Assembly (NCBI GenBank): GCA_016795365.1
Contig: JAEUHN010000009.1
Span: 62,001-126,000, forward strand
Length of the DNA stretch: 64,000 nt
DNA from: Verrucomicrobiaceae bacterium
Lineage (GTDB): Bacteria > Verrucomicrobiota > Verrucomicrobiia > Verrucomicrobiales > Verrucomicrobiaceae
Reading direction: 5' to 3'
Shown: piece after piece, positions 1-64,000 of the stretch
Position numbering within the stretch: position 1 is the stretch's first letter
Layout: each line of letters starts with the position of its first letter
Made by a program: the position numbers and the translations under genes
Notes under the pieces: generated by a model
The model's database searches: none
What the model was told of the DNA's origin: nothing
Seen by the model: the letters and a program-made list of their open reading frames with translations, nothing else

Positions 1-217
1 CTTCGGATGGCAAAAACAAGCGTTTCATTTCCCCGGGCCGACGCCTTTCCGCTCGGCGACCTCCCGAATAACTCGGCTGTTTTCGAGGGCGAGTAGGAGG
101 ACGAGGACGACTGAAGCGCTCCCAGCGCCGGGACAAGTGCGAGATATTCGGGAGATCACCAAAGGGCACAGAGATTTCATTTCCCACGGAGCGAATCTTC
201 CTCACCTTCGCGCACCC

Positions 218-1018
218 ATGAACATGCGACCCAGCCGCCTCCTCCAAGAACTGCGCTCCGGTGCGAGCGCGCCCGTGCTCAAACTCAACCTGATGGACCC
301 GCGCGTGGTGGAGCTGGCGGGACTCGCCGGAGCCAGTGCGGTGTGGCTTTGCAACGAGCATGTGCCGAACGACTGGCTGAACCTGGAGCATCAGGTGCGC
401 GCGGCGAAGCTCCACCACATGGACACCATCATCCGCGTGGCGAAGGGCAGCTACAGCGACTACGTGAAGCCCTTCGAGATGGACGCGACCGGCATCATGG
501 TGCCGCATGTGGGCAGCGCCGCCGAGGCGCGCGAGATCGTGAAGATGTGCCGCTTCGGCCCCCTGGGCCGACGCCCGATCGACGGCGGCAACATGGACGG
601 CCTCTTCTGCCAGATCGGCACCGCTGACTACTGCGCGCAGTCGAATCGCGAGAAGTTCATCATTCTGCAAATCGAGAGCCCGGAAGCTCTCGAAAACGTG
701 GAGGAAATCGCAGCGGTCGAGGGCTTCGACATCCTGCTCTTTGGCCCCGGCGACTTCAGCCATCTCATCGGCAAGCCCGGCCAGGTGAACGACCCACAGG
801 TCGTTGCCGCTCGCAAGCGCGTGGCTGCTGCCGCCGTGAAGCACGGCAAGTTCGCCATGATGCCTGCGATGCTCGACACGCGTGCGAATCTGGAAGCCGA
901 AGGCTGGCGAGCGTTTACCGTCGCCGCCGACGTGATCACCCTCGGCTTCGGTTTCAAAGAGAAGGTGGAAGCTTTCACCAAGGCCGAGACCAGTGTGAGC
1001 AAGCGGCTCTACGAGTAA
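218..1018 (+). CDS. HpcH/HpaI-family aldolase
   Basis: A 266-residue class II aldolase of the HpcH/HpaI family, which cleaves or condenses 2-keto-3-deoxy acids with pyruvate using a divalent metal. Seen in the protein: an early IIRV stretch, a central VPHVGSAAEAREIV segment, an ILQIESPEALENVEEI strand with the metal-binding Glu, and a following GPGDFS motif with the metal-binding Asp. These match the TIM-barrel order of the family. The ATG at 218 is preferred over one at 137, because the 27 extra residues have no family character and family members begin close to this point. The gene converges on ndk, with a palindromic repeat between them. The exact substrate cannot be read from sequence. 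Confidence 0.85.
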   Translation: MNMRPSRLLQELRSGASAPVLKLNLMDPRVVELAGLAGASAVWLCNEHVPNDWLNLEHQVRAAKLHHMDTIIRVAKGSYSDYVKPFEMDATGIMVPHVGSAAEAREIVKMCRFGPLGRRPIDGGNMDGLFCQIGTADYCAQSNREKFIILQIESPEALENVEEIAAVEGFDILLFGPGDFSHLIGKPGQVNDPQVVAARKRVAAAAVKHGKFAMMPAMLDTRANLEAEGWRAFTVAADVITLGFGFKEKVEAFTKAETSVSKRLYE

Positions 1019-1034
1019 GCGATGGCGCTGTTCT

Positions 1035-1232
1035 AGTCCTGAAAGGACGAGACATCAAAGCCCAGGGTGAGCGAGGCACGAGCGCAACCCTGGGTTTGCA
1101 GCACGAAATGTTTGGAGCGCTGAAAGCGCGAGACAGCCTTGGCGAGTGTGTCCCGCCCTTTCAGGGCGCAATGCCAAAAACACAAAACCCAGGGTTTTGC
1201 CCTGGGCTTTGTTATCTCGTCCTTTCAGGACT
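1035..1232. repeat. Nested palindromic repeat cluster between convergent genes
   Basis: Outer arms of 18 bases at 1035-1052 and 1215-1232 are exact reverse complements. Inside them, 1057-1067 pairs with 1200-1210 and 1087-1097 pairs with 1185-1195, both built on CCCAGGG. The core holds two further, diverged copies of a small CTGAAAG hairpin, near 1115-1134 and 1149-1170. The whole could fold into one long stem or several short ones. It fills almost the entire gap between the aldolase and ndk, which converge here, so it may act as a two-way terminator. It looks like a REP-type intergenic repeat, which is an inference. Confidence 0.75.
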
Positions 1233-1248
1233 TAAAACTTCGTTCTGT

Positions 1249-1674
1249 CTAGAGGTCGAACACTTCGCCGTCCTTGAAGAAGCGCTTCAGCTCAACCACA
1301 GCGGCTTCAGGAGAATCGGAAGCGTGGCAGATGTTGGTCATCTTGTCCTCGCCGTAGTCGCCGCGGATGGTGCCCTTCGGCGCGGCTTTCGAGTCAGTGG
1401 GGCCGAGCAGATCACGCACCTTGGCGATCACGTTGTCACCCGCGAGGGCGAGGGCGATCACGGGTTTGCTCTTCATGAAGTCGGCCACGGAGGGGAAGAA
1501 TGGCTTGTCGGCGATGTGCGAGTAGTGATCCTTCAGCAGTTCATCCGTGAGCTGGATCATCTTGATGCCTCGAATGCGGAAGCCCTGGGCCAGCAGGCGA
1601 TGCAGGACCTCACCGGAGAGATTCTTGGCGATGCAGTCGGGCTTGAGCAGGAGGAGGGATGTTTCGTCGGCCAT
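1249..1674 (-). CDS. ndk: Nucleoside diphosphate kinase
   Basis: A 141-residue enzyme that moves the gamma phosphate from ATP to other nucleoside diphosphates through a phosphohistidine. The KPD motif lies at residues 11-13 and the active-site histidine is His117 in NICHASDS, preceded by the IRGDYG loop typical of the family. Length is normal for bacterial Ndk. The ATG at 1674 was chosen because it gives the usual short N-terminus; an upstream ATG would add 27 residues of no family character. It lies 84 bases downstream of a lipoprotein gene on the same strand. Confidence 0.96.
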   Translation of the reverse strand: MADETSLLLLKPDCIAKNLSGEVLHRLLAQGFRIRGIKMIQLTDELLKDHYSHIADKPFFPSVADFMKSKPVIALALAGDNVIAKVRDLLGPTDSKAAPKGTIRGDYGEDKMTNICHASDSPEAAVVELKRFFKDGEVFDL

Positions 1675-1758
1675 AGGTTTTTGGGGTTGGAAAGGGGCCG
1701 CGACAGTGCCGCCTCGTCCTTGATCCGTCAAGGGCAGCATCGCTTCGATGCGCACGCC

Positions 1759-2559
1759 TCACAGGCGTCGCTTGTAGCCATCGCAGCGACTGCTCCACCC
1801 AGCCAGCCAGCGTGATTCCTTGCGCTCGGGCGGTGAGTTCTTCACGCGATTGGCGAGCACTCGCTTGGCGCTTTCGGCAAAGCCAGCCGTGGTGGGCGAG
1901 GTCATGCCGCCGAGCACCTGGGCGAGTCCCCAGCCCTGACCGTTGTAGCGTTCCTTCGGGCTCACGCCATCGCCTTTGAAGTTGATGTAATCGATCATGG
2001 CGAACATGCCTTCCGGCGATTGCGCGAGCGCGGCATGACTCTGGGCCACGTTGCGTCCGCCTGCAGCGATGAGCTTAGGCAAGGCAGCATTCAGGCGTGC
2101 CATGATGAACTCGGTTTGCTCGCGCACGGTCGCCGTGAGCAACGCGCGGAGTTCCTTCTGGCGGGATGACTGCGCATCGGCCACGAAGGCTCGACGACTG
2201 GTCCAAGGACAATCGGGTGTCTGCAGCAGCCAGCCAGGCACGGCGGCTCCACGTTGCTGCAAGTAGCGAACCAGCGGCGGGAAACTCTCCTCGAAGGGAC
2301 CTTCGTAGTTTTTGGGATACCAGATGAAGTGGCCGATCCCAAGAGAGGCAAACTCTTCGCCCTCGTTCCAGCTCGTGAGCCCGGCCACCGTGCCCGCGCA
2401 TTCGTTCTGCCAGATACGCTGGCCAATGCGCTGGATCTGTGCCGGTGAAAGGCTGGTCGCCGGAGCGCTGACTGGCGACGCGGCAGTGATGCAGCCTGTA
2501 AGGACGGTGGCGAGTGCGGCGATAGCCGTTCTCCCACTAGAAAAGAAATGAAGTGTCAT
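1759..2559 (-). CDS. Putative lipoprotein of unknown function
   Basis: A 266-residue protein with an N-terminal hydrophobic segment ending in the lipobox-like LTGC, so it is probably a lipoprotein. The mature part begins with a helical QRIGQRIWQNECAG stretch followed by LTSWNEGEEFASLGIGHFIWYP. The conserved-looking Glu and the GIGH..W pattern recall lysozyme-like folds, but that is only an impression. Later conserved-looking stretches include MIDYINFKGDG and GQGWGLAQVLGGM. The ATG at 2559 puts the signal sequence at the start. It sits upstream of ndk with no evident functional link. The function is not recognised with confidence. Confidence 0.7.
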   Translation of the reverse strand: MTLHFFSSGRTAIAALATVLTGCITAASPVSAPATSLSPAQIQRIGQRIWQNECAGTVAGLTSWNEGEEFASLGIGHFIWYPKNYEGPFEESFPPLVRYLQQRGAAVPGWLLQTPDCPWTSRRAFVADAQSSRQKELRALLTATVREQTEFIMARLNAALPKLIAAGGRNVAQSHAALAQSPEGMFAMIDYINFKGDGVSPKERYNGQGWGLAQVLGGMTSPTTAGFAESAKRVLANRVKNSPPERKESRWLAGWSSRCDGYKRRL

Positions 2560-2704
2560 AGGCCTTGATGGAAGTCGTTCACAGTGAGTGCGGCAGTTGC
2601 TAACATTCGCAATCATCTCACTGGGCGACTGAACAAACCTTCATAAAGTTTGATTCAATGTCCTTCCAGCCGTATTTTCAAGGCCGCGCTTCCCTCCTTG
2701 GCAC

Positions 2705-5700
2705 ATGCCTTATCTGGCCTTCAACCTCAATGACGGTAATGAGTTCGTCTTCGATCTCCTCGACGAGCGACTTTCCATAGGTCGAGATTCGAAGAACGAT
2801 ATCGTCATCGACAACAGCTTCATTTCCGGGTTTCACGCCGAGTTTTTGAAGCAGGCGGATGGGGCCTACGAGGTGGTCGATTTGAAGTCGTCCAACGGCA
2901 CCTTCCTCAACGGCAAGCGCATCGAGCGCTCGCGGCTCAAGGGGGGGGACCGTGTGCAGTTCGGCCAGCTCGAAGCCCGCTTCCGTGAGCGCGCCCCGAA
3001 AGGCCTCGCACCAGCCGACACTGCCAAAGCGGCGACCTCCACAGCTGCGGCCGCAGGCAAAGGCATGCCCGCACGTCCTGATGGTCGCCGAGGCGACACC
3101 GAAAGCGTGCCCACTGTCTCGCCCAAGGTGCCCGCACCTCCGGCCCACATCACCAAGCCCGTGGCCCCGGCCGAGGGTCCCGCCGAGAAGACGAGCGACA
3201 TCACCCTGCCCTCGCGAATGCTGCCCACTCCGGCCGCACCAATGCCGCCACCGACGGCGAAGATGACGCCCGCACCGGTCACGCCCGCGCGCGACGAGGC
3301 CCCCGCACTCAGGCAGGAACTCGAAAAGCTTCGCGATCAGATCGCTGCCGAAACAAGACGCCGCGATGAACTCGTCGCCATCTCGAGCCAGCTCGAGGCA
3401 CGGAAGAAAGACCTCGCCGCGGCCGAAGCGGAACTGGAGGCGAAACGCAAGCAAGCCGAGACCTTCGTCAAGACCCAGGCCGATCTCAGCATCGTGCAGG
3501 CCGACCTTGCCAAGGCCCGGGCTGAACTCGCCGCCGCAGAACAGCAGAGCAAGGATCAGAAAGCAGCAGCCGCTCAGCTCGCGACGCTGAAAAAGGAAAT
3601 CGACGCCACGCAGGTGCGCCTGGGCGGCCTTCAGCGTGATGCGGACGAGAAGTCATCGCTGCTCAAAAAGCACAGCACTGAGGAAAAGCAGGCCGCAGAC
3701 AAGCTCGCCCTGTTGCGCGATCAGATTGCCACGACAGAGGGCAAGCTGAACGAGGTCTCGAAGCAACGTTCCGAGGCAGCCTCGGCTCTGGCCCAGAAGC
3801 AGCAAGCCGAACAACAGTCTGCATCCGAAAAACTCGCTCGCGTCCTGGCCGAGGTGGCCGCTGCGGAAGCTAGACTCGCCAGCGCCCATGATCAGGCCAA
3901 GACACTGACCTCCGGCAATGCCCAGCTCTCCGGGCTTCAGAAGGAAATCGAGAGCGCTCAGGCCCGGCTGGCTTCCGTCCAGAAGGACTCCGAAACCCAG
4001 GCCGCTGCGCTTGCGAAGCAGTTAGCCGAGAAGCAGGCCGAGATCGCCAGCACGGAGACTGCGCTCGTTGCTGCCCGACAACTGCTGGAAACCACGCGCG
4101 ACAAGGCAGCAAAGGGTGCCAATGAGCAGCTGGCTTCCATTCAGAGAGAAATCTCAGCCGCCGAGAAACGGATGGCGCAGCTCAAGAAGGACAGCGACGT
4201 CAAGACGCAGGCCCTGGAGCACCAGACTAGCGCCGAGAAATCAGCGACCGAAAAGCTGGCGAAGGTTCAGAAGGAACTCACCGCTGTCGAAGCCTCGCTC
4301 GCCACCACTCGTCAGCAGCTGGAAGCTGACCGAGAAAAAGCAGCCAAGATGGCGAGCGAGCAGCTCGCCGCGCTCAACAAGGACATTGCCACGGCTGAGC
4401 AGAGGCTCGCCGCCGTGCAGAAGGATCACGAGGCGAAGTCCGCAGCCCTGGCACAACAAGCCACCACCGAGCAACAGACGGCAGACAAGCTCACGAAGCT
4501 CCAGTCCGAAGTAGTAGCTGCCGAGTCGGCATTGACGGCTGCCCGCAAGCAACTTGAGGCGGATCGTGAAAAGGCCGCCAAAGCCGCCGCCGAACAACAA
4601 GCCGCAATCAACCAGGAGATCGCCGCCGCCGAGCAGAGGCTCGCCTCCTTGCAGAAGGATGGTGAGGCAAAGGCCGCAGCGCTCCAGCAGCAAACGACGG
4701 CCGAGAAAGCCACCGGTGAGAAGCTGGCCAAGCTTCAAAAGGAAGTGGCGAGCACTGAGTCTGCTCTTGCCAAAGCCATCGAGACACAAGCCGCCGTCGA
4801 AAAGGAGGCAGCGGACAAACTTGCCAAGCTGGAACAAAATCTCGCGACCACCGAGACCACGCTCAAGGCGACGCGCAAACAACTCGAAGCCGAAAAGGCC
4901 GAGACGGCGCGCATCGCAGGTGCCAAGGCGGGTGCCGTCGAGACCAGCGCGGCCATCGCCGCACTGGTGGAGCAACGTGTGGCCCTGGATGCGGAGCTTG
5001 CCGGTCTGCGCGATCAGATTGAGGCCAGTCAGGAGCGTTTGTTGGATCTCAACAAGCAGGGTGCGAAGTCGATCGCCTCGTCCAAAGCGGCGACCGAGGC
5101 CGAAACTTCACGATTGCAATCCTTGCAGGCCGAGGCGGCCAGTGTCGAAGCTTCGCTCGCAGCGAAGCGGGCGGAGTTCGAGCAGGTGTCCAATGAGCAC
5201 GCCCGGCAGCTGTCGGATCTCGGTGAGCGGGTGCAGTCGCTTCAGCAGCACGAGTCCACCTTGGGCGAGAAGCTCCTGGCACTGGCTGGTGGCGCGGGTG
5301 CCTTTGCCAGCGTGACTCATGCGATCCAGGCACTCGACGATCATCACTCGACGATCAGCGCCCAGAAGGATGAACTGGCTGCGGCCATTCAAGCGCTACG
5401 TGCCGAGCAAGCCGCCGTCAATGAGCAGCTCGCTGGTGATCGCGAGGCAGGTGCGGCACAGCGTTCCCTGGTGCGGACCTTGACGCGTCAACGCGAGGAG
5501 GCGGAAGTGCTCGCGAAGCAGGCCGAGGCTCGTCATGAGCAAGCGCGCGAGTCGCTCGCGGCGACGCAAAAGGAACTCGCTGACGCCCAGGCTGCGGTGA
5601 AGGCGGAGCAGGCAACGCTGGATCGCCTGAGCGATCAGACCATCGCTGCTCGCACGGAGTTGCAGACGGTCTCGGATGATCTCACCCAGGCAACGGCGAA

Positions 5701-7870
5701 ACTCAAAGCCACGCAGGCCGAGCTGGCGACGGCGCAGTCACAGTTGAGCGCCGTGGTGACGCAGAACTCGGAGAAGCACATCGAGCTGGCTGATCTTGAA
5801 GCCCAGCTCGCGCAGCGCGCCGAGGAACACGATCAACTCGCGGCCAAACACAGCGCTCTCGATGCCGCCTTGTTCGCGCTCACGGCTCAGCACGCGGATC
5901 ATTCAAATCGTTTGGCGCAAACGCAGGCTGCGTTCGCTGCCGCCGAACAATCGCTGGCCACCAAGCACGCCGAGGTGGCTGCTGCCGAGAAAACCCATGC
6001 TGGACTTCAACAGCAGAATCAGGTGCTCGACACCCGCCTTGCCGAGCTTGCGGACACGGAGCAAAAGCTGGCTGCGGTCAAAGCTTCGCTCGATCAGGCG
6101 AACAAGGAACTGGTGGCACAACGCACGATCTTCCAGAAACTGCAAGCCGAGTCCTCGACGGCACAGCAATCGCTCACGATGACATCGGGCGATCTCGAGA
6201 CAGCGAAGTCTCTGCTCGCCCGCACCATTGAGCAGCAGAAGCAAGTGGAGGTGGCTCTTCAGCAAGCCGACGCCGCTCGCAGAGAGGCAGATCATGCGAC
6301 CGCTGCTCTCCGCGCGGAGTCGGCCAGCCTGGAGAGGCTGATGCAGGACAAGCGGGCGGCGTTCGATGTCGAAGCGGCTGCCAAGCAAAAAGAACTCGAA
6401 GGCACGGAGGCACGTCTCGCCACGTCTGCCGAGAGACTGGCGGCCGCCGAAAAACGTCTGGCCGAGTTGGCCGATCTCGAGGCCCGTGTGGCAAATGCCA
6501 CGAAGGCGCTCGCCGATGCGGAAAAGCTACGTTTGCTCGAAGAGAAGACCTTGGCCGATCTGGCCAAGCAGCAGGACAAAGCGCGCAAAGAACTGACGGC
6601 GCTCGATGCGGAAGCTGCATCCACACGCGCCGCCGCAGACGACCATGCTCGCCGTGCGCAGGCTGAGGAGACTCGTGCCGTCGATGCCGAGAGGAGGCTG
6701 AAGGCTGCCGAACTGGCCCTCGCATCGGCGGAAGCGAAGTCGGCGGAAGCCCACGCTGCGCTCCAGGCCACGCTCGTTGAGCAGGATCGCGTGAAGGCTG
6801 GCATCCCGCAGTTGTCCGCCGAAGTGGCCACGCTCACGGCAGCCATCGCGAGCCTCGTTGCTCAGCGCGATGATCACTCCCGCCAGCTGCAGCAGATGGC
6901 AGCCAGCGCAGACCACGAGGTTAAAACGAAGGCTCAGCAGGTCACCGTCTTGCAGACCGAAGAAACGCGCCTCACTCAATCACTGGCGGCGAAGAAAGAG
7001 CAGGTCCGCGCGCTGGATGTGGATCTCAACGCCAAGCTGGACAAGCTCCAATCCGCCGAGCGAACGCTGCAGGAGATGGTGGGCACCAAGGCTTTGTCTT
7101 TGGCCGAAGCCGTGCGCGAACTGGAGAATCGCCAGCGCGACGCCACTCGAACGTTGCGCGAAGCAGGCCAGCAGGAGCTAGCCCTTCAGGCGAAGATCAG
7201 CTCGTTGCAGGAGGCCGTGAGCCGCGAGACGCAACGCGTGGAAAAGCTCAAACGCGATGGCACCTACGCCGAGGAGAAGACCAAGATGGCGCTGGCGGAT
7301 GTGGAAGGCCGCATCGCGGAATTCAATCGCATGGAGCAGGAGGCGATCGCCCGGGCGGAGACGGCTCGCCGCGAGATCGCTCGTCTGGAGCCGCGCCATC
7401 AAGAACTCACGGCCATCGACACCCAGGTGCGCCAGCTTCAAGAGATCGACCGCCGTCTGCGCGGTCAGCTGGAGGAACTCGAAGAGAAGCACGAATCCCT
7501 GCGCCGCGGCCTCGCCAGCGACGAGGCGACGGTGATGATGTTCGCCACCGATCTCATCAAGCGCATCGACTTGATCGACATGCTGATCCAACGCTACGCG
7601 GGACAAAATGGCGGTGTGGACCAGCAACTCCGCACGCTGCGTGCCGCTTTCGAAGACATCCTGCACCAGCACAGCGTGGTCGAATTTGATGTGCCCCCGA
7701 ACACGGAGATCGACATCGCTCTGCGCCAGCGCATCGCGGTGATCGAGAGCGAGCCCGGCGAATCCAAGGCCCGCGTGGTAGCGAGTTTCCGACCTGGCTT
7801 TGTTTATGCGCCAGCGGAAGGACGCGAAGTTGTTTTGAGGAAGGTTGAAGTAAAAACCTCCAGTCGCTAG
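2705..7870 (+). CDS. FHA-domain giant coiled-coil protein with GrpE-like C-terminus
   Basis: A 1721-residue protein in three parts. Residues 1-95 form an FHA phosphothreonine-binding domain, with SIGRD at 24-28, a conserved His at 44 and SSNGTFLNG at 62-70. Residues 96-200 are a Pro/Ala-rich linker. From about 200 to 1590 the protein is almost unbroken Ala/Glu/Lys/Gln coiled coil, including tandem 78-residue repeats. The last ~120 residues (about 1600-1715) look like GrpE, the DnaK nucleotide-exchange factor: a helix with DLIKRIDLIDML, a second helix with LRAAFEDILHQHSV, then a beta region ending in VVLRKVEVK, as in GrpE. No membrane segment is seen. An Hsp70 gene follows 39 bases downstream, which supports a co-chaperone role. 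The FHA call is firm; the GrpE likeness is by eye. Confidence 0.85.
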   Translation: MPYLAFNLNDGNEFVFDLLDERLSIGRDSKNDIVIDNSFISGFHAEFLKQADGAYEVVDLKSSNGTFLNGKRIERSRLKGGDRVQFGQLEARFRERAPKGLAPADTAKAATSTAAAAGKGMPARPDGRRGDTESVPTVSPKVPAPPAHITKPVAPAEGPAEKTSDITLPSRMLPTPAAPMPPPTAKMTPAPVTPARDEAPALRQELEKLRDQIAAETRRRDELVAISSQLEARKKDLAAAEAELEAKRKQAETFVKTQADLSIVQADLAKARAELAAAEQQSKDQKAAAAQLATLKKEIDATQVRLGGLQRDADEKSSLLKKHSTEEKQAADKLALLRDQIATTEGKLNEVSKQRSEAASALAQKQQAEQQSASEKLARVLAEVAAAEARLASAHDQAKTLTSGNAQLSGLQKEIESAQARLASVQKDSETQAAALAKQLAEKQAEIASTETALVAARQLLETTRDKAAKGANEQLASIQREISAAEKRMAQLKKDSDVKTQALEHQTSAEKSATEKLAKVQKELTAVEASLATTRQQLEADREKAAKMASEQLAALNKDIATAEQRLAAVQKDHEAKSAALAQQATTEQQTADKLTKLQSEVVAAESALTAARKQLEADREKAAKAAAEQQAAINQEIAAAEQRLASLQKDGEAKAAALQQQTTAEKATGEKLAKLQKEVASTESALAKAIETQAAVEKEAADKLAKLEQNLATTETTLKATRKQLEAEKAETARIAGAKAGAVETSAAIAALVEQRVALDAELAGLRDQIEASQERLLDLNKQGAKSIASSKAATEAETSRLQSLQAEAASVEASLAAKRAEFEQVSNEHARQLSDLGERVQSLQQHESTLGEKLLALAGGAGAFASVTHAIQALDDHHSTISAQKDELAAAIQALRAEQAAVNEQLAGDREAGAAQRSLVRTLTRQREEAEVLAKQAEARHEQARESLAATQKELADAQAAVKAEQATLDRLSDQTIAARTELQTVSDDLTQATAKLKATQAELATAQSQLSAVVTQNSEKHIELADLEAQLAQRAEEHDQLAAKHSALDAALFALTAQHADHSNRLAQTQAAFAAAEQSLATKHAEVAAAEKTHAGLQQQNQVLDTRLAELADTEQKLAAVKASLDQANKELVAQRTIFQKLQAESSTAQQSLTMTSGDLETAKSLLARTIEQQKQVEVALQQADAARREADHATAALRAESASLERLMQDKRAAFDVEAAAKQKELEGTEARLATSAERLAAAEKRLAELADLEARVANATKALADAEKLRLLEEKTLADLAKQQDKARKELTALDAEAASTRAAADDHARRAQAEETRAVDAERRLKAAELALASAEAKSAEAHAALQATLVEQDRVKAGIPQLSAEVATLTAAIASLVAQRDDHSRQLQQMAASADHEVKTKAQQVTVLQTEETRLTQSLAAKKEQVRALDVDLNAKLDKLQSAERTLQEMVGTKALSLAEAVRELENRQRDATRTLREAGQQELALQAKISSLQEAVSRETQRVEKLKRDGTYAEEKTKMALADVEGRIAEFNRMEQEAIARAETARREIARLEPRHQELTAIDTQVRQLQEIDRRLRGQLEELEEKHESLRRGLASDEATVMMFATDLIKRIDLIDMLIQRYAGQNGGVDQQLRTLRAAFEDILHQHSVVEFDVPPNTEIDIALRQRIAVIESEPGESKARVVASFRPGFVYAPAEGREVVLRKVEVKTSSR
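4118..4819 (+). repeat. Tandem 78-codon repeats inside the coiled-coil gene
   Basis: Three successive units start at 4118, 4352 and 4586, exactly 234 bases apart. Each encodes a pattern of EQ-x(6)-I-x(3)-EQRL-x(3)-QKD followed by AAL-x-QQ-T-x-E and then RKQLEADREKAAK; the third is diverged at its end. A partial, older unit lies just upstream. The spacing keeps the coiled-coil heptad in register and points to growth of the rod by internal duplication. Confidence 0.75.
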
Positions 7871-7909
7871 ATTTTCTGCTAACATCCCTCCACTCCCTCC
7901 CTTTTCCTT

Positions 7910-9397
7910 ATGGCTGAATTTGTTGGCATCGATCTTGGCACCACGCTCTCCGGGCTGGCCTATCTCAAAGCAGACGGCAACCCTGAGATCGTCCCGAATG
8001 CAGATGGTGAGCGCCTCACGCCTTCCGTGGTTTATTTTGATTCCCATGAAGATGTGAAACTCGTAGGCACCGCTGCCCGCGACGGCGGTGATCCTGATCG
8101 CACCATCTTCCAGGTGAAGCGCTACATGGATGATCCTGAGCACGTCATCAAAATCGATGGCAAGGACTGGACGCCCTCCGAGATCTCCGCGCTCATCCTT
8201 TCGAAGCTCAAGCGTGATTGCTCCAAGATCGTGGGCGACATCAACGAGGTGGTGATCACCGTGCCGGCGAACTTCAATGAACTCGCCCGCAAGAGCACCA
8301 TCGCCGCAGCTGAGATGGCCGGGCTCAAGGTGCGACGCCTGGTGAACGAGCCGACCGCAGCGGCGGTTTACTACGCCCACAGCCAGGGCGTGCAGGGCCG
8401 CGTGCTGGTCTTTGACCTCGGCGGCGGAACGCTGGATACCACCATCCTCGAGGTGGTGGGTGACAACATTCGCATCCTCACCTCTGAAGGCGCGCGCCAC
8501 CTCGGCGGTGGCAATTTCGACGAGATTCTGCTCGAGGCCTACGATGAGCAGTATCGCAAGCAGGTGAACGCCGCGCTTTACAATGACGAACGTCAGCGCC
8601 GTCGCTCGCTACAGGCTGCTGAGGATGCGAAGAAGATGCTTTCGAAGCTGCAGCGCGTGTCCGATACCATCGGGAACGACACCTCCGGCCTCGCCCGCAT
8701 CGACCTCACTCGCGAGTCCTTCGAGAAGCTGATCCGCAACATGATCACCCGTGCGCTGATGCTGGTGGAGCAGGCGCTCGATTCCGCCAAGCTGAAGCCG
8801 AGCGACATCGATCACGTCGTGCTCGTGGGTGGATCATCCCGTATTCCCAAGGTGAAGCAGATGCTCGAGAAGCACTTCGGCAAGGCTCCCAAATCCTGCG
8901 GCAATGTGGACGAATGCGTAGCCCTCGGTGCCGCTTTGTTCGCCAAGAAATCTGCCCGCATCCAGGAGGTGTGCAATCAGAGCTACGGCACGCTGGCCAT
9001 GATCTACAATGCGGCCACCGGTGAGGAGAAGGTGCAGAACTCGATCGTGATCCCCAAGAACTCCTCCATCCCGTGCAGCCGCACGCAGATGTATGTGACC
9101 AGCGAGGACAACGAGCGCGTGATCGAAGTGGATATCACCCAGGGTGAGGACGACGATCCGAAGTATGTCGATGTCATCGGTCGCATCACGTTGGAAGTGC
9201 CTCCGAATCGCCCGAAAGGTTGCGAGGTTGCCGTGACCTTCAGCTACGACGAGAACCAGCGCGTGCGCGCACTCGTTGTGGACAAACAATCTGGACGCAG
9301 CCGTGAAGTGGCCGTGTCTTACAAAGGTGCGGGTGTGCTCTCCGACGAAGAGCTGAAACGCCGCAGCAGTTTCCTGCGCCAGATGCGCATCGAGTAA
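7910..9397 (+). CDS. Lidless Hsp70/DnaK-like chaperone
   Basis: A 495-residue Hsp70 relative. The ATPase domain is complete: GIDLGTTLSGLAY near the start (phosphate 1), DLGGGTLDTTILEV (phosphate 2) and VLVGGSSRIPKV (adenosine). A short beta substrate-binding domain follows from about residue 380 to 480. The helical lid and C-terminal tail of DnaK (usually about 610-640 residues in total) are missing. The phosphate-1 motif has Leu where DnaK usually has Asn. The gene lies 39 bases after the FHA/GrpE-like gene and 21 bases before a small helical protein, so the three are very likely one operon. Clients are unknown; a partner inside an FHA-scaffolded complex is inferred. Confidence 0.9.
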   Translation: MAEFVGIDLGTTLSGLAYLKADGNPEIVPNADGERLTPSVVYFDSHEDVKLVGTAARDGGDPDRTIFQVKRYMDDPEHVIKIDGKDWTPSEISALILSKLKRDCSKIVGDINEVVITVPANFNELARKSTIAAAEMAGLKVRRLVNEPTAAAVYYAHSQGVQGRVLVFDLGGGTLDTTILEVVGDNIRILTSEGARHLGGGNFDEILLEAYDEQYRKQVNAALYNDERQRRRSLQAAEDAKKMLSKLQRVSDTIGNDTSGLARIDLTRESFEKLIRNMITRALMLVEQALDSAKLKPSDIDHVVLVGGSSRIPKVKQMLEKHFGKAPKSCGNVDECVALGAALFAKKSARIQEVCNQSYGTLAMIYNAATGEEKVQNSIVIPKNSSIPCSRTQMYVTSEDNERVIEVDITQGEDDDPKYVDVIGRITLEVPPNRPKGCEVAVTFSYDENQRVRALVVDKQSGRSREVAVSYKGAGVLSDEELKRRSSFLRQMRIE

Positions 9398-9418
9398 CCT
9401 CCCACCCTCACGATCCCC

Positions 9419-9811
9419 ATGTTCAAGAAGGTTCTCCAGTCCATTTCCAAGTCGCTCCAGCGCCAGACCACTCCAGCACCCGCCAAGCCCGCCGAAGCTG
9501 ACAAGCCCAAGGCAGCTGCCGAAGCGAAGCCTGCTGCCAAGGTGGAAAAGGCAACCGCAGCCCCGGTCGAATCCACGCTCAAGAAGATCGCCGCTCCGCC
9601 CGCTCCTGCACCCGAGCCCGCGATGACGCCCGAGCAGCTATGCGGCATCGAGCCCAAGATGAACAAGGATCAGATCCGTGACCGGCTGAAGCTGCTCTAC
9701 CGGCGCTACAACCGTGCGGCTTCCAGTCTCGATGCCAAGACGCGCAACGAAGCTGACAAGATGCTGACCGCGATCGTCAAGGTGCGCGAAAAAACCTTCG
9801 GCGAGATTTAG
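9419..9811 (+). CDS. Small Ala/Pro/Lys-rich protein with helical C-terminus
   Basis: A 130-residue protein. The first ~70 residues are a low-complexity Ala/Pro/Lys linker after an amphipathic start (MFKKVLQSISKSLQRQ). The last ~60 residues look helical, from MTPEQLCGIEPKMNKDQI through RDRLKLLYRRYNRAASS to EADKMLTAIVKVREKTFGE. That helix-turn-helix layout recalls helices I-III of a J domain, but the HPD tripeptide needed to stimulate Hsp70 is absent. It is the third gene of the FHA/GrpE-like and Hsp70 operon and overlaps the convergent membrane-protein gene by 4 bases. The J-like idea is a guess from layout and context. Confidence 0.75.
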   Translation: MFKKVLQSISKSLQRQTTPAPAKPAEADKPKAAAEAKPAAKVEKATAAPVESTLKKIAAPPAPAPEPAMTPEQLCGIEPKMNKDQIRDRLKLLYRRYNRAASSLDAKTRNEADKMLTAIVKVREKTFGEI

Positions 9812-10368
9812 TCAAACTCGGGCGGCTGACCAGGCACGTAGCCACGGCAGAACACGACCGCGCTCTTGCGCGTGAGCAGGACAATCATGGCCACCGCCAC
9901 CGCCACCCAGAAGAGCGTGCCGATGATCGCACCTGCGAACATCGCGATCTTCATCGTGGATTGCATGACGGCAGGATCACCACCCTTCGCCATCATGGTG
10001 GCGGTCATTTTTTCCATCAGAGGATGCACATACTTGATTGTCACCCACGTGCCGCCAGCGGTGGTCACGATCTTGGCCAAAGCGAGCCCGATACCGGTTT
10101 TGCGCGACCACTCACGGCCCTTGAAAAGACCCAGCGCCGTTGCGATTCCCGCAATGGCCAGCAAGGCGACGACAGGCATAGCGATCTTCGAGTAGAGCGC
10201 GTATTCGGGGGATTCTTTGAGCAAGGCAGCCGAGGCAGCGAAAGGTGACCCTGCTGCCTGAGGCGCGGCGCTCATCGCGACATTGGAGATCACACCGAAC
10301 AAGGCAAAGACCTCAAAAATGAGCAGCAGGATCGCAGGAACGGTGACGGTGGGCGGGCGCTTCGGCAT
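9808..10368 (-). CDS. Hypothetical membrane protein
   Basis: A 186-residue protein with about four hydrophobic segments: VPAILLLIFEVFALFGVI near the start, a pair around residues 63-80 and 90-105, and IAMFAGAIIGTLFWVAVAVAMIVLL near the end. No catalytic motif is visible. It resembles small inner-membrane proteins of unknown function that are common in this group. Its 3' end overlaps the small helical protein gene by 4 bases in the convergent direction, so the two are not one operon. Function not recognised. Confidence 0.7.
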   Translation of the reverse strand: MPKRPPTVTVPAILLLIFEVFALFGVISNVAMSAAPQAAGSPFAASAALLKESPEYALYSKIAMPVVALLAIAGIATALGLFKGREWSRKTGIGLALAKIVTTAGGTWVTIKYVHPLMEKMTATMMAKGGDPAVMQSTMKIAMFAGAIIGTLFWVAVAVAMIVLLTRKSAVVFCRGYVPGQPPEFD

Positions 10369-10409
10369 GGTCTGGAGTGTGCGCAGCTTGGATGTCCTGC
10401 GTCAATCGC

Positions 10410-11216
10410 TCATTTCGGCAATCCCTTCGTCGGCGGGCCTTTGCGCACCGTGATGTTGAAGCCCATGCCCAGCTTTTGCAGAGGTCCCCGCGCCTGCGAA
10501 TCGAGGCATCGGCCGATGCTTGCGTGCAGACGTGGCAGCTTGCGATCCAACGGTGTGGGCACGAGCCCGAACCCATAGTAGGCCACGTCTTCGACAAAGA
10601 ATCCCTGTTCCGCGAGCAGTGCCCGATAGGCTGATTCGCGATACTCACGATGGCTGACCAGCGAATACGGAGCTCGGCCCAGCAGGCTGCGCAGCGGCTG
10701 CACGAGCCTCCAGTAAAGCGCGTCCCAGCGTCGCCAGGGTGCCCAGTAATGGGGGCATGTAATCACTGCCAGTCCGCCCGGGCGCAGCACCCGATGCAGT
10801 TCGCGGAGAGCGGCGCGATCATCGTCGAGATACTCCACCACACCGAGGCAGGTGATGGCATCGAAGGAGTCGTCATCGAAGTCGAGCGCTTCGATGGCTC
10901 CCACGGCAAAGTGGGCGCGGGACTCGTGCTCGAAGGCCGCGCGGCACTGCTCGATCATCGCAGGAGCGAAGTCCACGCCCCAGACTTCGTGCCCTTGCTC
11001 CAGCAATCCGGAGACCAGCACGCCCGGGCCGCAGCCCACATCCAGCACCTTGCCAGGGGGCAGATTCCGAAGGACTTCGAGTGTTAATTCACGGCGACGA
11101 CGAAAGGCCCCAGCGCCGAGCGTCTCGCCCTCATACCAAGTGGTGTAGTCGGAGGCACGCGCATCGAACTTGTCGCGCACAAGAGCAGCCTGGGAGGTGG
11201 GAGCAGAGAAATCCAT
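10410..11216 (-). CDS. Class I SAM-dependent methyltransferase
   Basis: A 268-residue methyltransferase of the UbiE/Methyltransf_11 type. Motif I is VLDVGCGPG at about 58-66, an acidic residue follows in GVDFAPAM, and the post-motif ITCLGVVEYLDD and LHRVLRPGGLAVIT are classic. The C-terminal region is less conserved and probably sets the substrate, possibly a lipid or quinone-like acceptor. It is divergent from the GINT1-like gene at 11309, with about 90 bases between. The acceptor cannot be named from sequence. Confidence 0.88.
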   Translation of the reverse strand: MDFSAPTSQAALVRDKFDARASDYTTWYEGETLGAGAFRRRRELTLEVLRNLPPGKVLDVGCGPGVLVSGLLEQGHEVWGVDFAPAMIEQCRAAFEHESRAHFAVGAIEALDFDDDSFDAITCLGVVEYLDDDRAALRELHRVLRPGGLAVITCPHYWAPWRRWDALYWRLVQPLRSLLGRAPYSLVSHREYRESAYRALLAEQGFFVEDVAYYGFGLVPTPLDRKLPRLHASIGRCLDSQARGPLQKLGMGFNITVRKGPPTKGLPK

Positions 11217-11308
11217 CGCGCTGGAAGAACGAATGATGACACGTCTCGAGCGCAGGTGAAACGCACATCTTCTGGCATTCGCACGAGGGGACGGCTAGAA
11301 GCAAGGCG

Positions 11309-12886
11309 ATGCCTGAGCCGACTCCAGCACCTCCTGCGAGGTTTGATGCCGCGTCGTTCACCGGACGACGTTTGCGTCTCGGCATCACCGATGATGGCAG
11401 AGCCTGGCCATCGTGGGTGCAACGTGTGGTGGCGGAACTGGCAGCTCATCTTAGGCTGGAAGTTGGACGCATTCCGAGCGCTCTGATTCGTCCCGAAGCA
11501 CCATCGCAGAGTCTCGTGCGGCAGTGGTTTGATCGCCTCGACCAACGTCGGCTCACCTCGTGGCTGGCCACACGCGGCATCAATGAATCACCGGCAGCGT
11601 TGCCAGAGCTGCCATGTTGGACAGCGACAGATGCCGCCGCCGATGTGATCTGGTATCTCGGCACTCCTGCGAGCGGACTCGCCTTGCCGCAGGCGCCGTT
11701 CGGCGTGTGGCACTACCGCGACGATGATGCCATCCACGATGTCTTCGCAGGCAAGCCGGTGACCGAGGCCGTGCTGCTGGCTTCACAGGGACACACCACG
11801 CATGTGCTTGGCAAGACGGAGGCCCGTGTGCATTCGAGTTCGCCCGCGATCACGGCGTTTCAGCGAGATGAAGCTGGAGCACGGCTGATGCTCGATGCCC
11901 TGGAGCGCCTGATGCACCAAGCGTGGAGCCCCGCGGCATTTGGGGAACACGATGTCTCCGCATCTGCGAGCGATCAAACCCGCGCTCCTTCGAACGTCGG
12001 AATGATGTGGCAGCTTTTGAGCCGTTGGTTGCCCCGCGTGCTGGCCGCCCGACGGAAAAGCTCTACACGGGCGCAATGGACGGTGGGCATCGCTCCACTG
12101 GCCTCGGAGCGTGAGCCGGGACAAATCCGCCTCGATCAGATTTCATGGCTGACTCCACCTCCAGACAGCTTCGTCGCCGATCCATTTCTATGGAAACACG
12201 AGGGCCAGTGGCATGTCTTTGCCGAGGTCATGCCGTTTGCTTCAGGCAAGGGCCACCTCGCCGTCTGCACGTGGGATGCCAATCACGGATTCGGTCCGCT
12301 CAAGACGGTGCTCTGCGAGGACACGCATCTCTCGTATCCCTTCCTCTTCGAGCACGAGGGGCGGCATTATTTGATGCCTGAGCAATACAACGGCGGCGAG
12401 CTGTGCGCTTACGAGTGCGTGGAGTTCCCTCACCGCTGGGAACGCGCACGCCCGGTGAAAGCAGGACTGCGCTGTGCCGATGCCACGCTGCTCCAGCACG
12501 AGGGGCGCTGGTGGTTGTTTTACACTGCGGTGCATGGAGGTGCCTCCGAGGACAGTCTCTACGCGTGCTTCGCGGACACGCCGTTTGGCCCCTGGCAACC
12601 TCATCCCTCGAATCCCTTGAGCAGCGGGCTGCGTGGTTCGCGCATGGCGGGAGGATTCATCACGAAATCCGATGGACGATTGCTGCGACCGGCGCAGGAG
12701 GCCTCGGCTTGCTACGGTGGTGCGACGATTCTGTTCGAGGTCGAAATGCTGACACCGCACGACTACCGCGAGCGCGAGGTGGCCTTCATTGATCCCGCCG
12801 TTTTTCCGCCGCCGTGGAACGAGCGCTGCCACACCTGGAATGAGCACGAGGGAATGGTGGTCTTCGATGCCTGCCGGTCGCTGTGA
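11309..12886 (+). CDS. GINT1 N-terminal-like five-bladed propeller protein
   Basis: A 525-residue protein. The second half (about 250-500) contains repeated blade-like motifs, such as SFVADPFLWKHEGQWHVF, SYPFLFEHEGRHYLMPE and CADATLLQHEGRWWLFYT. This matches the glycosidase-like propeller called the N-terminal domain of plant glucosamine inositolphosphorylceramide transferase 1, also found in bacterial proteins near surface-glycan genes. The N-terminal ~230 residues look like a formyltransferase-type Rossmann region (LRLGITDDGRAWPSWVQRVV and later LASQGHTTHVLG), as in related bacterial proteins. A role in surface glycan or glycolipid assembly is inferred. No signal peptide is seen, so it probably acts in the cytoplasm. 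Confidence 0.7.
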   Translation: MPEPTPAPPARFDAASFTGRRLRLGITDDGRAWPSWVQRVVAELAAHLRLEVGRIPSALIRPEAPSQSLVRQWFDRLDQRRLTSWLATRGINESPAALPELPCWTATDAAADVIWYLGTPASGLALPQAPFGVWHYRDDDAIHDVFAGKPVTEAVLLASQGHTTHVLGKTEARVHSSSPAITAFQRDEAGARLMLDALERLMHQAWSPAAFGEHDVSASASDQTRAPSNVGMMWQLLSRWLPRVLAARRKSSTRAQWTVGIAPLASEREPGQIRLDQISWLTPPPDSFVADPFLWKHEGQWHVFAEVMPFASGKGHLAVCTWDANHGFGPLKTVLCEDTHLSYPFLFEHEGRHYLMPEQYNGGELCAYECVEFPHRWERARPVKAGLRCADATLLQHEGRWWLFYTAVHGGASEDSLYACFADTPFGPWQPHPSNPLSSGLRGSRMAGGFITKSDGRLLRPAQEASACYGGATILFEVEMLTPHDYREREVAFIDPAVFPPPWNERCHTWNEHEGMVVFDACRSL

Positions 12887-12958
12887 ATCAAAGGCCAAAG
12901 AATTGGTGATTGCCAGGCGTTGCAGGCCCTCCCACTATCGCGCCCTCCGAAACCCACC

Positions 12959-13978
12959 ATGAAGTTGCTTCCAGTCTCCGCCCTCGTTGTCACCTCGCTG
13001 ATCGTCGCCTGCGGAAAGCAGGATTCCGCACCTCCTGCTCAGGCCAAAGCCGAAGCTCCGGCTGCTCCAGCACCCACTGAGACGAAGGCCGAGCCTGCTA
13101 AGACTGAGGCTCCCGCACCTGCAGCCCCCGCAGCTCCGACGGCCGCCGCACCTGCTGCGGAAGCTGGTTTCGGCGATTTCGGCACGGACGACCCCGTGGA
13201 GCGCCCCGACATGCCCACGCGCGGCGTGCTCAGCTTCCTCCCGAAGGACGGGGTGATGAACATGATGGACCACTGGGCACAGTTTGACTGGAAGTTCACC
13301 GCCAAACGCTCCGGCCACTACCTCGTGCGACTGCACTACCGCCTGGACCACGCCTCGCTCGGCCTTCAGTTCAAGCACGGCGAAACCCGCCTGCGCAAGC
13401 AGATCACCGCCGCACCTTCGGGTCGCAAAACTTACCTCGGAGAGATCTTCATCGCCGAGCCTTCCCCGCAGTTCTTTGCGGTTTACACACCCTCGAGCGC
13501 CAACTCGGCAGGCTTCGATTTGCTCGGCGTGGACTTGATTCCCAGCTACGAAGGCGAGTCTTCGCTCACCCAGGCCGACGATGGCAGCCTCACTCTGCTG
13601 GCCAAGAACGCCACGACATGGTCCGAGACCATGCGCTACGAGTCCAAGCCCGAGAAGAACTGCCTGGGCTTCTGGACCGACCCGGAGGACTTCGCCGAGT
13701 GGGAGTTCCAGGTGAAGAAGCCAGGTCGTTATCAGGTGATCGTCAGCCAGGGCTGCGGTGCCGACAATGGTGGCAGCGAAGTGGCTGTGCGCGTCGCTGG
13801 ACAGGACTTGAAGTTCAAAGTCAAAGACACCGGTGGCTTCCAGAAGTGGGAAGACGTGGTGGTGGGTGAAGTGGAGATCAAGCAACCCGGTATCGAGCGC
13901 CTCGTCGTTGATCCGGTCAACAAGACGAAGTCCGCCGTGCTCGACGTTCAGAAGGTGGTGCTCAAGCCCTTGAGCTGA
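12959..13978 (+). CDS. Lipoprotein with two CBM-like beta-sandwich domains
   Basis: A 339-residue predicted lipoprotein. The signal region MKLLPVSALVVTSLIVAC ends in a lipobox-like IVAC and is followed by about 50 residues of Ala/Pro/Glu/Lys linker. Two similar modules follow, around residues 95-200 and 205-335. Each has a WKFTAKRSGHYLVRLHY or EFQVKKPGRYQVIVSQ core, like the carbohydrate-binding or DUF5077-type sandwiches common in Verrucomicrobia and Planctomycetes. The ATG at 12959 is used because the signal peptide starts there. Ligand binding at the outer membrane is inferred; no enzyme motif is present. Confidence 0.75.
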   Translation: MKLLPVSALVVTSLIVACGKQDSAPPAQAKAEAPAAPAPTETKAEPAKTEAPAPAAPAAPTAAAPAAEAGFGDFGTDDPVERPDMPTRGVLSFLPKDGVMNMMDHWAQFDWKFTAKRSGHYLVRLHYRLDHASLGLQFKHGETRLRKQITAAPSGRKTYLGEIFIAEPSPQFFAVYTPSSANSAGFDLLGVDLIPSYEGESSLTQADDGSLTLLAKNATTWSETMRYESKPEKNCLGFWTDPEDFAEWEFQVKKPGRYQVIVSQGCGADNGGSEVAVRVAGQDLKFKVKDTGGFQKWEDVVVGEVEIKQPGIERLVVDPVNKTKSAVLDVQKVVLKPLS

Positions 13979-13998
13979 TCACGCTGCCCTGAGCCACT

Positions 13999-14679
13999 CT
14001 ACTTCTTCGGCAACGCTGCCTCGATCACCTCAGCCACTCGCTTGGCCAGGAACTCATAGCCCGCAGGCTGATAGTGCAGATCGTTCGCGATCTGAAACTC
14101 GGTGAAGCGCGGCAGCATGTAGGTGTGGAGGTCGTTTACCTGCACGCCATTCTCGTTCATCACCTTGGTCGCGATGGCATTGTAGTCCTTCTCACTGCCG
14201 AAGCTGCGATTGCCCATCAGCGGGCTGGCCGGGATCGGCGTTGAAGTGGCAAAGATTACCTTGGCACCAGTGGCTTTCAGCTTGGCCACCAGGGCACGCA
14301 GGTTCGCTTCATACGCCTCGGGCTCCACCTGACGCTTGCCGTCGGGCATGATCTTCACGTCGTGGATGCCGTGGTTGAAGTGAATCACGTCCCACTTCGA
14401 AGTGCCCAGCCAGGCGTCGATGCGGGCGATGCCATTCTTGGTAGGTCCGCCGTTCTGTGGGATACGATGGACGTTGGCCTTGCCACTGAGCAGCTTCCGA
14501 ACGGGCAAGGTGTAGCCCATGGAGATGCTGTCGCCGATGAGCAGCACGCGGGGCAGGCCAGCGACATCCTGGATGGGAGCAAGCACGCCGTCGGCCTTGG
14601 GTTTGGCCTTGGCCTTATCTTGGGCATGCAGAGGCAGGGCGATCAAGGCAGTGAGGAGGAGCAGCGAGCGGATGGTCAT
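13999..14679 (-). CDS. Secreted SGNH/GDSL hydrolase
   Basis: A 226-residue hydrolase with a signal peptide (MTIRSLLLLTALIALPLHA). The nucleophile serine lies in LLIGDSISMG (GDS at 49-51), a block with HFNHGIHD follows, and the Asp/His pair is in the C-terminal NDLHYQPAGYEFLA. These are the blocks of SGNH esterases that deacetylate carbohydrates or cleave esters. The ATG at 14679 puts the signal peptide at the start. It is divergent from the histidine phosphatase gene, with 52 bases between. Substrate unknown; a surface or dietary glycan ester is likely. Confidence 0.88.
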   Translation of the reverse strand: MTIRSLLLLTALIALPLHAQDKAKAKPKADGVLAPIQDVAGLPRVLLIGDSISMGYTLPVRKLLSGKANVHRIPQNGGPTKNGIARIDAWLGTSKWDVIHFNHGIHDVKIMPDGKRQVEPEAYEANLRALVAKLKATGAKVIFATSTPIPASPLMGNRSFGSEKDYNAIATKVMNENGVQVNDLHTYMLPRFTEFQIANDLHYQPAGYEFLAKRVAEVIEAALPKK

Positions 14680-14731
14680 GCATCGAACAACTGCGCGGCA
14701 CGCGACTTCTTGCACTCGGTGCGATGCTGTG

Positions 14732-15394
14732 ATGAGTGCGCACGTCTTGAAAACACATCTGCCCCATCATCCCACCCAGCTCTATCTCATCCGCCACGGC
14801 GAGGTGGAGGAACGCTATCACAAGGTCTTCGGCGGCTGCCGCATCGACATGGCGCTGTCGGCCTTGGGTCAACGACAAGGCGAAGCTCTTGCCCGCTGGA
14901 TGGGCGACACGAAGCTCGATGCCGTTTATGCGAGTCCGATGCTGCGCGTGAAGCAAACGATGGCTCCGCTGCTGGAGAAGCGCGGGCTCACGGCCACGAT
15001 CATGGATGATCTGCGCGAGATCGATTTCGGCGATTGGACCGGGCACCACTGGGAAGGCGTGCAGGAACACTTTGGCATCAGTGCTTTTGATTGGTTGCAG
15101 GTGCTCGACACTACAGGCATACCGAATGGCGAAAGCGCCCAGCATCTGGTGGAGCGGGTGCAGCCTTGCCTCATCAAGATCCTCCAAGACAATCCTCATC
15201 GCACCGCCGCCATCGTTTGCCACGGGGGTATCATTCGCGTGATCCTGTCCCTGCTGCTGGAGCTATCACTGGCGAAGATGTCGCACTTCAACATCGACTA
15301 CGGTTCCGTGACCGTGGTGGAGCTGCAGCCGGAGAAGAAGCACGCGGTGGAGATCGAGCTGTTGAATTTTCAACCGATCACGGTCGCTTTGTAA
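14732..15394 (+). CDS. Histidine phosphatase family protein
   Basis: A 220-residue phosphoglycerate-mutase-like phosphatase. The catalytic RHG motif is at residues 21-23 (LYLIRHGEVEERY), the acidic loop is REIDFGDWTG, and the second histidine is in CHGGIIRVI. The pattern is closest to CobC/alpha-ribazole phosphatase and broad-specificity phosphatases rather than to true phosphoglycerate mutase. No cobalamin gene lies nearby, so no specific role is assigned. The ATG at 14732 gives a compact N-terminus; upstream ATGs would overlap the divergent SGNH gene. Confidence 0.87.
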   Translation: MSAHVLKTHLPHHPTQLYLIRHGEVEERYHKVFGGCRIDMALSALGQRQGEALARWMGDTKLDAVYASPMLRVKQTMAPLLEKRGLTATIMDDLREIDFGDWTGHHWEGVQEHFGISAFDWLQVLDTTGIPNGESAQHLVERVQPCLIKILQDNPHRTAAIVCHGGIIRVILSLLLELSLAKMSHFNIDYGSVTVVELQPEKKHAVEIELLNFQPITVAL

Positions 15395-15424
15395 ATCACT
15401 CCGCTCTGCGGAGTGGCAAAAGGC

Positions 15425-15495
15425 TTGCCTCGCAAGGATTCGAACCTTGAACGAGAGAATCAAAATCTCCTGTGTTACCGTTACACCACGAGGCA
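15425..15495 (-). tRNA. tRNA-Gln(TTG)
   Basis: Read on the minus strand, a complete cloverleaf: acceptor arms TGCCTCG and CGAGGCA, a D arm GTGT/ACAC, an anticodon stem GGAGA/TCTCT closing the loop TTTTGAT, and a T arm with loop TTCGAAT. The anticodon is TTG, reading glutamine CAA. The acceptor starts with U1-A72, typical for glutamine tRNA. CCA is not encoded: GCC follows the discriminator A. It lies alone between the phosphatase gene and the LolC/E-type gene. Confidence 0.95.
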
Positions 15496-15640
15496 ATGCT
15501 TTGAAGCGGGCGTGAGTTTATTCGTGCCGAGCCGTTGCGCAAGGCCGGGGCGGGATTTTCTTGGGCTGCGGCGGGACGCTGAAATTGGGGTTTTCAAGGG
15601 CAGCCCTGTGCGGCAGTGTCGCGCGGCTTTCCCGCACACC

Positions 15641-16978
15641 ATGCTGAACAACGCATCTCTTTTCCTCGGCCTTCGCTACCTGCAGCCGAAGCGCTCCTTC
15701 CTCTCGATCATCACGATCATCTCCGTGATGGGCATCCTGCTCGGTGTCGGCGTTTTGATCGTCGTGATCCCGGTGATGAAGGGATTCGAACTGGACTTCA
15801 AGAAGCTGCTGATCGGCTTCGAGCCGCATGTGCTGCTGCTCCACGAGGAACCCATCCAGGGCGAGAATGCTCCGGCCGAAGTGAAGTGGCAGCAGCTGGT
15901 GCCCGAGCTGCGCAAACAGGAAGGTGTGCTCTCCGTGGCTCCTTTTGCGGCAGGCATGGTGATGGTGTCCACCGAAAGCAGCTCCGCGGGCATCGAGATC
16001 TACGGCCTGCCGGATGAAGGTGCCGAAGCGATGAAGGAGAAGCTGAGCAAGCAACTGCATCGTGCTCGCGAAGGTGAACCTGCACCCAGCATGGAACTCA
16101 GTGGCGACGAGATCGTCCTCAACGACCAAATCGCTGGCCAGCTGGGCCTGAGTCTGGGCGATGAGGTCACGCTGGTGGCGACGAACAACGTGCCCAAGTT
16201 CATCAACAGCCTCAACAAGGCCAAGGAAGCGAAGTCTGATCAGGAGAAGGTCAAACTTTTCGATGAACTCCAGGAAGGTGCGGTGCCCCGTCCCCTAACG
16301 GTTTCCGGCATCCTGCGTGCAGACACCACCTGGGGCCGCTGCTACGTGCCGCTGCATGTGGCGCAGGAACTCTTCGGCCTGAAAGGCCGCGTGCATGGCG
16401 TGGGCATGGAACTCAAAGATGCGCACTCGGCCCGCGCCTTTGTGCGTGCGATGATCGATGCCGAAAAGATTCCTTTCGGCTGGCAGCCGAGCACCTGGAT
16501 GGATCGTCACGAGCAACGGCTGGCTGCGATCGAGACGGAGCGTGTCATGATGTGGTTCGTCTTGTCGTTCGTGATCCTGGTGGCGGCCTTCTCGGTGGCG
16601 ACGACCACGCTCACCGTGACCGTGCAGAAGCGTCGCGAAATCGGCATTCTTACGGCCCTCGGCAGTCGTGTTTCACAGATCGTGGGCGTGTTCATGACCC
16701 AGGCAGCCGTGGTGGCCCTGCTGGGCACGGTGCTTGGCTTTCTCGGTGGTATGACCGTGCTGCATTATCGCAACGCGATTCGCGAGTGGCTGGCGCGCAG
16801 TTTCAATGTGCAGATCTTTGATCCTCAGATCTACGCGCTCTCACAGATCCCAGCCCATGTGCAGACCTCGGATGTGGTGCTGGTGTGCTCGATCTCCTTC
16901 GTGCTCTGCCTGGTGGCGGCCTTCGTGCCGGCATTTCTGGCCGCACGAGTGGATCCCGCTGTGGCGCTGCGCGATTAA
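15641..16978 (+). CDS. LolC/LolE-family ABC transporter permease
   Basis: A 445-residue inner-membrane permease of the lipoprotein-releasing LolC/E type. It begins LFLGLRYLQPKRSFLSIITIISVMG, the family's typical start, followed by a large periplasmic domain and three C-terminal membrane segments (FVLSFVILVAAFSVATTTLTV, the AAVVALLGTVLGFLGG region and VVLVCSISFVLCLVAAFVPAF). The cytoplasmic loop KRREIGILTALG is the FtsX-family coupling motif. The ATG at 15641 matches family starts; the longer reading frame upstream overlaps the tRNA. The ATPase partner (LolD) is not in this window. The stop overlaps the convergent def gene by 4 bases. Confidence 0.9.
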   Translation: MLNNASLFLGLRYLQPKRSFLSIITIISVMGILLGVGVLIVVIPVMKGFELDFKKLLIGFEPHVLLLHEEPIQGENAPAEVKWQQLVPELRKQEGVLSVAPFAAGMVMVSTESSSAGIEIYGLPDEGAEAMKEKLSKQLHRAREGEPAPSMELSGDEIVLNDQIAGQLGLSLGDEVTLVATNNVPKFINSLNKAKEAKSDQEKVKLFDELQEGAVPRPLTVSGILRADTTWGRCYVPLHVAQELFGLKGRVHGVGMELKDAHSARAFVRAMIDAEKIPFGWQPSTWMDRHEQRLAAIETERVMMWFVLSFVILVAAFSVATTTLTVTVQKRREIGILTALGSRVSQIVGVFMTQAAVVALLGTVLGFLGGMTVLHYRNAIREWLARSFNVQIFDPQIYALSQIPAHVQTSDVVLVCSISFVLCLVAAFVPAFLAARVDPAVALRD

Positions 16979-17559
16979 GCTTCGTCTTCGTCATCCGCCT
17001 CGGCGTCTTCGGCCCATTCGGCCATCAGATCGCGGAGCTTGCGCTTAAGGCCGAGCTTGGCCGCGGCGGACATGCGTTGAATGAAAAGGATGCCATTGAG
17101 GTGGTCGATCTCGTGCTGGAAAGCGCGGGCGAGCAGTCCATCGGTTTCGATCGTCACCTTCCCACCATCGAGGGTCTCGTAGGTCACCTTGACCTCAGCC
17201 GAGCGCCGGATGTTGGCGCGCAGGCGAGGGAAGCTGAGGCAGCCTTCTTCATCCGTGACCTTCACCTTGCCGCCTTCCACCACCGGATTGATGAACACGA
17301 TGGGCATGTGCGCGACCATGTCTGCATCCTGGCCGTTGACCTTGAAGTAGCTCACGCATTTCGGGTTATGAGACACATCGATGACCGCGAGCTGAAGATC
17401 CACTCCTACCTGAGGTGCAGCGAGTCCCACACCATTTTCGTCCCTCATTGTTTCAAGCATGTCCGCAGCCAGCGTGCGATGTTCATCGGTCACAGTGGTG
17501 ATGTTCCGGCACTTGACGTTGAGAACGGGAGCTGGGTAGAGGACGACGGGACGAATCAT
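16975..17559 (-). CDS. def: Peptide deformylase
   Basis: A 194-residue metalloenzyme that removes the formyl group from the N-terminal methionine of new proteins. All three motifs are present: GVGLAAPQ at 43-50, EGCLSF with the metal-binding Cys107, and QHEIDHLNG with the catalytic HEIDH at 149-153. A short acidic tail (AEDAEADDEDEA) ends the protein. The gene is not followed by fmt here, unlike in many bacteria. Its 3' end overlaps the LolC/E-type gene by 4 bases. Confidence 0.97.
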   Translation of the reverse strand: MIRPVVLYPAPVLNVKCRNITTVTDEHRTLAADMLETMRDENGVGLAAPQVGVDLQLAVIDVSHNPKCVSYFKVNGQDADMVAHMPIVFINPVVEGGKVKVTDEEGCLSFPRLRANIRRSAEVKVTYETLDGGKVTIETDGLLARAFQHEIDHLNGILFIQRMSAAAKLGLKRKLRDLMAEWAEDAEADDEDEA

Positions 17560-17607
17560 GATGAGCCTCAGAATGCGGCGGAACGCGGCGGAGGCAAGCC
17601 TCGTCCG

Positions 17608-18387
17608 TCAGGAACTTGTCGATGGCGTGTCTGTCAGGCGTATCGGCAGTCCAGGCGGTGCCTTGCCCTCGATCGGAGCCCGAATCTCCGGCTTCTTGAT
17701 CTCTACGTCAGGATTGCTCGGTGGTGTGGATGGCGCAGGGCCTTGAGGTGCCTGCGATGGCTTCGGCGCTGGTGATGAATACCTCGGCGGCGTATCGCCT
17801 TTCTTGTCGATGATGATCACGGGTGTGCCGATCTTCACGTTTTCGAAAAACTTCTGCGCGGCCTCGCGCGGCATTCTCATGCAGCCATGCGAGGCAGGGT
17901 GCCCAGGACGAGGAATGGGTCCCACGTGCAAGCCGACGCCATCATGCGTGACGCGCATCCAGTAAGCCATTCGCGCGCCGACGAACTTGCCTCCCTCAGG
18001 CACTTTGTCGCGACCCACCTTGGCGTCGTCGTTGATGCAGTTCCCATCGGCATCGTAGATCTTGCCATAGAGATTGGAGAACTTGTCCGCCGTTTTTTCC
18101 AGCACCTTGAACCGGCCTTTCGGGGTGGGGAATTTGGCAATGCCCGTCGCGACATAACTCCAGGCGATCTCAGTGTCCCCTTTGTAAACGCGTGCTTTCT
18201 GATCATCCAGATGCACTTCGATTCGCAGAGGGCCTGAGGCTTTTGCAGCGATCTCGTCATCCCATGCCCACAAAACTGCTGGCGCGCCCTCGGGCTCCTG
18301 CACGGTTGAAGGCTGTTTCTTGAAGTGGGCACAAGAAGCCGTGAGCGAAAGAACGGCGAAAAGCAGAAGGCGTGTGCTTGGAACCAT
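17608..18387 (-). CDS. L,D-transpeptidase lipoprotein (YkuD domain)
   Basis: A 259-residue predicted lipoprotein with lipobox LTASC (Cys19). The YkuD catalytic domain spans about 52-195. It shows the starting RIEVHLDDQKARVYKG, His154 in GVGLHVG and the active-site HPASHGCMRMP with Cys169. Such enzymes form 3-3 cross-links in peptidoglycan or attach proteins to it. The last ~60 residues are a Pro-rich tail. The ATG at 18387 starts the signal peptide directly; an ATG 39 bases upstream is possible. It lies upstream of def with a 48-base gap. Confidence 0.9.
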   Translation of the reverse strand: MVPSTRLLLFAVLSLTASCAHFKKQPSTVQEPEGAPAVLWAWDDEIAAKASGPLRIEVHLDDQKARVYKGDTEIAWSYVATGIAKFPTPKGRFKVLEKTADKFSNLYGKIYDADGNCINDDAKVGRDKVPEGGKFVGARMAYWMRVTHDGVGLHVGPIPRPGHPASHGCMRMPREAAQKFFENVKIGTPVIIIDKKGDTPPRYSSPAPKPSQAPQGPAPSTPPSNPDVEIKKPEIRAPIEGKAPPGLPIRLTDTPSTSS

Positions 18388-18563
18388 GAGGAGCACACGA
18401 GGGACAATGCTTTCCAATAACTTCAAGCGGCTTTCAGTGACCTCTCAGAGCTTTCATGTGGAGGTCGTGAAGTCGGGCATCACTCAGGTCGCGTGGGGGG
18501 ATCTCACTGCATTATTGAGACGCATGGACCCCGATCTTCTCATTATAGACAATGCCAAGGCTG

Positions 18564-18593
18564 TTGATAGCCAGTATTTAAATAAGCTATAAC
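18564..18593 (+). promoter_or_regulatory. Possible sigma-70 promoter of the sugar transferase gene
   Basis: TTGATA at 18564-18569 and TATAAC at 18588-18593 are separated by 18 bases, about 75 bases before the ATG at 18670. They lie in a strongly AT-rich stretch (about 18530-18669) in otherwise GC-rich DNA. Another TATAAT at 18613-18618 has no good -35 partner. The rest of the gap from 18388 holds nothing else that I can identify. Confidence 0.35.
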
Positions 18594-18669
18594 TAGTTTG
18601 AAACGACTATTTTATAATTTCCGCAACTTTTATCTGGACTGAGAATATATTTGTGATAATTTCTCAAAT

Positions 18670-20274
18670 ATGAATCAGCTTTCCATTGCCACCACTGCTG
18701 CACCCTCCATGGTGCCTTCCTCCGGGTTTGGCCGCGCTTCCAGCCCCCGCCCCCTGAACTGGCAAGTGACAGGAACCGCGACTCCAGTGTTGCCTGGCTC
18801 GCGCCGTGGGACCTTTGGTGCCTCCAATGTAGAGCCGCCCAAGGCGACATCGGAGGAAATCGTGCTTCATCGCAGCCGTCACCAGACCGCGCACAAGTGG
18901 GTGTTCTTCGCCGTGCTGGGAGACTTCCTCATGGCCCTGCTGGCCTCGACCACCGCGTTCTGGCTGCGGTTCAACACCCTCCAAAACGTCGGTCACTTCA
19001 CAGCTCTCCAGCTTCAGCAATACCTGGGCTACGTCGCGCTCGGATCCACCTCGCTGGTCCTGGTGCTTGCCTGGATGGGCATCTATCGTCGTAACATGCT
19101 CCTGCAATCGCGCAAGGTGAGCACCTTGCAGATCAAGGGCGTGCTGGGATGGACGGTGGGATTTCTCCTGGTGGCTCTCACCTTCCGCCTCTCGCCTGCC
19201 ATCTCCCGCATTTACATGGCGCTGACGGGCTGCCTAACCCTCGGCTTCCTCCTGAGCTGGAGACTTTACTTTGATGCTCGCCTTCGCCAGCCGCATCGCC
19301 TGGCGGTTCTTCGTCAGCGCGCCATCATGGTGGGCTGGAGCGAGGAATCTTCCGAGTTGCTGCGCCACTTCGAGACCAAGCCGGAACTGGGCGTTGAAAT
19401 CATGGGCTGGGTGCAGACCGAAGAAGGCTACTCCGAAGTCCGCCCCAGCAGCAAGGTGCCATGGCTGGGCTCCCTGGCCGATCTGGAGCAGATCGTGATG
19501 GAAAACCCGGCCGACATGGTGGTGCTGGCAGATCTCAGCGGCCCTCGGGAGCGCGCTCTGGAAATCGCCAACCTCTGCGAACGCGAGATGGTGCAGTTCA
19601 AGATCATCCCCTCCTGCTTTCGTGTTTTCCTCTCTGGCCTTCAGCTCGAAAGCGTCGCTGGCACACCGATCCTGGGCGTGAGCAGCCTGCCCCTGGACGA
19701 TACCTTCAATGTGGTGCTCAAGCGCTGTGTGGACGTCGTCGGAGCCATCGTCGGCCTCTTGCTCTCCGCTCCCATCATTGCGCTCTTCGGTGCGCTCGTG
19801 TGGATCGAATCGCGTGGAGCCATCTTTTACAAGCAGGTCCGCACCGGCGCGAACGGCCGCAACTTCAACATCTTCAAGATCCGCTCCATGAAGCTGAACG
19901 CCGAGACCAACGGCGCTCAGTGGTGCAAGGCAGATGATCCTCGCCGCCTTCGCGTGGGTGCCTTCATGCGTGCCTGGAACATCGACGAACTGCCTCAGTT
20001 CTGGAACGTGCTCAAAGGCGAGATGAGCCTCGTAGGACCTCGTCCCGAGCGCCCAGAGTTGATCGCCAGCTTCAAACACGAGATTCCCCACTATAACGCC
20101 CGCCATCACGCCAAGCCTGGCATGACAGGTTGGGCCGCGATCAAAGGCCTCCGTGGTGACACCGACCTCGCCGCCCGCATCCGCGCAGACATCTGGTATC
20201 TCGAGAACTGGAGCCTGATGCTCGATTTCAAGATCATGCTCCTGACCTTTTTCAAGCGCGACAACGCTTACTGA
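18670..20274 (+). CDS. Polyprenyl glycosylphosphotransferase starting exopolysaccharide
   Basis: A 534-residue membrane enzyme that moves a sugar-1-phosphate from a nucleotide sugar to undecaprenyl phosphate, the first step of exopolysaccharide or O-chain synthesis (WcaJ/EpsE type). After a ~70-residue cytoplasmic start come four membrane segments (about 77-200), a Rossmann-like domain (215-340) and another membrane segment (353-380). The catalytic domain follows, with FKIRSMK, NIDELPQFWNVLKGEMSLVGPRPERPE and KPGMTGWAAIKGLRG. Its AT-rich leader suggests regulated expression. The SGNH-domain gene follows 42 bases later, probably in the same operon; no polymerase or flippase is nearby. Confidence 0.93.
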   Translation: MNQLSIATTAAPSMVPSSGFGRASSPRPLNWQVTGTATPVLPGSRRGTFGASNVEPPKATSEEIVLHRSRHQTAHKWVFFAVLGDFLMALLASTTAFWLRFNTLQNVGHFTALQLQQYLGYVALGSTSLVLVLAWMGIYRRNMLLQSRKVSTLQIKGVLGWTVGFLLVALTFRLSPAISRIYMALTGCLTLGFLLSWRLYFDARLRQPHRLAVLRQRAIMVGWSEESSELLRHFETKPELGVEIMGWVQTEEGYSEVRPSSKVPWLGSLADLEQIVMENPADMVVLADLSGPRERALEIANLCEREMVQFKIIPSCFRVFLSGLQLESVAGTPILGVSSLPLDDTFNVVLKRCVDVVGAIVGLLLSAPIIALFGALVWIESRGAIFYKQVRTGANGRNFNIFKIRSMKLNAETNGAQWCKADDPRRLRVGAFMRAWNIDELPQFWNVLKGEMSLVGPRPERPELIASFKHEIPHYNARHHAKPGMTGWAAIKGLRGDTDLAARIRADIWYLENWSLMLDFKIMLLTFFKRDNAY

Positions 20275-20316
20275 ACCCCCGCGCCTCCAGGCGCACCCGT
20301 CCCCCCCTGACTCACC

Positions 20317-21723
20317 ATGGGCACCGCACTCGCCAAACTCAAACTCCACCAGCGCCTTTCCGGATCGGCCGCTGGCATGATCATCGCAGCCACGGGAGCC
20401 ATTTTGCTGTGGCGAGTCGCCCCCCCGCCCGGCACCCTATCACACAAGCTCGCGCTGGTCTTGTGTGAAGCCGGAGCCATGTGGGGCCTGAGTGCCTTGT
20501 TGTTGCCATCAGGCCGCCTGGCACGCGCCATCTACTGGGTGTCAGTCAACATGCTCATCCTCGCCGGCATGGTGGGCTTCGTGGAAGTCGCAGGACGTGC
20601 TGGGAAAATCGACTTCGCCCGCTTCCGCACCCAGCACGCCGAGGAGTCCCGCAACGATTATCCGCTCTGGACACGCGAACCCGAAGTCCCTTTGCCCGAA
20701 GCCTTCTTTCGTCATCCCGGCCCGTTCAGCTGGACCGGCCAGCCTCTGCGAACTCTCGAAGTCCTCCGCCTCGGCACGGACAATGCCTACGTCAATGAGC
20801 AGCCCATCAGCATCGACTACGACGCAGATGGCTTCCGAAATCCCGCCGATCTCAAGGACTGGGACGCCGTCGTCGTGGGCGATTCCTACACCGAACTCGG
20901 CTACCTGCCAGACGCACAAATGAGCAGCTTCATCGCCGCTCAACGCACCAGCTTGCGCGTCAGGAATCTCGGCGTCTGCGACACCGGCCTGCTCACCTAC
21001 TCGCGTTACCTCGAGCATTTCGGCCACGCGCCATCCGTCAAGCAGGTCGTGTTCGTCATGTTCGAAGGGAACGACATCCAGGACACCGAACTCGAGCACG
21101 CCGCGCTTACGCGCTTCCAGCTTTATGCCGAGCGCGACTATCGCGAACTGGGAGCCCAGACCTCCTTCATCAAAGCCATGGCCACCGTTGTGAAAGATGC
21201 GCGCAACAAGCCGAAGCCGCAGAGCTATCAGAACGCATGGTTCCGAGCGAAAGACGAGCTTCTGCCCATCACCATCAGCACCGAGCTGCCCATCAATCCC
21301 AAGACCATGACCGGCCCCCAGCTCATGGCGCTCAAAGCAGGCATCTCCGCCTGCGCCCACCGCGCCAAAGAGATGAACCTGCGCGCGAGCCTGGTCTATG
21401 TGCCGGTAAACAATCGCGTTTACCATGGCATGTTGCGCTTTGCCGATAGCCTGCCCTCTGAGGTTCGCGAATGGACGCCCCATGATCTGCCGAGACTCGT
21501 GTCCGAACTCTGCGCCGCCGACGGCATCGCCTTCGCCGATGCCACCCCCACACTGCGCGCCGCCGCCGAGCAAGGGCGCTACGTTCACAATCGGATCCTA
21601 GATTGTCACGTGAATGCGGAGGGTGCCAAGCACATCGGCGAGGTCATCGCCGATGTGCTAAGTTCCACCGTGATGCGTGCGGACGTGGCAACAAGTCCCG
21701 CACAAAACATGGCATCACCGTAG
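20317..21723 (+). CDS. Membrane-anchored SGNH-hydrolase-like protein
   Basis: A 468-residue protein. Two or three membrane segments at the N-terminus (MIIAATGAILLWRV, LALVLCEAGAMWGLSALLL, VNMLILAGMVGFVEVA) are followed by a periplasmic SGNH-type domain. DAVVVGDSYTELGYL is the GDS block, FVMFEGNDIQD matches the block with Asn, and CHVNAEGAKHIGEVI carries the C-terminal His. Proteins of this layout (AlgX/DltD-like) often O-acetylate or de-acetylate surface polysaccharide. Its place right after the sugar transferase supports a polysaccharide-modifying role. Whether it is acylating or hydrolytic is unknown. Confidence 0.78.
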   Translation: MGTALAKLKLHQRLSGSAAGMIIAATGAILLWRVAPPPGTLSHKLALVLCEAGAMWGLSALLLPSGRLARAIYWVSVNMLILAGMVGFVEVAGRAGKIDFARFRTQHAEESRNDYPLWTREPEVPLPEAFFRHPGPFSWTGQPLRTLEVLRLGTDNAYVNEQPISIDYDADGFRNPADLKDWDAVVVGDSYTELGYLPDAQMSSFIAAQRTSLRVRNLGVCDTGLLTYSRYLEHFGHAPSVKQVVFVMFEGNDIQDTELEHAALTRFQLYAERDYRELGAQTSFIKAMATVVKDARNKPKPQSYQNAWFRAKDELLPITISTELPINPKTMTGPQLMALKAGISACAHRAKEMNLRASLVYVPVNNRVYHGMLRFADSLPSEVREWTPHDLPRLVSELCAADGIAFADATPTLRAAAEQGRYVHNRILDCHVNAEGAKHIGEVIADVLSSTVMRADVATSPAQNMASP

Positions 21724-21796
21724 TCCGTGAGAGGCGAGCAGAGGCTTCGTCCAAACTCATGCGCATGGCTGAATGACCCAGCGTAGGATGGCGAAC

Positions 21797-22834
21797 TCAC
21801 CTCACGCGCTCGAGCTTCAGAACGGGTGCGGACTTTGACGCGAACTGGGCGACGTAGATGTTGCCCAGGGCGTCAACAGCCATGCCGTGGGGATGGATGA
21901 AGGCACTGGGGCGGGTGGCTTGCATGGGCTTGAGCGAGCCATCTGCTCCGAACTCGGGCGCGGTGCCACCGATGTTGGAGATCACCTGATTGTTCGCATT
22001 GAGCACGGAGATGAATCCGGGGGCGTTCTTGTCCTTGGGCCATTGGTCGCCGAGGTGCGGGATGAAGAGGAATTCGTTCCAGATGACTGCATCGCGAGGA
22101 TTGCCGCCGGGCATGGCGAACTTGTCGATGAACTGCCCGTCCAAGGTGAAGCGCTTCACCTCCTGCTTGTCACTCATGCACACGAGCATGACCGGCTTGG
22201 CTGGATTGCGACGATCCACGGCTCCACCGTGCGGTCCGAAGTGGGCCAGCTGGTTCTCGCCTTCGCCGAGATTGCCTCCCCACGACTTGAGCAGCTTCCC
22301 GCTCGCATCGAAGTGATGGACGTAATCCTTGCCGTAGCCATCGAAGACGATGAACTCGCCGCGATCACTGAGCAGCACCTTGGACGGCTTGTATTCATCA
22401 GCCTTGGTGTAGAGCTTCGATGCCTCCGGCCAGGGAACGTGCAACCGCTCCTCGCCCTTGAGCGTGAGCTTGCGCACCTCGTGGAGCGCGGTGCTGGTGA
22501 TGAACAACAGCTCCTGGCCTTGCTCCACCGTCAGGGTAAGGCCATGCGCACCGGGCATTCGTGCGGTCCAGCTTTCGAGGAGTTCGCCGCCAGGACTGAG
22601 GATGATCACATTGTTTTTGGCATCATCGGTGAGGAAGATGATCCTCCCCGCGCCATCGACGGCCATGGCATGCCCGTTGCCGATGCTGAGCTTTGCGAGA
22701 GCAGCCTCGCCCCAGTGCGGCACCATGCGATAACGAAACTCGCCATGGCCCAGGATGTCCTCGGAGAGACTGATGAGAGGCGTGGCGGCCAGCGCGATGG
22801 CCAGAAGAGGTCGAGCGATCATGGCTGCACTCAA
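21797..22834 (-). CDS. Secreted NHL-type six-bladed beta-propeller protein
   Basis: A 345-residue protein with a signal peptide (MIARPLLAIALAATPLISLS) and repeated NHL-like blades. Examples are GNGHAMAVDGAGRIIFLTDD, GPHGGAVDRRNPAKPVMLV and IHPHGMAVDALGNIYVAQF. The His-containing blades recall peptidyl-alpha-hydroxyglycine amidating-lyase-like propellers, but the catalytic set cannot be confirmed. ATG codons at 22834 and 22822 are both possible; the second starts the signal peptide directly. It is divergent from the single-membrane-segment protein at 22924. Function uncertain. Confidence 0.8.
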   Translation of the reverse strand: MSAAMIARPLLAIALAATPLISLSEDILGHGEFRYRMVPHWGEAALAKLSIGNGHAMAVDGAGRIIFLTDDAKNNVIILSPGGELLESWTARMPGAHGLTLTVEQGQELLFITSTALHEVRKLTLKGEERLHVPWPEASKLYTKADEYKPSKVLLSDRGEFIVFDGYGKDYVHHFDASGKLLKSWGGNLGEGENQLAHFGPHGGAVDRRNPAKPVMLVCMSDKQEVKRFTLDGQFIDKFAMPGGNPRDAVIWNEFLFIPHLGDQWPKDKNAPGFISVLNANNQVISNIGGTAPEFGADGSLKPMQATRPSAFIHPHGMAVDALGNIYVAQFASKSAPVLKLERVR

Positions 22835-22923
22835 CGTGCGGCTGCCGAAGGTTCATGGCATTTTCTTCAAGGCTCATGCAAATGCTTGCCAACAGTTCCG
22901 ACTCGGTGACTGTCACACCCATC

Positions 22924-23691
22924 ATGTCCAACAACCGCCTCTTCAATCCGCTGCTCCTCATCGGCTTCGTCGTGGCCGCTGCCATCATGGCCATGGTGGG
23001 ATTCTTCTGGCTCGGGGACTCCAAGCCCATCACCGCCAAGCCTTTGCCTCCACCGCCTGCGGTAGCCAAAGCCACGACCACTTCGCCCAAAGGCACACAA
23101 TCGCTGCCTCCCAGCACCCCGCCTCCGGCCTCAGTTCAACCACCTGCGCCTCCGACGCCTGCTCAGCCAATGGTGACCCAGCCACCCACACAACTCTCAG
23201 CCGAGCAGCGCGCACGTGAGGCTGCCGATCAGAAGGTCGGGATGTTGCTCGCCCAGAATCCCACCGTGGATGGTGCTCGCGACAAGCTCTTGCTTCTGTT
23301 CCCGAGCTTCAACAGCTACGAGAAGATCGCTGCCGCACCACACATCAATAATCTCACTGGCGACGACAAGCTGGCCACCATCGTCGGCTTCCTCAAGAAT
23401 CCGCTGACGCCGCCGGAAGCGCAGGAGACCTTCTTCAACGACATGCTCAATCGCCCGCCACAAGTAGGCTGGCCGGTGCTGATCGAAGTGATCGCGACGC
23501 CCAATCATCCGCTGGCTCAGCGCGCCAAGGAACTGCTCACCACGATCGTCGGACAAGACTATGGCAACGACGTCTTCGGCTGGCAGCGCGGCCTTCGTGA
23601 TCAGCTCAAGCTTCAAGGTGCCATCCCTGAAGATTCTCCCGCCACAACAACAGCAACTCCTGAAACCGGAGCTGCGCCTGTTCAGCAGTAA
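22924..23691 (+). CDS. Single-pass membrane protein of unknown function
   Basis: A 255-residue protein with one N-terminal membrane segment (NPLLLIGFVVAAAIMAMVGFFWL), a Pro/Ala/Thr-rich linker to about residue 100 and a helical domain (about 105-235) that includes FPSFNSYEKIAAAPHINNLTG and TIVGFLKNPLTPPEAQETF. The helical repeats look like a TPR- or HEAT-like array, judged loosely. The ATG at 22924 puts the membrane segment near the start; a frame open to 22855 would add 23 residues that look non-coding. No family recognised. Confidence 0.65.
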   Translation: MSNNRLFNPLLLIGFVVAAAIMAMVGFFWLGDSKPITAKPLPPPPAVAKATTTSPKGTQSLPPSTPPPASVQPPAPPTPAQPMVTQPPTQLSAEQRAREAADQKVGMLLAQNPTVDGARDKLLLLFPSFNSYEKIAAAPHINNLTGDDKLATIVGFLKNPLTPPEAQETFFNDMLNRPPQVGWPVLIEVIATPNHPLAQRAKELLTTIVGQDYGNDVFGWQRGLRDQLKLQGAIPEDSPATTTATPETGAAPVQQ

Positions 23692-23773
23692 ATGAGATGT
23701 CTCCGGGCTGCCAAATGCATCCCGGTTCCTGCTTGGCTGCTCTCTGGGTCAGCGGCTCCTCACCGATGGATGA

Positions 23774-24847
23774 TCAGGGCTTCAGCACCACCTTGAGCAG
23801 GCCATTGCCGGGCTGCGTGGCCTTGTGGAACCACTGCGCACCTTCTTCCAGCGGAGCGACGATGCTGAGCAACGGGCCGACCTGGATGCTGCCGTCTTCG
23901 ATGCGGCGAATCGCTTCGGGATACTCGCCGGCGCAGGAGCAAGAGCCCTTCAGCGTGAGCTGGCGGGTCACGACTTCCTGCAAGGGGAACGGCGTGTTCG
24001 GTTGCAGGTTACCCACAAGCACCACCTGGCCGCCCTTGCGCACGCTGCGGATCGCGAGGTCAATGGGCTGTCCGGCACCGACGACTTCGAAGCTGGCATC
24101 CGCACCATCGCCACCGAAGTAGGCGCGTAGCGTTTGCGCGAGGCCTTCGGTCTTCGCGTTGAAGGACTCCTCGGCACCGAGCTTCTTCGCCAGCGCGAGA
24201 CGCGAGTCATCGAGATCCACGGCCACGACACGTTCCCAGCCACGCGCCTTGAGCGCCTGAATCACGAGCAAACCAATCAAACCCGCGCCCACGACGACTG
24301 CACTGCCACGCGGCGGCGGGATCTGCGGAATCGGTGCGAAGGCTTCGCCAATCTCCACGCCCTCGGCCAGATTCACGGCGTGCAAGGCGATGGACACGGG
24401 CTCGGCGAACGCGGCCTTTTCATACGGCAGCGAGTCGGGGATGCGATACAGGATGCGCGTCGGCAGCACGACCTTCTCCGCGAAGCAGCCGTGGCGGCGG
24501 AAGTCGTTGCACGACACGCCGAGCACCTTGCGGTTGGTGCAGAGATTGATGTAGCCCGTCTTGCACTTCTCGCACTCGCCGCAGTATTCCGTGCTGTCGA
24601 AGGTGACGCGCTCGCCCACGTTCCAACCGGTCACGCCTTCGCCCAGCGCGATGATTTCGCCGGCGGCCTCATGGCCCATGATGATCGGCGGAATGCGGCG
24701 GCCGCTGCGACCATCCATGCCGTGCAAATCGCTGCCGCAGATGCCGCACGCGCGCACATCGACGAGCACCTCTCCTTTGCCCGGCTGCGGTGCGGAGGCT
24801 TCACCAAATTCAAACGTGGACGGCGCGACGAGTGTGAGTGCTTTCAT
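23774..24847 (-). CDS. Zinc-dependent medium-chain alcohol/polyol dehydrogenase
   Basis: A 357-residue member of the MDR family, like sorbitol or threonine dehydrogenase. Catalytic zinc ligands are in GICGSDLHG and the following GHEAAGE. The structural zinc loop has four cysteines in CGECEKC and the nearby NLC. The NAD-binding motif is VVVGAGLIGLLVIQAL with an Asp after the second strand (VAVDLDDSR), pointing to NAD rather than NADP. It lies 54 bases downstream of recA on the same strand, with no functional link expected. Substrate not assigned. Confidence 0.9.
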   Translation of the reverse strand: MKALTLVAPSTFEFGEASAPQPGKGEVLVDVRACGICGSDLHGMDGRSGRRIPPIIMGHEAAGEIIALGEGVTGWNVGERVTFDSTEYCGECEKCKTGYINLCTNRKVLGVSCNDFRRHGCFAEKVVLPTRILYRIPDSLPYEKAAFAEPVSIALHAVNLAEGVEIGEAFAPIPQIPPPRGSAVVVGAGLIGLLVIQALKARGWERVVAVDLDDSRLALAKKLGAEESFNAKTEGLAQTLRAYFGGDGADASFEVVGAGQPIDLAIRSVRKGGQVVLVGNLQPNTPFPLQEVVTRQLTLKGSCSCAGEYPEAIRRIEDGSIQVGPLLSIVAPLEEGAQWFHKATQPGNGLLKVVLKP

Positions 24848-24901
24848 GCAGCGCGCGGGTTACACCGCCGCGCGCTGGATGCAAGTTGGGAGTGGCCCTG
24901 A

Positions 24902-25963
24902 TCAATCCGCCCCACCGCTCGCAGCACCCTTCTCGGCGAGCTTGGCCTTCACGGCGACTTCGAGTTCGGCGAAAAGCTTCTCGTCGGTCTTGAGCACTTC
25001 CTTCACGGCGTCGCGGCCCTGGCCGACCTGGGTGCCGTTGTAGCTGATCCAGCTGCCGCGCTTCTGCAGAATGTCGAACTCCAGCGCTAGGTCGAGCAAG
25101 CTACCGATCGTGCTGATGCCTTCGTTATACATGATGTCGAACTCGGCTTCCGTGTAGGGCGGCGCGAGCTTGTTCTTCACCACCTTGATCTTGGTTCGGT
25201 TGCCGGTGACGGAGCCATCGGCGGCCTTGATCGCGCCGATGCGGCGGATGTCCACACGCATCGAGGAGTAGAACTTCAGCGCACGACCGCCAGGTGTGGT
25301 TTCGGGGTTGCCGAACATGACGCCGATCTTTTCACGGATCTGGTTGGTGAAGATGGCGGTGGTGCGCGCCTTGCTGATGATGGAGGTGAGCTTTCGCATC
25401 GCGGCGCTCATGAGGCGGGCCTGGGCACCGACGGTGCTGTCGCCGATTTCGCCTTCCAGTTCCTGGCGCGTAACGAGGGCGGCCACAGAGTCGAGCACGA
25501 CCACGTCGATCGCATTGGAACGCACGAGTGTCTCGCAGATGCGGAGGGCTTCTTCACCGCTGCTGGGCTGCGAGACGAGCAAGTCTTCCAGCTTCACACC
25601 GAGACGACGCGCATAGTTCGGATCAAGCGCGTGCTCCACGTCGATGAAGGCGGCGAGTCCGCCGGCTTTCTGCGCCTGGGCGATGACCGTGAGCGTGAGG
25701 GTCGTCTTACCGGAGGATTCCGGGCCGAAGACTTCGATGATTCGACCGCGTGGGAAACCGCCGATGCCGAGTGCCTGGTCGATCAAAAGATTGCCCGTGG
25801 GAATCACCGCCACATCGGCCTGCTTGCCTTCACCCATGCGGATGATCGCGCCCTCGCCGTAGTCTTTGGAGATCTGCTGAAGGGCAGCGTCGAGATTGCG
25901 GGCGCGTGCGTCGGCGATCTTGGAGGCGCCGGAGTCGGAATCGGATTTGGGTGCTTTGGCCAT
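24902..25963 (-). CDS. recA: Recombinase RecA
   Basis: A 353-residue recombinase that coats single-stranded DNA and also drives LexA self-cleavage. Walker A is GPESSGKTT, Walker B is [11 protein letters not shown], and the DNA-binding loops lie around [22 protein letters not shown] and [13 protein letters not shown]. The C-terminal tail is basic/Ala-rich rather than strongly acidic. The ATG at 25963 gives the usual MA-K start; an in-frame ATG further upstream overlaps the LexA box. Regulation by LexA is directly supported by the box 21 bases upstream. Confidence 0.98.
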
Positions 25964-25983
25964 AACAGAGGGATGTGGTGATA

Positions 25984-25997
25984 TGTTCGAGCGAACA
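25984..25997 (-). promoter_or_regulatory. LexA (SOS) box of recA
   Basis: TGTTCGAGCGAACA, a palindrome with a 4-base centre, extended to ATATGTTCG/CGAACATAT on both sides. It fits exactly the published verrucomicrobial LexA consensus TGTTC-N4-GAACA and differs from the E. coli CTGT-N8-ACAG box. It lies 21 bases before the recA ATG, so LexA binding would block transcription. This is also the strongest taxonomic clue in the window. Confidence 0.92.
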
Positions 25998-26134
25998 TAT
26001 TGACCGGGAGCAGGACCCACAGCAAACAGTTTCGCTTTCGAGTCCCGATTAAATCAGGCCGCTCCTCGCTGGCAAAGAAGTTCTTTCGCTACCGCGCGAC
26101 CTTTTGCACGCGACTGGCGAACTGGGTCCCGCGT

Positions 26135-26551
26135 TCACTTCCGCTGGATGCGCGCGGGCACATCGGTGATCGGAATGCCTGCGGCCTTGAGCGCGTCCCA
26201 CACCTGCACAAGCACGCCGAGGTCACTCTCGGTATCGGCTTCGAGTTCCAGCTTGAGGCCAGGCTGGGCGCTCTTGAGCTGTTGGAGCGCACCGGCCAGA
26301 GCATCGAGCTTCACCGGGTTGCCACTGAGGAAGAGTTCGTTCGTCTTGGTGATCGCGAGTGCCGTGCGCACATCCTGCGCCTGCGTGCTGCTGCCCATGC
26401 TCTTGGACTCGGGCAAGGCGATCTGCATCCGCGTGGTTTGGGTGCGGAAGGTCGTGTTATACATGAAGAAAATCAGCAGCACGACCATGATGTCGATGAG
26501 CGACACAATGGGGATCTGCGGCACAGGGCGGCGGCGGGTGCGGAGGTTCAT
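26135..26551 (-). CDS. exbD: ExbD/TolR-type biopolymer transport protein
   Basis: A 138-residue inner-membrane protein with one N-terminal membrane segment (PIVSLIDIMVVLLIFFMYNT) containing the conserved Asp of ExbD/TolR (SLIDIMVVLL), and a periplasmic domain after it. With ExbB it forms the proton channel that powers TonB. It starts 3 bases after the exbB stop, in a tonB-exbB-exbD operon on the minus strand. ExbD is preferred over TolR because of the neighbouring tonB-like gene. Confidence 0.9.
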   Translation of the reverse strand: MNLRTRRRPVPQIPIVSLIDIMVVLLIFFMYNTTFRTQTTRMQIALPESKSMGSSTQAQDVRTALAITKTNELFLSGNPVKLDALAGALQQLKSAQPGLKLELEADTESDLGVLVQVWDALKAAGIPITDVPARIQRK

Positions 26552-26554
26552 GGC

Positions 26555-27241
26555 TTACTTCGCGCGCTGCACTTCGAAGTGCTGGTAAAACGTGTTGATG
26601 GTGTCCATGAGGATGGACTCCAGGCGCATCGAGATGCCGTCCAGCTTGCGGACGAAAAACGTGTGCGCGAGCACCGCAGGCACGGCCACGAGCAGACCCG
26701 CGATCGTGCAGCGCAGGGCAACGCCGATCTCCTTGGCAACGGCGAAGGTATCAGGACCCGTGGAGCCGCCTTCACCGAAGGCGGAGAACATGCCCACGAG
26801 TCCCGCCGTAGTGCCCAGCAGTCCGAGCAGCGGCGCGACGGTCACCATGGCCTCGAGGTAGGGCATGTCGCGCTCCAGGGCGTGGAGCTGCTCCTTGGCC
26901 TTCTGGCCCACCACCTCGGTGCATTCCTGCTTGGTGGTGAACTGCCCGGACACCGCCATCAAGGCAAGCCGCGAGAGCATGGAGGGGTTGCGATGCAGGA
27001 AGTCGTGCAGGGGAGCGATGTCCCCCTTGGTGGCGAACTGGGGCAGGGCTTGAAGTTGCTCAACGACAGCAGCGGGCATGAGCACGGGCTCGCGCACGCG
27101 CAGCCAGGTCACGGTGGAGACCGTCACGGCGGCAAAGGAGCAGAGCACGATCAGCATCATGACCGAGCCACCGGAGCGGAGCGATTCGAGGAGGAGCGAG
27201 AGGCCGTTGGCGGTGTCAGCGAGGAAGGTCAGGTCAGTCAT
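26555..27241 (-). CDS. exbB: ExbB/MotA-TolQ-family proton channel
   Basis: A 228-residue inner-membrane protein with three membrane segments: SVMMLIVLCSFAAVTVSTV at about 27-45, AMVTVAPLLGLLGTTAGLVGMF at about 130-151, and VALRCTIAGLLVAVPAVLAHTFF at about 175-197. The second and third carry the family's small-residue and Thr pattern. The ATG at 27241 overlaps the tonB stop by 8 bases and gives a normal length; the frame is open further upstream but only as antisense-like sequence inside tonB. It works with ExbD to turn proton flow into force on TonB. Confidence 0.92.
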   Translation of the reverse strand: MTDLTFLADTANGLSLLLESLRSGGSVMMLIVLCSFAAVTVSTVTWLRVREPVLMPAAVVEQLQALPQFATKGDIAPLHDFLHRNPSMLSRLALMAVSGQFTTKQECTEVVGQKAKEQLHALERDMPYLEAMVTVAPLLGLLGTTAGLVGMFSAFGEGGSTGPDTFAVAKEIGVALRCTIAGLLVAVPAVLAHTFFVRKLDGISMRLESILMDTINTFYQHFEVQRAK

Positions 27242-28316
27242 GGATGATGATGTCGTATTCGACTGGGAATCGTTCGTTCTCCAGCATGGGGAGCAGGTCT
27301 TTGGGGATGGGGGGAATGTCGGCCTTGAGAATGGCTTCGAGAGTGAAGTCCTCCATGCGCGGATTGTTGGCGCGCTCGATGAAACGAATGTCTTCCGGCT
27401 TGCCCTCGCGGTTAACAAAGAACCTCACCTTAAGCACACCGTAACTCACGGCTCCCGCATTCTGCACGCGCAGCAGGTGCCATTTTTTCTCGACGGCGGA
27501 AGTCACGCGGCTCATGAACATGCCCATCGGAGTGGCCTCGGCATCAACGGCATTCTCGCCCTTGTTGCTGATGGTGCCCTTGGTCTTCGCGGTTTCCGTG
27601 AACGGTGAAAACGTATCTGCGGCACGCGAAGGCGCGGCGGGCATGGGCGGTGGCAGCGTTTCCTTCGGGGCCTCGATCTGCGGCTTGGGCGGAGGATCAC
27701 CGGCCTTGCGCACTTCGAGCGGCAACTTCTTCGCGACGTCGAGCCGGGCATCCGCCTTGTCGAGCTGCTCCATCATCTTCGCCATCGGTGGCGGCTCAGC
27801 CTTGGCCACCTGGGTGGGCTTGGGCAGCTCGGGCATGGCCGAGGGCTCGTGCATCTTCGGCGCCGCGGACGCAGGCTTGCCACCGTCGATGGGAGCGATC
27901 TTGCCGTCTTGATACTTCCGGTTGGCCAGCTCCATGGCGGGCAAGTCGCTGCCTTTCATGCTGGGCACCGCCTTGGTGGCATCGGGGTAAGGAGCCTCCA
28001 TCGCAGCGGCCTTTGTGTTGCGATCGCTGATGAAGTCGGACTTCACCGGCTTGGTCTCCGAGGGCTCGTTCTGCGAGGTGCGGATGAACTGCGGCATCGT
28101 CTTCGGCTTCAGCTTCGGCGTGGGCATCACCTGGTCGGGATAGAGCAGCGTGACGGAGGGCTCCTCGGCGGCGAGGCGGGCCTTCTTCCACAACTCGCGT
28201 GCCGCCTGATCAAGCCCGAGCAACCAGGCGAACAGGAACAGCAGCACTGCATGCACCACCACGGAGGTAGCGATGCCGAGCTGCACATTGTTCTTGTCGT
28301 CGTTGGTCGAGGTCAA
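27234..28316 (-). CDS. tonB: TonB-family energy transducer
   Basis: A 360-residue protein with one N-terminal membrane segment (GIATSVVVHAVLLFLFAWLLGL), a long Pro/Lys/Ala/Glu-rich periplasmic spacer (about 55-260) and a C-terminal TonB domain (about 270-350) with YGVLKVRFFVNREGKPEDIRF. It would span the periplasm and energise outer-membrane receptors. No TonB-dependent receptor is in this window, so the cargo is unknown. It is the first gene of the operon. Confidence 0.88.
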   Translation of the reverse strand: MTSTNDDKNNVQLGIATSVVVHAVLLFLFAWLLGLDQAARELWKKARLAAEEPSVTLLYPDQVMPTPKLKPKTMPQFIRTSQNEPSETKPVKSDFISDRNTKAAAMEAPYPDATKAVPSMKGSDLPAMELANRKYQDGKIAPIDGGKPASAAPKMHEPSAMPELPKPTQVAKAEPPPMAKMMEQLDKADARLDVAKKLPLEVRKAGDPPPKPQIEAPKETLPPPMPAAPSRAADTFSPFTETAKTKGTISNKGENAVDAEATPMGMFMSRVTSAVEKKWHLLRVQNAGAVSYGVLKVRFFVNREGKPEDIRFIERANNPRMEDFTLEAILKADIPPIPKDLLPMLENERFPVEYDIIIHD

Positions 28317-28383
28317 AGCGGCGCTGAATGTGCCAGCGAGTGCGGGACGGGGAAAGTAGTTTTGCGGGGCCAGAGATCACACC

Positions 28384-30066
28384 TCAGGAGCCGCGCAGGA
28401 GACGGCTCCACTCCTCATCGTTCAACGGGAAAGGACGCCCCTTGAAGGTGGCGTAGTCGATCTCGAAATCGCGGGGTGGCGGGTTGCGGCGCTTGATCTG
28501 TTTCAACCGATACGTCGCCTCCCAGAAGAACAGAATGCGTTGCTTGAGCACGCCAATCTCGCGGGCTTCGGGCTTGTTCAGCATCTTGCTGCTTCGTTGC
28601 GGCAGCCAGTCGTTGTAGCGACGGATGGACTTGGGGAATTCCGTGACCAAGCTGGTGCCGCCGTCCGTGCTGTCCCAGGCATCGCACAGACGGATGAAGC
28701 CCGCGAGATCGCCAGGCTTCGTGCCGGTTTTCTCGCGATAGAAGTCTTCCAACCACCAGCCCAGGTGGCCCATGGTGGTGAGGCCAGACTCATGAAGCTT
28801 CAGCGATCCATCGCGGTAAGCCTTCTCGTAAAGCGTGTTGAAGGCCGTGATGCGATGCTGGTCGAGCTTCAGCCTCACGAGGAAGCGCGCATCACAGACC
28901 AGGACCACGGCCGTGAGCACCAGTGCCAGCCGTGACCACAGCGGCGACGTCGAAGCCGCAGGTGCCGACTTCACCCCCATCACGGAAGCCACCACGCCCC
29001 ACCAGACCATCTCCACGAAGTAATAATCGAACTTGCCCGAATACAGCGTCAGCAAGGTGGCGCATCCCAAGGCCGCGAGCAGCGCCCCGCCCCAGGGCCT
29101 GCGCCACGCCATGATCAGGCCCAGACCTGCTAGGGCTCCTCCCGCGCCAAAGTAGAGGCGCTGCCAGGAATCGTTGTAGCCACTGTGCGACCATTGCAGC
29201 CAACTCACGCAGTGAATGGCGATCTGCGAGCCCACGAGCATGGCCACCATGGCCAGCCACGGATGGATGGCGCGCGGACCCGGCTTGATCAGACCGCCGA
29301 GGCCAAAGCCCGACACCAGCGCCGCGAGACAAAGCGCGAACGTGATGTGCCGCGTGCCCAACCGCGAGAAGTCGAAGGTGGAGTGATTCACCCAAGCCTG
29401 CCCGGTGTTCGCGTTCATGCCGCTCTTCACGACGAGGAACCACATGCCTCCGGCGACGAGCAGGGCCGCGGGCCGCCAGTTCCTTTGCTTCCAGCCTTCC
29501 TCCAGCATGAACCAAAAAGGCAGGGCCAGCCATCCGATGGCGCTCTGGCGATTGGCCAGTGCCACGGCCCAGAAGAGAAAAAAGGCCCACCAGTTGCGCC
29601 GGCCAAAGGCCCAGATGCACATCCAGAAGCAGCCCCAGTAAAGCGCGGCCCCGGTGAACATCTGGAACATGAAAAGCACCGTCGGAGACGCCAGCAGCAC
29701 GAGCGCGAGAGGCACCCGACGCACCGGACCGAGGCCTGCTTCTTTGAGCCACAAGGTGAGACCCAAAAAGGCGAGGCACGCGGCCCCTGCCAGCTGCCCG
29801 TGCACTGCGATGGACATGCTGTCGGTGAGCGCGAACACGATGGCGGCCAGCGACGAGGTGGAGGCTGCCCACGGTGCCAGATACTCCGAGGTCCAGGGGC
29901 GGCCGCGATGGAAGGTCTCGACCACGGATTTCAGATACCAGAAGTCGTCATCCATCACGACGACCATGGATGGCAGCATCAGCCAGACGAGGAGGCCAAA
30001 GGCACCAGCGGAACCCAGCAGAACCAGCCAGGTGAGGCGAGTGGATGAAGACGATGAAGCAGTCAT
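28384..30066 (-). CDS. Polytopic membrane protein, probable GT-C glycosyltransferase
   Basis: A 560-residue protein with about ten membrane segments through residue ~400 and a ~150-residue soluble tail. Right after the first membrane segment is VVVMDDDFWYLKSVVETF, an acidic motif in the first outer loop, as in many GT-C enzymes that use lipid-phosphate sugars. The tail (DFYREKTGTKPGDLAGFI, RRNPPPRDFEIDY) has no known motif. It overlaps the gene upstream by 4 bases (ATGA), so the two are translated together. Two other proteins of similar layout lie next to it. Function is inferred. Confidence 0.72.
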   Translation of the reverse strand: MTASSSSSTRLTWLVLLGSAGAFGLLVWLMLPSMVVVMDDDFWYLKSVVETFHRGRPWTSEYLAPWAASTSSLAAIVFALTDSMSIAVHGQLAGAACLAFLGLTLWLKEAGLGPVRRVPLALVLLASPTVLFMFQMFTGAALYWGCFWMCIWAFGRRNWWAFFLFWAVALANRQSAIGWLALPFWFMLEEGWKQRNWRPAALLVAGGMWFLVVKSGMNANTGQAWVNHSTFDFSRLGTRHITFALCLAALVSGFGLGGLIKPGPRAIHPWLAMVAMLVGSQIAIHCVSWLQWSHSGYNDSWQRLYFGAGGALAGLGLIMAWRRPWGGALLAALGCATLLTLYSGKFDYYFVEMVWWGVVASVMGVKSAPAASTSPLWSRLALVLTAVVLVCDARFLVRLKLDQHRITAFNTLYEKAYRDGSLKLHESGLTTMGHLGWWLEDFYREKTGTKPGDLAGFIRLCDAWDSTDGGTSLVTEFPKSIRRYNDWLPQRSSKMLNKPEAREIGVLKQRILFFWEATYRLKQIKRRNPPPRDFEIDYATFKGRPFPLNDEEWSRLLRGS

Positions 30067-31904
30067 GGCAGGGTGAGTTTCACTTCACCGGACAACCGCC
30101 AGAAGGTGCCGGTTTTCACATCGAGCACATAGGCCCGGAAGGTCGCCTCGCCCTTGGGCAACGGCTTGCGGCTGAGATTCATGGGGATCGCCGTGAAGCG
30201 ACAGGTCTCCTTGCCGGTGAGGGCTTCATAAGCCCATCCGATGCGGCCCTGCTGCTCACGTGCATCCTTTCGTTCAGCGAGTTTCGCTTCGCGCAGCCGT
30301 CGGGTGGCCAGGCCCTGCCATTGCTCTGGTCCATCCTTGGCCTGGACGGAAATGACCACAGCACCCGCTGTCTTTTTGGTCTTTCGATTGAGCGCCCAGC
30401 CGCGGAGATTCACGCCGGTGGGAGCGAGGCTGCCGGACTTGATCTGGCCCTCCCAGAGCTGCGGATCGTCCAGCACTTTGGCATCGGCGACGAGGGGGCT
30501 CTTAATGGTCTTGATGCCCAGCAGGCCCAGGCTTTCCAGCTCGTCGAGCATGGTGAAGATGCGGGGTCCGGCGGTGGGGGCCACGCCATCGAGCGGCACG
30601 GGCTCCACGGCCACCTGACGAAGCGCGGCCGCAGCCTCGATCTGCTGGCCGCCCGCGTGCATTCGCTCCGCGTCCCAGAAGCCCTGGAGCGCTCCCACCA
30701 CGCCGCCCCAGACGACGGGGATCAGCACCCACAGCGTGCGCGCCACTTTCTGCCAGCGCGCGACGAAGTGCCCCATGAGTGCCAGCAGCCCGATGTGCAG
30801 CCACAGGGTGTAGGCAGGGTAGCGGCACTCGAAGGGAATGGCATACGGGTGCTCCGCGCGCGCCATGGCCAGGGCGCAGGCATTGCCGAGTCCAAACAAC
30901 CCGCACAGCAGCCAGGGCACCACCTTGGGCCAGTCGAGTTCAGCGCGGCGTTTCCACAACACGCCCAGCACCACGACCCAGAGCAGCAACGCACCCGCAC
31001 CGATCCATGGCGACACGGACCACTGGGCTTGGATGCGATCCTCCTTTTCCAACGTAAGCAGCAGTTCCGTCATCGGTGCTGCGATCACGCGCAGGAGGAA
31101 GAGACCATACATGAGGGGCTTGGTCGCAAAGCCCTGCACCATCTCGGACTCCGTCGCCACCTTGGACTCGGGCCACTCCAAAAAGAAATACCAGACCGTG
31201 CCAGCGAACATCGCCAGGAAGATCGCCGCACTGCTCAGCCAGCGCCGATCCTTCCATCCCGAGCGCACCGCCTCGACGATCAACATGAGCACGATCAATC
31301 CCCATGAGAGCCAGCCATTGAGGAAGGAAAGCGTGGCAGCAGCGGCACACAGGCACGCGACCAGCGTGCGCCACACGAGCGGCCAGCGAGTCTGCATCAC
31401 CGTCAGGGCGCCGATGCTGCCCCACACGACCACAGCATAACAAATCTGCACACCCCACGCCCAGTTCATCCATTGGAACGGCGACAACACATGCCCCACG
31501 GCGAGCCAGGCAACGAGGTAGCGCCACAGCACCGGACCCGCGAGACGGCAGCGGACTAACCACAGCAGCATGGTGGCGGTGAAGGCACCAAACATCACAC
31601 ACACGAGCGACTCCACCCGGAGGTCGCCACCGAAGAACCGGAAGACGATCCAATTGAAAAGATGAGGCACGTCATGCCGGCTGTCGTTGCCGGGCGCATG
31701 GATGAACTCCCAGAGGCTGCCCGTGCCCTGTAGCATCTTCATGTAGGGCTTGAGCGACATGAACCAAGCATCGGCATTTGGCACCAGGATGCTGTGATTC
31801 CAGGCCAGGTAGATCGGCATCACGAGGAAGACCAGGGGCAGGAACCAGGGCCAGGCGCGATTGGTGAGCAAGTGAGTGAGACGATCCATGAAGGCAGAAT
31901 CCAT
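30063..31904 (-). CDS. Polytopic membrane protein, probable GT-C glycosyltransferase
   Basis: A 613-residue protein with an N-terminal membrane segment (PWFLPLVFLVMPIYLAW) and an outer loop with ILVPNADAWFMSLKPYMKMLQ. About ten more membrane segments follow to residue ~400, then a ~200-residue soluble C-terminal domain. The C-terminal part reads as beta-rich (RGWALNRKTKKTAGAVVISVQAK), as in periplasmic modules of such enzymes. Its layout matches the proteins at 28384 and 32055. It is divergent from the latter with a 150-base gap and forms a two-gene unit with the former. Acceptor and donor unknown. Confidence 0.72.
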   Translation of the reverse strand: MDSAFMDRLTHLLTNRAWPWFLPLVFLVMPIYLAWNHSILVPNADAWFMSLKPYMKMLQGTGSLWEFIHAPGNDSRHDVPHLFNWIVFRFFGGDLRVESLVCVMFGAFTATMLLWLVRCRLAGPVLWRYLVAWLAVGHVLSPFQWMNWAWGVQICYAVVVWGSIGALTVMQTRWPLVWRTLVACLCAAAATLSFLNGWLSWGLIVLMLIVEAVRSGWKDRRWLSSAAIFLAMFAGTVWYFFLEWPESKVATESEMVQGFATKPLMYGLFLLRVIAAPMTELLLTLEKEDRIQAQWSVSPWIGAGALLLWVVVLGVLWKRRAELDWPKVVPWLLCGLFGLGNACALAMARAEHPYAIPFECRYPAYTLWLHIGLLALMGHFVARWQKVARTLWVLIPVVWGGVVGALQGFWDAERMHAGGQQIEAAAALRQVAVEPVPLDGVAPTAGPRIFTMLDELESLGLLGIKTIKSPLVADAKVLDDPQLWEGQIKSGSLAPTGVNLRGWALNRKTKKTAGAVVISVQAKDGPEQWQGLATRRLREAKLAERKDAREQQGRIGWAYEALTGKETCRFTAIPMNLSRKPLPKGEATFRAYVLDVKTGTFWRLSGEVKLTLP

Positions 31905-32054
31905 TGGAGGTGGGAAAACGCTACAGTCCTGCCAAGCAGGTGAGGACTCAGCAATGAGAACACTCCCTTATTCAGATGAGGGATCTAACTAGCGGAACTG
32001 AGGCTAGGCATCGTGCTTGAGAGGTCGCACGTTTGCTTCCCCCATTTCTCCCTC

Positions 32055-33926
32055 ATGGTCTGGTTGAAAAATCTCTGCTCCCAACCGCTAGCCCGCCGTC
32101 TCGCCCTTGTTGTGCTGACGTTGCTTCCCTTCGCTGCCATGGCTCGCTTGGTCCACGTTTATGCCGTGGACACGCCATTCAACGATGACTGGACCTTCCT
32201 GGAGGACTGGATGAAATGGAAACAGGGACTCCTCAGCGTGGGCGATCTCTTCAGTGCGCACATGGAGCACCGCGTGACAGTGGCGCGTGCGCTGGCACTC
32301 CTGGGCCATTGGATTGGCGGCAGTGATCTGCGCTGGCAGAATGCCTACACCATCCTTCTGCTGCTGGGCATGGGCTGGAATCTGGTGCATGTGCTGCGCC
32401 GCACGAGCGGACGGACCTTCGAGCAGTCGTGGCTCCCTCTGGTGCTGATGTCCGCGGCTCTGTTTTGCTCCATCCAGTGGCAGGGCCTACTCTGGCCGAT
32501 TCTGTTCGAGGCCTACATCCCTGTCTTCTCGCTCACGCTTTGCCTCCGCATCTGGCTCTCCGAAGTGAAGCCCTGGAACGCGCTCGCGATTAGCGTGCTG
32601 GCCGTGCTGGCGGGCATGTGGAGCTTTGGCAATGGGCTCATCAGCTGGGTGCTGGTGCCCGCCTTGTTCTGGCTGTGCCGGGCCGATCTTTCACTGCGCC
32701 AGCGCTGGCAGCTCACGGGCGTTTGGTTTGCCTGCGCCGTTACTTCGGGCGTGCTTTACTCGATGAACTTCGGCAATGCCGCGCCCTCGCAGTTCTCGTA
32801 TGGCCAGGGCTCGGAGGTGACGGCGGGACACAGCGTGACGGAGTTCCTGAGGCATTTGTCCGGCGCTCCGCGATTCATCACCGCGCTGCTCGGCAGCCAT
32901 CTCTCGCGCGGCTTGCATCTGGACAATCTGGAGGTAGCCGAAGCCGCTGGCTGGCTCTCGCTCGCGGTCTTTGGCATCGCCTTGGCGGAACTTTGGCGCG
33001 GGCGCAAGGATGCCGCCTGGGTTCGAACGCTAGTGCCTTGGCTGCTGCTCGGACTTTTCAGCATCGGCACGGCGGTGCTCATTGCGGCGGGTCGTTTGTG
33101 GCTGAGCAAGTCGGGCACCCTGGCGATCACGGTCCGTTACGTGAGCCACGCGATTCCACTCACCGTAGCCCTGATCGCGCTGATGTGGATCATTGGCCGA
33201 CGTTGGGCGGAGCGAACTCCGGCCTTGCGCCTGCCTGGCGGTGTAGCGGTGGGAGCGCTGTTCATGCTGCTGCTTTCGCAGTGGGTGTATGGCGCGCAGC
33301 ACATGCGCCTGTGGCAGGAGTCCCGGCTCCAAGGCCGCGCCCTGCTGCTCTTTGCCAAGCTCCTGCCGAACTCCGATGCCCTGGGTCCCGTCGCCGCCGA
33401 TGGTGCCTACTGCCAGAAGCTGGCGCTGGAGATGGACAAGCTGGACATGATGAGCCCCTCGCTCATGGACTCGCTGAAGCTCAGCCGTTTCAAAGTGATC
33501 CGCGAGGACCTGCCGCAGCAGCGTGCCCGATTCGACGAGCTGCTGGTGAAGTCCGATGGCACCATGCACGCGACCGGTTACGCGGAACTACCCAGTGGCC
33601 GACCTGCCGACCTCGTGCTCTTCACCACTCGTAGCGGATCGAACCAGGAGACCATCTTTGCCATGGGCGTGCTGGAGAGCGTGCCACGCTACCTTTACTA
33701 CTCGACGAAGCGCGATCGTGAGTTCCTCGCGATCCCGTCCTACACACCCGAGTGGACAGCTCGGTGGCTGGGGCCTTTGACCACCTTCAGCGTGCCCAAG
33801 CAAGACTCGGAGATCGACGCCTGGGCGCTTGATGTGGACAAGATGCGTGTCTATCGAATCGCCGACGACCGCCTGCGGGGCAGCACAAAATTCCCGAAGG
33901 GCCTCTTCCCCAATTCCGACCGATGA
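32055..33926 (+). CDS. Polytopic membrane protein, probable GT-C glycosyltransferase
   Basis: A 623-residue protein with an N-terminal membrane segment (RRLALVVLTLLPFAAMARLV) and then VYAVDTPFNDDWTFLEDWMKW, an acidic first outer loop like those of its two neighbours. About ten membrane segments follow to residue ~410 and a soluble domain of about 200 residues ends the protein. It heads a four-gene chain in which each stop overlaps the next start as ATGA, so it is tightly linked to the amino-sugar genes. A likely role is moving a lipid-linked sugar onto a glycan outside the inner membrane. Confidence 0.73.
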   Translation: MVWLKNLCSQPLARRLALVVLTLLPFAAMARLVHVYAVDTPFNDDWTFLEDWMKWKQGLLSVGDLFSAHMEHRVTVARALALLGHWIGGSDLRWQNAYTILLLLGMGWNLVHVLRRTSGRTFEQSWLPLVLMSAALFCSIQWQGLLWPILFEAYIPVFSLTLCLRIWLSEVKPWNALAISVLAVLAGMWSFGNGLISWVLVPALFWLCRADLSLRQRWQLTGVWFACAVTSGVLYSMNFGNAAPSQFSYGQGSEVTAGHSVTEFLRHLSGAPRFITALLGSHLSRGLHLDNLEVAEAAGWLSLAVFGIALAELWRGRKDAAWVRTLVPWLLLGLFSIGTAVLIAAGRLWLSKSGTLAITVRYVSHAIPLTVALIALMWIIGRRWAERTPALRLPGGVAVGALFMLLLSQWVYGAQHMRLWQESRLQGRALLLFAKLLPNSDALGPVAADGAYCQKLALEMDKLDMMSPSLMDSLKLSRFKVIREDLPQQRARFDELLVKSDGTMHATGYAELPSGRPADLVLFTTRSGSNQETIFAMGVLESVPRYLYYSTKRDREFLAIPSYTPEWTARWLGPLTTFSVPKQDSEIDAWALDVDKMRVYRIADDRLRGSTKFPKGLFPNSDR

Positions 33927-35068
33927 GCACCTCTCCAGCCCCCTCTCTGTTTACCCATTTTCCGATCGAGGACTACCGTCATCACGAGGCGGAAATTGAT
34001 GCGGCGCTGCGGACGATGCTTCATGGCGGGCACTACATTCTCGGACCTGAAGTGGATGCGTTTGAGCGTGAGTTCGCCGCGTTCATCGGCGCACGGCACG
34101 CCATCGGAGTGGCCAATGGCACGGATGCGATCGAGCTGATTCTGCGTGCTCTGGACATCGGGCCGGGCGACCGCGTGGTGGTGCCCTCGCACACGGCGGT
34201 GGCGAGCGCTTCGGGCATCTCACGAGCAGGCGCAGAGCCCGTGTTTGTCGATGTCGATCCCCTCACCTGCACGATGTGCCCGGAGGCATTGGAAGCATTG
34301 CTCGCTTCCGATTTTGGCCAGGAGGTGAAGGCCGTGCTCGCTGTTCACATCTATGGTCAGCCCGTCGCCTGGAGCGCGCTCAAGTCCGTCGCGGACAAAC
34401 ACGGAGTCCTGCTGCTCGAAGACTGCGCACAAGCTCATGGAGCCACCTTCGAAGGAAACAAAGCGGGCGCTCTCGGTCTCGCCGCCGCGTTCAGCTTCTA
34501 TCCCACTAAGAACCTGGGAGCCATCGGCGATGGCGGCGCGATCACCACCAGCGATGATGCGCTGGCGGAGCGCATTCGCGTCATCCGCCAGTATGGCTGG
34601 AAAGAGCGCTATATCAGCCACTGCGAAGGTGTGAACAGCCGTCTGGATGAAATGCAGGCCGCCATTCTCCGGGTGAAGCTCCGGACCCTGCCAGCACAGA
34701 TTCGGCAGCGGCGTGCTGTAGCAGCCGCGTATGCCCGCGGACTTGCCGGGCTGCCAGGGGTGGACGCCCCGGTGGATCAGCCAGGCTGCACCCATGCCTA
34801 CCACCTCTACGTCATCCGATGTGCGGCACGGGACGCGCTGATGAAACACCTCCAGGAGCAGGGCGTGCCTGTGGCGCTCCACTATCCAGCTGCGATCCAT
34901 CAGCAGCCAGGTTACGCACACATCACTGCGCGCTCACCCGCGCTGCCGCAGACGGAAATGGTGGTGAGCCGGATCCTGACTCTGCCGCTTCATCCCTACC
35001 TCTCGCCTGAGGCTGTCACGGCGGTCTGCCAGGCCATCCATAGCTTCGCCCAATCTCAGCCGCGATGA
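33923..35068 (+). CDS. DegT/DnrJ/EryC1-type sugar aminotransferase
   Basis: A 381-residue PLP enzyme that puts an amino group on a nucleotide keto-sugar. PLP-binding Lys is in SFYPTKNLGAIGDGGAITT, preceded by the LLLEDCAQAHGA motif with the Asp. FPIEDYRHHEAEIDAAL and HAIGVANGTDAIELILRAL are typical of the family. The nearby FdtA-like isomerase makes a 3-keto product, so this is probably an FdtB/QdtB-type enzyme making a 3-amino-3,6-dideoxyhexose. Its start overlaps the membrane protein's stop by 4 bases. Confidence 0.93.
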   Translation: MSTSPAPSLFTHFPIEDYRHHEAEIDAALRTMLHGGHYILGPEVDAFEREFAAFIGARHAIGVANGTDAIELILRALDIGPGDRVVVPSHTAVASASGISRAGAEPVFVDVDPLTCTMCPEALEALLASDFGQEVKAVLAVHIYGQPVAWSALKSVADKHGVLLLEDCAQAHGATFEGNKAGALGLAAAFSFYPTKNLGAIGDGGAITTSDDALAERIRVIRQYGWKERYISHCEGVNSRLDEMQAAILRVKLRTLPAQIRQRRAVAAAYARGLAGLPGVDAPVDQPGCTHAYHLYVIRCAARDALMKHLQEQGVPVALHYPAAIHQQPGYAHITARSPALPQTEMVVSRILTLPLHPYLSPEAVTAVCQAIHSFAQSQPR

Positions 35069-36021
35069 ATGCCCCCGCGCCAGACCCCATCGTCAGCTTC
35101 GTGGTCCCGCTCTACAACACGGGCACGGCGCTAACGAAACTGATGGATGCCTTCCGCCAGCTCCAGGTGGAGGGCGGATTCGAACTTGTGCTCGTGAACG
35201 ACGCCAGCCCCGATGGCACCGGTGCTCGCGCTGCGGAGATGGTGCGTGACATGCCATGCCCGGTGACCTTCGTGGACATGGCCAGAAACTTCGGTGAGCA
35301 CGCTGCCGTGCTGGAGGGCTTCCGTCACACCCGTGGACGATTCGTGGTCAACCTGGATGATGACTTGCAGAACCCGCTGTCCGAAGCCCTGAAGCTGCTC
35401 GAACATCTCAAGACTCACGAGTGCGAGGTAGTCTATTCCTACTACGAGGAGAAGAAGCATCACTGGTTCCGCAACTTCGGCAGCTGGCTGACGAATGCCT
35501 GCGCCACCTTCCTCCTCGACAAGCCGCGTGATCTTTACCTCTGCAGCTTCCGCGGCATGAGACAAGAGCTGGTGGAGCGCATCACGCAGTATCGCGGACC
35601 CTATCCCTATGTGGACGGCCTCATCCTCGGGGCGACCAACCGCATCGATCGTCTGCTCGTCGATCACGCCGAGCGTGACGATGGCTCCAGCGGCTACACC
35701 TTGCGCAAGCTGGTGCGCCTGTGGATGAACATGTTCTTCAACTTCAGCGTCATGCCCCTGCGAGTGGCGAGCGTGCTCGGCGGCGTGCTATGTGCCTTCG
35801 GAATCCTGATGCTGTTGTCTGTGTTGGTTGAGCACTACTTGTTAGGCCGACCCACGCCGGGCTGGAGTTCGCTGATGGCGGTGGTATCCATCTTCTCGGG
35901 AGCCCAGCTCCTGATCCTGGGGCTCATCGGTGAGTATCTCGGACGCGCCTACATGACGGTCTCCGGCAAGCCTCAATCCCTGATCCGTAAGGTCGTCGTT
36001 CATCATCCATCCAAGGCATGA
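35065..36021 (+). CDS. Family 2 glycosyltransferase, GtrB/dolichol-phosphate-mannose type
   Basis: A 318-residue enzyme with an N-terminal GT2 domain (VSFVVPLYNTG, LVNDASPDGTG, NLDDDLQNP carrying the DXD-like acidic motif) and two C-terminal membrane segments (LRVASVLGGVLCAFGILMLL and LMAVVSIFSGAQLLILGLIG). Enzymes of this layout put a sugar onto undecaprenyl phosphate at the inner membrane. Its stop overlaps the isomerase start by 4 bases. A link to the amino-sugar made by its neighbours is inferred from the operon. Confidence 0.92.
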   Translation: MNAPAPDPIVSFVVPLYNTGTALTKLMDAFRQLQVEGGFELVLVNDASPDGTGARAAEMVRDMPCPVTFVDMARNFGEHAAVLEGFRHTRGRFVVNLDDDLQNPLSEALKLLEHLKTHECEVVYSYYEEKKHHWFRNFGSWLTNACATFLLDKPRDLYLCSFRGMRQELVERITQYRGPYPYVDGLILGATNRIDRLLVDHAERDDGSSGYTLRKLVRLWMNMFFNFSVMPLRVASVLGGVLCAFGILMLLSVLVEHYLLGRPTPGWSSLMAVVSIFSGAQLLILGLIGEYLGRAYMTVSGKPQSLIRKVVVHHPSKA

Positions 36022-36458
36022 CTCCGGGGATCATTATCACAGAGACTCCCGTGCGCGGGGTGAAGATCTACGAGACACGTCGCATCATCGACCACGATCG
36101 TGGTAATCTCACCGTGGCGGAGTTCGGCGAGGAGCTGCCCTTCGTGCCGCTGCGCTACTTCATCACCTACGAGATCCCTAGCTCGGCCACGCGCGGCGAG
36201 CACGCTCACAAGGAGTGCGAGCAGTTCCTGATTTGCACACGCGGCAGTTGTTCGGTGCTGGTGGATGATGGCACTCACAAGCAAGAGTTCCATCTCACAG
36301 CGCCCACGATCGGCATCTACGTGCCGCCCATGGTGTGGGCCACGGAATACAACCACTCCTTCGACAGCGCCTTGATGGTCTTCGCCTCGCATCGCTACGA
36401 TCCTGCTGACTACATCCGCGAGTATGATGAGTTCCTGCGGCTGGTGAAACAGGACTGA
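36018..36458 (+). CDS. FdtA/QdtA-type dTDP-4-keto-6-deoxyhexose isomerase
   Basis: A 146-residue cupin of the WxcM/FdtA family, which turns dTDP-4-keto-6-deoxyglucose into the 3-keto isomer. Catalytic His residues are in TRGEHAHKECEQFLIC, and the later VPPMVWATEYNHS fits the family. It is the last gene of the chain starting at 32055. With the DegT-type aminotransferase it points to dTDP-Fuc3N- or Qui3N-like sugar. No acetyltransferase (FdtC/QdtC) follows, so the sugar may stay unacetylated or be modified elsewhere. Confidence 0.9.
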   Translation: MTPGIIITETPVRGVKIYETRRIIDHDRGNLTVAEFGEELPFVPLRYFITYEIPSSATRGEHAHKECEQFLICTRGSCSVLVDDGTHKQEFHLTAPTIGIYVPPMVWATEYNHSFDSALMVFASHRYDPADYIREYDEFLRLVKQD

Positions 36459-36550
36459 CTCGAAACCCGTCAGCCCGGGGTTCATCGCAAGAGAAGGCTA
36501 GGAAACGGGGTTTCTAGCTCTGCGATTCATGTTTCACTTCCCGCGCGCTC

Positions 36551-37243
36551 ATGACGACTCCCATCATCGCTCTGCTGGTCATCACCCTCGTATCGCTGCT
36601 CGCGGTGCGTGTGGGAGCGACGGCGCTGATGATGACAGGGCTGAGCTGGGACACGGCGAGCTTTCAGAGCTACTCGGCCTTCTTCGGCGTGGGCTTCACC
36701 ACGCGGGAGGCGGAGATGGTGGTCAATCATCCGGTGCGCCGCCGCATCATCCGTGACCTGATTTTGGCGGGCAATATCGGACTCACTTCGGCGCTCGCCA
36801 CGCTCGTGGCCACGTTGATGCAGCATCCAGACTCGACGCATCCGCTGCTGCTGATCGGCATGTTGGTCGCGGTCATCGTGTTCATGTTTTACCTGTTCCG
36901 CGTAGGCTGGGTGCAGCGGGCCATCGACCACACGATTCAGCGTGCCCTCGAACACATGGGGCTCGTGCGCGTGCTCGACTACGAGATGCTGCTGCGCATT
37001 CAGAGCGGCTACTGCGTTTCCGAGATCGAGGTGCTGCCCGACACACCCGTGGTGAACAAGACGCTGCGTGAATCGCGCCCCTGGGATCACGGCGTTGTGA
37101 TCCTGGCAATCAAGCGCGATGGCACAACCATCGCTGGCCTGCCCGGTCCCACTGAGATGCTGCGCGTGGGCGATCTGCTCACGGTTTATGGTGAGGAGCA
37201 CAAGGTCAGGGCTGTGCTTCAGCCACCGCCACCTGCGGTCTGA
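36551..37243 (+). CDS. Membrane protein with C-terminal TrkA-C domain
   Basis: A 230-residue protein with an N-terminal membrane segment (PIIALLVITLVSLLAVRVGATAL), two more around residues 75-120, and a C-terminal TrkA-C (RCK-C) ligand-binding domain (about 155-225), with GYCVSEIEVLPDTPVVNKTL and MLRVGDLLTVYGEEHKV. TrkA-C domains sense small ligands in ion channels and transporters. No pore or transporter domain is present, so this may regulate a partner. Its 3' end overlaps the convergent CoA-transferase gene by 38 bases. Confidence 0.8.
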   Translation: MTTPIIALLVITLVSLLAVRVGATALMMTGLSWDTASFQSYSAFFGVGFTTREAEMVVNHPVRRRIIRDLILAGNIGLTSALATLVATLMQHPDSTHPLLLIGMLVAVIVFMFYLFRVGWVQRAIDHTIQRALEHMGLVRVLDYEMLLRIQSGYCVSEIEVLPDTPVVNKTLRESRPWDHGVVILAIKRDGTTIAGLPGPTEMLRVGDLLTVYGEEHKVRAVLQPPPPAV

Positions 37244-38660
37244 ACTCCATCTGATCGAGCACGTCGCGTTGCAAGTCGATACCAGGGGCGAGTTCGATCA
37301 GGCGCAGGCCCTCGGCTGTCAGCTCGAAGACGGCGCGCTCGGTGATGTATCGCACCCGCTGACCGCGCGCGATGGCGCTAGGGCCGTGGAAGCAGACGTG
37401 CTTGATACAGTTCACAAACTTCGCGTTCCTGCCCGCACGGAAGGTGGAGGTGAAGACGAGGCGTTTCGCAGCCGTAGCAATGTTCACGAAGCCGCCGACG
37501 CCCGCGAATCGATCCCCGAGCGAGGCCACATTAACGCTGCCCTCGGCATCAATCTCGACCGCGCCGAGCACCGCGATGTCGATGCCGCCGCCGTCGTAGA
37601 AGTCGAACTGCGAGGGCTGGTCGATGATCACCTCGGGGAAGGCGCTGCAACCAAAGCTAAGCCCAGACGCTGGCACGCCGCCAATGGGGCCGCTCTCGAC
37701 CGTGAGCGTGAAATCACCCAGCTTGCCCGTCTCTGCCGCGACCGCTGCCACCGCTTCGGGCAAGCCGATGCCGAGGTTCACGATGTCGCCGGATTGAATC
37801 TCCGCGAGAGCACGAGCGCCGATGCGCTTGCGTTCACCTTCCTCCATGACGGGGATGTTCTCCGCTCCGCCACTGACGACGTAGGCTTCGTTGAAGCTCT
37901 CGCCAAAGGTCTGGTCATGCATCACGCCACCGCTGGTGACGATGTAATCGACGAGGACTCCTGGCACGCGGACGGACTTCGGATCGGCGATCTGGTCGAT
38001 GACGCTCTCCACCTGCGCGATGACGATGCCGCCATGGTTCTTCGCCGCCTGCGCGATGGGCAGCACCTCACCGATGATGCCCTCGCAATCCATGCTGAGG
38101 TTGCCTTGCGTGTCGGCATAGGTGGCGCGGATCAGGCCGACATGAACGGGCACCGACTTGTAACGAAGCCAAGTCTCACCATCGAGTTCGATGAGTTCGA
38201 CCAAGTCCTCCACCGTGCTCGCGTTCATCTTTCCGCCGGTCTGGCGAGGGTCGATGAAGGTGTTGAGCCCCACCTTGGTGAAGACGCCGGGCCGTTTCGC
38301 TGCGATCTCGCGCAGCATCACAGAGAGCACGCCTTGAGGGAGGTTGTAGGCCTCCACTTCGTTGGCCAAAGCCATCGCCCCGAGCTTCGGTGCGAGGTTC
38401 CAGTGGCCGCCGATGATGCGTTTCAAAAGGCCGCGATGAGCCAGATGATTGAGACCCCGATCCGCGCGATCGCCTTGGCCGGCGCAGTAAAACAGAGTGA
38501 GGTCGCGCGGTTCGTGCGTGGTGAGAAATCGCTGCTCCAGCGCACTGGTGAGCATCTCAGGATGCGAGGCACCCACGAATCCTCCGACGACGACGGTGGC
38601 TCCGCTGGGAATGGCGGCGATGGCTTCGTGGGCAGGGCAAATTCGGGCGGGAGCGCGCAT
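37206..38660 (-). CDS. Acyl-CoA:carboxylate CoA-transferase
   Basis: A 484-residue fused two-domain CoA-transferase. The first domain carries SGATVVVGGFVGASHPEML, and the second carries VNLGIGLPEAVAAVA, followed by the catalytic Glu in LTVESGPIGG (about residue 322). This is the family I layout of propionate or acetate CoA-transferases, in which a Glu-CoA thioester forms. Length is slightly short against the ~520 residues of some relatives. It stands alone, so substrate preference is not assigned. Confidence 0.88.
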   Translation of the reverse strand: MRAPARICPAHEAIAAIPSGATVVVGGFVGASHPEMLTSALEQRFLTTHEPRDLTLFYCAGQGDRADRGLNHLAHRGLLKRIIGGHWNLAPKLGAMALANEVEAYNLPQGVLSVMLREIAAKRPGVFTKVGLNTFIDPRQTGGKMNASTVEDLVELIELDGETWLRYKSVPVHVGLIRATYADTQGNLSMDCEGIIGEVLPIAQAAKNHGGIVIAQVESVIDQIADPKSVRVPGVLVDYIVTSGGVMHDQTFGESFNEAYVVSGGAENIPVMEEGERKRIGARALAEIQSGDIVNLGIGLPEAVAAVAAETGKLGDFTLTVESGPIGGVPASGLSFGCSAFPEVIIDQPSQFDFYDGGGIDIAVLGAVEIDAEGSVNVASLGDRFAGVGGFVNIATAAKRLVFTSTFRAGRNAKFVNCIKHVCFHGPSAIARGQRVRYITERAVFELTAEGLRLIELAPGIDLQRDVLDQMEFRPQVAVAEAQP

Positions 38661-38753
38661 GGATGGAGGGCGCGTAGCACATCATTTTTCGCGGTGAACG
38701 TCTAGCCTTCATCTCTGATTTGAGATGCGCGCCGATGCGAGCTATCGACAGAC

Positions 38754-39791
38754 ATGGCATCCACATCTGAAAGCAAAGTCGTGCGCATTGGCATCATCGG
38801 CGCCGGGGACATCGTGAAGCAGCGGCATCTGCCCGCGCTCAAGGCCATGCCGGAGGTCAAGATCACGGCGGTGGCGAATACCTCACTCGCGAGTTCGAAG
38901 GCCTTCTGCGCCGAGCATGCGCCCGATGCGGAGGCGATCGAACGCTGGGAAGATGTGGCCAGTCATCCCAACGTCGATGTGGTGTGGATCGGTGCCACGC
39001 CCTGGCTGCACTGCCCGGCGACGCTGCTCGCGCTCGCCAATGGCAAGCACGTCTTCACCCAGGCCCGCATGGCCCGCGATCTGGCCGAGGCGGGCCAGAT
39101 GTGGGAGGCGTCGATTCGTTATCCTGAACTCGTGACTTCGATCTGCCCGGCTCCTCATGGCATGGCGGGTGGTGAGGTGGTGAAGAAGCTCATTGCCGAG
39201 GGAGCCATTGGCGATGTGCATCAGGTGGTGCTCAACAGCTTCAATGATGGTTGGTTTGATCCCGCGAAGCCTGCACATTGGCGGCAGCGCGTGGACGTCA
39301 GCGGCCTGCAGGTGCTCACTCTCGGCATCTACGTGGAGGTGCTGCACAAATGGCTGGGCGACATCACGGAGGTCCAGGCGGCCTCGGGACTAATGTTCCC
39401 ACAACGCGGCAATTACACGGTCGAGGTGCCGGATTACCTCCATGTGCTGTGCAAGTTCCGCAACGGTGCGCAGGGCGTGCTGATGTTCAGCGGCGTGGCC
39501 TCGCATCCGCCGGGCGATCAGGTGACGATCTTTGGCTCGGAAGGCACGCTGATCTACGACTTCGTGGCTGACACGATCAAGCTCGGCAAGCGCGGTGGAG
39601 CACTCGAAGACGTGCCGATCCCCGCCGACCTCCGTCGCACCTGGACGGTGGAGCGCGACTTCGTCAACGCGGTGCTCGATCCCTCGGCTCCCCGCCCGAA
39701 ACCCGACTTCATTGAGGGCATGCGATACATGCGCGTGGTGCAGGCCGTGGCGGTGGCCGAGGACAGCGGCGAGCGTCAGAACGTCTGCTGA
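38754..39791 (+). CDS. Gfo/Idh/MocA-family oxidoreductase
   Basis: A 345-residue NAD(P)-dependent oxidoreductase. The N-terminal Rossmann motif is IGIIGAGDIVKQRHLPAL. The classic EKP motif appears replaced around KHVFTQARMARD. The C-terminal domain starts near SICPAPHGMAGG and includes VLMFSGVASHPPGDQVTIFGSEG. Family members oxidise or epimerise sugars; the missing Lys/Pro pair suggests a variant active site. It is divergent from the CoA-transferase and overlaps the convergent hypothetical gene by 16 bases. Confidence 0.87.
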   Translation: MASTSESKVVRIGIIGAGDIVKQRHLPALKAMPEVKITAVANTSLASSKAFCAEHAPDAEAIERWEDVASHPNVDVVWIGATPWLHCPATLLALANGKHVFTQARMARDLAEAGQMWEASIRYPELVTSICPAPHGMAGGEVVKKLIAEGAIGDVHQVVLNSFNDGWFDPAKPAHWRQRVDVSGLQVLTLGIYVEVLHKWLGDITEVQAASGLMFPQRGNYTVEVPDYLHVLCKFRNGAQGVLMFSGVASHPPGDQVTIFGSEGTLIYDFVADTIKLGKRGGALEDVPIPADLRRTWTVERDFVNAVLDPSAPRPKPDFIEGMRYMRVVQAVAVAEDSGERQNVC

Positions 39792-40507
39792 TCAAGGTCG
39801 ATCCAGCCCTTTTCATCCGGCCGCCAGGAGGCCCTGAAGGCGTTGCCCTCAGCTAGGTGGCGATGCTCGAGGAGCACCAGTCGCTCATGCTGCGCCTGCG
39901 CGAGAATTTGTGGCCATGTGGAAGCCGTGACGGGCTGGCGATCGCCAGCGAGGGACATCACTTCGAAGCTACGATCCTTCGCCAGGAGATCCGGCAGCTG
40001 GCTCCAGGAGGAGAGGTTCAGTCCGCTAATCACCGCTCCTGGAGGCAGCGACGCAGGATCCAGCGGCCACGCCCGAGGCAGCACGCGTTGCAGGAGTGCG
40101 GCACGATGGGCACGCAGTTCCTTGCGCCAGAATTCACGGAGCGCGGGCAGGTGCAGGAGAAGCAAAACCACGGCCCAGGAGGTGCTGATCCCAGAGTCCT
40201 CGCCTAAATCTGTGATCAGCCAGAGGTAATCCTGCTGCTCGATACTGGCGGTGAACGGGCTGGCACCACGGGTCGGGACTTCTCCATTCAGATGGTTGCC
40301 GCTCCAGTTACTGACCCACTCGGGCGTCAATCCAAGAATGGTCTGTCCCTTCCCGAAGCGCCTTTTTAGCACGGTCGCAGCGACTTCCAGCCGGTTCAGG
40401 GCATGACCAAAGGTTCGCAGACGTCGTCCGACAGGACTGGGCAACGAGGAAAGTTCGAGGGAGCGCGTAAGCATGACCGGAGCAACGGACATCAAGATCG
40501 AACACAT
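39776..40507 (-). CDS. Hypothetical protein
   Basis: A protein of up to 243 residues with a basic N-terminal region and one weak hydrophobic stretch (STSWAVVLLLLHLPALREF, about 108-126). A run of PPGAVISGLNLSSWSQLPDLL and later QAQHERLVLLEHRHL is ordinary globular sequence. Met12 at 40474 is an equally good start. It is divergent from the pseudopilin gene. No family recognised; the long frame and codon use support a real gene. Confidence 0.6.
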   Translation of the reverse strand: MCSILMSVAPVMLTRSLELSSLPSPVGRRLRTFGHALNRLEVAATVLKRRFGKGQTILGLTPEWVSNWSGNHLNGEVPTRGASPFTASIEQQDYLWLITDLGEDSGISTSWAVVLLLLHLPALREFWRKELRAHRAALLQRVLPRAWPLDPASLPPGAVISGLNLSSWSQLPDLLAKDRSFEVMSLAGDRQPVTASTWPQILAQAQHERLVLLEHRHLAEGNAFRASWRPDEKGWIDLDQQTF

Positions 40508-40548
40508 GGGTTGACCAGGAGTCGAATAGAAACTTCTTTTTGAAAAAC

Positions 40549-40953
40549 ATGAACTCTATAACACCTCTAGCCCGAGTTAATCGGCTCAGGTCGTCAGCAT
40601 TCAGCCTTGTCGAGATGCTGATGGCGATCGCCATCATCGGCATCATGTCATCAATTACGTTGGTCTTTATCAGCCAACCACAGCGTGCGGCGATTATGGA
40701 GTCCGTTGATCGCAAGAATGCTGCGATGGTCGTTTCGATGGCCGTATGCGCCTCGGGGGCCGGGGCCAATCCGGTCGTGGATTCCGATGTGGAAGCTACG
40801 GTGCGCAAGCTGATGATCGGTGTGATTCCCGAGACCGGAGCCTTCCGGGGACGCAGGTTCGTTGTGTCTGGTATCACCGAAGAAAACCTTCCAGGCGTGG
40901 TGGGCCAGCTACAGATCACCGGCCATGAGCTGGCGCTGAAGCCAGCGAATTGA
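40549..40953 (+). CDS. Type IV pilin-like / pseudopilin protein
   Basis: A 134-residue protein with the prepilin signature: a short basic leader (RVNRLRSS), then AFSLVEMLMAIAIIGIMSSITLVFI, with the conserved Glu at position 5 of the mature part. The leader Gly is replaced by Ala before the Phe, a known but less common cleavage context. The short periplasmic domain is typical of minor pseudopilins. The ATG at 40549 is preferred to an in-frame TTG at 40540. No other secretion or pilus genes are nearby; orphan pseudopilins of this kind are frequent in Verrucomicrobia and Planctomycetes. Confidence 0.82.
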   Translation: MNSITPLARVNRLRSSAFSLVEMLMAIAIIGIMSSITLVFISQPQRAAIMESVDRKNAAMVVSMAVCASGAGANPVVDSDVEATVRKLMIGVIPETGAFRGRRFVVSGITEENLPGVVGQLQITGHELALKPAN

Positions 40954-41003
40954 TAAGACAAAATCGATCGAAGGATCGCTGCTGGTGAGTCGTTGAGCGA
41001 GCC

Positions 41004-41744
41004 ATGCCCAAGCTCCACGCGTCCCTGCTCTCTTTGTGTGTCATCGTCAGCACAGTCCTGGCTGACCAGCCTGCGCAGTCCCAGACATCGAAGTCCTTTG
41101 AGGGTCAGGTCACCCTGCCAGTGAAGTATGATTACCTGTTGTCCCTGCCTCAGGGCTACGAGGCAGAAACAACGAAGCGCTGGCCCCTTGTGATCTTCCT
41201 TCATGGTTCGGGCGAGCGTGGCACCAAGGTCGAGCAGGTCATGCGGCACGGCCCTCCCAAGCTGATCGCCGCAGGCAAGCCGATCCCCGCCATTGTCATC
41301 AGTCCGCAGTGCCAGCCTGGGCAGATTTGGAATCCCCACGCCGTTCATGCGCTCACGAAGCACGTCCAGGACAGCTATCGCGTGGACGCGGATCGTGTTT
41401 ATCTCACCGGTCTGAGCATGGGTGGGTTTGGCACCTGGGAGACTGCAATGGAATACCCGGCGACCTACGCAGCGCTGGTGCCCATCTGCGGCGGCGCAGG
41501 CGTTCGCTTCGTGATGGCCGAAAAGATCAAGCACATCCCGGTCTGGATTTTCCACGGCGAAAAGGATGCGGTGGTGGAACCCGCGTTCTCAAAGCGGATG
41601 AACGACGTGCTGATCAAGCTCGGAGCACAGCCCAAGCTGACGCTTTATCCCGACGCCGGTCACGACGCTTGGACTGCTACCTATGACAACCAGGCCATGT
41701 GGGACTGGCTCTTCCAGCAGAAGCGCGCGCCCGCTCGTCAGTAA
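41004..41744 (+). CDS. Secreted alpha/beta-hydrolase esterase
   Basis: A 246-residue hydrolase of the PHB-depolymerase/dienelactone-hydrolase-like group with a signal peptide (MPKLHASLLSLCVIVSTVLA). The triad is clear: Ser138 in GLSMGG, Asp188 in HGEKDAVV and His220 in DAGHDAW. The oxyanion-side motif is FLHGSGERG. Such enzymes hydrolyse feruloyl, acetyl or polyester bonds outside the cytoplasm. Its 3' end overlaps the convergent DUF3592 gene by 7 bases. Confidence 0.9.
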   Translation: MPKLHASLLSLCVIVSTVLADQPAQSQTSKSFEGQVTLPVKYDYLLSLPQGYEAETTKRWPLVIFLHGSGERGTKVEQVMRHGPPKLIAAGKPIPAIVISPQCQPGQIWNPHAVHALTKHVQDSYRVDADRVYLTGLSMGGFGTWETAMEYPATYAALVPICGGAGVRFVMAEKIKHIPVWIFHGEKDAVVEPAFSKRMNDVLIKLGAQPKLTLYPDAGHDAWTATYDNQAMWDWLFQQKRAPARQ

Positions 41745-42202
41745 ACCGGGTGCTTGGACAGCTGTGCGAAAGCCACCAGACAAATCGCCACCAGCAGCGC
41801 CACGACACCCCAGATCCAAGCCGTGGGCGAGGGACCTGGAGTCAGGACACTAAGCGATGGCAGCCAGGGAGCGTAGTGGACGGCCACCACATCATCCGGC
41901 CGCGGCGAGCGCTCCACATTGGAATCCAGTCCATCAAAAGTCCTCAGCACCAATGCGATGCTCTCATTCCCAGCGAAGCTGAGGCGGTCGCTGACGTAGC
42001 GCTTCCCATTCACCGAAAACTCGTAGCGCACGAGGTATTTGCCCTTCACACCTGCGCCCAGCAGGCCTTCACGTGACCATCCTGAGCTAGCGACCGTTCC
42101 CTCCGTGCGTGGCCACGACAGGCTGCTGTATTCGATGCCGATCTTGGCGGCGGCGGCCAGCAGCACAAGAACGGCGAGGACACGAAGAATCACAGCAGTC
42201 AT
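41738..42202 (-). CDS. DUF3592-like membrane protein
   Basis: A 154-residue protein with two membrane segments, one at each end (VILRVLAVLVLLAAAAKIG and WIWGVVALLVAICLVAFAQL). Between them lies a beta-rich outer domain with WPRTEGTVASSGWS, VRYEFSVNGKRYVSDR and VAVHYAPWLPSLSVL. This is the DUF3592 pattern, whose function is unknown. The ATG at 42202 puts the first membrane segment near the start. It is divergent from the PHP-type gene. Confidence 0.82.
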   Translation of the reverse strand: MTAVILRVLAVLVLLAAAAKIGIEYSSLSWPRTEGTVASSGWSREGLLGAGVKGKYLVRYEFSVNGKRYVSDRLSFAGNESIALVLRTFDGLDSNVERSPRPDDVVAVHYAPWLPSLSVLTPGPSPTAWIWGVVALLVAICLVAFAQLSKHPVY

Positions 42203-42291
42203 GGCGCGAGCGATAGCCGGATTGCGCAAGAAATGCAATGATCGTCACGACTGAGGCACTCGCCCTCATGTCGCACTCCTCCCCTTCACCC

Positions 42292-43554
42292 ATGAAACGC
42301 TCCCTTCTCTCGCTCGCCTTCCTCGGTCTCACATTCACCGCGCCCGCCGCTGATCAGTGGTTCAAAGGCAACACGCACACGCATTCGCTGTGGAGCGATG
42401 GCAATGACTTCCCCGAGATGATCACGGACTGGTATGCCTCACGCGGCTATCAGTTTCTCGCCCTCACGGATCACAATATCATTCACGCCACCGAGGTGTG
42501 GATGGGCACTCAAGCCATCGAGAAGCGGCGCAAGGCCCTGGGCAAAACGACGGTCGAAAAATACACCGCCCGCTTCGGCAAGGACTGGGTGCAGACGCGC
42601 GAACTCGACGGCCAGACCGAGGTGCGCCTGCGCAAGCTCGATGAGTATCGCCCGCTCTTCGAGAAGCCGGGCAAGTTCCTGCTCATTCAAGCCGAGGAGA
42701 TCAGCGCCAAGTTCGAGAAGTCGCCGATCCACATCAACGTGCTTAACAACCAAACGGTGCTTAAACCCGCCACCGGCAGCTCGATTGCCGAGACGATGCG
42801 AGCCAACCTGCTCGCGATCCTCGCTCACGAGAAAAGCAGCGGCCAGCCCATGCTCGCGCACCTCAATCACCCGAACTTCCAGTGGGCCATCACGCCTGAA
42901 GAGATCGCGGAGGTCCTGGAGGAGCAGTTCTTCGAGATCTACAACGGCCATCCCATGATCAACTACGAGGGCGACCAGCACCGCGCCGGAAACGAAAGGA
43001 TCTGGGACATCGTCAACACCCTGCGCACCGCCACGATGAAGGCTCCGCCCATGTTTGGTGTCGCCACCGACGATTCGCACCACTACCACGGCGAGGAGAG
43101 TTCGCCAGGTCGTGGCTGGGTCATGGTTCGTTCGCCCAAGCTCGATGCGGCATCCATCATCACATCCATGCGCGCTGGCGACTTCTACGCCTCCTCGGGC
43201 GTCACGTTGGACGAGCTGCAGGTCTCAGGCAAAACGCTGCGCCTCCGCATTCACGCCGAACCCGGTGTCACCTACATCACCCGCATCGTGGGCACGCCCG
43301 TCGGTTATGATGCAAAGACAGGCACGGTCAGCGTCGAGAGCGACAAGGTCCATCCCACGCGCACGACGTATTCCAGCGATGTGGGCAAGACCTTCGCCAC
43401 CATCGAAGGCACGGAGGTCAGCTACACGCCCACGGAAGACGTCCTCTACCTCCGCGCCGTGATCACCTCCAGCAAACCACACCCCAACCCCTCCTACGCA
43501 AATCAAACGGAGATGGCGTGGATTCAGCCTTGGGCCTTTGCCAACTCGCGGTAG
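42292..43554 (+). CDS. Secreted PHP-type metallohydrolase
   Basis: A 420-residue protein with a signal peptide (MKRSLLSLAFLGLTFTAPAA) and a PHP-like metal site. NTHTHSLWSDG and FLALTDHNIIH carry the first metal ligands, and MLAHLNHPNFQW and GVATDDSHHYHG carry later ones. This resembles the CehA/McbA carbamate-hydrolase group in layout, although no such activity should be assumed. The C-terminal ~130 residues form a beta-sandwich-like domain. The ATG at 42292 starts the signal peptide. It stands upstream of the 905-residue gene with a 12-base gap. Confidence 0.85.
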   Translation: MKRSLLSLAFLGLTFTAPAADQWFKGNTHTHSLWSDGNDFPEMITDWYASRGYQFLALTDHNIIHATEVWMGTQAIEKRRKALGKTTVEKYTARFGKDWVQTRELDGQTEVRLRKLDEYRPLFEKPGKFLLIQAEEISAKFEKSPIHINVLNNQTVLKPATGSSIAETMRANLLAILAHEKSSGQPMLAHLNHPNFQWAITPEEIAEVLEEQFFEIYNGHPMINYEGDQHRAGNERIWDIVNTLRTATMKAPPMFGVATDDSHHYHGEESSPGRGWVMVRSPKLDAASIITSMRAGDFYASSGVTLDELQVSGKTLRLRIHAEPGVTYITRIVGTPVGYDAKTGTVSVESDKVHPTRTTYSSDVGKTFATIEGTEVSYTPTEDVLYLRAVITSSKPHPNPSYANQTEMAWIQPWAFANSR

Positions 43555-43566
43555 AATGCAGGCCTC

Positions 43567-46284
43567 ATGGCCTCCCTCCCCGATGACAATCGCTTCCTTC
43601 TGCTGAAGGGCCTGCGTCAGACCCTTCACCTCTCTGACCAGGACGAAAAAACAGCCTCCAGCGAGGAGCCCACCCCGCTTTCCGATTCGGATGCCCAGGA
43701 CGACACGGGCGACGAGACCCAAAAGCTCCGGCGTCGCAGCGATCGAGCCCGTGCCACCTCAGCGGTAGGTCTCGGCTGCCACATGGATCTGGATTCAGCG
43801 GTGCTCCTGCCTGCCAAGCTCGAGACGCTGGGGAAAGCGCTCGCCGCAGCTCTCGACGAGGCGGCCGATGCACGTCCTGCCTTCAAGGCCTTGGTTGAAG
43901 AAGGCTATTCGAGTGCAGCCACAGCCCCCGTCACCAGCCAGTTCATCCTCCGCAGCTTCGCCAACGATCTCAGTTCCTTGTCGAAGCTTGTCACTAGCGA
44001 GACCCTTCTCGCCGAGCTGCGCCAAGGCACCAGTCTCCTCTCCCAGGCCATGGCCTTGCGCTGGGATCTCACCGGTGAAACCCGCGCCCTGCAACAGCTG
44101 GCGAATGCCTTCGTTGCGTCCAAAAGCGAGTTGACCAACGCCACCGCCGCCGAGTTTGGCCTTGCTCTGGCCACCGCCATCGCCATCAGCCATCCGGAGG
44201 TGGCAGATCGTTTGCTGGCCTTTGCATCCGAGCACATCGCCGACGATGCAGATCCTGGGCTCATCCGTGATGCCTTGCATTGCATGGATGCAGGCCGCCT
44301 ACTCCAGACCATGCCCGCCGTCATTCAGAGCGTGTGGCAGCAGCGCCTCCGCTTCGCCGATCGCAACTGGAACTGGGACACCACCGAGAGCCGCCGGGTG
44401 CTGAACTCTCTCGCTCGCGTCATTCGTCCCGATTCGCTCAGCCTGCCGCTCTTCAAGCGCATCGTTCCCGAGGAGCTGTGGACCAAGATGTTCTCCCAGG
44501 GCGAGGCCTTCTCCGTTGAGCCTTCTCCATCGACGAGCGAAGATCCGCCATCGGAAGAATTCCGCATCGAAGAAGCCACGCCTGTGCCTGCGGCCGAACC
44601 CCTAGCGGAGAAAAAGCCCGAGCCCGAGGTGAAGTCGGAACCCGTCGAAAAGGTCGAGCCCGCACCTGCTGGAGCGCCTGCCTCGAAAGATGAACAGCCA
44701 GCGGCGAAGAAGGCCGATCCTGCTGCCGAACAAGCGAGTGCATCCGACAAACCGGCGGCTTCCACCTCCAAGCCTGAGCCTGAAGTTGCGACTCCTCCAC
44801 CTGCGGCAGAAACCCAGCCCGCCAAAAGTGCAGAGCCGAAACCCACGCCCGCACCCGAAGCGCCCAAGGACTCCAAGCCCGTGAAGGAGGCGGAAAAGCC
44901 AGCGCAGCCTGCCAAGCCAGTGAGCGACGCATCCCCAGCCGCACCTCCAGCGAAGGCCTCATCGCCAGCCCCCAAGGCAAAGCTTGAGCCCACGACCGAT
45001 CCGGTCCCCAAGACGGACCCGCTGCTAGCAACTGCGGCTCCTGCGGCCGAGAAGCCCGCAGCGCGCAGTGGGTTCCTCACCTTTGTCGCCGGAGCCGTCG
45101 GTGGCCTGCTTGTGGCATTCGCCTTGTGGTCCGCCTTGCCTCCCAAGCTTCAGACGCTCGCCTCAGCGGCTGCCATTGAGCCTGAGCCAACGTCGCCAGC
45201 CGCCCTGTCGCCAGCCGCCCTGTCTCCAGCCGCGCCGCCGCAAAACGCGAAGCCCGTGGCACCGCCCTCGACGCCCGCCCCCGTCGTCGCACCCACACCC
45301 GTGCCAGCATCCCCGGCTCCCGCCGTTGTCCCTCAACCAGTCGTTGTGCCAGAGACTCCGCCTTCGCCTCCGACGACAATCGCGAGCGCCCCACCTGCGC
45401 CCACGCCCACTCCCGCACCCAAGGCCAAGCCCCCGGTTCCAGTGGTCCCCGCACCTGCCAAGCCAGCACCCGAGCCTAACAAGCCAGTGGTGGCGAAGAC
45501 ACAGCCAGCGAAAGTTGACCCCAAACCATCAGCCTCAACACCGCCCGCCTCGCCCACGCATGCCAGCGAGACTCAACCCCCTGCGGTCCCCAAGCCCCAA
45601 ACTGCTCCCGTGATGGCAGTGGCCCCATCCAAGCCTGCGCCAGCGCCGGAGGCGAAGAAAGAAGCTCCCGCGCCCGAACCCAAGAAGCCGGAGCCTGCCG
45701 CAGCCACGGTGAGCAAGCCCGAAGAGATGGCTGGTCCACCCCAGTCGGCAGCCCCCAAGGTGGCCGAGGTCAAACCCACACCACCAGCGCCAACGCCTGT
45801 CCCTGCTCCGACTCCACCCGCACCCCAACCTGTGGCTCCGCCACCCGCAGTGGTCAGCAAGCCTCAAGCGGCTCCAACTTTCGATGTCTGGAAACAGAAG
45901 CGCGTAGTGGAACTCCTCAGCCAGCATCCGTCCATGAAAGACTGGGCTTTCACCGCGCAGAATCGCAGCCTGCGCGACTCCACACATCTCATCCTTGGGA
46001 AGCATCCGCTCATTCCGCACAAGTCCCCCGTGCATCAGAGCCTGCTCACCTTGCTGGTGCTCGATCCACCGAAGGACCCGGACGCCGCACGTGCCAGCCT
46101 CACCATGTTCTCCCGTGTCTGCCCGCCGTCTCTGTGCCTGGAAGTCTGGGAGCCCATGGTCGAGGCCAAGGTGCCACAAACCGATGACATTCGTCGCGCC
46201 GCTGGCGTCATGGTGGAACTCATGTCCATCCAGCTCAGCGCCGCCACACGCCAGCGCCTGGAACGGCTGGCCCACGGCAAGTGA
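43567..46284 (+). CDS. Large Pro/Ala-rich single-pass protein of unknown function
   Basis: A 905-residue protein in four parts. Residues 1-320 are a helical cytoplasmic-looking region. Residues ~320-498 are a Glu/Pro/Ala/Lys linker. One membrane segment follows (SGFLTFVAGAVGGLLVAFALW, about 500-520). A second, very Pro/Ala-rich spacer runs to about 775, ending in a small folded domain (FDVWKQKRVVELLSQHPS to the end). The SPAALSPAALSPAAPP run is a local tandem repeat. The layout resembles a periplasm-spanning linker, like TonB or TolA, but no TonB-C domain is seen. It lies 12 bases after the PHP-type gene and 52 before a glycosyltransferase. Function unknown. Confidence 0.75.
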   Translation: MASLPDDNRFLLLKGLRQTLHLSDQDEKTASSEEPTPLSDSDAQDDTGDETQKLRRRSDRARATSAVGLGCHMDLDSAVLLPAKLETLGKALAAALDEAADARPAFKALVEEGYSSAATAPVTSQFILRSFANDLSSLSKLVTSETLLAELRQGTSLLSQAMALRWDLTGETRALQQLANAFVASKSELTNATAAEFGLALATAIAISHPEVADRLLAFASEHIADDADPGLIRDALHCMDAGRLLQTMPAVIQSVWQQRLRFADRNWNWDTTESRRVLNSLARVIRPDSLSLPLFKRIVPEELWTKMFSQGEAFSVEPSPSTSEDPPSEEFRIEEATPVPAAEPLAEKKPEPEVKSEPVEKVEPAPAGAPASKDEQPAAKKADPAAEQASASDKPAASTSKPEPEVATPPPAAETQPAKSAEPKPTPAPEAPKDSKPVKEAEKPAQPAKPVSDASPAAPPAKASSPAPKAKLEPTTDPVPKTDPLLATAAPAAEKPAARSGFLTFVAGAVGGLLVAFALWSALPPKLQTLASAAAIEPEPTSPAALSPAALSPAAPPQNAKPVAPPSTPAPVVAPTPVPASPAPAVVPQPVVVPETPPSPPTTIASAPPAPTPTPAPKAKPPVPVVPAPAKPAPEPNKPVVAKTQPAKVDPKPSASTPPASPTHASETQPPAVPKPQTAPVMAVAPSKPAPAPEAKKEAPAPEPKKPEPAAATVSKPEEMAGPPQSAAPKVAEVKPTPPAPTPVPAPTPPAPQPVAPPPAVVSKPQAAPTFDVWKQKRVVELLSQHPSMKDWAFTAQNRSLRDSTHLILGKHPLIPHKSPVHQSLLTLLVLDPPKDPDAARASLTMFSRVCPPSLCLEVWEPMVEAKVPQTDDIRRAAGVMVELMSIQLSAATRQRLERLAHGK

Positions 46285-46336
46285 GCTGCAAACCGTTTGC
46301 CCGCGCCCGGCATCGCGCCATCGTCGCAGCCCCCGA

Positions 46337-48238
46337 ATGCCCTCCAAGCCTCGCATCGCCTACCTCTTCAGCCGTTATCCCGTCGTCTCGCAGACCTTCT
46401 GCGACTCCGAGATGCTGGCCCTGGAAGGCATGGGGTTTGACTTGGAAATCGGTTCCCTGAATCGCCCGCCGAACTCCTTCCGCCACGAGCGTCTGGACCG
46501 GCTGAAGGCCGAGATTCACTACCCGCCACCGCCAGACTTGCTCGATGCGTGCGCCAAGCATCCCGATTTCAAATCGCAGCTGGGTCCCCTCATCGACGAT
46601 CACAGCCAGCGCTACGGCACCGGCTACAAGCCCGCGGTGCGCGCGCGCAACGCCTGGTATTTCGCGCGACTGTTCCGCAGGCTCGGCGTGCAGCATGTGC
46701 ATGTCCACTTTGCCAACCGCGCCACGCACACCGCGCTCTTCCTGAAGAAGCTGGGCTTCACCTTCAGCTTCACGGCACATGCGCAGGACTTCATGTTCGA
46801 CCTGGGCAGCACCGAGCTGCTGGCGGAGATGGCTCGCGAGTCGGAATTCGTGATCGCGGTGAGCGAGTTCAGCCGCGGTCTGTTGATCGAGCAATGCCCG
46901 GACAGCGCGCACAAAATCCTCCGCATCTTCAATGGCATCGAGGTCAACGATTTTGCCGCCGTGCCCGTCCGGCAGCGCGAGCGCCTTCGCATCGTCAGCA
47001 TCGGTCGCCTCATCGAGTTCAAAGGCTTCCAGCACCTCATCGGAGCCTGCGGCGTGCTCAAGCGCCAGGGCGTGCCTGTCGATGTGCGCATCATCGGTGA
47101 TGGTCCCATGAGGCCCGACCTGGAGGCCCGCATCGCGGCGGAAAATGTGGCCGACACCGTGACGCTCCTCGGGGTGCGCTCGCAGGAGGAAGTGAAGCGT
47201 GAACTCGCCGACTGCGACCTCTTCGTGCTCGCCAGCATCTTCGATACCGTGGGTGCCTCCGACATCCTGCCCACGGTGATCACCGAGGCGATGGCCAGTC
47301 ACCTGCCCGTGGTCAGCACCACGGTGGCAGGCATTCCCGAGATGGTTGATCACGGCGTGAGCGGCCTGCTGGTGGAACCCGGCGACGAACCCGCGCTCGC
47401 CGCCGCCATTGCCGAACTAGCTGGTGATGCCAACAAACGCGAGCGTATGGGCCGTGCTGCCCGCGAGCGCGCTGATCGATTCTTCACTTTCAAGGACACC
47501 GCCGGCGTGCTGGGCGACATGTTTGCCGAGCGCTTCAGCACCGCCGCACCTTCGGGCAGCCAGCGGATGGACACGCCCATCGTTTACCTTTGCCGCCACT
47601 GGAATGGCGAGCCCCTCATGAAGGACGAACCCCTGCCCGAGCACGGCGTCCGCTGGATCGCCGAGCACGCCACCTGGCCCGAGGATGGCGGCGACCATGA
47701 GACGCTTCAGTGCCTGGAGACAATGCCGGACGCCAGCGTGGTGGAGAGCATCTGGCTGCGCCGCAACGTCGAGCGAGGCAGGCTGGAGGCGGCGCGCAGT
47801 CGCATGGGCGATGCTGTCGATTCCTTGCAGTTCTACCAGAGCGCCCGTCATGCCGTTTACCTGGCCGACATCCTGGGCAAGCGCGGCACACGCCTCGTTC
47901 ACGCCCATCGCAGTGCCGCCGTGCTCACCACCTGGATGCTCAAGCAGCTCATCCCCGGCCTCAAGATCACCGCCGCCATCGAGGAGAATCCCGCCCTGCC
48001 CCGCGGCCTGCTCACACGCTTGCTGCCGGACTTCGATCTGCTCTCCGTGAGCGATGCCCGCCTCAACGAACAACTCAAGCCCGCACAAGCCGACGAACTC
48101 AAGCTCGTCGCCCCCTACAGTCACGAGGAGCTGCGCTTCGGCCCGATCAAGGTGAAGAAACGCGTCGCCGCTCCCACCGTTGACCGTCGCGCTCTGGAGT
48201 TCGCCTGGCTGGCGAAGTTGAAGCAAGCCATCGCCTGA
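46337..48238 (+). CDS. Family 4 glycosyltransferase with extra C-terminal half-domain
   Basis: A 633-residue protein. Residues 1-410 are a full GT-B enzyme: IAYLFSRYPVVSQTFCDSE, HVHVHFANRATHTALFL, RIVSIGRLIEFKGFQHLI and the donor-site TVITEAMASHLPVVSTTVAGIPE, near WcaL/colanic-acid-type transferases. Residues ~415-633 read as a worn copy of the first half: AVYLADILGKRGTRLVHAHRSAAVLTTWML against AWYFARLFRRLGVQHVHVHFANRATHTALFL. The ATG at 46337 is the first Met in frame after the upstream gene's stop. The stop TGA lies inside a 26-base direct repeat. Confidence 0.85.
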   Translation: MPSKPRIAYLFSRYPVVSQTFCDSEMLALEGMGFDLEIGSLNRPPNSFRHERLDRLKAEIHYPPPPDLLDACAKHPDFKSQLGPLIDDHSQRYGTGYKPAVRARNAWYFARLFRRLGVQHVHVHFANRATHTALFLKKLGFTFSFTAHAQDFMFDLGSTELLAEMARESEFVIAVSEFSRGLLIEQCPDSAHKILRIFNGIEVNDFAAVPVRQRERLRIVSIGRLIEFKGFQHLIGACGVLKRQGVPVDVRIIGDGPMRPDLEARIAAENVADTVTLLGVRSQEEVKRELADCDLFVLASIFDTVGASDILPTVITEAMASHLPVVSTTVAGIPEMVDHGVSGLLVEPGDEPALAAAIAELAGDANKRERMGRAARERADRFFTFKDTAGVLGDMFAERFSTAAPSGSQRMDTPIVYLCRHWNGEPLMKDEPLPEHGVRWIAEHATWPEDGGDHETLQCLETMPDASVVESIWLRRNVERGRLEAARSRMGDAVDSLQFYQSARHAVYLADILGKRGTRLVHAHRSAAVLTTWMLKQLIPGLKITAAIEENPALPRGLLTRLLPDFDLLSVSDARLNEQLKPAQADELKLVAPYSHEELRFGPIKVKKRVAAPTVDRRALEFAWLAKLKQAIA

Positions 48239-48257
48239 TCACATCGCGGCGAGCAGG
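48232..48257. repeat. 26-bp direct repeat, copy 1
   Basis: An exact 26-base match to 48738-48763. It contains the glycosyltransferase stop (TGA at 48236-48238) directly followed by TCA, the reverse of the sigma gene's stop, and then what would be its last codons. It therefore looks like a leftover of the sigma gene's 3' end. Confidence 0.9.
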
Positions 48258-48277
48258 AGGAGGGCGTCATAAAGATC

Positions 48278-48706
48278 ATGAACTCACAGCGAGCCATCCA
48301 CTTCATTACCTGCCTGTTGCTCTTGATCGGGTGCGAAGCGAAAGACGAGTCCTACCTGGACTACAACTATGTGAATGGACGGTTGAGTTTCGATGTTCGT
48401 GCGCTGTCATCGTCAGATCGGCGAATTCGAGAGAAGGCAATCGACCACATCCACAATGCGTTTTCTGAAAAGATCGAGGCACACGATTTCGAGATCCAGT
48501 TTTTCGACAGTCAACCGTCTGGGATCAGGCGCAGCGGTTCACTAACCGTTCATCTCGATCCCCCCGCCTACTCTTTGTATCACCGGAGCAAAGAGGATTT
48601 TCTCATTCAAGGCACGTTCCAGGGAGTCGAGCGCTGCAATCAGTTTCCCCGGCAAGTGGCCGAACAAATGCACGATCAGATGGTCAAGTTTTGGATGATC
48701 CAGTGA
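48278..48706 (+). CDS. Small putative lipoprotein lying between direct repeats
   Basis: A 142-residue protein with signal region HFITCLLLLIGC (lipobox-like LIGC), then a soluble domain with LDYNYVNGRLSFDVRALSSSD and a C-terminal AEQMHDQMVKFWM. No family recognised. Base composition is visibly less GC-rich than in the neighbours, and the gene lies between two exact 26-base repeats, so it may have been inserted here. It has the same direction as the upstream glycosyltransferase. Confidence 0.65.
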   Translation: MNSQRAIHFITCLLLLIGCEAKDESYLDYNYVNGRLSFDVRALSSSDRRIREKAIDHIHNAFSEKIEAHDFEIQFFDSQPSGIRRSGSLTVHLDPPAYSLYHRSKEDFLIQGTFQGVERCNQFPRQVAEQMHDQMVKFWMIQ

Positions 48707-48737
48707 CTCCACGAATCATCATGATGGCACGGAGCCG

Positions 48738-48763
48738 CGCCTGATCACATCGCGGCGAGCAGG
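48738..48763. repeat. 26-bp direct repeat, copy 2
   Basis: An exact copy of 48232-48257, here forming the true 3' end of the ECF sigma gene (stop as TCA at 48745-48747). The 480 bases between the copies hold only the small lipoprotein gene. Confidence 0.9.
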
Positions 48764-49443
48764 TGGGACAGCTCTTCGCGAGCATCGGCTTCGCTGCCGA
48801 CGGTCTGGGCGATTTCCGCTTTGATCAGCTCGCGGAAGCGTTTGCGCAGGCGATGAATCGCTACCTTCACCGCGCCTTCGTTCATGGCGAGACGCTCGGC
48901 GATGGCCGCTTGCGAAAGCGTGTCATCGTCGCCGGTGAGCCAGGGCTTCAGCAACGCGAAGTGCTCAGCCTTGCCGGCTGAAGCAAACTCTGCCTCCAGC
49001 GTCGCCACGACACGACTCAGCACCGTGAGCGCCCATTGCCGGTCAAACTCACGATCCGGCGCGAGCATCATCTCATCGGACAAGGCGACACCGGCTTCCG
49101 TGATCGTCTCCATCGTGGCACCACCGCCGCGCTTCACCGCACGCTCACGATCCAGCGCATCGGATACGAAGTGCTTCACCGCACCGAGCAGATACGAGCG
49201 GAACCGCCCGCGCTCCTGCTCCGGCTTCAGCATCTGCGGCGACGCCAGCAAACGCGCGAAGAAGTCATGCGCCAAATCACGCGCCCGCGAGTCCGCGAAT
49301 CCACAGCGCCCGATGAACGCCACCACTGGCGCATAGTAAGCTGCGCACAGATCACTCAGCGCCTGCTGCGAGGTAGTGTCGTCCCCGCGCGAGAGTCGCA
49401 CGAGCGTCCAGCGCGTGGTGTGGAAACGGGCGTCACTTGGCAT
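48745..49443 (-). CDS. ECF-type RNA polymerase sigma factor
   Basis: A 232-residue sigma factor. The sigma2 region runs around ALSDLCAAYYAPVVAFIGRCG with DLAHDFFARLLA, and sigma4 is the C-terminal helix-turn-helix LSQAAIAERLAMNEGAVKVAIHRLRKRFRELI. The long middle insert (AVKRGGGATMETITEAG) is typical of the kinase-linked ECF groups of Planctomycetes and Verrucomicrobia. The ATG at 49443 gives the family-like start ARFHTTRWTLV and overlaps the upstream kinase gene by 11 bases. Phosphorylation by the co-encoded kinase is inferred. Confidence 0.9.
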   Translation of the reverse strand: MPSDARFHTTRWTLVRLSRGDDTTSQQALSDLCAAYYAPVVAFIGRCGFADSRARDLAHDFFARLLASPQMLKPEQERGRFRSYLLGAVKHFVSDALDRERAVKRGGGATMETITEAGVALSDEMMLAPDREFDRQWALTVLSRVVATLEAEFASAGKAEHFALLKPWLTGDDDTLSQAAIAERLAMNEGAVKVAIHRLRKRFRELIKAEIAQTVGSEADAREELSHLLAAM

Positions 49444-51841
49444 CGGGGAGAGGGGGGAGTTGGACGCCACGGAAGGTGTGAACGCTGTCCTCCTTGCAGC
49501 TGAAGCTGAGAAAGTGGAGGTCTGACATTGGGGCTCTGTAGGCAAAGGCAAGCTCCCCAGGGGTAATGGGAAATCCGGCACCTACACGAGTCAGAATCTG
49601 CGACTTGCCATTGTGCCTGCCAAAGATGGTAAATTCCCGACTGATCGAGCAGGAGATGCGGACCAACACGCCGCCATCGTGATCGTGAGCAACTTCAAGA
49701 AGCTCGGTGAACTCATCCAGCTTCGTCGGGCTTTTGAACTGATCGGGTGCCTTCTCGACCAGGTATTTGGTTTCGCCAGCAAAGTGATGCAGCTCGATAT
49801 CCAAGGGTCGCTTCTCCAACCCTCTCAAGACTCCGAGGGAGATGGAATGCACCACGCCTGGCAGGACATCGGGTGCATTGTAGTCCCAATAATACACAGT
49901 GCGGGAAAGCACATCCCGAGGGGTCGTCACGGGCGGTTCAGGGTGACTGCCATCATCAAACACGAGCATCGAGGAGAGCCAGTTGCTCGATACAAATCTC
50001 GGGCTGGGCTTGTCTTCGCTGGTGATGGCTACCTGAAGCGCAGGGAGCGGCACGTTGCGATAAGTCTTGGTTTTCATCCACGGTCCGAGAGCCCGCAGCT
50101 CATCGTCCGTTAAACGACTGCCATCTGGATGAAACGCAGGGCCAATATCGTTGGGGCTCATCTGCCAGCGCAGGAACTTGATGATCGGAGTTTTGTCTGC
50201 ACGAGGGACAGTTGCACGCTGGCCTGCACCTTGGCTGGTCTGCGGAACCGAAGCCTTTCCAGATGCATGTGGAACCAGCACGCGCCTCCTGGTTGACGGT
50301 GTCATGGCAGATGACGGTGCGCGCCAGTAAACGCTCACCACTTTGCCGATCAGATCTTTGTTCGGTAGCTTCTCCTCCGGCCACTGATTGCGCTGGATGA
50401 TGAAGGCGTCGGCTTCTACGCGGACGACGCGACTCACCCAGACTTGGTCGCCGTGCCGATGAGCGATGATGTCGCCGGGATGGAAGGACTTGCTCAGCTT
50501 CCAGACGAGCATGTGACTGCCTGGCGGGATCTCGGGCTCTACCGACTTCCCATTGATCACAAAGGCCTGCACCACCCAGGCACGCAGGGGCAGGACGATC
50601 AGCAGGGCGATGACGATGTTGTGCAAGGCACGCTGCCACCAGGGCTGGCGTGGCACGAAGACTTGATCGTGGAACCGACGGTTCGCCCATTCAATGAACG
50701 ACGCGATGAACAGGAAGACCAGGAACGCGCTCAGCACGCTGAGCTTCTCCAGTCCCGGCACAAACCCGAGGAAGCCAAGCAAACCTGGCAGCGAGAGCTT
50801 CATCAAACGCTGACCCCAGACCGTGTGGAAGCCCATGGCATGGTAGAGCGCCTGCTGTTTGTTGGCAGGCGTGACTGGCGGATGCGTGATGGTCTGCACC
50901 TGCGTTTTCAAATCGGCCGCCGTCTGCCAGCGCAGTTCCGGCTTCTCGCTCAGCGCTCGCAGCACGACTTCATCCAGCCGAACATCCATCTGCACCCGAT
51001 GCGATGGCGGTGTGAGTTTGCTGCCGGGGGTTTCGCCGGTGAGCAACTCGTAGAGCACCACGCCGAGCGAGTAGATGTCCGCGCGATGATCGACGTGCTG
51101 TGGATCGCTTTGCTGCTCGGGTGCGGCATAGCGCGGGGTGCCGATGGCAAGGGTAGAACGACTTTCCAAAGTCGTTGGCGCAGACGCCTCGGCAACGAAC
51201 TTGGAAGTTCGTTCTACCATCTTGGCAATGCCGAAGTCCGCGATCTTCACGCGGCCTTCTTTGTCGAGCAGGAGGTTCTCGGGCTTGATGTCGCGGTGCA
51301 CGATGCAGTGGTCGTGTGCGTATTGCAGCGCCTCGCACACGGGCGGCACGATGGCCAGCGCCTGCTCGGGCGTGAAGCGACCCGCGCTCATGGCTTGGCG
51401 GAGATTGACGCCATCGACGAACTCCATCAGCAGGAAGTAAAAGCCCTCTGTGTGGCCGAAGTCGTGAATCGTGACTATGTTCGGATGGCTCAGCGCCGCG
51501 AGTGCTTGCGCCTCCTTCGCGAAGCGTTCCGCAAAGGCTGCGTCCTGCACGCGCTCGGGGGCGAGCAGCTTGAGCGCGACAAGGCGGTTGAGCGACTTCT
51601 GCCGCGCCTTGTAAACGACGCCCATGCCACCGCGGCCGATCTGCTCCAGCACTTCGAGTTCTGGAAACGCGGCCGCGATTTGCTCCAGCGATGGCGCAGG
51701 CGCGGAGGCGACGGGCACGGTGTTGTCCTCGGTGGCAAAGGCTGCGCGTGCCATCAGGCACTTCGGGCACAGGCCCGCGATCGCGTCGGGGGCCAGCGTT
51801 GATCCGCAGCGGGGGCAGTGAGAGGCAGGGGTCGTGGTCAT
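49433..51841 (-). CDS. Ser/Thr kinase fused to a signal-peptidase-like domain
   Basis: An 802-residue protein. It starts with a zinc ribbon (HCPRCGS to CPKC). The Hanks-type kinase follows at about 60-320: GRGGMGVVYKA, VALKLL, CIVHRDIKPENLL, IADFGIA, TPRYAAPEQ. Then come two or three membrane segments (about 360-430) and a signal-peptidase-I-like stretch at about 430-510: INGKSVEPEIPPGS with the Ser, FHPGDIIAHR, then WVSRVV where active peptidases have a Lys. A last domain (about 560-800) with WKTKTYRNVPLP-like beta sequence is unrecognised. A 67-base palindromic element is read in frame between DFG and APE. It is followed by an ECF sigma gene. Confidence 0.88.
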   Translation of the reverse strand: MTTTPASHCPRCGSTLAPDAIAGLCPKCLMARAAFATEDNTVPVASAPAPSLEQIAAAFPELEVLEQIGRGGMGVVYKARQKSLNRLVALKLLAPERVQDAAFAERFAKEAQALAALSHPNIVTIHDFGHTEGFYFLLMEFVDGVNLRQAMSAGRFTPEQALAIVPPVCEALQYAHDHCIVHRDIKPENLLLDKEGRVKIADFGIAKMVERTSKFVAEASAPTTLESRSTLAIGTPRYAAPEQQSDPQHVDHRADIYSLGVVLYELLTGETPGSKLTPPSHRVQMDVRLDEVVLRALSEKPELRWQTAADLKTQVQTITHPPVTPANKQQALYHAMGFHTVWGQRLMKLSLPGLLGFLGFVPGLEKLSVLSAFLVFLFIASFIEWANRRFHDQVFVPRQPWWQRALHNIVIALLIVLPLRAWVVQAFVINGKSVEPEIPPGSHMLVWKLSKSFHPGDIIAHRHGDQVWVSRVVRVEADAFIIQRNQWPEEKLPNKDLIGKVVSVYWRAPSSAMTPSTRRRVLVPHASGKASVPQTSQGAGQRATVPRADKTPIIKFLRWQMSPNDIGPAFHPDGSRLTDDELRALGPWMKTKTYRNVPLPALQVAITSEDKPSPRFVSSNWLSSMLVFDDGSHPEPPVTTPRDVLSRTVYYWDYNAPDVLPGVVHSISLGVLRGLEKRPLDIELHHFAGETKYLVEKAPDQFKSPTKLDEFTELLEVAHDHDGGVLVRISCSISREFTIFGRHNGKSQILTRVGAGFPITPGELAFAYRAPMSDLHFLSFSCKEDSVHTFRGVQLPPLPDAK
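51152..51218. repeat. In-frame palindromic element inside the kinase gene
   Basis: 67 bases with outer arms GGTAGAACGA and TCGTTCTACC. Inside are two hairpins, AACGACTTT-CC-AAAGTCGTT and AACGAACTT-GG-AAGTTCGTT, joined by a small GGCG-CAGA-CGCC stem, so it can fold as a cloverleaf. On the minus strand it encodes VERTSKFVAEASAPTTLESRST, placed between the DFG and APE motifs, a stretch ordinary kinases lack. It looks like a mobile REP-type unit that was inserted without breaking the frame. Confidence 0.88.
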
Positions 51842-51894
51842 GTCATCCCGCTGAGAGGATTGCCGTGGGCAGAGGTTACACGTTTTCGCGTGTT

Positions 51895-52878
51895 TCAATC
51901 ACTGCTCTTCGGATCAAACGCATCGCGCAGTCCGTCGCCGAGGAAGTTGAGCGCCAGAAGGCTGATCGACATCAGCACGGCGGGGAAGGCGAGCAGCCAC
52001 CACTTGCTTTCGATGGGGTTGATGACCTGCGCGCCGTCCTTGAGCAACGAACCCCAGCTCGCGGCCGGGTCTTCAATGCCGAGACCGAGGAAGCTGAGGA
52101 AGGACTCGTCGAGGATCACCGCGGGAATCGTCAGCGTGAGGTAGGTGAGGATGATGGTGCTGAGGTTGGGCAGCAGATGCTTGCGCAGAATGGTGAACGT
52201 CCCCTGCCCCATCGCGCGGGCAGCGGTGACGAAGGCCATCTCGCGCAGCACGAGCACCTGGCCGCGCACGATGCGGGCCATGGTGAGCCACTCGACCAGG
52301 CCCAGCGAGATCACCATCACGAGCAGCTTCGAATACGGCAGCAGACCACCCATGCGTCGCTCCAGCCACAGCCACTGATGCTCCTGCGCCCAGAGCCGCG
52401 CACCATCGAGCCCCACTTTCAGATACGAGTCGAGTGCCGAGATGAAGACCATGATGAAAAGCAGTCGCGGCACGCTGTAGATCACATCGACAAAGCGCAT
52501 CATCGCGGCATCGACTCGACCGCCCACAAACCCCGCGACCATGCCATACGTGGTGCCGATGATGAGGCTGATGATCGCGCCGAGAATGCCGATGCCCAAC
52601 GACACGCGCGCACCGGTGAGCAGACGATAAAACAAGTCCTGCCCGTTCACATCGGTGCCGCACAGGTGCACCGAACCGCTCGCGTGCTTCGCCAGCGGCG
52701 GCAGGAAGGTGGCGCTGCTCGTTTGCTTCAGCGCCTCTGGCATCAGCCAAGGCACGACCACAGAGGCCAGCGCAATGGCGGCGAGGAACACGAGCGCGAT
52801 CATCGCCGGGCGGTTGCGCTTCAGCATCGCCCACCCGTCCGGCCTCGCTCCGGCAAATTTGGAAGACGCCTCAGCCAT
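51895..52878 (-). CDS. Oligopeptide-type ABC transporter permease (OppC/DppC-like)
   Basis: A 327-residue inner-membrane permease with an N-terminal membrane segment (PAMIALVFLAAIALASVVVPWL), a periplasmic loop with HLCGTDVNGQDLFYRLLTGARVSL, and five more segments. The coupling loop AARAMGQGTFTILRKHLLPN is the EAA motif of the family. The ATG at 52878 overlaps the partner permease's stop by 8 bases. The ATPases and binding protein are not in this window; they may lie elsewhere, as often happens in this group. Confidence 0.92.
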   Translation of the reverse strand: MAEASSKFAGARPDGWAMLKRNRPAMIALVFLAAIALASVVVPWLMPEALKQTSSATFLPPLAKHASGSVHLCGTDVNGQDLFYRLLTGARVSLGIGILGAIISLIIGTTYGMVAGFVGGRVDAAMMRFVDVIYSVPRLLFIMVFISALDSYLKVGLDGARLWAQEHQWLWLERRMGGLLPYSKLLVMVISLGLVEWLTMARIVRGQVLVLREMAFVTAARAMGQGTFTILRKHLLPNLSTIILTYLTLTIPAVILDESFLSFLGLGIEDPAASWGSLLKDGAQVINPIESKWWLLAFPAVLMSISLLALNFLGDGLRDAFDPKSSD

Positions 52879-53791
52879 AGACTTTGATGCGCTTGTCGAG
52901 GAAGCCGTAGAGCACATCGACGATGAAGTTGAACAAGATCACCAGCGCGCAGTAAACCGCCACGGCACCCACGAGCAGGAAGTAGTCGCGATTCTGCAGC
53001 GAGTTCACAAACACCGTGCCCGCTCCCGAGATGTTGAAGACCGTTTCCACGACCATCGAGCCAGTGAGCAGGTTTGCCGCGAGCGGCCCGAGAAACGTCA
53101 CCACCGGCAGGATTGCCACCTTCATCGCGTGCTTCGCCAGCGCCTGCGCATCGCTCACGCCCTTCGCTCGCGCCGTGCGCATGAACTCCGACTTCATCAC
53201 CTCTAGCAGGCTGTTGCGCATCAGCCGCGCGACATACGCCAGATACGGTCCGGCCAGACAGAACGCCGGCAGAATGACATGCTCCCACCGCCCCCAGCCG
53301 CCCACCGGCAGCACCTTCAACCACAAGCCAAACACCGCGATCAAGCACGGCCCTGTGATGAACGTGGGCACGGAGATCAGCAGCAACGCGCCCAACATCG
53401 CTGACCAGTCCACCAGCTCATCGCGTTTCAGCGCCGCGAGACTGCCGAGCAACACACCACCCACCGACGCGATCACGAAGGCGACTGCGCCCAGCTTGAT
53501 CGAGTTCGGCATCTTCTGCGCCAGCACCTCATTCACCGTCCAGTCGCGATACCGGAACGACGCCCGCAGATCGCCACGCGCGAGGTCGCTCATGTAACTC
53601 GTGTAGCGCTCCCACGTCGTGCCGCTCAGCTTGTAGCGCGCGAGCAGGGCCTTCTGAATGTGCTCCGGCGGCGGCTTCTCACGGTCAAACGGCCCTCCCT
53701 TCATCACAAACGACAGCAGCACCGTCACCGACACGACACAAAACAGCACCAGCGCGCTGCTGAGAAGTCGGCGGAAGATAAAGGCGAGCAT
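52871..53791 (-). CDS. Oligopeptide-type ABC transporter permease (OppB/DppB-like)
   Basis: A 306-residue permease starting with a membrane segment (LLSSALVLFCVVSVTVLLSFV), followed by a loop with LSGTTWERYTSYMSDLARGDL and five more segments. The EAA motif is ARAKGVSDAQALAKHAMKVAILP. It forms the inner-membrane channel with the OppC-like protein encoded downstream. The ATG at 53791 is the usual place before the first membrane segment. It is divergent from hemW. Confidence 0.92.
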   Translation of the reverse strand: MLAFIFRRLLSSALVLFCVVSVTVLLSFVMKGGPFDREKPPPEHIQKALLARYKLSGTTWERYTSYMSDLARGDLRASFRYRDWTVNEVLAQKMPNSIKLGAVAFVIASVGGVLLGSLAALKRDELVDWSAMLGALLLISVPTFITGPCLIAVFGLWLKVLPVGGWGRWEHVILPAFCLAGPYLAYVARLMRNSLLEVMKSEFMRTARAKGVSDAQALAKHAMKVAILPVVTFLGPLAANLLTGSMVVETVFNISGAGTVFVNSLQNRDYFLLVGAVAVYCALVILFNFIVDVLYGFLDKRIKVYG

Positions 53792-53842
53792 GTGGGCGCT
53801 AGACTGAAATGGACAGGGCGGAGACGCAAGCTGTAGCGACAA

Positions 53843-53908
53843 GTTCTCGGTTCGTTGTTGAGTATCAGCCGTTCAAAGCCGACGAACCAGTAACCGCGAA
53901 CTGAGAAC
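53843..53908. repeat. Imperfect inverted repeat between oppB-like gene and hemW
   Basis: GTTCTCGGTTCG at 53843-53854 and CGAACTGAGAAC at 53897-53908 pair over 12 bases with one G-T wobble. The loop has shorter pairing as well (GGTTCG with CGAACC). It ends 8 bases before the hemW start, so it may affect hemW, or may simply be a dispersed repeat. Confidence 0.5.
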
Positions 53909-53915
53909 CCAAGCC

Positions 53916-55016
53916 TTGCACCACCTCTACGTCCACATCCCCTTCTGCCACCGCGTGTGTCCTTACTGTGCGTTCTACAAGCACACGCCGGGCAATACGC
54001 AGATGGCGGCCTTTGTCGATGCGGTGGTGGCAGAGACGAGGCGCTATCGGGACAAGATGGAAATCAATCTGCACACCGTCTTCCTCGGGGGTGGCACGCC
54101 CACCGCCTTGAGCGAGACGCATCTGGAGCGGTTGCTCACGGAGTTGCGAGAGACACTGGGCTTCGAGCACGTCACGGAGTTCACCTTGGAGGCCAATCCG
54201 ATGACTGTGACCGCGAAGAAGGCGGCGATGATGCGGGCGCAGGGCGTCACCCGCGTGAGCTTGGGGGTGCAGGCCTGGGATGAACCCACGCTGAAGACTC
54301 TGGGCCGCGATCACTCGCCTGCCGAGGCGGCTGAAACGTTCGCTATCCTGCGCGAGGCGGGGTTCCCGAGCTTGAACATCGACCTCATGTTCTCGGTGCC
54401 TGGCCAAACGATGGAGCAGTGGGCGGGCTCGCTGGAGCGCGCGCTGGAATTGAAGCCCGACCACATCTCAGCCTACAACCTCAACTACGAGGAGGACACC
54501 GACTTCTTCGACAAGCTCCAGCGAGGTCTGTTTCAGGAAGCACCGGAACGCGACGCGGACTTCTTCTTCCACGCGCTCGATACACTGGAGCGCGCTGGGT
54601 TTCGCCATTACGAGATCAGCAACTACGCACGCCCCGGCCACGAGTCCGCGCACAATGCCGCGTATTGGTTTGGCAAGGACTACTTGGGCCTGGGTCCCAG
54701 CGCTGTGAGCACGCAGGGGCTCACGCGCTGGAAAAACATCGCCGATACCCAGCGCTACCTCGATGCCGTGCAGGCTGGCCTTTTGCCCCAGCAGGAGGCG
54801 GAGCAATTGACGCCCGACCAGCATCAGCTGGAGCGCATCGCCCTGGAGCTGCGCACCGCACAAGGCGTGCCCCTCACCCGACTCGAGACCGTGCCTCCGC
54901 AGACGATGGCCACCCTACAGAGCGAGGGCTTCATCGAGATCTCCGACGCCCATGTGCGCCTCACGCGCCAAGGCAAGACCCTGGCCGATTCGATCGCGGG
55001 CGAGCTGGTGGGCTAG
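53916..55016 (+). CDS. hemW: HemW-like radical SAM protein
   Basis: A 366-residue radical SAM protein of the coproporphyrinogen-oxidase-like HemW family, now viewed as a heme chaperone. The iron-sulfur cluster cysteines are Cys11, Cys15 and Cys18 in IPFCHRVCPYCAF; the SAM site GGGTPTAL follows, and then the typical DLMFSVPGQT and YEISNYARPG. The only suitable start is TTG at 53916, giving the family's short LYVHIPFC start. The C-terminal domain is complete. S1 follows 164 bases later. Confidence 0.9.
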   Translation: MHHLYVHIPFCHRVCPYCAFYKHTPGNTQMAAFVDAVVAETRRYRDKMEINLHTVFLGGGTPTALSETHLERLLTELRETLGFEHVTEFTLEANPMTVTAKKAAMMRAQGVTRVSLGVQAWDEPTLKTLGRDHSPAEAAETFAILREAGFPSLNIDLMFSVPGQTMEQWAGSLERALELKPDHISAYNLNYEEDTDFFDKLQRGLFQEAPERDADFFFHALDTLERAGFRHYEISNYARPGHESAHNAAYWFGKDYLGLGPSAVSTQGLTRWKNIADTQRYLDAVQAGLLPQQEAEQLTPDQHQLERIALELRTAQGVPLTRLETVPPQTMATLQSEGFIEISDAHVRLTRQGKTLADSIAGELVG

Positions 55017-55180
55017 GCCTCCACGCAGAGAATTCGAGCCGGGCCTCGACTGGGTGGATGCCTCTCCGAGGCACGGAAAACAAGGTCAACACGACCGAAC
55101 TACTGCTTGCCAAATCACACTTTGCCCCGATCATCTCGGCCCTTCCGGTCCCAGCCCACCGCCCCGATGACCGGTCTGAA

Positions 55181-56935
55181 ATGGGGCACGTGGCGCGCTT
55201 CCCGGACGGAGGTTCGTTCACGTTTCAACACCAACGTCCGAACCAAGACAACACACTAGTGAGTGATACAGCAGCACTATCGGAACTGATCGCGGGCACA
55301 TTCCGCACGTTCCACGAGGGGTCCATCGTGAAGGGCCGAATCCTCGAAATCAAACCCCAGGTGATCCTCGTCGATATCGGCTACAAGTCCGAAGGCGCGA
55401 TCCCGGCCAATGAATTCGAAGACGAAGACATCCAGGTAGGTGACGAAGTCGAAGTGCTTCTCGAGCGCCTCGAAAATGACGAAGGCATGGTCGTCCTCTC
55501 CAAGGAGAAGGCCGCCCACAAGCAGAACTGGGAAAAGATCGCCAAGGTCTTCCACGAAGGCGGTCTCGTGCGCGGCAAGGTCAAGAGCGTCGTCAAAGGC
55601 GGCCTCATGGTCAACGTCGGCGTCGAAGCCTTCCTGCCCGGCAGCCAGATCGACATCATCCCGCCGAAGGACCTCAACGAATACGTCGGCAAGGTTTACG
55701 AGTTCAAGATCGTCAAGATCAACGACGACCGCAAAAACGTGGTGCTCAGCCGCCGCGAAGTCATCGAAGCCGAACGCGCCGAACAGCGCCAGAAGTTCCT
55801 CGAAGGCGTCACCCCTGGCGACAAGGTCAAGGGCGTGGTCAAGAACATCACCGACTTCGGTGTGTTCGTGGACCTCAACGGCATGGACGGCCTGCTTCAC
55901 ATCACGGATATGTCGTGGGGCCGCCTGAACCATCCTTCCGAGATGGTCGCCATCGGTCAGCAGCTTGAAGTGCAGATCCTCGAAGTGAACCGCGAAAAAG
56001 AACGCGTCTCGCTCGGCCTCAAGCAGATGGCCAACAACCCGTGGGAAAACATCGAAGCCCGTTACCCAATCGGACACAATGTCCGCGGCAAGGTCACGAA
56101 GCTCGTTGCTTACGGCGCATTCGTGGAAGTGGAAGAAGGCGTCGAAGGCCTTGTTCACGTCTCCGAACTCTCCTGGACCAAGCGCATCGCGCGTCCGTCC
56201 GACGTCCTCACCCTCGGCCAGGAAGTCCAGGCCGTCGTGCTCGGCATCAACAAGGAAGAGCGCAAGATCAGCCTCGGCGTCCGCCAGCTCGACACCAATC
56301 CTTGGGACGAAATCGACGTTCGCTTCCCTGTGGGCACTGTCGTGAAGCGCCCGGTCCGCAACCTCACCGCCTACGGCGCGTTTGTGGAACTGGAAGAAGG
56401 CATCGACGGCATGATCCACGTGTCCGACCTCAGCTGGACCCGCAAGATCAACCATCCTTCCGAACTCCTCAAGAAGGGCCAGGAAGTGGAAGCCACCGTG
56501 CTCGGCATCGACAAGGCCAACCAGCGTATCAGCCTTGGCATGAAGCAGCTTGAGACCGATCCATGGTCCAAGATCGACGACCGCTTCAAGGTCGGTGATC
56601 TGGTCAAGGGCAAGGTCGCCAAGATCGCCTCCTTCGGCGCCTTCATCGAACTGGAAGACGATATCGACGGCCTCGTCCATATCAGCCAGCTCAGCGAAGA
56701 TCACGTCGCCCGCGTCAAAGACGTTATCAACGTCGGCGACGATGTGGAAGCCCGCGTCATCAAAGTGGACAAAGCCGAGCGTCGTATCGGACTGTCCATC
56801 AAGGCGGTCAACTACAGCGAAGCCGACCTCAAGCGCGAAAGCCAGGCCTTCGAAAGCCTCCGCCCCAGCACCGACCTCGTCGGTCTCGAGCAGGCCTTCA
56901 AGTTTGCCACCGAAGAATGGCGTCCGGGTCAGTAG
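55181..56935 (+). CDS. rpsA: 30S ribosomal protein S1
   Basis: A 584-residue protein with six S1/OB-fold RNA-binding repeats, seen as recurring G-x-V-x(4)-YGAFVE-like units such as NITDFGVFVDLNG, LVAYGAFVEVEEG, LTAYGAFVELEEG and IASFGAFIELEDD. It helps bind mRNA to the small subunit. Six repeats is the normal number. The ATG at 55181 gives 26 leader residues of no family character; a GTG at 55259 would give a start closer to other S1 proteins, so the true start is uncertain. It is followed by a strong terminator. Confidence 0.93.
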   Translation: MGHVARFPDGGSFTFQHQRPNQDNTLVSDTAALSELIAGTFRTFHEGSIVKGRILEIKPQVILVDIGYKSEGAIPANEFEDEDIQVGDEVEVLLERLENDEGMVVLSKEKAAHKQNWEKIAKVFHEGGLVRGKVKSVVKGGLMVNVGVEAFLPGSQIDIIPPKDLNEYVGKVYEFKIVKINDDRKNVVLSRREVIEAERAEQRQKFLEGVTPGDKVKGVVKNITDFGVFVDLNGMDGLLHITDMSWGRLNHPSEMVAIGQQLEVQILEVNREKERVSLGLKQMANNPWENIEARYPIGHNVRGKVTKLVAYGAFVEVEEGVEGLVHVSELSWTKRIARPSDVLTLGQEVQAVVLGINKEERKISLGVRQLDTNPWDEIDVRFPVGTVVKRPVRNLTAYGAFVELEEGIDGMIHVSDLSWTRKINHPSELLKKGQEVEATVLGIDKANQRISLGMKQLETDPWSKIDDRFKVGDLVKGKVAKIASFGAFIELEDDIDGLVHISQLSEDHVARVKDVINVGDDVEARVIKVDKAERRIGLSIKAVNYSEADLKRESQAFESLRPSTDLVGLEQAFKFATEEWRPGQ

Positions 56936-56964
56936 GCCTCGATCCGTTTCTGCAACGATTCCCG

Positions 56965-56996
56965 GAGAGGCTCTCGCAAGAGAGCCTCTCTTTTTT
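56965..56996 (+). terminator. Rho-independent terminator of rpsA
   Basis: An 11-base perfect stem (GAGAGGCTCTC / GAGAGCCTCTC) closed by a GCAA tetraloop and followed by six T residues. It begins 30 bases after the rpsA stop and sits just before the convergent xseA stop. It is the clearest terminator in the window. Confidence 0.95.
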
Positions 56997-56998
56997 GC

Positions 56999-58336
56999 TT
57001 ACGACACCGTGCTTCTCACCGTGCCACACGCCACACGCGTGGTCAGTTGATCGCCGGGCTTCACTTCGCTCGCATCCATGATGACGCGGCCCTCCGCATC
57101 CGTGGTGTAGGAGAAGCCGCGTGCGAGCACGCTCTCGGGACCGAGGAGCTTGAGCATCTGGCTGCGCGCCTCAATGCGTTCACCAAACCCACGCAGGGCT
57201 AGCGACGCCGCCTGCTTCAAACGATGGCCACCGAGGTCCACGCGATGTGCGGCTTCAGTCACGACTTTGACGGGATGATAGCGCGCGAGCACCTGCTGCA
57301 TCTCGACGAGTTGATCGGACCACGCACGCAAGCCATCGCGCGCTGCATCGCTCCAGCGGCTTTCAAGATCGTCGAGCGACTGTGCGGCTTCCTGAAGAAG
57401 GCGCGGCGGCTCACGCAACAGCGCGCCTTTGGCGGTGAGTTCGATGACTTGCTCGTGATGATCGAGCACGTTGGTCACATGCAATCGGAGCGTGCGTTGC
57501 TGGGCTTCGAAGTGTCGGCGCAACTCGGCGATGTCAGGTGCAACGAGCTCCGCTGCGGCACTCGGTGTCGGAGCGCGTAGATCGGCGACGAAATCCGCGA
57601 TCGTGAAGTCGATCTCGTGACCGACGGCAGACACGATCGGGATGTCTGAGCGATAGATCGCACGTGCGACGACCTCCTCATTGAAGTTCCACAGGTCCTC
57701 GAGGCTGCCGCCGCCGCGTCCCACGATGATGGTATCAGGTCTTGGCAAGCCGATGTCCTCGGCACGATTGAGTGCGTCGATGGCTCGTGCGATCTCGACT
57801 TCCGCGCCGGTGCCCTGCACCCTCACCGGGAACACCAGCACGCGCACCCACGGCGCGCGACGCGAGAGGATGTTCAGCATGTCGCGAATCGCAGCGCCAG
57901 TCGGCGAGGTGACGAGCGCGAGCACACGCGGGAACTTGGGGATCGGTTGCTTGAGCCCGCTATCGAACAAGCCTTCGTCATCCAACTTGCGCTTCAGCGC
58001 CTCGAACTTCGCCTGCAAGATGCCCTGGCCCTTCGCCTGCACGAGCTTGACCACCATCTGATACTGGCCGCGTGGTTCATAGACGCTGAGATTGCCAAAG
58101 AGCTGCACCGCCGCGCCATCCTGGAGGGGCGCACTCCGCATCGCTGAGCCTCGAAACATCACGCACGACAGCTGCGCGCCCGCATCCTTCAGCGTGAAGT
58201 ATTGATGGCCCGAAGATTGCAGCCGGTGGTTGCTGATCTCGCCCTCCACCCAGACCTGACCGATCTCACCCTCGAGCAGCGAACGGATCTGCCGCGTGAG
58301 CTGGGAGACGGTAAGGACTGGGTCGTCGTCAGGCAT
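56999..58336 (-). CDS. xseA: Exodeoxyribonuclease VII large subunit
   Basis: A 445-residue nuclease subunit. An N-terminal OB fold has VWVEGEISNHRLQSSGHQYFTLKD. The catalytic domain carries LVTSPTGAAIRDMLNIL, IIVGRGGGSLEDLWNFNEE and SAVGHEIDFTIADFVADLRAPTPSAAAEL, followed by a coiled-coil region. With XseB it trims single-stranded DNA from both ends. The small-subunit gene xseB is not beside it. The ATG at 58336 gives the usual LTVSQLTR start. A 24-base inverted repeat lies just upstream. Confidence 0.95.
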   Translation of the reverse strand: MPDDDPVLTVSQLTRQIRSLLEGEIGQVWVEGEISNHRLQSSGHQYFTLKDAGAQLSCVMFRGSAMRSAPLQDGAAVQLFGNLSVYEPRGQYQMVVKLVQAKGQGILQAKFEALKRKLDDEGLFDSGLKQPIPKFPRVLALVTSPTGAAIRDMLNILSRRAPWVRVLVFPVRVQGTGAEVEIARAIDALNRAEDIGLPRPDTIIVGRGGGSLEDLWNFNEEVVARAIYRSDIPIVSAVGHEIDFTIADFVADLRAPTPSAAAELVAPDIAELRRHFEAQQRTLRLHVTNVLDHHEQVIELTAKGALLREPPRLLQEAAQSLDDLESRWSDAARDGLRAWSDQLVEMQQVLARYHPVKVVTEAAHRVDLGGHRLKQAASLALRGFGERIEARSQMLKLLGPESVLARGFSYTTDAEGRVIMDASEVKPGDQLTTRVACGTVRSTVS

Positions 58337-58393
58337 GGAGTGAGGCGGATTTAGAACCACAGAAGGGCATGAATGGACACTGATAAAACAGCC

Positions 58394-58469
58394 CTCTGTG
58401 TGTCTCTGTGACCTCTGTGGTTAAAACGCAGTTTCCCATCAAGCGCAGAGGTCACAGAGACACACAGAG
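58394..58469. repeat. 24-bp perfect inverted repeat upstream of xseA
   Basis: Arms 58394-58417 and 58446-58469 are exact reverse complements (CTCTGTGTGTCTC... / ...GAGACACACAGAG) with a 28-base loop. It fills most of the gap between the hscC-like stop and the xseA start, both on the minus strand. An AACCACAGA-type sequence flanks it near 58355. It looks like a dispersed palindromic repeat rather than a terminator, because it lacks a T-tract. Confidence 0.85.
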
Positions 58470-58505
58470 TTGTTCTGAATCATACTTCAGCCTTCATCCT
58501 TTGCT

Positions 58506-60182
58506 TCACTCTTCCGGCGGGAAGTAGGGATTCAGAAACGAATCGAGTTCCTCGCCAGCCTCGCGGATGCGCGCAGGGTCCTGTGAGGCAAGCGCGCGTT
58601 CGAAGGTATCGACGACCATCGTCAAGGCATCGCGCTCGGCACCTCGGACGTCGGCCCACAGACGACCGGCACGCTCCAGGCGGGCACGGTTCTGCGGCGT
58701 ATCACGCGGATGGGTTTTGAGCGGCTGCAGACGGGCGATGGCTTCGCGAATGTCTTCCTTGCTCATCGTGCCTGGGCGTTGCTCGAAGACCTCACTCACC
58801 TTCTGCCCGTTGTGCAAGATGGTGACCTCCACCTCGAGGATGCCATTCATGTCATAGCTGAAACGCACCTCCACCACACCGGGATCTTTTTGTCCGGCGC
58901 GATGCTTCAGGCCCTTCACTCGGATCTCGCCGATGCGCTGGTTCTCACGCGTCAGCCGGCTCTCGCCTTGATAGACCTTGAGATGGATTTCGTCCTGGTC
59001 AGGATGCAGCGTGTTGAATCTCTCGCTGCGGCTGAGCGGCACGGTGGTGTTGCGATCGATGATCGGCGAGAAGTAGCCATCGTGGACTTGATTGGCCATC
59101 ACCTTGGACACTTCCACGCCCAGGCTGTGCGGACACACGTCGGTGAGCACCAAGTCCTTCACGGCTTCATTGCGGGCGCACAAGGCGGCCTGCACCGCTG
59201 CTCCCAGCGCAACCACGCGATCGGGATCGACCGTGCGATTCGGCTCCAGATCGAGTTCGTCCAGCAGCACAGCGGAGACGATGGGCATCCGGCTGGCACC
59301 ACCCACGAGGAGCACGCCATCAAGGTGCTTCTTCGTGAGCTGAGCGTCGCGAATGCAGCGTCGCACCACGGGGCGCAGGCGCTGGGTAAGTTCATAAGTC
59401 GCTTCGCCGAAGTCCTTGCGCGTGACCTCGATGTCATTGCCCGCGAGGCGAATCATGGCGCGATCACTTGTGGTCATCGCACGCTTGAGTTGCTCCACCT
59501 CGGCGCGAAACCGCAGACGCTCGGAGACTGGCGGACTCCATTGATACTTCCGGCAGAGCCAGTTCATCAGCATTTCCGTGTAGTCCTCGCCACCAAGCCG
59601 AGATTCGCCAGCGCTCGCCTTTACCTCGACCACACCTTCAAAGCTCTCGAGCAGTGTGACATCGAAGGTGCCACCGCCGAGATCGAAGACGAGCAGCGTG
59701 TTCAAATCGCTGTTCTCACGATACCCATACGCGAGCGCGGCGGCGGTCGGTTCATTCAGAAGCCGCTCCACCTTGAGCCCTGCGATCTGTGCCGCCTCCA
59801 CCGTGGCCTGGCGCTGCTGATCGAGGAAGTAGGCAGGCACCGTGATGACCGCCTTGTCCACCGGCTTGCCCAGGCGCAATTCGGCGATGCGCTTCATCTC
59901 ACGCAACACGACAGCCGAGCACTCCACCGGGCTCCACGACCGACCGCCGAAGCGGTAGTTCGTGGGCGTGCCCATATCGCGCTTGAAGAACGCGCGCCCG
60001 GAATCCGGTGCCGTGATGAGCCTGTCCTTCGCCGCCCGCCCCACAAGCAAGGCTCCGTCCTCCGACACCGCCACGGCCGAAGGAATGAGCGTCTCGCCCG
60101 ATTCATTCGCAAGCACCTCCGCTTCACCCTCCGTGAAGTGTGCGACGAGGCTGTTCGTTGTGCCGAGATCAATGCCGACCAT
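58506..60182 (-). CDS. hscC: HscC-type Hsp70 chaperone
   Basis: A 558-residue Hsp70, the same length class as E. coli HscC (556 residues) and shorter than DnaK. Phosphate 1 is VGIDLGTTNSLVAHF, phosphate 2 is LVFDLGGGTFDVTLLE, and the adenosine motif is VLLVGGASRMP. The linker LVLTDVCPHSLGVEV and a short helical tail are characteristic of HscC. HscC works with its own J protein in E. coli, but none is adjacent here. It is the second Hsp70 of the window and is closer to standard sequence than the lidless one. Confidence 0.9.
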   Translation of the reverse strand: MVGIDLGTTNSLVAHFTEGEAEVLANESGETLIPSAVAVSEDGALLVGRAAKDRLITAPDSGRAFFKRDMGTPTNYRFGGRSWSPVECSAVVLREMKRIAELRLGKPVDKAVITVPAYFLDQQRQATVEAAQIAGLKVERLLNEPTAAALAYGYRENSDLNTLLVFDLGGGTFDVTLLESFEGVVEVKASAGESRLGGEDYTEMLMNWLCRKYQWSPPVSERLRFRAEVEQLKRAMTTSDRAMIRLAGNDIEVTRKDFGEATYELTQRLRPVVRRCIRDAQLTKKHLDGVLLVGGASRMPIVSAVLLDELDLEPNRTVDPDRVVALGAAVQAALCARNEAVKDLVLTDVCPHSLGVEVSKVMANQVHDGYFSPIIDRNTTVPLSRSERFNTLHPDQDEIHLKVYQGESRLTRENQRIGEIRVKGLKHRAGQKDPGVVEVRFSYDMNGILEVEVTILHNGQKVSEVFEQRPGTMSKEDIREAIARLQPLKTHPRDTPQNRARLERAGRLWADVRGAERDALTMVVDTFERALASQDPARIREAGEELDSFLNPYFPPEE

Positions 60183-60256
60183 GTCCGCGAGCGTAGCCGC
60201 GAGATGACTCGATGCAAATCACGCGAGCAGTTCGCGTGATTCGATGATGTTTGGAT

Positions 60257-62626
60257 CTACTTCGCTGGCACCACCTGCACGGCGTCGAGGTGAACATTGC
60301 CACCTGCGTTTTCGGTGCGGAAGATCACAGCTGCTTCTTCGCCGGCGTTGAACTGGTAGGTGCCGAGCGAGTGCCAGCCGTCCTTGCTGCCGCCGTCCGA
60401 GGTTTGATTCACGGTGAGCTTCTTCTCGCCTTCAGCGCTGAGCACCGAGATCGGTGCCGTCTTGGCGCGGTTCTCGTGCGGGGTCCAGAAAGTGCGGACT
60501 TCATATTTGCCGCTCTGCTTCACGGCGAAGGCAAAGCGGGCGCTGGCGCCGGCATCGCGGCCGTAGCTGTAGTGCTTGCCGACGTGGGGCTTGAGGCCGT
60601 CGCCTTTGCTCCATTTGCCAGTGACCTCGGCGTCTTCGTCGTCGATGACGATGCCGTCGAGTTTCTTGGGATCAATGCTGTCCGAGGAGACAAAAACGTC
60701 CGGCAGCTTTTTCGCATTGGCAGGCAGGTAAAGCGGCAGCTCAAGCGCGTCGCGACGCATCGCGCCGGGCTGGTTCATGAGGTCCTTCAGGATATCGAGA
60801 TACTGCTCATACACACCGCGTGGGCTGGTGTGGTGGCGCACGCAAATCCATGCCGCCTTGCCCACGACTTCGCCCATCATGCCGCAGGTGCGCATCACGC
60901 GCGTGCTGCCCAAGGCGTGGCGTTCCACGCTGATGGTGCGGCCCGCCATGAAGAGATTGGAGATGTCCTTCGAGTAGAAGCAGCGATACGGCACCGGGTA
61001 GCCATTGGCGCGGTCCGTGTGCTTGCCAAATTCAGCGCGGCTGATGAAGGGATTGTCCGGGAACTTCGCGGCATACTGCTCCTTCGGATAATGCAGATCC
61101 TGGTCCCAAGTCGTGGGCACGCAGCCATCGGGATGGATGATGCCTTTGACCATGTCTTCGCCATTGAGAATCATGTCGCCAACGATGCGGCGGCTCTCGC
61201 GTGGACCGCCGATGTAAGCGAGCCACTGCATGTCGTAGTTCGCGTATTTGTCGCCGCCCTTGGTGCGCAGCGTCGAGACCGCGCCATACACCGCGCGGAA
61301 GTTGTGGTCGCGGATGAGTTCGAGGTCCTTGATCGGATGCTTGTTGAAGCCGCTCTCCCAGAACCACTCGCCGTGCAGGAAGTCCTTCGCGTTCTCCACC
61401 GGCGTGTAGCCGAGGTCATAGCCCTTCATGTTGTTCGCGTTCTTCTTGCCCACGGGCTCCATGGCCTTCGGCTCAGGGAAGTCGCCCATCTCCATCTGAA
61501 GTGCCCATGGTGTGGCAGGCCAAGCGCTGGGTTTATCGGTCTTCTTCAGCACCCACATGTTGCTCATGCCCATGCGGCCCTTTTCTTCCATCATGAACTC
61601 CGCATCCGCGAGCGCGCCCACGCTACCGTGACCGGTGCAATCGACGAAGAGCTTGCCACGGAAGCGCGTCTCGGTGCCCTTGTGCGTGTCGAGGCCGACC
61701 ACGCTGCGGATCGTGCGCTTGTATCCCGAGGGCGCGTCGCCTCTCGAGATTTCCACGCCATGCACATACGTGTTGAGGAACAGCTCAATGTTCTTCTCCG
61801 CGCGCACCGTGTCTTCCTTCAGCTTGTCGTTGAACTCATCGGGCGTGGCTGCTGGCGAGTTACTCGCACGATCCGCGAACTCCTCCACGATCTCGCCGAG
61901 GTGCGGATACAAGCCGCGACGCGTGCCGCCCTGCGCCCACACCTGAATTTCGCTCGAACCATTGCCGCCGAGCACCGGACGATCCTGCACAAACGCCACC
62001 TTCAAACCCTGCCGCGCGCCGCTGATCGCCGCGCCCATGCCCGAGTAGCCGCCACCAACGACCACGAGGTCATACTCCTTCGTTTCAGGAGCTTCATCGG
62101 GGAGACCGAGCAGCTTGCGACGCAGCTTCTGCACCTCGCTGAGTTCGTTGGCTGGTTTGAAATCCAGATCCGCGCTGAGCAAGATCGCATCCACGCGACC
62201 ATCGAAGCCCGTCTGATCCTGCAGCGCCACCTTCACGCTGGTGCCGCTTGCCTCAATGACGCCCGCGTCTTCCCATTGCCAGTCCTTGCCTGTCGTCGCG
62301 TGGTCTTTGCCGAGGCTCTTGCCATCGACCGCCACCTTGAAACGTCCCGGTGCTCCTGGGGCATCCCACGGACCCACCCAGTTCTTCGTGCGCACCCAGA
62401 GCTTGTATTTGCCCGGCGCAGGCACCTTCACTTCACCGACGGCGTCCTTCACCGGCTTGCCCATGCCATGAGCGAGCAGGTAAGCGCTGCCCATGATGTC
62501 GATGAACTGCGTATCGACCATCCATCCACCACGGTCGGCGAACGATTCAGCTTCGACCCAGACCTGCTGGGCGGCGAGAGAGGAGGCAGCGAAAAGACTG
62601 CTGATGAGGAGACGCGTGAATTTCAT
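60257..62626 (-). CDS. Secreted FAD-dependent oxidoreductase with N-terminal CBM-like domain
   Basis: A 789-residue protein with a signal peptide (MKFTRLLISSLFAASSLAAQ), then a CBM/lectin-like sandwich (about 20-155, with VWVEAESFADRGGWMVD), and an FAD-binding domain (about 185-620) with the dinucleotide motif DLVVVGGGYSGMGAAISGA and later VDCTGHGSVGALADAEF. A second sandwich, with GKYEVRTFWTP, ends the protein. This is the PF12831-type layout common in Verrucomicrobia. It is divergent from a LacI regulator that may control it. A role in sugar or glycan oxidation is inferred. Confidence 0.88.
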   Translation of the reverse strand: MKFTRLLISSLFAASSLAAQQVWVEAESFADRGGWMVDTQFIDIMGSAYLLAHGMGKPVKDAVGEVKVPAPGKYKLWVRTKNWVGPWDAPGAPGRFKVAVDGKSLGKDHATTGKDWQWEDAGVIEASGTSVKVALQDQTGFDGRVDAILLSADLDFKPANELSEVQKLRRKLLGLPDEAPETKEYDLVVVGGGYSGMGAAISGARQGLKVAFVQDRPVLGGNGSSEIQVWAQGGTRRGLYPHLGEIVEEFADRASNSPAATPDEFNDKLKEDTVRAEKNIELFLNTYVHGVEISRGDAPSGYKRTIRSVVGLDTHKGTETRFRGKLFVDCTGHGSVGALADAEFMMEEKGRMGMSNMWVLKKTDKPSAWPATPWALQMEMGDFPEPKAMEPVGKKNANNMKGYDLGYTPVENAKDFLHGEWFWESGFNKHPIKDLELIRDHNFRAVYGAVSTLRTKGGDKYANYDMQWLAYIGGPRESRRIVGDMILNGEDMVKGIIHPDGCVPTTWDQDLHYPKEQYAAKFPDNPFISRAEFGKHTDRANGYPVPYRCFYSKDISNLFMAGRTISVERHALGSTRVMRTCGMMGEVVGKAAWICVRHHTSPRGVYEQYLDILKDLMNQPGAMRRDALELPLYLPANAKKLPDVFVSSDSIDPKKLDGIVIDDEDAEVTGKWSKGDGLKPHVGKHYSYGRDAGASARFAFAVKQSGKYEVRTFWTPHENRAKTAPISVLSAEGEKKLTVNQTSDGGSKDGWHSLGTYQFNAGEEAAVIFRTENAGGNVHLDAVQVVPAK

Positions 62627-62694
62627 GGCAAAATCAGAGAATGTCAGAGCGCCGTGCTAAACGCCAGTCTTGATCTGGTGCAATCAGTCGCGCG

Positions 62695-62709
62695 CTGTTA
62701 CGGTAACAG
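62695..62709. promoter_or_regulatory. Candidate LacI-type operator
   Basis: CTGTTACGGTAACAG, a 15-base palindrome with a single central base, 5 bases before the LacI regulator ATG and 69 bases before the FAD oxidoreductase ATG on the other strand. LacI family operators are palindromes of this size. It could repress both genes, and it overlaps the regulator's own ribosome-binding region. Confidence 0.65.
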
Positions 62710-62713
62710 CCCC

Positions 62714-63733
62714 ATGCCTCGCCCCACGCTGCAAACCATCGCTACTAAACTCGGCATCTCCAAGATGACGGTCTCCCGTGCTCTTCGAGGCGAAGCCCAT
62801 GTGCAGGCTGACTTGCGCGAGCGGATCAAAGCTGCCGCTGAGACCATGGGCTATCGGCCTGATCCCGAGATCGCGAAACTCATGACGCACATGCGCCAGG
62901 CACGAAGGCGTGAAGCACCGCGCACGCTCGCGTTTGTCTGGTCGGAATCCACGGCCACACCGGTCACAAGTTCTTCCTGGGGCGGTCAGCTTTTGACCGG
63001 CGCACGACAGCGGGCCGAACGACTGGGATTTCAACTCGTGGAGTTCCACCTCGCCGAGAAAGGCATGTCGCCACGGCGGCTGTCTTCCATCCTGGAAGCG
63101 CGGGGCATTCCTGGGTTTGTGCTCTCGCCATTGGTATCGCGCAGCCGCGGACATGTGTCGATGCACTGGGCCAAGTTCAGCAGCGTTGTCATCGGTCTTG
63201 GCTACGCGAGACCCGCCATGCACCGCGTGCATCATCATCACTTCCTGGGCATGATGACCGCGCTGCGCCGACTGAAGAAGCTGGGCTATCGCCGCATCGG
63301 ATTCGTTTCCTCATCGACCACGAATGAGCGTATGTTCCGGGCATGGTCGGCCAGTTTTGTCGCTCATCATCCGCTCCCGATGAAGCAGGCGTCCGAGCTG
63401 TGCCTGCTGGACAAGGACCTCACCCGATCCTCGTTCCTGCGCTGGCTCAGCGCGGCTCGCGTGGATGCCCTCATTGATGCGAGCGACCGGACCTTCGGCT
63501 GGCTCAAAGAGTTCAAGATCCCGGAGCAGCTTGGTTACATCACCCTCGCCTGGCAGCCCAGCCGCCCGCACATCGCGGGCATCGACCAGCAAGCCGAGGT
63601 GCTGGGTGCCGCCGCCGTCGATCTGCTCGTCGAGCAATTTCATTCCAACGAACGCGGCGTCCCCGAGCATCCGAAGATCCTCATGACGGAAGGCATCTGG
63701 CGCGATGGTGACACCGTTCGGAAGCTGAAGTAG
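62714..63733 (+). CDS. LacI-family transcriptional regulator
   Basis: A 339-residue repressor-type protein. The N-terminal helix-turn-helix is TLQTIATKLGISKMTVSRALRGE, followed by the hinge ERIKAAAETMGYRPDPEIA. The sugar-binding part (about 65-330) has GARQRAERLGFQLVEF and later LKKLGYRRIGFVSSS, typical of the periplasmic-binding fold. The ATG at 62714 matches the family start. It is divergent from the FAD oxidoreductase, with the palindrome between, so it may respond to a sugar that the oxidoreductase handles. Confidence 0.92.
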   Translation: MPRPTLQTIATKLGISKMTVSRALRGEAHVQADLRERIKAAAETMGYRPDPEIAKLMTHMRQARRREAPRTLAFVWSESTATPVTSSSWGGQLLTGARQRAERLGFQLVEFHLAEKGMSPRRLSSILEARGIPGFVLSPLVSRSRGHVSMHWAKFSSVVIGLGYARPAMHRVHHHHFLGMMTALRRLKKLGYRRIGFVSSSTTNERMFRAWSASFVAHHPLPMKQASELCLLDKDLTRSSFLRWLSAARVDALIDASDRTFGWLKEFKIPEQLGYITLAWQPSRPHIAGIDQQAEVLGAAAVDLLVEQFHSNERGVPEHPKILMTEGIWRDGDTVRKLK

Positions 63734-63747
63734 CGCAAGCGAAGCTC

Positions 63748-64000
63748 TCACTCGATCTGAGAATCCAGGCACAGATAGAGAAGCCTATCATCCTCGACGG
63801 ATCGAAAGAATCCAAGGCCACCAGTGTGGTGGATCGCCATTGCGACAAGGTTCTGCGCATCCGTTCGGGTTGCGCGCACGCCCGGATCAAGAAACACTCG
63901 GAAACCCGTGCGCTCGTAGAGCCCTTTGATTCCCGCCGCGATTTCGCGCGTGTGTTCAGGGAACGAGTCATTCGCCCACCCCCACAGCCAAGTGGCTTGT
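63748..64000 (-). CDS. DUF6882-like protein, 3' end only
   Basis: The last ~83 residues of a gene that enters from beyond the window end. The frame reads WLWGWANDSFPEHTREIAA, then GLYERTGFRVFLDPGVRA and finally GGLGFFRSVEDDRLLYLCL before TGA (TCA at 63748-63750 on the plus strand). The WLWGWAN...P pattern matches the C-terminal part of DUF6882 proteins, whose function is unknown. The start lies outside the window. It converges on the LacI gene with a 14-base gap. Confidence 0.75.
   Translation of the reverse strand, partial: QATWLWGWANDSFPEHTREIAAGIKGLYERTGFRVFLDPGVRATRTDAQNLVAMAIHHTGGLGFFRSVEDDRLLYLCLDSQIE

Follow-up and report, generated by a model that had tools for sequence, protein, structure and literature searches.

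GrpE is familiar as an exchange factor that is small and soluble, and in the bacterial DnaK/GrpE/DnaJ set an Hsp70 is grouped with two partners, one of GrpE fold and one J-derived. The stalk of the GrpE dimer consists of parallel helices that lie N-terminal to its beta heads (PMC12987570). In HscA and HscC the GrpE signature is deleted, and these Hsp70s probably do not use GrpE (reviewed in PMC8215388). Pam16/Magmas is a J-like protein that lacks the HPD motif and cannot stimulate Hsp70; it works with an Hsp70, a J-protein, and the GrpE homologue Mge1 (PMC8605242). The systems linked to GAP1-N2 GTPases, as described in PMC7159879, sometimes contain an Hsp70 without a peptide-binding domain, as well as a DnaJ-FNIII protein.

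Here, we describe a locus whose building blocks are all known and whose combination is unusual. The DNA comes from Verrucomicrobiaceae bacterium (assembly GCA_016795365.1, contig JAEUHN010000009.1, positions 62,001 to 126,000 of the forward strand). We refer to this whole stretch of 64,000 nucleotides as the window; coordinates below are window positions, and the locus under study spans 2705-9811. It holds three genes that share one direction (+), with intergenic gaps of 39 and 21 bases. A sequence-only reading had proposed a two-component design, in which an FHA-coil-GrpE protein has its own lidless Hsp70. Those two components held up, whereas gene 3, which lies within the same span, had gone unmentioned. 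The features are as follows.

2705..7870 (+), gene 1: fusion of FHA, giant coiled coil, and GrpE, 1721 aa in one open frame, with Pfam FHA and GrpE matches
2705..2992 (+), FHA domain, residues 1-96: PF00498, phosphothreonine-pocket residues intact
3305..7384 (+), coiled-coil rod, residues 201-1560: 3.5-residue periodicity, one proline (by sequence)
7460..7867 (+), GrpE-like end, residues 1586-1721: stalk helices and beta domain, by PF01025, AlphaFold2 (AF2), and VIA-align
7910..9397 (+), gene 2: lidless Hsp70, 495 aa; PF00012 at 332 bits, match ending at 509/599
7910..8959 (+), Hsp70 nucleotide-binding domain (NBD), residues 1-350: from alignments, ATPase motifs kept, GrpE-signature loop shortened
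8972..9361 (+), Hsp70 SBD-beta: from alignment with DnaKs, no lid, linker motif VLLLDV not kept
9419..9811 (+), gene 3: 130 aa, J-like domain without HPD, kept in 42/57 relatives
9419..9457 (+), gene 3 N-terminus (MFKKVLQSISKSL): conserved, amphipathic, basic, likely membrane anchor
9623..9808 (+), J-like helical hairpin, residues 69-130: from an AF2 model and a homology chain, N-R-A at the HPD position

Results and Discussion

Gene 1 joins an FHA head to a GrpE fold through a long coil

The likeness to GrpE that had been suspected at the C-terminus, and for which a profile and fold comparison had been proposed, was matched by both approaches. Pfam PF01025 scored 33.8 bits on the C-terminal 176 aa (residues 1546-1721) against a cut-off of 25.8, and the whole gene 1 protein also passed this gathering cut-off (26.9 bits); 26 of 28 relatives, each scanned singly, matched the same profile. 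The C-terminal 140 residues, modeled by AlphaFold2 from an alignment of 28 relatives, gave a confident structure (mean pLDDT 89.6) in which stalk helices precede a beta domain. When this model was compared with the PDB using Foldseek, the chains ranked 1 to 9 were all GrpE or GrpEL1, and VIA-align superposed it on E. coli GrpE (1dkg_A) over 103 residues with a Z of 12.5 and an rmsd of 2.9, against a Z of 7.9 for the best non-GrpE row. Searching the PDB by sequence with profiles of the GrpE end and of gene 3 returned chance matches only. By profile and modeled fold, the C-terminus of gene 1 is GrpE, and as a dimer it may act in nucleotide exchange on an Hsp70. A canonical GrpE is also encoded in the host genome (157 bits).

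Residues 201-1560 contain a single proline, no Trp, and no Cys; hydrophobic positions in this stretch repeat most strongly every 3.5 residues. Judged by this composition and periodicity, the middle of the protein is a real coiled coil, as the sequence-only reading had it. DNA-level tandem repeats were sought in the coil, and none were found beyond two trivial ones. The coil is joined exactly where the GrpE stalk precedes the beta domain, so the rod is most simply read as a prolonged GrpE stalk. With approximately 1360 residues, it has a computed length of about 200 nm at full extension. The length is not conserved, however: relatives of gene 1 range in total from 294 residues, with hardly any coil, to 2388, and their rods from almost nothing to over 2000 residues, so we rejected a fixed rod of about 200 nm as a conserved feature. 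The coil spaces its two ends without setting a fixed distance.

At the other end, residues 24-87 matched the FHA domain (Pfam PF00498, 72.2 bits), and the phosphothreonine-pocket positions GR26-27, S41, H44, N64, and N69 were conserved in 26 to 27 of 27 relatives; the FHA domain is as firm as had been stated, with its pocket residues intact. FHA and GrpE occur together in one open frame in 25 relatives. The host genome yielded 46 protein-kinase matches. A Ser/Thr protein kinase lies within the window itself, as a strong match in an 821-residue open frame at about 50978-51655 (-).

Gene 2 encodes an Hsp70 without a lid

Gene 2 matched Pfam HSP70 (PF00012) with 332 bits, the match breaking off at position 509 of the 599 in the model; aligned with five full-length DnaKs, the protein ended just past SBD-beta. 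The absence of a lid, already noted from the letters, is thus seen in two ways. The architecture, an NBD with ATPase motifs followed by SBD-beta, is that of the Hsp70 superfamily, and the orthologues are 60-98% identical with invariant ATP-site motifs. We rejected an assignment to DnaK proper, because the scores were below the curated cut-offs (351.6 vs 648 for NF001413 and 344.5 vs 822.6 for TIGR02350) and because the alpha-helical lid and the VLLLDV linker are both missing. HscA was rejected as well (289.5 vs a curated cut-off of 708.6).

Two further changes bear on how this Hsp70 could work. The linker motif VLLLDV of DnaK is not kept, the region reading EVCNQS, which makes normal interdomain coupling doubtful. 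The DnaK of the same genome is canonical and has the full GrpE-signature loop, whereas in gene 2 this loop is five residues shorter. As far as the alignment can tell, this shortening resembles the change in GrpE-independent Hsp70s and argues against a textbook cycle. Taken together, the shortened loop and the lost linker suggest either that the GrpE end and gene 2 are co-adapted or that the usual nucleotide exchange is gone.

The window also encodes a second, standalone Hsp70 of 558 aa (58506-60182, -), which scored below the NCBI cut-offs for DnaK and HscA. It groups with a paralogue from the relative G003, apart from the lidless Hsp70.

Gene 3 encodes a J-like protein without the HPD motif

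The last 60 residues of gene 3 were conserved in 42 of 57 relatives, a count that omits one marginal match, in G012. Its N-terminus (MFKKVLQSISKSL) has a hydrophobic moment of 0.68 and a net charge of +3, and is similar in most relatives; this amphipathic, basic segment is likely a membrane anchor. The C-terminal domain was modeled by AF2 as a short helix and a helical hairpin (pLDDT 76). With this model, J-domains topped the Foldseek list but at E > 1, and VIA-align gave a Z of only 6.3. Scanning the gene 3 relatives against Pfam returned scattered weak matches, none of them to DnaJ (PF00226). Direct hhalign comparisons with J domains reached a probability of only 5-22%; they were in register, with scores of 20-22 against at most 14.5 in 30 column-shuffled controls.

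Since these direct matches are weak, the J-likeness rests on a chain of homology through TerB proteins. The gene 3 profile found the C-termini of longer, membrane TerB-type proteins (E = 7e-11, 4e-7, and 8e-11) in three distant Verrucomicrobiota; their N-termini are transmembrane-like, and two of them carry TerB. One of these distant homologues aligns through TerB into HPD-bearing J domains of the DjlA type (TerB and DnaJ in Pfam). The HPD motif was absent from all gene 3 homologues aligned, which have N-R-A or similar in its place. Sequence comparison thereby traces the domain via membrane TerB proteins to DjlA-type J domains, and given the missing HPD and a descent seen only through this chain, we call the product J-like and not a J-protein. 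A plasmid search returned no relative of the TerB - J-like protein.

The three genes are conserved together

Among 57 relatives, the GrpE-tailed protein was found in 43 and an Hsp70 of the gene 2 type in 40. Both were present in 39 genomes, the first only in 4, the second only in 1, and neither in 13 (Fisher P = 1e-8 across the 57 relatives, with shared ancestry ignored). The two genes were adjacent in 33 of the 39 and apart within the same genome in six. The neighborhood search thus bears out the conservation of the pair in related genomes, and in combination with the profile and fold matches it means that the proposed design, an FHA-coil-GrpE protein with a lidless Hsp70 of its own, stands. 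Within the family of the host, both proteins are present in 34 of 36 genomes.

The flanks of the set, compared at 35 loci, were mostly unshared, which indicates that the three-gene set itself is the unit that is kept. A conserved wider operon was sought at these loci, and only the upstream divergent gene recurred widely (12/35). In the window this neighbor (1759-2616, -) encodes 285 aa and has no Pfam or NCBIfam match; in G012, a gene of similar length stands at the same divergent position too, though the Hsp70 is lost there. As to distribution, in a scan of named genomes with gene 3 alone as the query, which FHA - GrpE fusions outside Verrucomicrobiota could escape, all 41 loci were labeled Verrucomicrobiota or members of it. 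Named carriers found in this way include Prosthecobacter, Brevifollis gellanilyticus, and Verrucomicrobium strains.

There are informative exceptions. The complete genome G012 has an intact FHA-coil-GrpE gene without the Hsp70 and without gene 3, G040 and G056 have shorter GrpE-tailed proteins without the lidless Hsp70, and in the incomplete genome G021 a GrpE-tailed protein was seen and a lidless Hsp70 was not. Conversely, an FHA-coil protein of 1075 aa in G041 (L139:5650-8874) stands beside the Hsp70 and gene 3 without a GrpE end, and no other GrpE-tailed copy was found in that genome. The three genes are thus separable, and gene 1 might also serve other Hsp70s. G053 has two further short GrpE-tailed proteins, at L189 and L190 (458 and 390 aa), of which only one carries FHA; the stretch examined there contained no Hsp70 gene.

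Selection and origin of the set

We computed dN/dS against a relative from the same genus. The FHA (0.028), GrpE (0.063), NBD (0.020), and J-like (0.029) parts, and the Hsp70 as a whole, are under strong purifying selection. Gene 2 residues 351-495, the SBD-beta region, had the lowest value of any sizeable stretch in the set (0.009), and as the most constrained stretch it suggests a specific ligand. The coil was the fastest-evolving segment, still constrained (0.105); it is 31% identical to that of a more distant relative.

In the Hsp70 tree, the proteins encoded beside gene 3 and those encoded beside TerB - J-like proteins formed one group (support 1.0), which stood apart from DnaK and the other paralogues. 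In the distant genomes G304 and G225, a weakly GrpE-like gene adjoins the Hsp70 (20.1 and 16.0 bits, below the cut-off); in G402, the gene at the corresponding position had no GrpE match. On the simplest reading, an old, ancestral set would have comprised a membrane TerB - J-like protein, an Hsp70, and a GrpE-like protein. In Verrucomicrobiales, the GrpE stalk would then have been lengthened, an FHA head added, and the transmembrane-TerB part swapped for an amphipathic anchor.

Other arrangements were seen around these genes. The sets of TerB - J-like protein and lidless Hsp70 in G304 (L132) and G402 (L177) are both followed by an M48-family peptidase, and at L177 a phage integrase and an ankyrin-repeat protein are nearby as well. 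At L133 (G002:C171), a NACHT NTPase adjoins GrpE and a pair of Hsp70s, of which one is a VWA fusion, in a different kind of extra set. A third kind of extra Hsp70 set has a TPR protein, GrpE, and Hsp70 in one row (L134, G002:C183, and L135, G050:C18), the row at L135 also including a small J-domain protein.

A proposed Hsp70 machine and its alternatives

We consider the chances about even that the three genes form a dedicated Hsp70 machine, targeted by phosphothreonine, anchored at the membrane, and built on a rod that extends the dimer stalk of GrpE. Gene 1 would be a parallel dimer whose far end bears a pair of FHA heads and whose near end bears a pair of GrpE beta heads, its rod a stretched stalk that continues the paired stalk helices of the GrpE dimer. 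The FHA heads would bind a phosphothreonine mark on the target, so that recruitment would be governed by Ser/Thr kinases. The GrpE heads would dock on the NBD of the Hsp70 from gene 2 and control its nucleotide state. With SBD-beta alone, the lidless Hsp70 may act not as a general foldase but as a clamp that locks weakly on one specific peptide or a handful of them. Gene 3 would sit on the inner membrane via its amphipathic N-terminus, and its HPD-less J-like domain may hold the Hsp70 or keep it in check, much as Pam16 does in the mitochondrial import motor. The whole would serve as a nucleotide-gated tether or scaffold between a phosphothreonine-marked target and the membrane. We put forward more tentatively, and with some doubt, the stronger idea that the exchange factor itself has become a cytoskeleton-like rod: a GrpE stalk of about 200 nm with a phosphothreonine reader at one end and, at the other, a lidless Hsp70 clamp and a Pam16-like membrane anchor. 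If so, kinase signaling would place the force or grip of a chaperone at a distance from the membrane.

The losses in genes 2 and 3 could also be read as the end of the chaperone cycle. The GrpE end would then be a dimerizing dock and the Hsp70 a static adaptor, with the rod in an organizing role, either at the cell envelope or within the cell body. We judge such a structural scaffold unlikely, while giving it real weight: gene 2 lacks the lid, has lost the linker motif, and has a shortened GrpE-signature loop, HPD is lost in gene 3, and the length of the coil varies freely. What speaks for a working Hsp70 instead is that the NBD and the ATP-site residues are nearly invariant (dN/dS 0.020 for the NBD) and that constraint is strongest on SBD-beta (0.009), consistent with a functional ligand site.

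Gene 1 might instead be a localized exchange factor for the housekeeping DnaK, with the lidless Hsp70 as a side partner. The genomes that break the set fit this idea, G012 in retaining gene 1 without genes 2 and 3 and G040 and G056 in lacking the partner Hsp70, and so does the full GrpE-signature loop in the canonical DnaK of the same genome. We find it improbable nonetheless, as the genome already has its 157-bit canonical GrpE and the lidless Hsp70 accompanies gene 1 in 39 of 43 genomes, next to it in 33. A conflict or defense module akin to the Hsp70-GrpE-DnaJ sets beside GAP1-N2 GTPases appears very improbable. The GAP1-N2 systems, according to PMC7159879, also join Hsp70, GrpE, and a J domain, and the relative G002 has its set of NACHT NTPase, GrpE, and two Hsp70s. 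Against this, the set is near-universal in the host's family (34/36 genomes with both proteins), no effector-like gene recurs beside it at the 35 loci, and there was no PADLOC match.

Comparison with known chaperone systems

We found no description of the FHA - coil - GrpE fusion or of this architecture in the open-access papers searched, in line with the sequence-only reading, which knew of no such system. A GrpE fold that ends a very long coil with a phospho-reader would make the activity of Hsp70 depend on place and on kinase signaling. The set is almost universal in one family that has cultured members (Brevifollis and Verrucomicrobium strains), which makes these proposals testable. It is also an example from bacteria in which a J-like protein without HPD accompanies an Hsp70 and a protein of GrpE fold, and it bears on the possible origin of motors, such as that of mitochondrial import, from parts resembling DjlA and GrpE.

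The locus shares with bacterial DnaK/GrpE/DnaJ the grouping of its three kinds of partner in one set. It differs in that GrpE sits at the tail end of a long, FHA-headed coil, the Hsp70 is without lid and canonical linker, and the J-like protein is without HPD; the host genome also holds a separate canonical DnaK/GrpE/DnaJ set. The mitochondrial import motor likewise combines an HPD-less, membrane-associated J-like protein with an Hsp70 and a GrpE homologue (PMC8605242), membrane association being predicted in our case. There, however, Mge1 has neither FHA nor rod, mtHsp70 has a lid, and the true J-protein Pam18 takes part, while the present set encodes none. DjlA, a membrane co-chaperone with TerB and a J domain, resembles the distant homologues of gene 3, which have a transmembrane-like N-terminus, TerB (in two cases), and a C-terminal J-derived domain, but HPD is missing from them, and gene 3 itself has neither TerB nor a transmembrane segment. 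Like gene 2, HscC and HscA have an altered GrpE-signature region (PMC8215388) and specialized partners; they keep the lid and are thought to be GrpE-independent, whereas gene 2 travels with a GrpE-fold protein. The GAP1-N2 GTPase-linked systems also place extra Hsp70 and GrpE genes in one neighborhood, as PMC7159879 describes. Across our 35 loci, a single neighbor recurs widely. We saw no FNIII or effector here, and the passages of PMC7159879 consulted describe no FHA - coil - GrpE fusion, the element that distinguishes the Verrucomicrobiota set.

What the first reader, a model, noticed from the sequence alone, without database searches (positions are those of the whole stretch)
32055..36458. 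Four-gene ATGA-linked cassette for an amino-sugar
Three successive stop/start overlaps link a GT-C-like membrane protein, an aminotransferase, a GtrB-type transferase and an FdtA-type isomerase. The set would make a dTDP-3-amino-deoxyhexose, load it on undecaprenyl phosphate and move it outside. No acetyltransferase is present, so the amine may be free, giving a positively charged surface sugar.
Basis: partly seen in the sequence, partly recalled or inferred. Interest (0 to 1): 0.5.

Follow-up and report, generated by a model that had tools for sequence, protein, structure and literature searches.

The report
Split operon for cationic amino sugar
These four genes are part of a gene set, found in many relatives as one operon, that probably makes an unacetylated, likely methylated amino sugar and mounts it on the cell surface, much as some bacteria add a charged sugar to resist antimicrobial peptides.

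Summary
In detail: four ORFs (32055-36458), three ATGA overlaps, an aminotransferase (AT), an ArnC/GtrB-like GT2 and a PF05523 ketoisomerase; the first gene is an unassigned membrane protein. The reading holds in part. RmlA and RmlB lie elsewhere in the genome; no close FdtC/FdtD-type acetyltransferase was found. But these four genes are not the natural unit. In one genus of the same family the set is a same-strand operon AT-methyltransferase (MT)-GT2-FdtA-histidine kinase-response regulator-TMTC-like membrane protein (17 of 42 family loci complete; others cut or varied). In the window's genome and its genus-mate it is split: AT-GT2-FdtA here, MT-kinase-regulator-TMTC-like elsewhere. FdtA and MT co-occur (both in 40, neither in 22 of 68 family genomes). 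In the tree clade of this FdtA (45 rows) the fused acetyltransferase domain is degenerate (10) or not seen (35). Best reading: a dTDP-3-amino-3,6-dideoxyhexose, probably N-methylated and still cationic, loaded on undecaprenyl phosphate and transferred outside by a GT-C enzyme under two-component control: Arn-like, not an Arn member. N-methylation, acceptor, charge and the GT-C identity of gene 1 are inferred; some relatives have neither MT nor an intact acetyltransferase domain.

The parts
32055..33926 (+). Gene 1: 623-aa multi-pass membrane protein, putative GT-C glycosyltransferase (NDDW in the first loop)
   Evidence: No Pfam/NCBIfam hit. A protein of the g1/n1 group heads the block in 8 of 42 family loci: 3 match g1 best (L130, L164, L165; 23-24%) and 5 match n1. 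AlphaFold model unusable, pLDDT 43.
33923..35068 (+). Gene 2: DegT/DnrJ/EryC1/StrS sugar aminotransferase (381 aa), probably acting at C3
   Evidence: PF01041 1.9e-113; best PDB 2oga (1.6e-97), then 7b0d, 3frk QdtB, 3nyu WbpE
35065..36021 (+). Gene 3: GT2 polyprenyl-phosphate glycosyltransferase, ArnC/GtrB-like, two C-terminal hydrophobic segments
   Evidence: PF00535 8.6e-20; ArnC model 153 bits, below its 529 cut-off; PDB ArnC 7.7e-38; hydrophobic segments
36018..36458 (+). Gene 4: dTDP-4-keto-6-deoxyglucose 3,4-ketoisomerase (PF05523), related to the isomerase half of FdtD, no acetyltransferase domain
   Evidence: PF05523 1.1e-49; best PDB 4zu4/4mzu, 'WxcM-like protein' (FdtD by recall); tree; H62 and H64 in 45 of 45 clade rows
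33923..33926 (+). ATGA overlap gene1/gene2
35065..35068 (+). ATGA overlap gene2/gene3
36018..36021 (+). ATGA overlap gene3/gene4
30063..31904 (-). n1: 613-aa membrane protein, homologue of gene 1, divergent; possibly a further transferase of the system
   Evidence: 27% over 186 aa to gene 1, 2e-6; 34-42% to proteins heading the block in L153, L155, L159, L161, L163
28384..30066 (-). n2: 560-aa membrane protein, ATGA-overlapped with n1; weakly ALG10-like family
   Evidence: 33-51% to proteins of L156, L161, L162, L184; two relatives hit DIE2_ALG10 at 2.2e-4 and 0.013, below its cut-off

Best explanation
The window holds one half of a split system for a cationic amino sugar. RmlA and RmlB (elsewhere) make dTDP-4-keto-6-deoxyglucose; gene 4 moves the keto group to C3; gene 2 aminates C3; the unlinked methyltransferase (contig C10) most likely methylates that amine; gene 3 loads the sugar on undecaprenyl phosphate; it is flipped; and a GT-C-type transferase (the TMTC-like protein beside the methyltransferase, and/or gene 1) puts it on a surface acceptor. 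The histidine kinase and NarL-type regulator of the second half control it. Shown by sequence: gene families, substrate enzymes, lack of a close FdtC/FdtD-type acetyltransferase, conserved operon in relatives, co-occurrence. Inferred: N- rather than O-methylation, flipping, acceptor, charge, regulation, and galacto configuration.
For: Operon: 42 family loci gave AT-MT-GT2-FdtA-HK-RR-TMTC complete in 17, plus cut or varied forms; AT directly before MT in 31 of the 32 blocks with MT; GT2 beside FdtA in 41 of 42. Split halves in this genome (window; L215 5859-10495) and genus-mate G156 (L149; L219). In G206 and G212 the split falls elsewhere and keeps AT-MT together. Co-occurrence in 68 family genomes: 40/4/2/22, Fisher 8.6e-12; less circular, of 11 genomes whose FdtA block has no MT, 8 carry it elsewhere, against 2 of 24 FdtA-less genomes, p 2.6e-4 (my first count, 7 of 10, had missed G119). 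Own MT groups with the G156 MT inside the operon MT family. HK at E<=1e-85: 36 of 44 FdtA+ and 4 of 24 FdtA-. AcT: of 45 rows in the FdtA clade, 10 have a fused domain, all without the ND..P(R/K)S loop, and 35 show none. RmlB 479 and RmlA 473 bits, over cut-offs. The TMTC-like family keeps FDD, RP, KE and HRSY sites that fit motifs in PMC7801869 (passages), where ArnT is the solved protein most similar to TMTCs.
Against: No biochemistry. The MT is a generic class I enzyme: 3bxo, an N,N-dimethyltransferase, is only a 3.6e-5 hit over the SAM domain, so N-methylation is not shown. Three f1 genomes (G142, G087, G162), G194 (FdtA fragment), and G062, G040, G036 (f4) and G121 (f3) have FdtA but no MT at 1e-15. 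Where the MT lies apart it is not always beside an AT: not in this genome, G156, G025, G113 or G028. G151 has the operon without FdtA. Co-occurrence is partly mere linkage and is not corrected for phylogeny; the HK threshold was set after seeing the scores. In L011-L013 (other phylum) a short fused hexapeptide domain without the loop sits next to a separate intact acetyltransferase gene, so a degenerate fused domain alone does not prove an unacetylated sugar; such separate genes were sought genome-wide only in the window's genome. The TMTC-like label rests on motifs read by eye; Pfam/NCBIfam see only TPRs; hhalign against the gene 1 family gave probability 1. His95 of FdtA is Ala here. No flippase is assigned; two GtrA proteins lie elsewhere.
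Confidence: 0.57

Rival explanations
1. The amine stays free: dTDP-3-amino-3,6-dideoxyhexose is used unmodified and the methyltransferase acts on another part of the glycan or on the acceptor.
For: No close FdtC/FdtD-type acetyltransferase; L156, L157, L158 and L184 (f4) have AT-GT2-FdtA without MT or AcT in the block, and three of those four genomes (G062, G040, G036) have no MT at 1e-15; the MT is unlinked here.
Against: AT and MT adjacent in 31 of 32 MT-bearing blocks and kept together in G206, G212 and G151.
Confidence: 0.2
2. The MT O-methylates the sugar or glycan and the amine is acylated by another, unlinked enzyme, so the residue is neutral.
For: Class I MTs include O-methylating enzymes; a hexapeptide-type hit exists in the genome (32%, 3e-7, contig C30); L011-L013 show that a separate acetyltransferase gene can stand beside a degenerate fused domain.
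Against: The C30 hit lies in a stretch with a pseudaminate-type gene set (my reading of the ORFs); in the window's clade no intact domain was seen fused to FdtA.
Confidence: 0.16
3. The residual hexapeptide domain in relatives is a changed acyltransferase, and the lineage uses another N-acyl group; in the window that step has been lost or moved.
For: The domain is retained in 10 of 45 clade rows and still has hexapeptide repeats.
Against: All 10 lack the ND..P(R/K)S loop present in 20 of the 21 rows that I class as intact; none is seen in the other 35, the window included (one of these, L123, is cut at a contig edge).
Confidence: 0.07

Closest known systems
FdtA/FdtB/FdtC and bifunctional FdtD pathway for dTDP-Fuc3NAc
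   Same: Ketoisomerase and 3-aminotransferase on dTDP-4-keto-6-deoxyglucose; 4mzu/4zu4 (FdtD, by recall) is the nearest solved isomerase; same AT-GT2-isomerase neighbourhood in other phyla (L014-L018, L020, L023).
   Different: No acetyltransferase domain; in 40 of 44 FdtA-positive family genomes a methyltransferase is present, linked or not.
Arn (L-Ara4N) pathway under PmrAB
   Same: DegT aminotransferase, ArnC-like undecaprenyl-phosphate loading, a likely ArnT-related GT-C, a two-component system (Arn parts recalled).
   Different: dTDP-3-amino hexose instead of UDP-Ara4N; ketoisomerase and MT; NarL-type regulator. Formylation/deformylation genes not tested.
dTDP-mycaminose/desosamine biosynthesis (DesV/TylB, Tyl1a, TylM1/DesVI; names recalled)
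   Same: 3-aminotransferase (2oga is the best PDB hit), 3,4-ketoisomerase, methyltransferase.
   Different: Product goes to a lipid carrier, not a macrolide; the MT is not recognisably DesVI.
TMTC O-mannosyltransferases
   Same: Membrane part plus TPRs, DD/RP/KE/RxxY-like sites.
   Different: Bacterial; donor sugar presumably an amino sugar; homology shown only by motif reading.

Membership tests
PF05523 sugar 3,4-ketoisomerases | Profile match over cut-off | tested here: met
   168 bits against 23
PF05523 sugar 3,4-ketoisomerases | Catalytic His49/His51 (PMC2943079, passages) | tested here: met
   H62, H64; 45 of 45 clade rows
FdtA with the His95 inverting signature | His at FdtA position 95 (Arg in retaining enzymes; PMC2943079) | tested here: not met
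   Ala108; A in 42, T in 3 of 45; FdtD-type rows G 9, A 3, T 1, S 1 of 14. R28 aligns with Y17 of QdtA 4o9e, which is R in 4zu7 (column mapping mine)
FdtD bifunctional enzymes | N-terminal acetyltransferase domain | tested here: not met
   Protein has 146 aa, isomerase only
DegT sugar 3-aminotransferases | PF01041 match and alignment through the PLP-lysine region | tested here: met
   (TKN aligned with GKN of 2oga; the lysine's role is recalled)
DegT sugar 3-aminotransferases | Transamination at C3 of a dTDP-keto sugar | not testable with these tools
   needs an assay
ArnC/GtrB polyprenyl-phosphate GT2 | GT2 domain plus two C-terminal membrane segments | tested here: met
ArnC/GtrB polyprenyl-phosphate GT2 | NCBIfam ArnC equivalog cut-off | tested here: not met
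   153 against 529 bits: relative, not ArnC
Arn/PmrAB system | OmpR-type PmrA regulator (recalled) | tested here: not met
   Regulator has a GerE/LuxR domain, kinase HisKA_3
Arn/PmrAB system | ArnA, ArnD, ArnE/F | not tested
   not searched for
Mycaminose-type N,N-dimethyltransferase | Orthology to TylM1/DesVI | tested here: inconclusive
   3bxo at 3.6e-5 over the SAM domain
GT-C glycosyltransferases (gene 1) | Profile or fold match to a GT-C family | tested here: inconclusive
   No Pfam hit; model pLDDT 43; hhalign to the ALG10-like n2 family probability 4
TMTC-like GT-C (second half, outside the window) | DD in EL1, YRP, KE, DW, RxxY motifs and C-terminal TPRs | tested here: inconclusive
   DD, RP, KE, HRSY invariant in 10 sequences and TPRs present against PMC7801869 passages; read by eye; the DW motif was not identified

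The most novel reading that the evidence does not exclude
A family of Verrucomicrobiota carries an Arn-like surface-charge system of a new chemistry: the acetylation step of the Fuc3NAc pathway has decayed and been replaced by a methyltransferase, giving an undecaprenyl-linked N-methylated (mycaminose-like) 3-amino sugar that a TMTC-like bacterial GT-C places on surface proteins or lipids under a dedicated two-component system; in the window's genus the operon is split in two.
Probability: 0.35. Interest if true: 0.75.

Novelty: new variant of a known kind. Interest (0 to 1): 0.6.

Why it matters
If true, a sugar class I know (recalled) from macrolide antibiotics serves as a cationic surface decoration in a phylum with little-known envelopes, and bacterial TMTC-like proteins gain a candidate donor sugar. 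It also shows how an operon split hides a missing enzyme: the window alone suggests a free amine, the relatives point to a methylated one.

Tried and rejected
AlphaFold of gene 1 with n1 and n2: pLDDT 43, not searched further. hhalign of the gene 1 family against the n2 family and the TMTC-like family: no usable match. MT identity by Pfam, NCBIfam and PDB: generic class I only. Free amine as the lead reading: demoted after the MT was found in this genome. A fixed four-gene cassette: rejected because the genus-mate lacks gene 1 there.

Literature searches (listings only, mostly capped lists): (8 of 8 listed; 12 of 12; 20 of 124; 15 of 100; 15 of 28; 20 of 26; 20 of 150; 15 of 739; 8 of 48), 88 (8 of 37). 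None of the listed titles names this operon; the library is open-access only, so this is weak evidence of novelty. Passages read: PMC2943079, PMC8040287, PMC7801869. The FdtD and WlbB papers are not held; what I say of FdtD is recalled, apart from its title in a reference list.

In the 42-locus tally: the window, the G194 fragment and second FdtA copies L141 and L143. AcT/MT labels on the tree were set by hand; of the 35 rows labelled as without AcT, L123 has only 22 bases upstream and cannot be judged. Of the 41 hexapeptide rows I class 21 as intact and 10 as the clade's degenerate fused domains; the other 10 are further hexapeptide proteins, among them short fused domains of L011-L013. One search's count of unlinked MTs (7 of 10) left out G119 and was redone.
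Full report
Observation. The four ORFs and three ATGA overlaps are as described. Gene 2 is a DegT aminotransferase whose best solved relatives are 2oga (DesV, by recall), 7b0d, QdtB and WbpE. Gene 3 is a GT2 enzyme with two C-terminal hydrophobic segments, nearest ArnC. Gene 4 is a PF05523 ketoisomerase, nearest the isomerase domain of 4zu4/4mzu (FdtD by recall). Gene 1 matches no family; it is related to n1 on the other strand, which overlaps n2 by a fourth ATGA.

Substrate and missing steps in the genome. The genome (6.74 Mb, 55 contigs, 97% complete) has one PF05523 match, an RmlB over its cut-off on contig C10 (479 bits, cut-off 365) and an RmlA over its cut-off on C32 (473 bits, cut-off 361). 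Two GtrA-type proteins lie elsewhere. An FdtD-type acetyltransferase domain used as query finds at best 32% identity (3e-7) on C30, in a stretch that also holds ORFs reading as a pseudaminate-type cluster (my reading). That the genome is verrucomicrobial is inferred from its genus-mate G156, whose contig matches that of KLAP44, titled Verrucomicrobiota.

Context outside the order. Of the loci of named genomes (80 kept of 82), 14 were read for neighbours. In seven the order is AT-GT2-[acetyltransferase-isomerase fusion] (L014-L018, L020, L023), in L018 and L023 followed by a GtrA-like ORF (my reading). In L011-L013 the isomerase carries a short hexapeptide stretch without the usual loop, and a separate intact acetyltransferase gene follows.

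Context in the order and family. PF05523 occurs in 74 of 288 genomes of the order. I read the neighbourhoods of 76 loci, L119-L194, three of them without a blast hit to gene 4. In family f1, 42 cassette loci besides the window gave: AT-MT-GT2-FdtA-HK-RR-TMTC in 17; the same cut by contig ends or shortened, or with one more HK, in others; GTC-AT-MT-GT2-AcT-FdtA in 5; other forms once each. GT2 adjoins FdtA in 41; MT is in 32, directly after AT in 31. A protein of the gene 1/n1 group is in 8 blocks (3 nearest gene 1, 5 nearest n1) and a TMTC-like one in 23, never both in one block, which suggests that they do the same job.

Split operon. The window lacks MT, HK, RR and TMTC. All four are in the genome, adjacent, on C10 (L215 5859-10495, minus). 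The genus-mate G156 has the same split (L149 and L219) and lacks gene 1, n1 and n2 at the first locus. In G206 and G212 the split falls elsewhere, with AT-MT apart from GT2-FdtA-HK-RR-TMTC. In G151 AT-MT-GT2 is followed by HK-RR-TMTC, and no FdtA was found in that genome.

Co-occurrence. Of the 68 family genomes held, 40 have FdtA and MT, 4 FdtA only, 2 MT only, 22 neither (Fisher 8.6e-12). Much of this is plain linkage, so the better test takes genomes whose contiguous FdtA block has no MT: 8 of 11 have MT elsewhere (6 of 7 without blocks at contig ends; 5 of 6 if G119, whose MT is 5-6 kb upstream, is also left out), against 2 of 24 genomes without FdtA (p 2.6e-4, 2.5e-4 and 8.3e-4). Neither test is corrected for phylogeny. 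The kinase (E<=1e-85, a limit chosen after seeing a gap in the scores) is in 36 of 44 FdtA-positive and 4 of 24 FdtA-negative genomes. Against: G142, G087, G162, G194 and, outside the family, G062, G040, G036 and G121 have FdtA but no MT at 1e-15, and unlinked MTs of this genome, G156, G025, G113 and G028 do not stand beside an AT.

Acetyltransferase decay. Of 21 rows that I class as intact, 20 carry ND..P(R/K)S, L022 not; all 10 fused domains of the window's FdtA clade lack it, and several are shortened. In an FdtA tree of 84 rows (quick method, 139 columns, many forks open) the window falls in a 45-row clade (SH-aLRT 96) that lies with FdtD-type rows; 10 of the 45 have the degenerate domain, 35 show none, L123 among them being cut. 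Other FdtA genes of the order, outside this clade, do have intact acetyltransferases beside or fused (L143, L166-L169, L174, L176, L177). The simplest history is an FdtD-like ancestor whose acetyltransferase decayed and was lost. MT presence does not track this exactly.

Residues. His49 and His51 equivalents are H62 and H64 in 45 of 45; the position that PMC2943079 links to inversion (His95) or retention (Arg) is Ala108 here (A 42, T 3) and mostly Gly in FdtD-type rows (9 of 14). Tyr17 of QdtA (4o9e) aligns with R28 here; 4zu7, a QdtA chain with R there and H for the later Arg, is recalled as the mutant turned towards galacto. I lean to galacto (Fuc3N-like), weakly.

Last step. The TMTC-like family has TPRs (one member, three) and invariant FDD, RP, KE and HRSY sites in 10 sequences. 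PMC7801869 (passages) gives DD, SHKSYRP, KET(Q)xxT, DW and ERxxY as TMTC motifs and says that ArnT is the most similar solved homologue of TMTCs. This fits a lipid-linked sugar transferase, but profile methods see only the TPRs. Gene 1 remains a putative GT-C; its fold could not be modelled.

Mechanism and comparison. The set reads as an Arn-like device with a different sugar: aminotransferase, ArnC-like loading, GT-C transfer, two-component control. It is not an Arn member: the regulator is NarL-type, the sugar is a dTDP-hexose, and the Arn formylation genes were not sought. It resembles mycaminose biosynthesis in its AT, isomerase and MT, but the MT is not recognisably DesVI. N-methylation is inferred from AT-MT adjacency, co-occurrence and acetyltransferase loss.

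Verdict. Observation confirmed; interpretation partly supported and extended. New variant of a known kind. After checking, confidence in the best explanation went from 0.58 to 0.57, and the neutral-residue rival from 0.15 to 0.16, because of the L011-L013 arrangement; the changed-acyltransferase rival went from 0.08 to 0.07.

Noticed in passing
window 28384-31904 (-): Two further large membrane proteins, overlapped by ATGA and divergent from gene 1; n1 is homologous to gene 1. All three are absent at this place in the genus-mate (L010/L149).
   Followed up: partly
L224 8444-15285 (G151): AT-MT-GT2-HK-RR-TMTC without FdtA, and no FdtA found in that genome: incomplete assembly or another isomerase.
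   Followed up: no
L143 (G063:C43): A second, intact FdtD-type fusion in a genome that also has the AT-MT-GT2-FdtA form.
   Followed up: no
L193 (G194): FdtA fragment with stop codons beside the HK-RR pair: a decaying copy.
   Followed up: no
L221 5709-12339 (G025): An MT-HK-RR group flanked by two TMTC-like genes in a genome whose FdtA block is only GT2-FdtA.
   Followed up: no
L216 4302-9808 (G000:C30): Cluster that reads as pseudaminic-acid biosynthesis: this genome probably also makes a nonulosonate surface sugar.
   Followed up: no
L011-L013 around 7545-8941: Isomerase fused to a short hexapeptide domain lacking the usual loop, with a separate intact acetyltransferase gene directly after it.
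   Followed up: no
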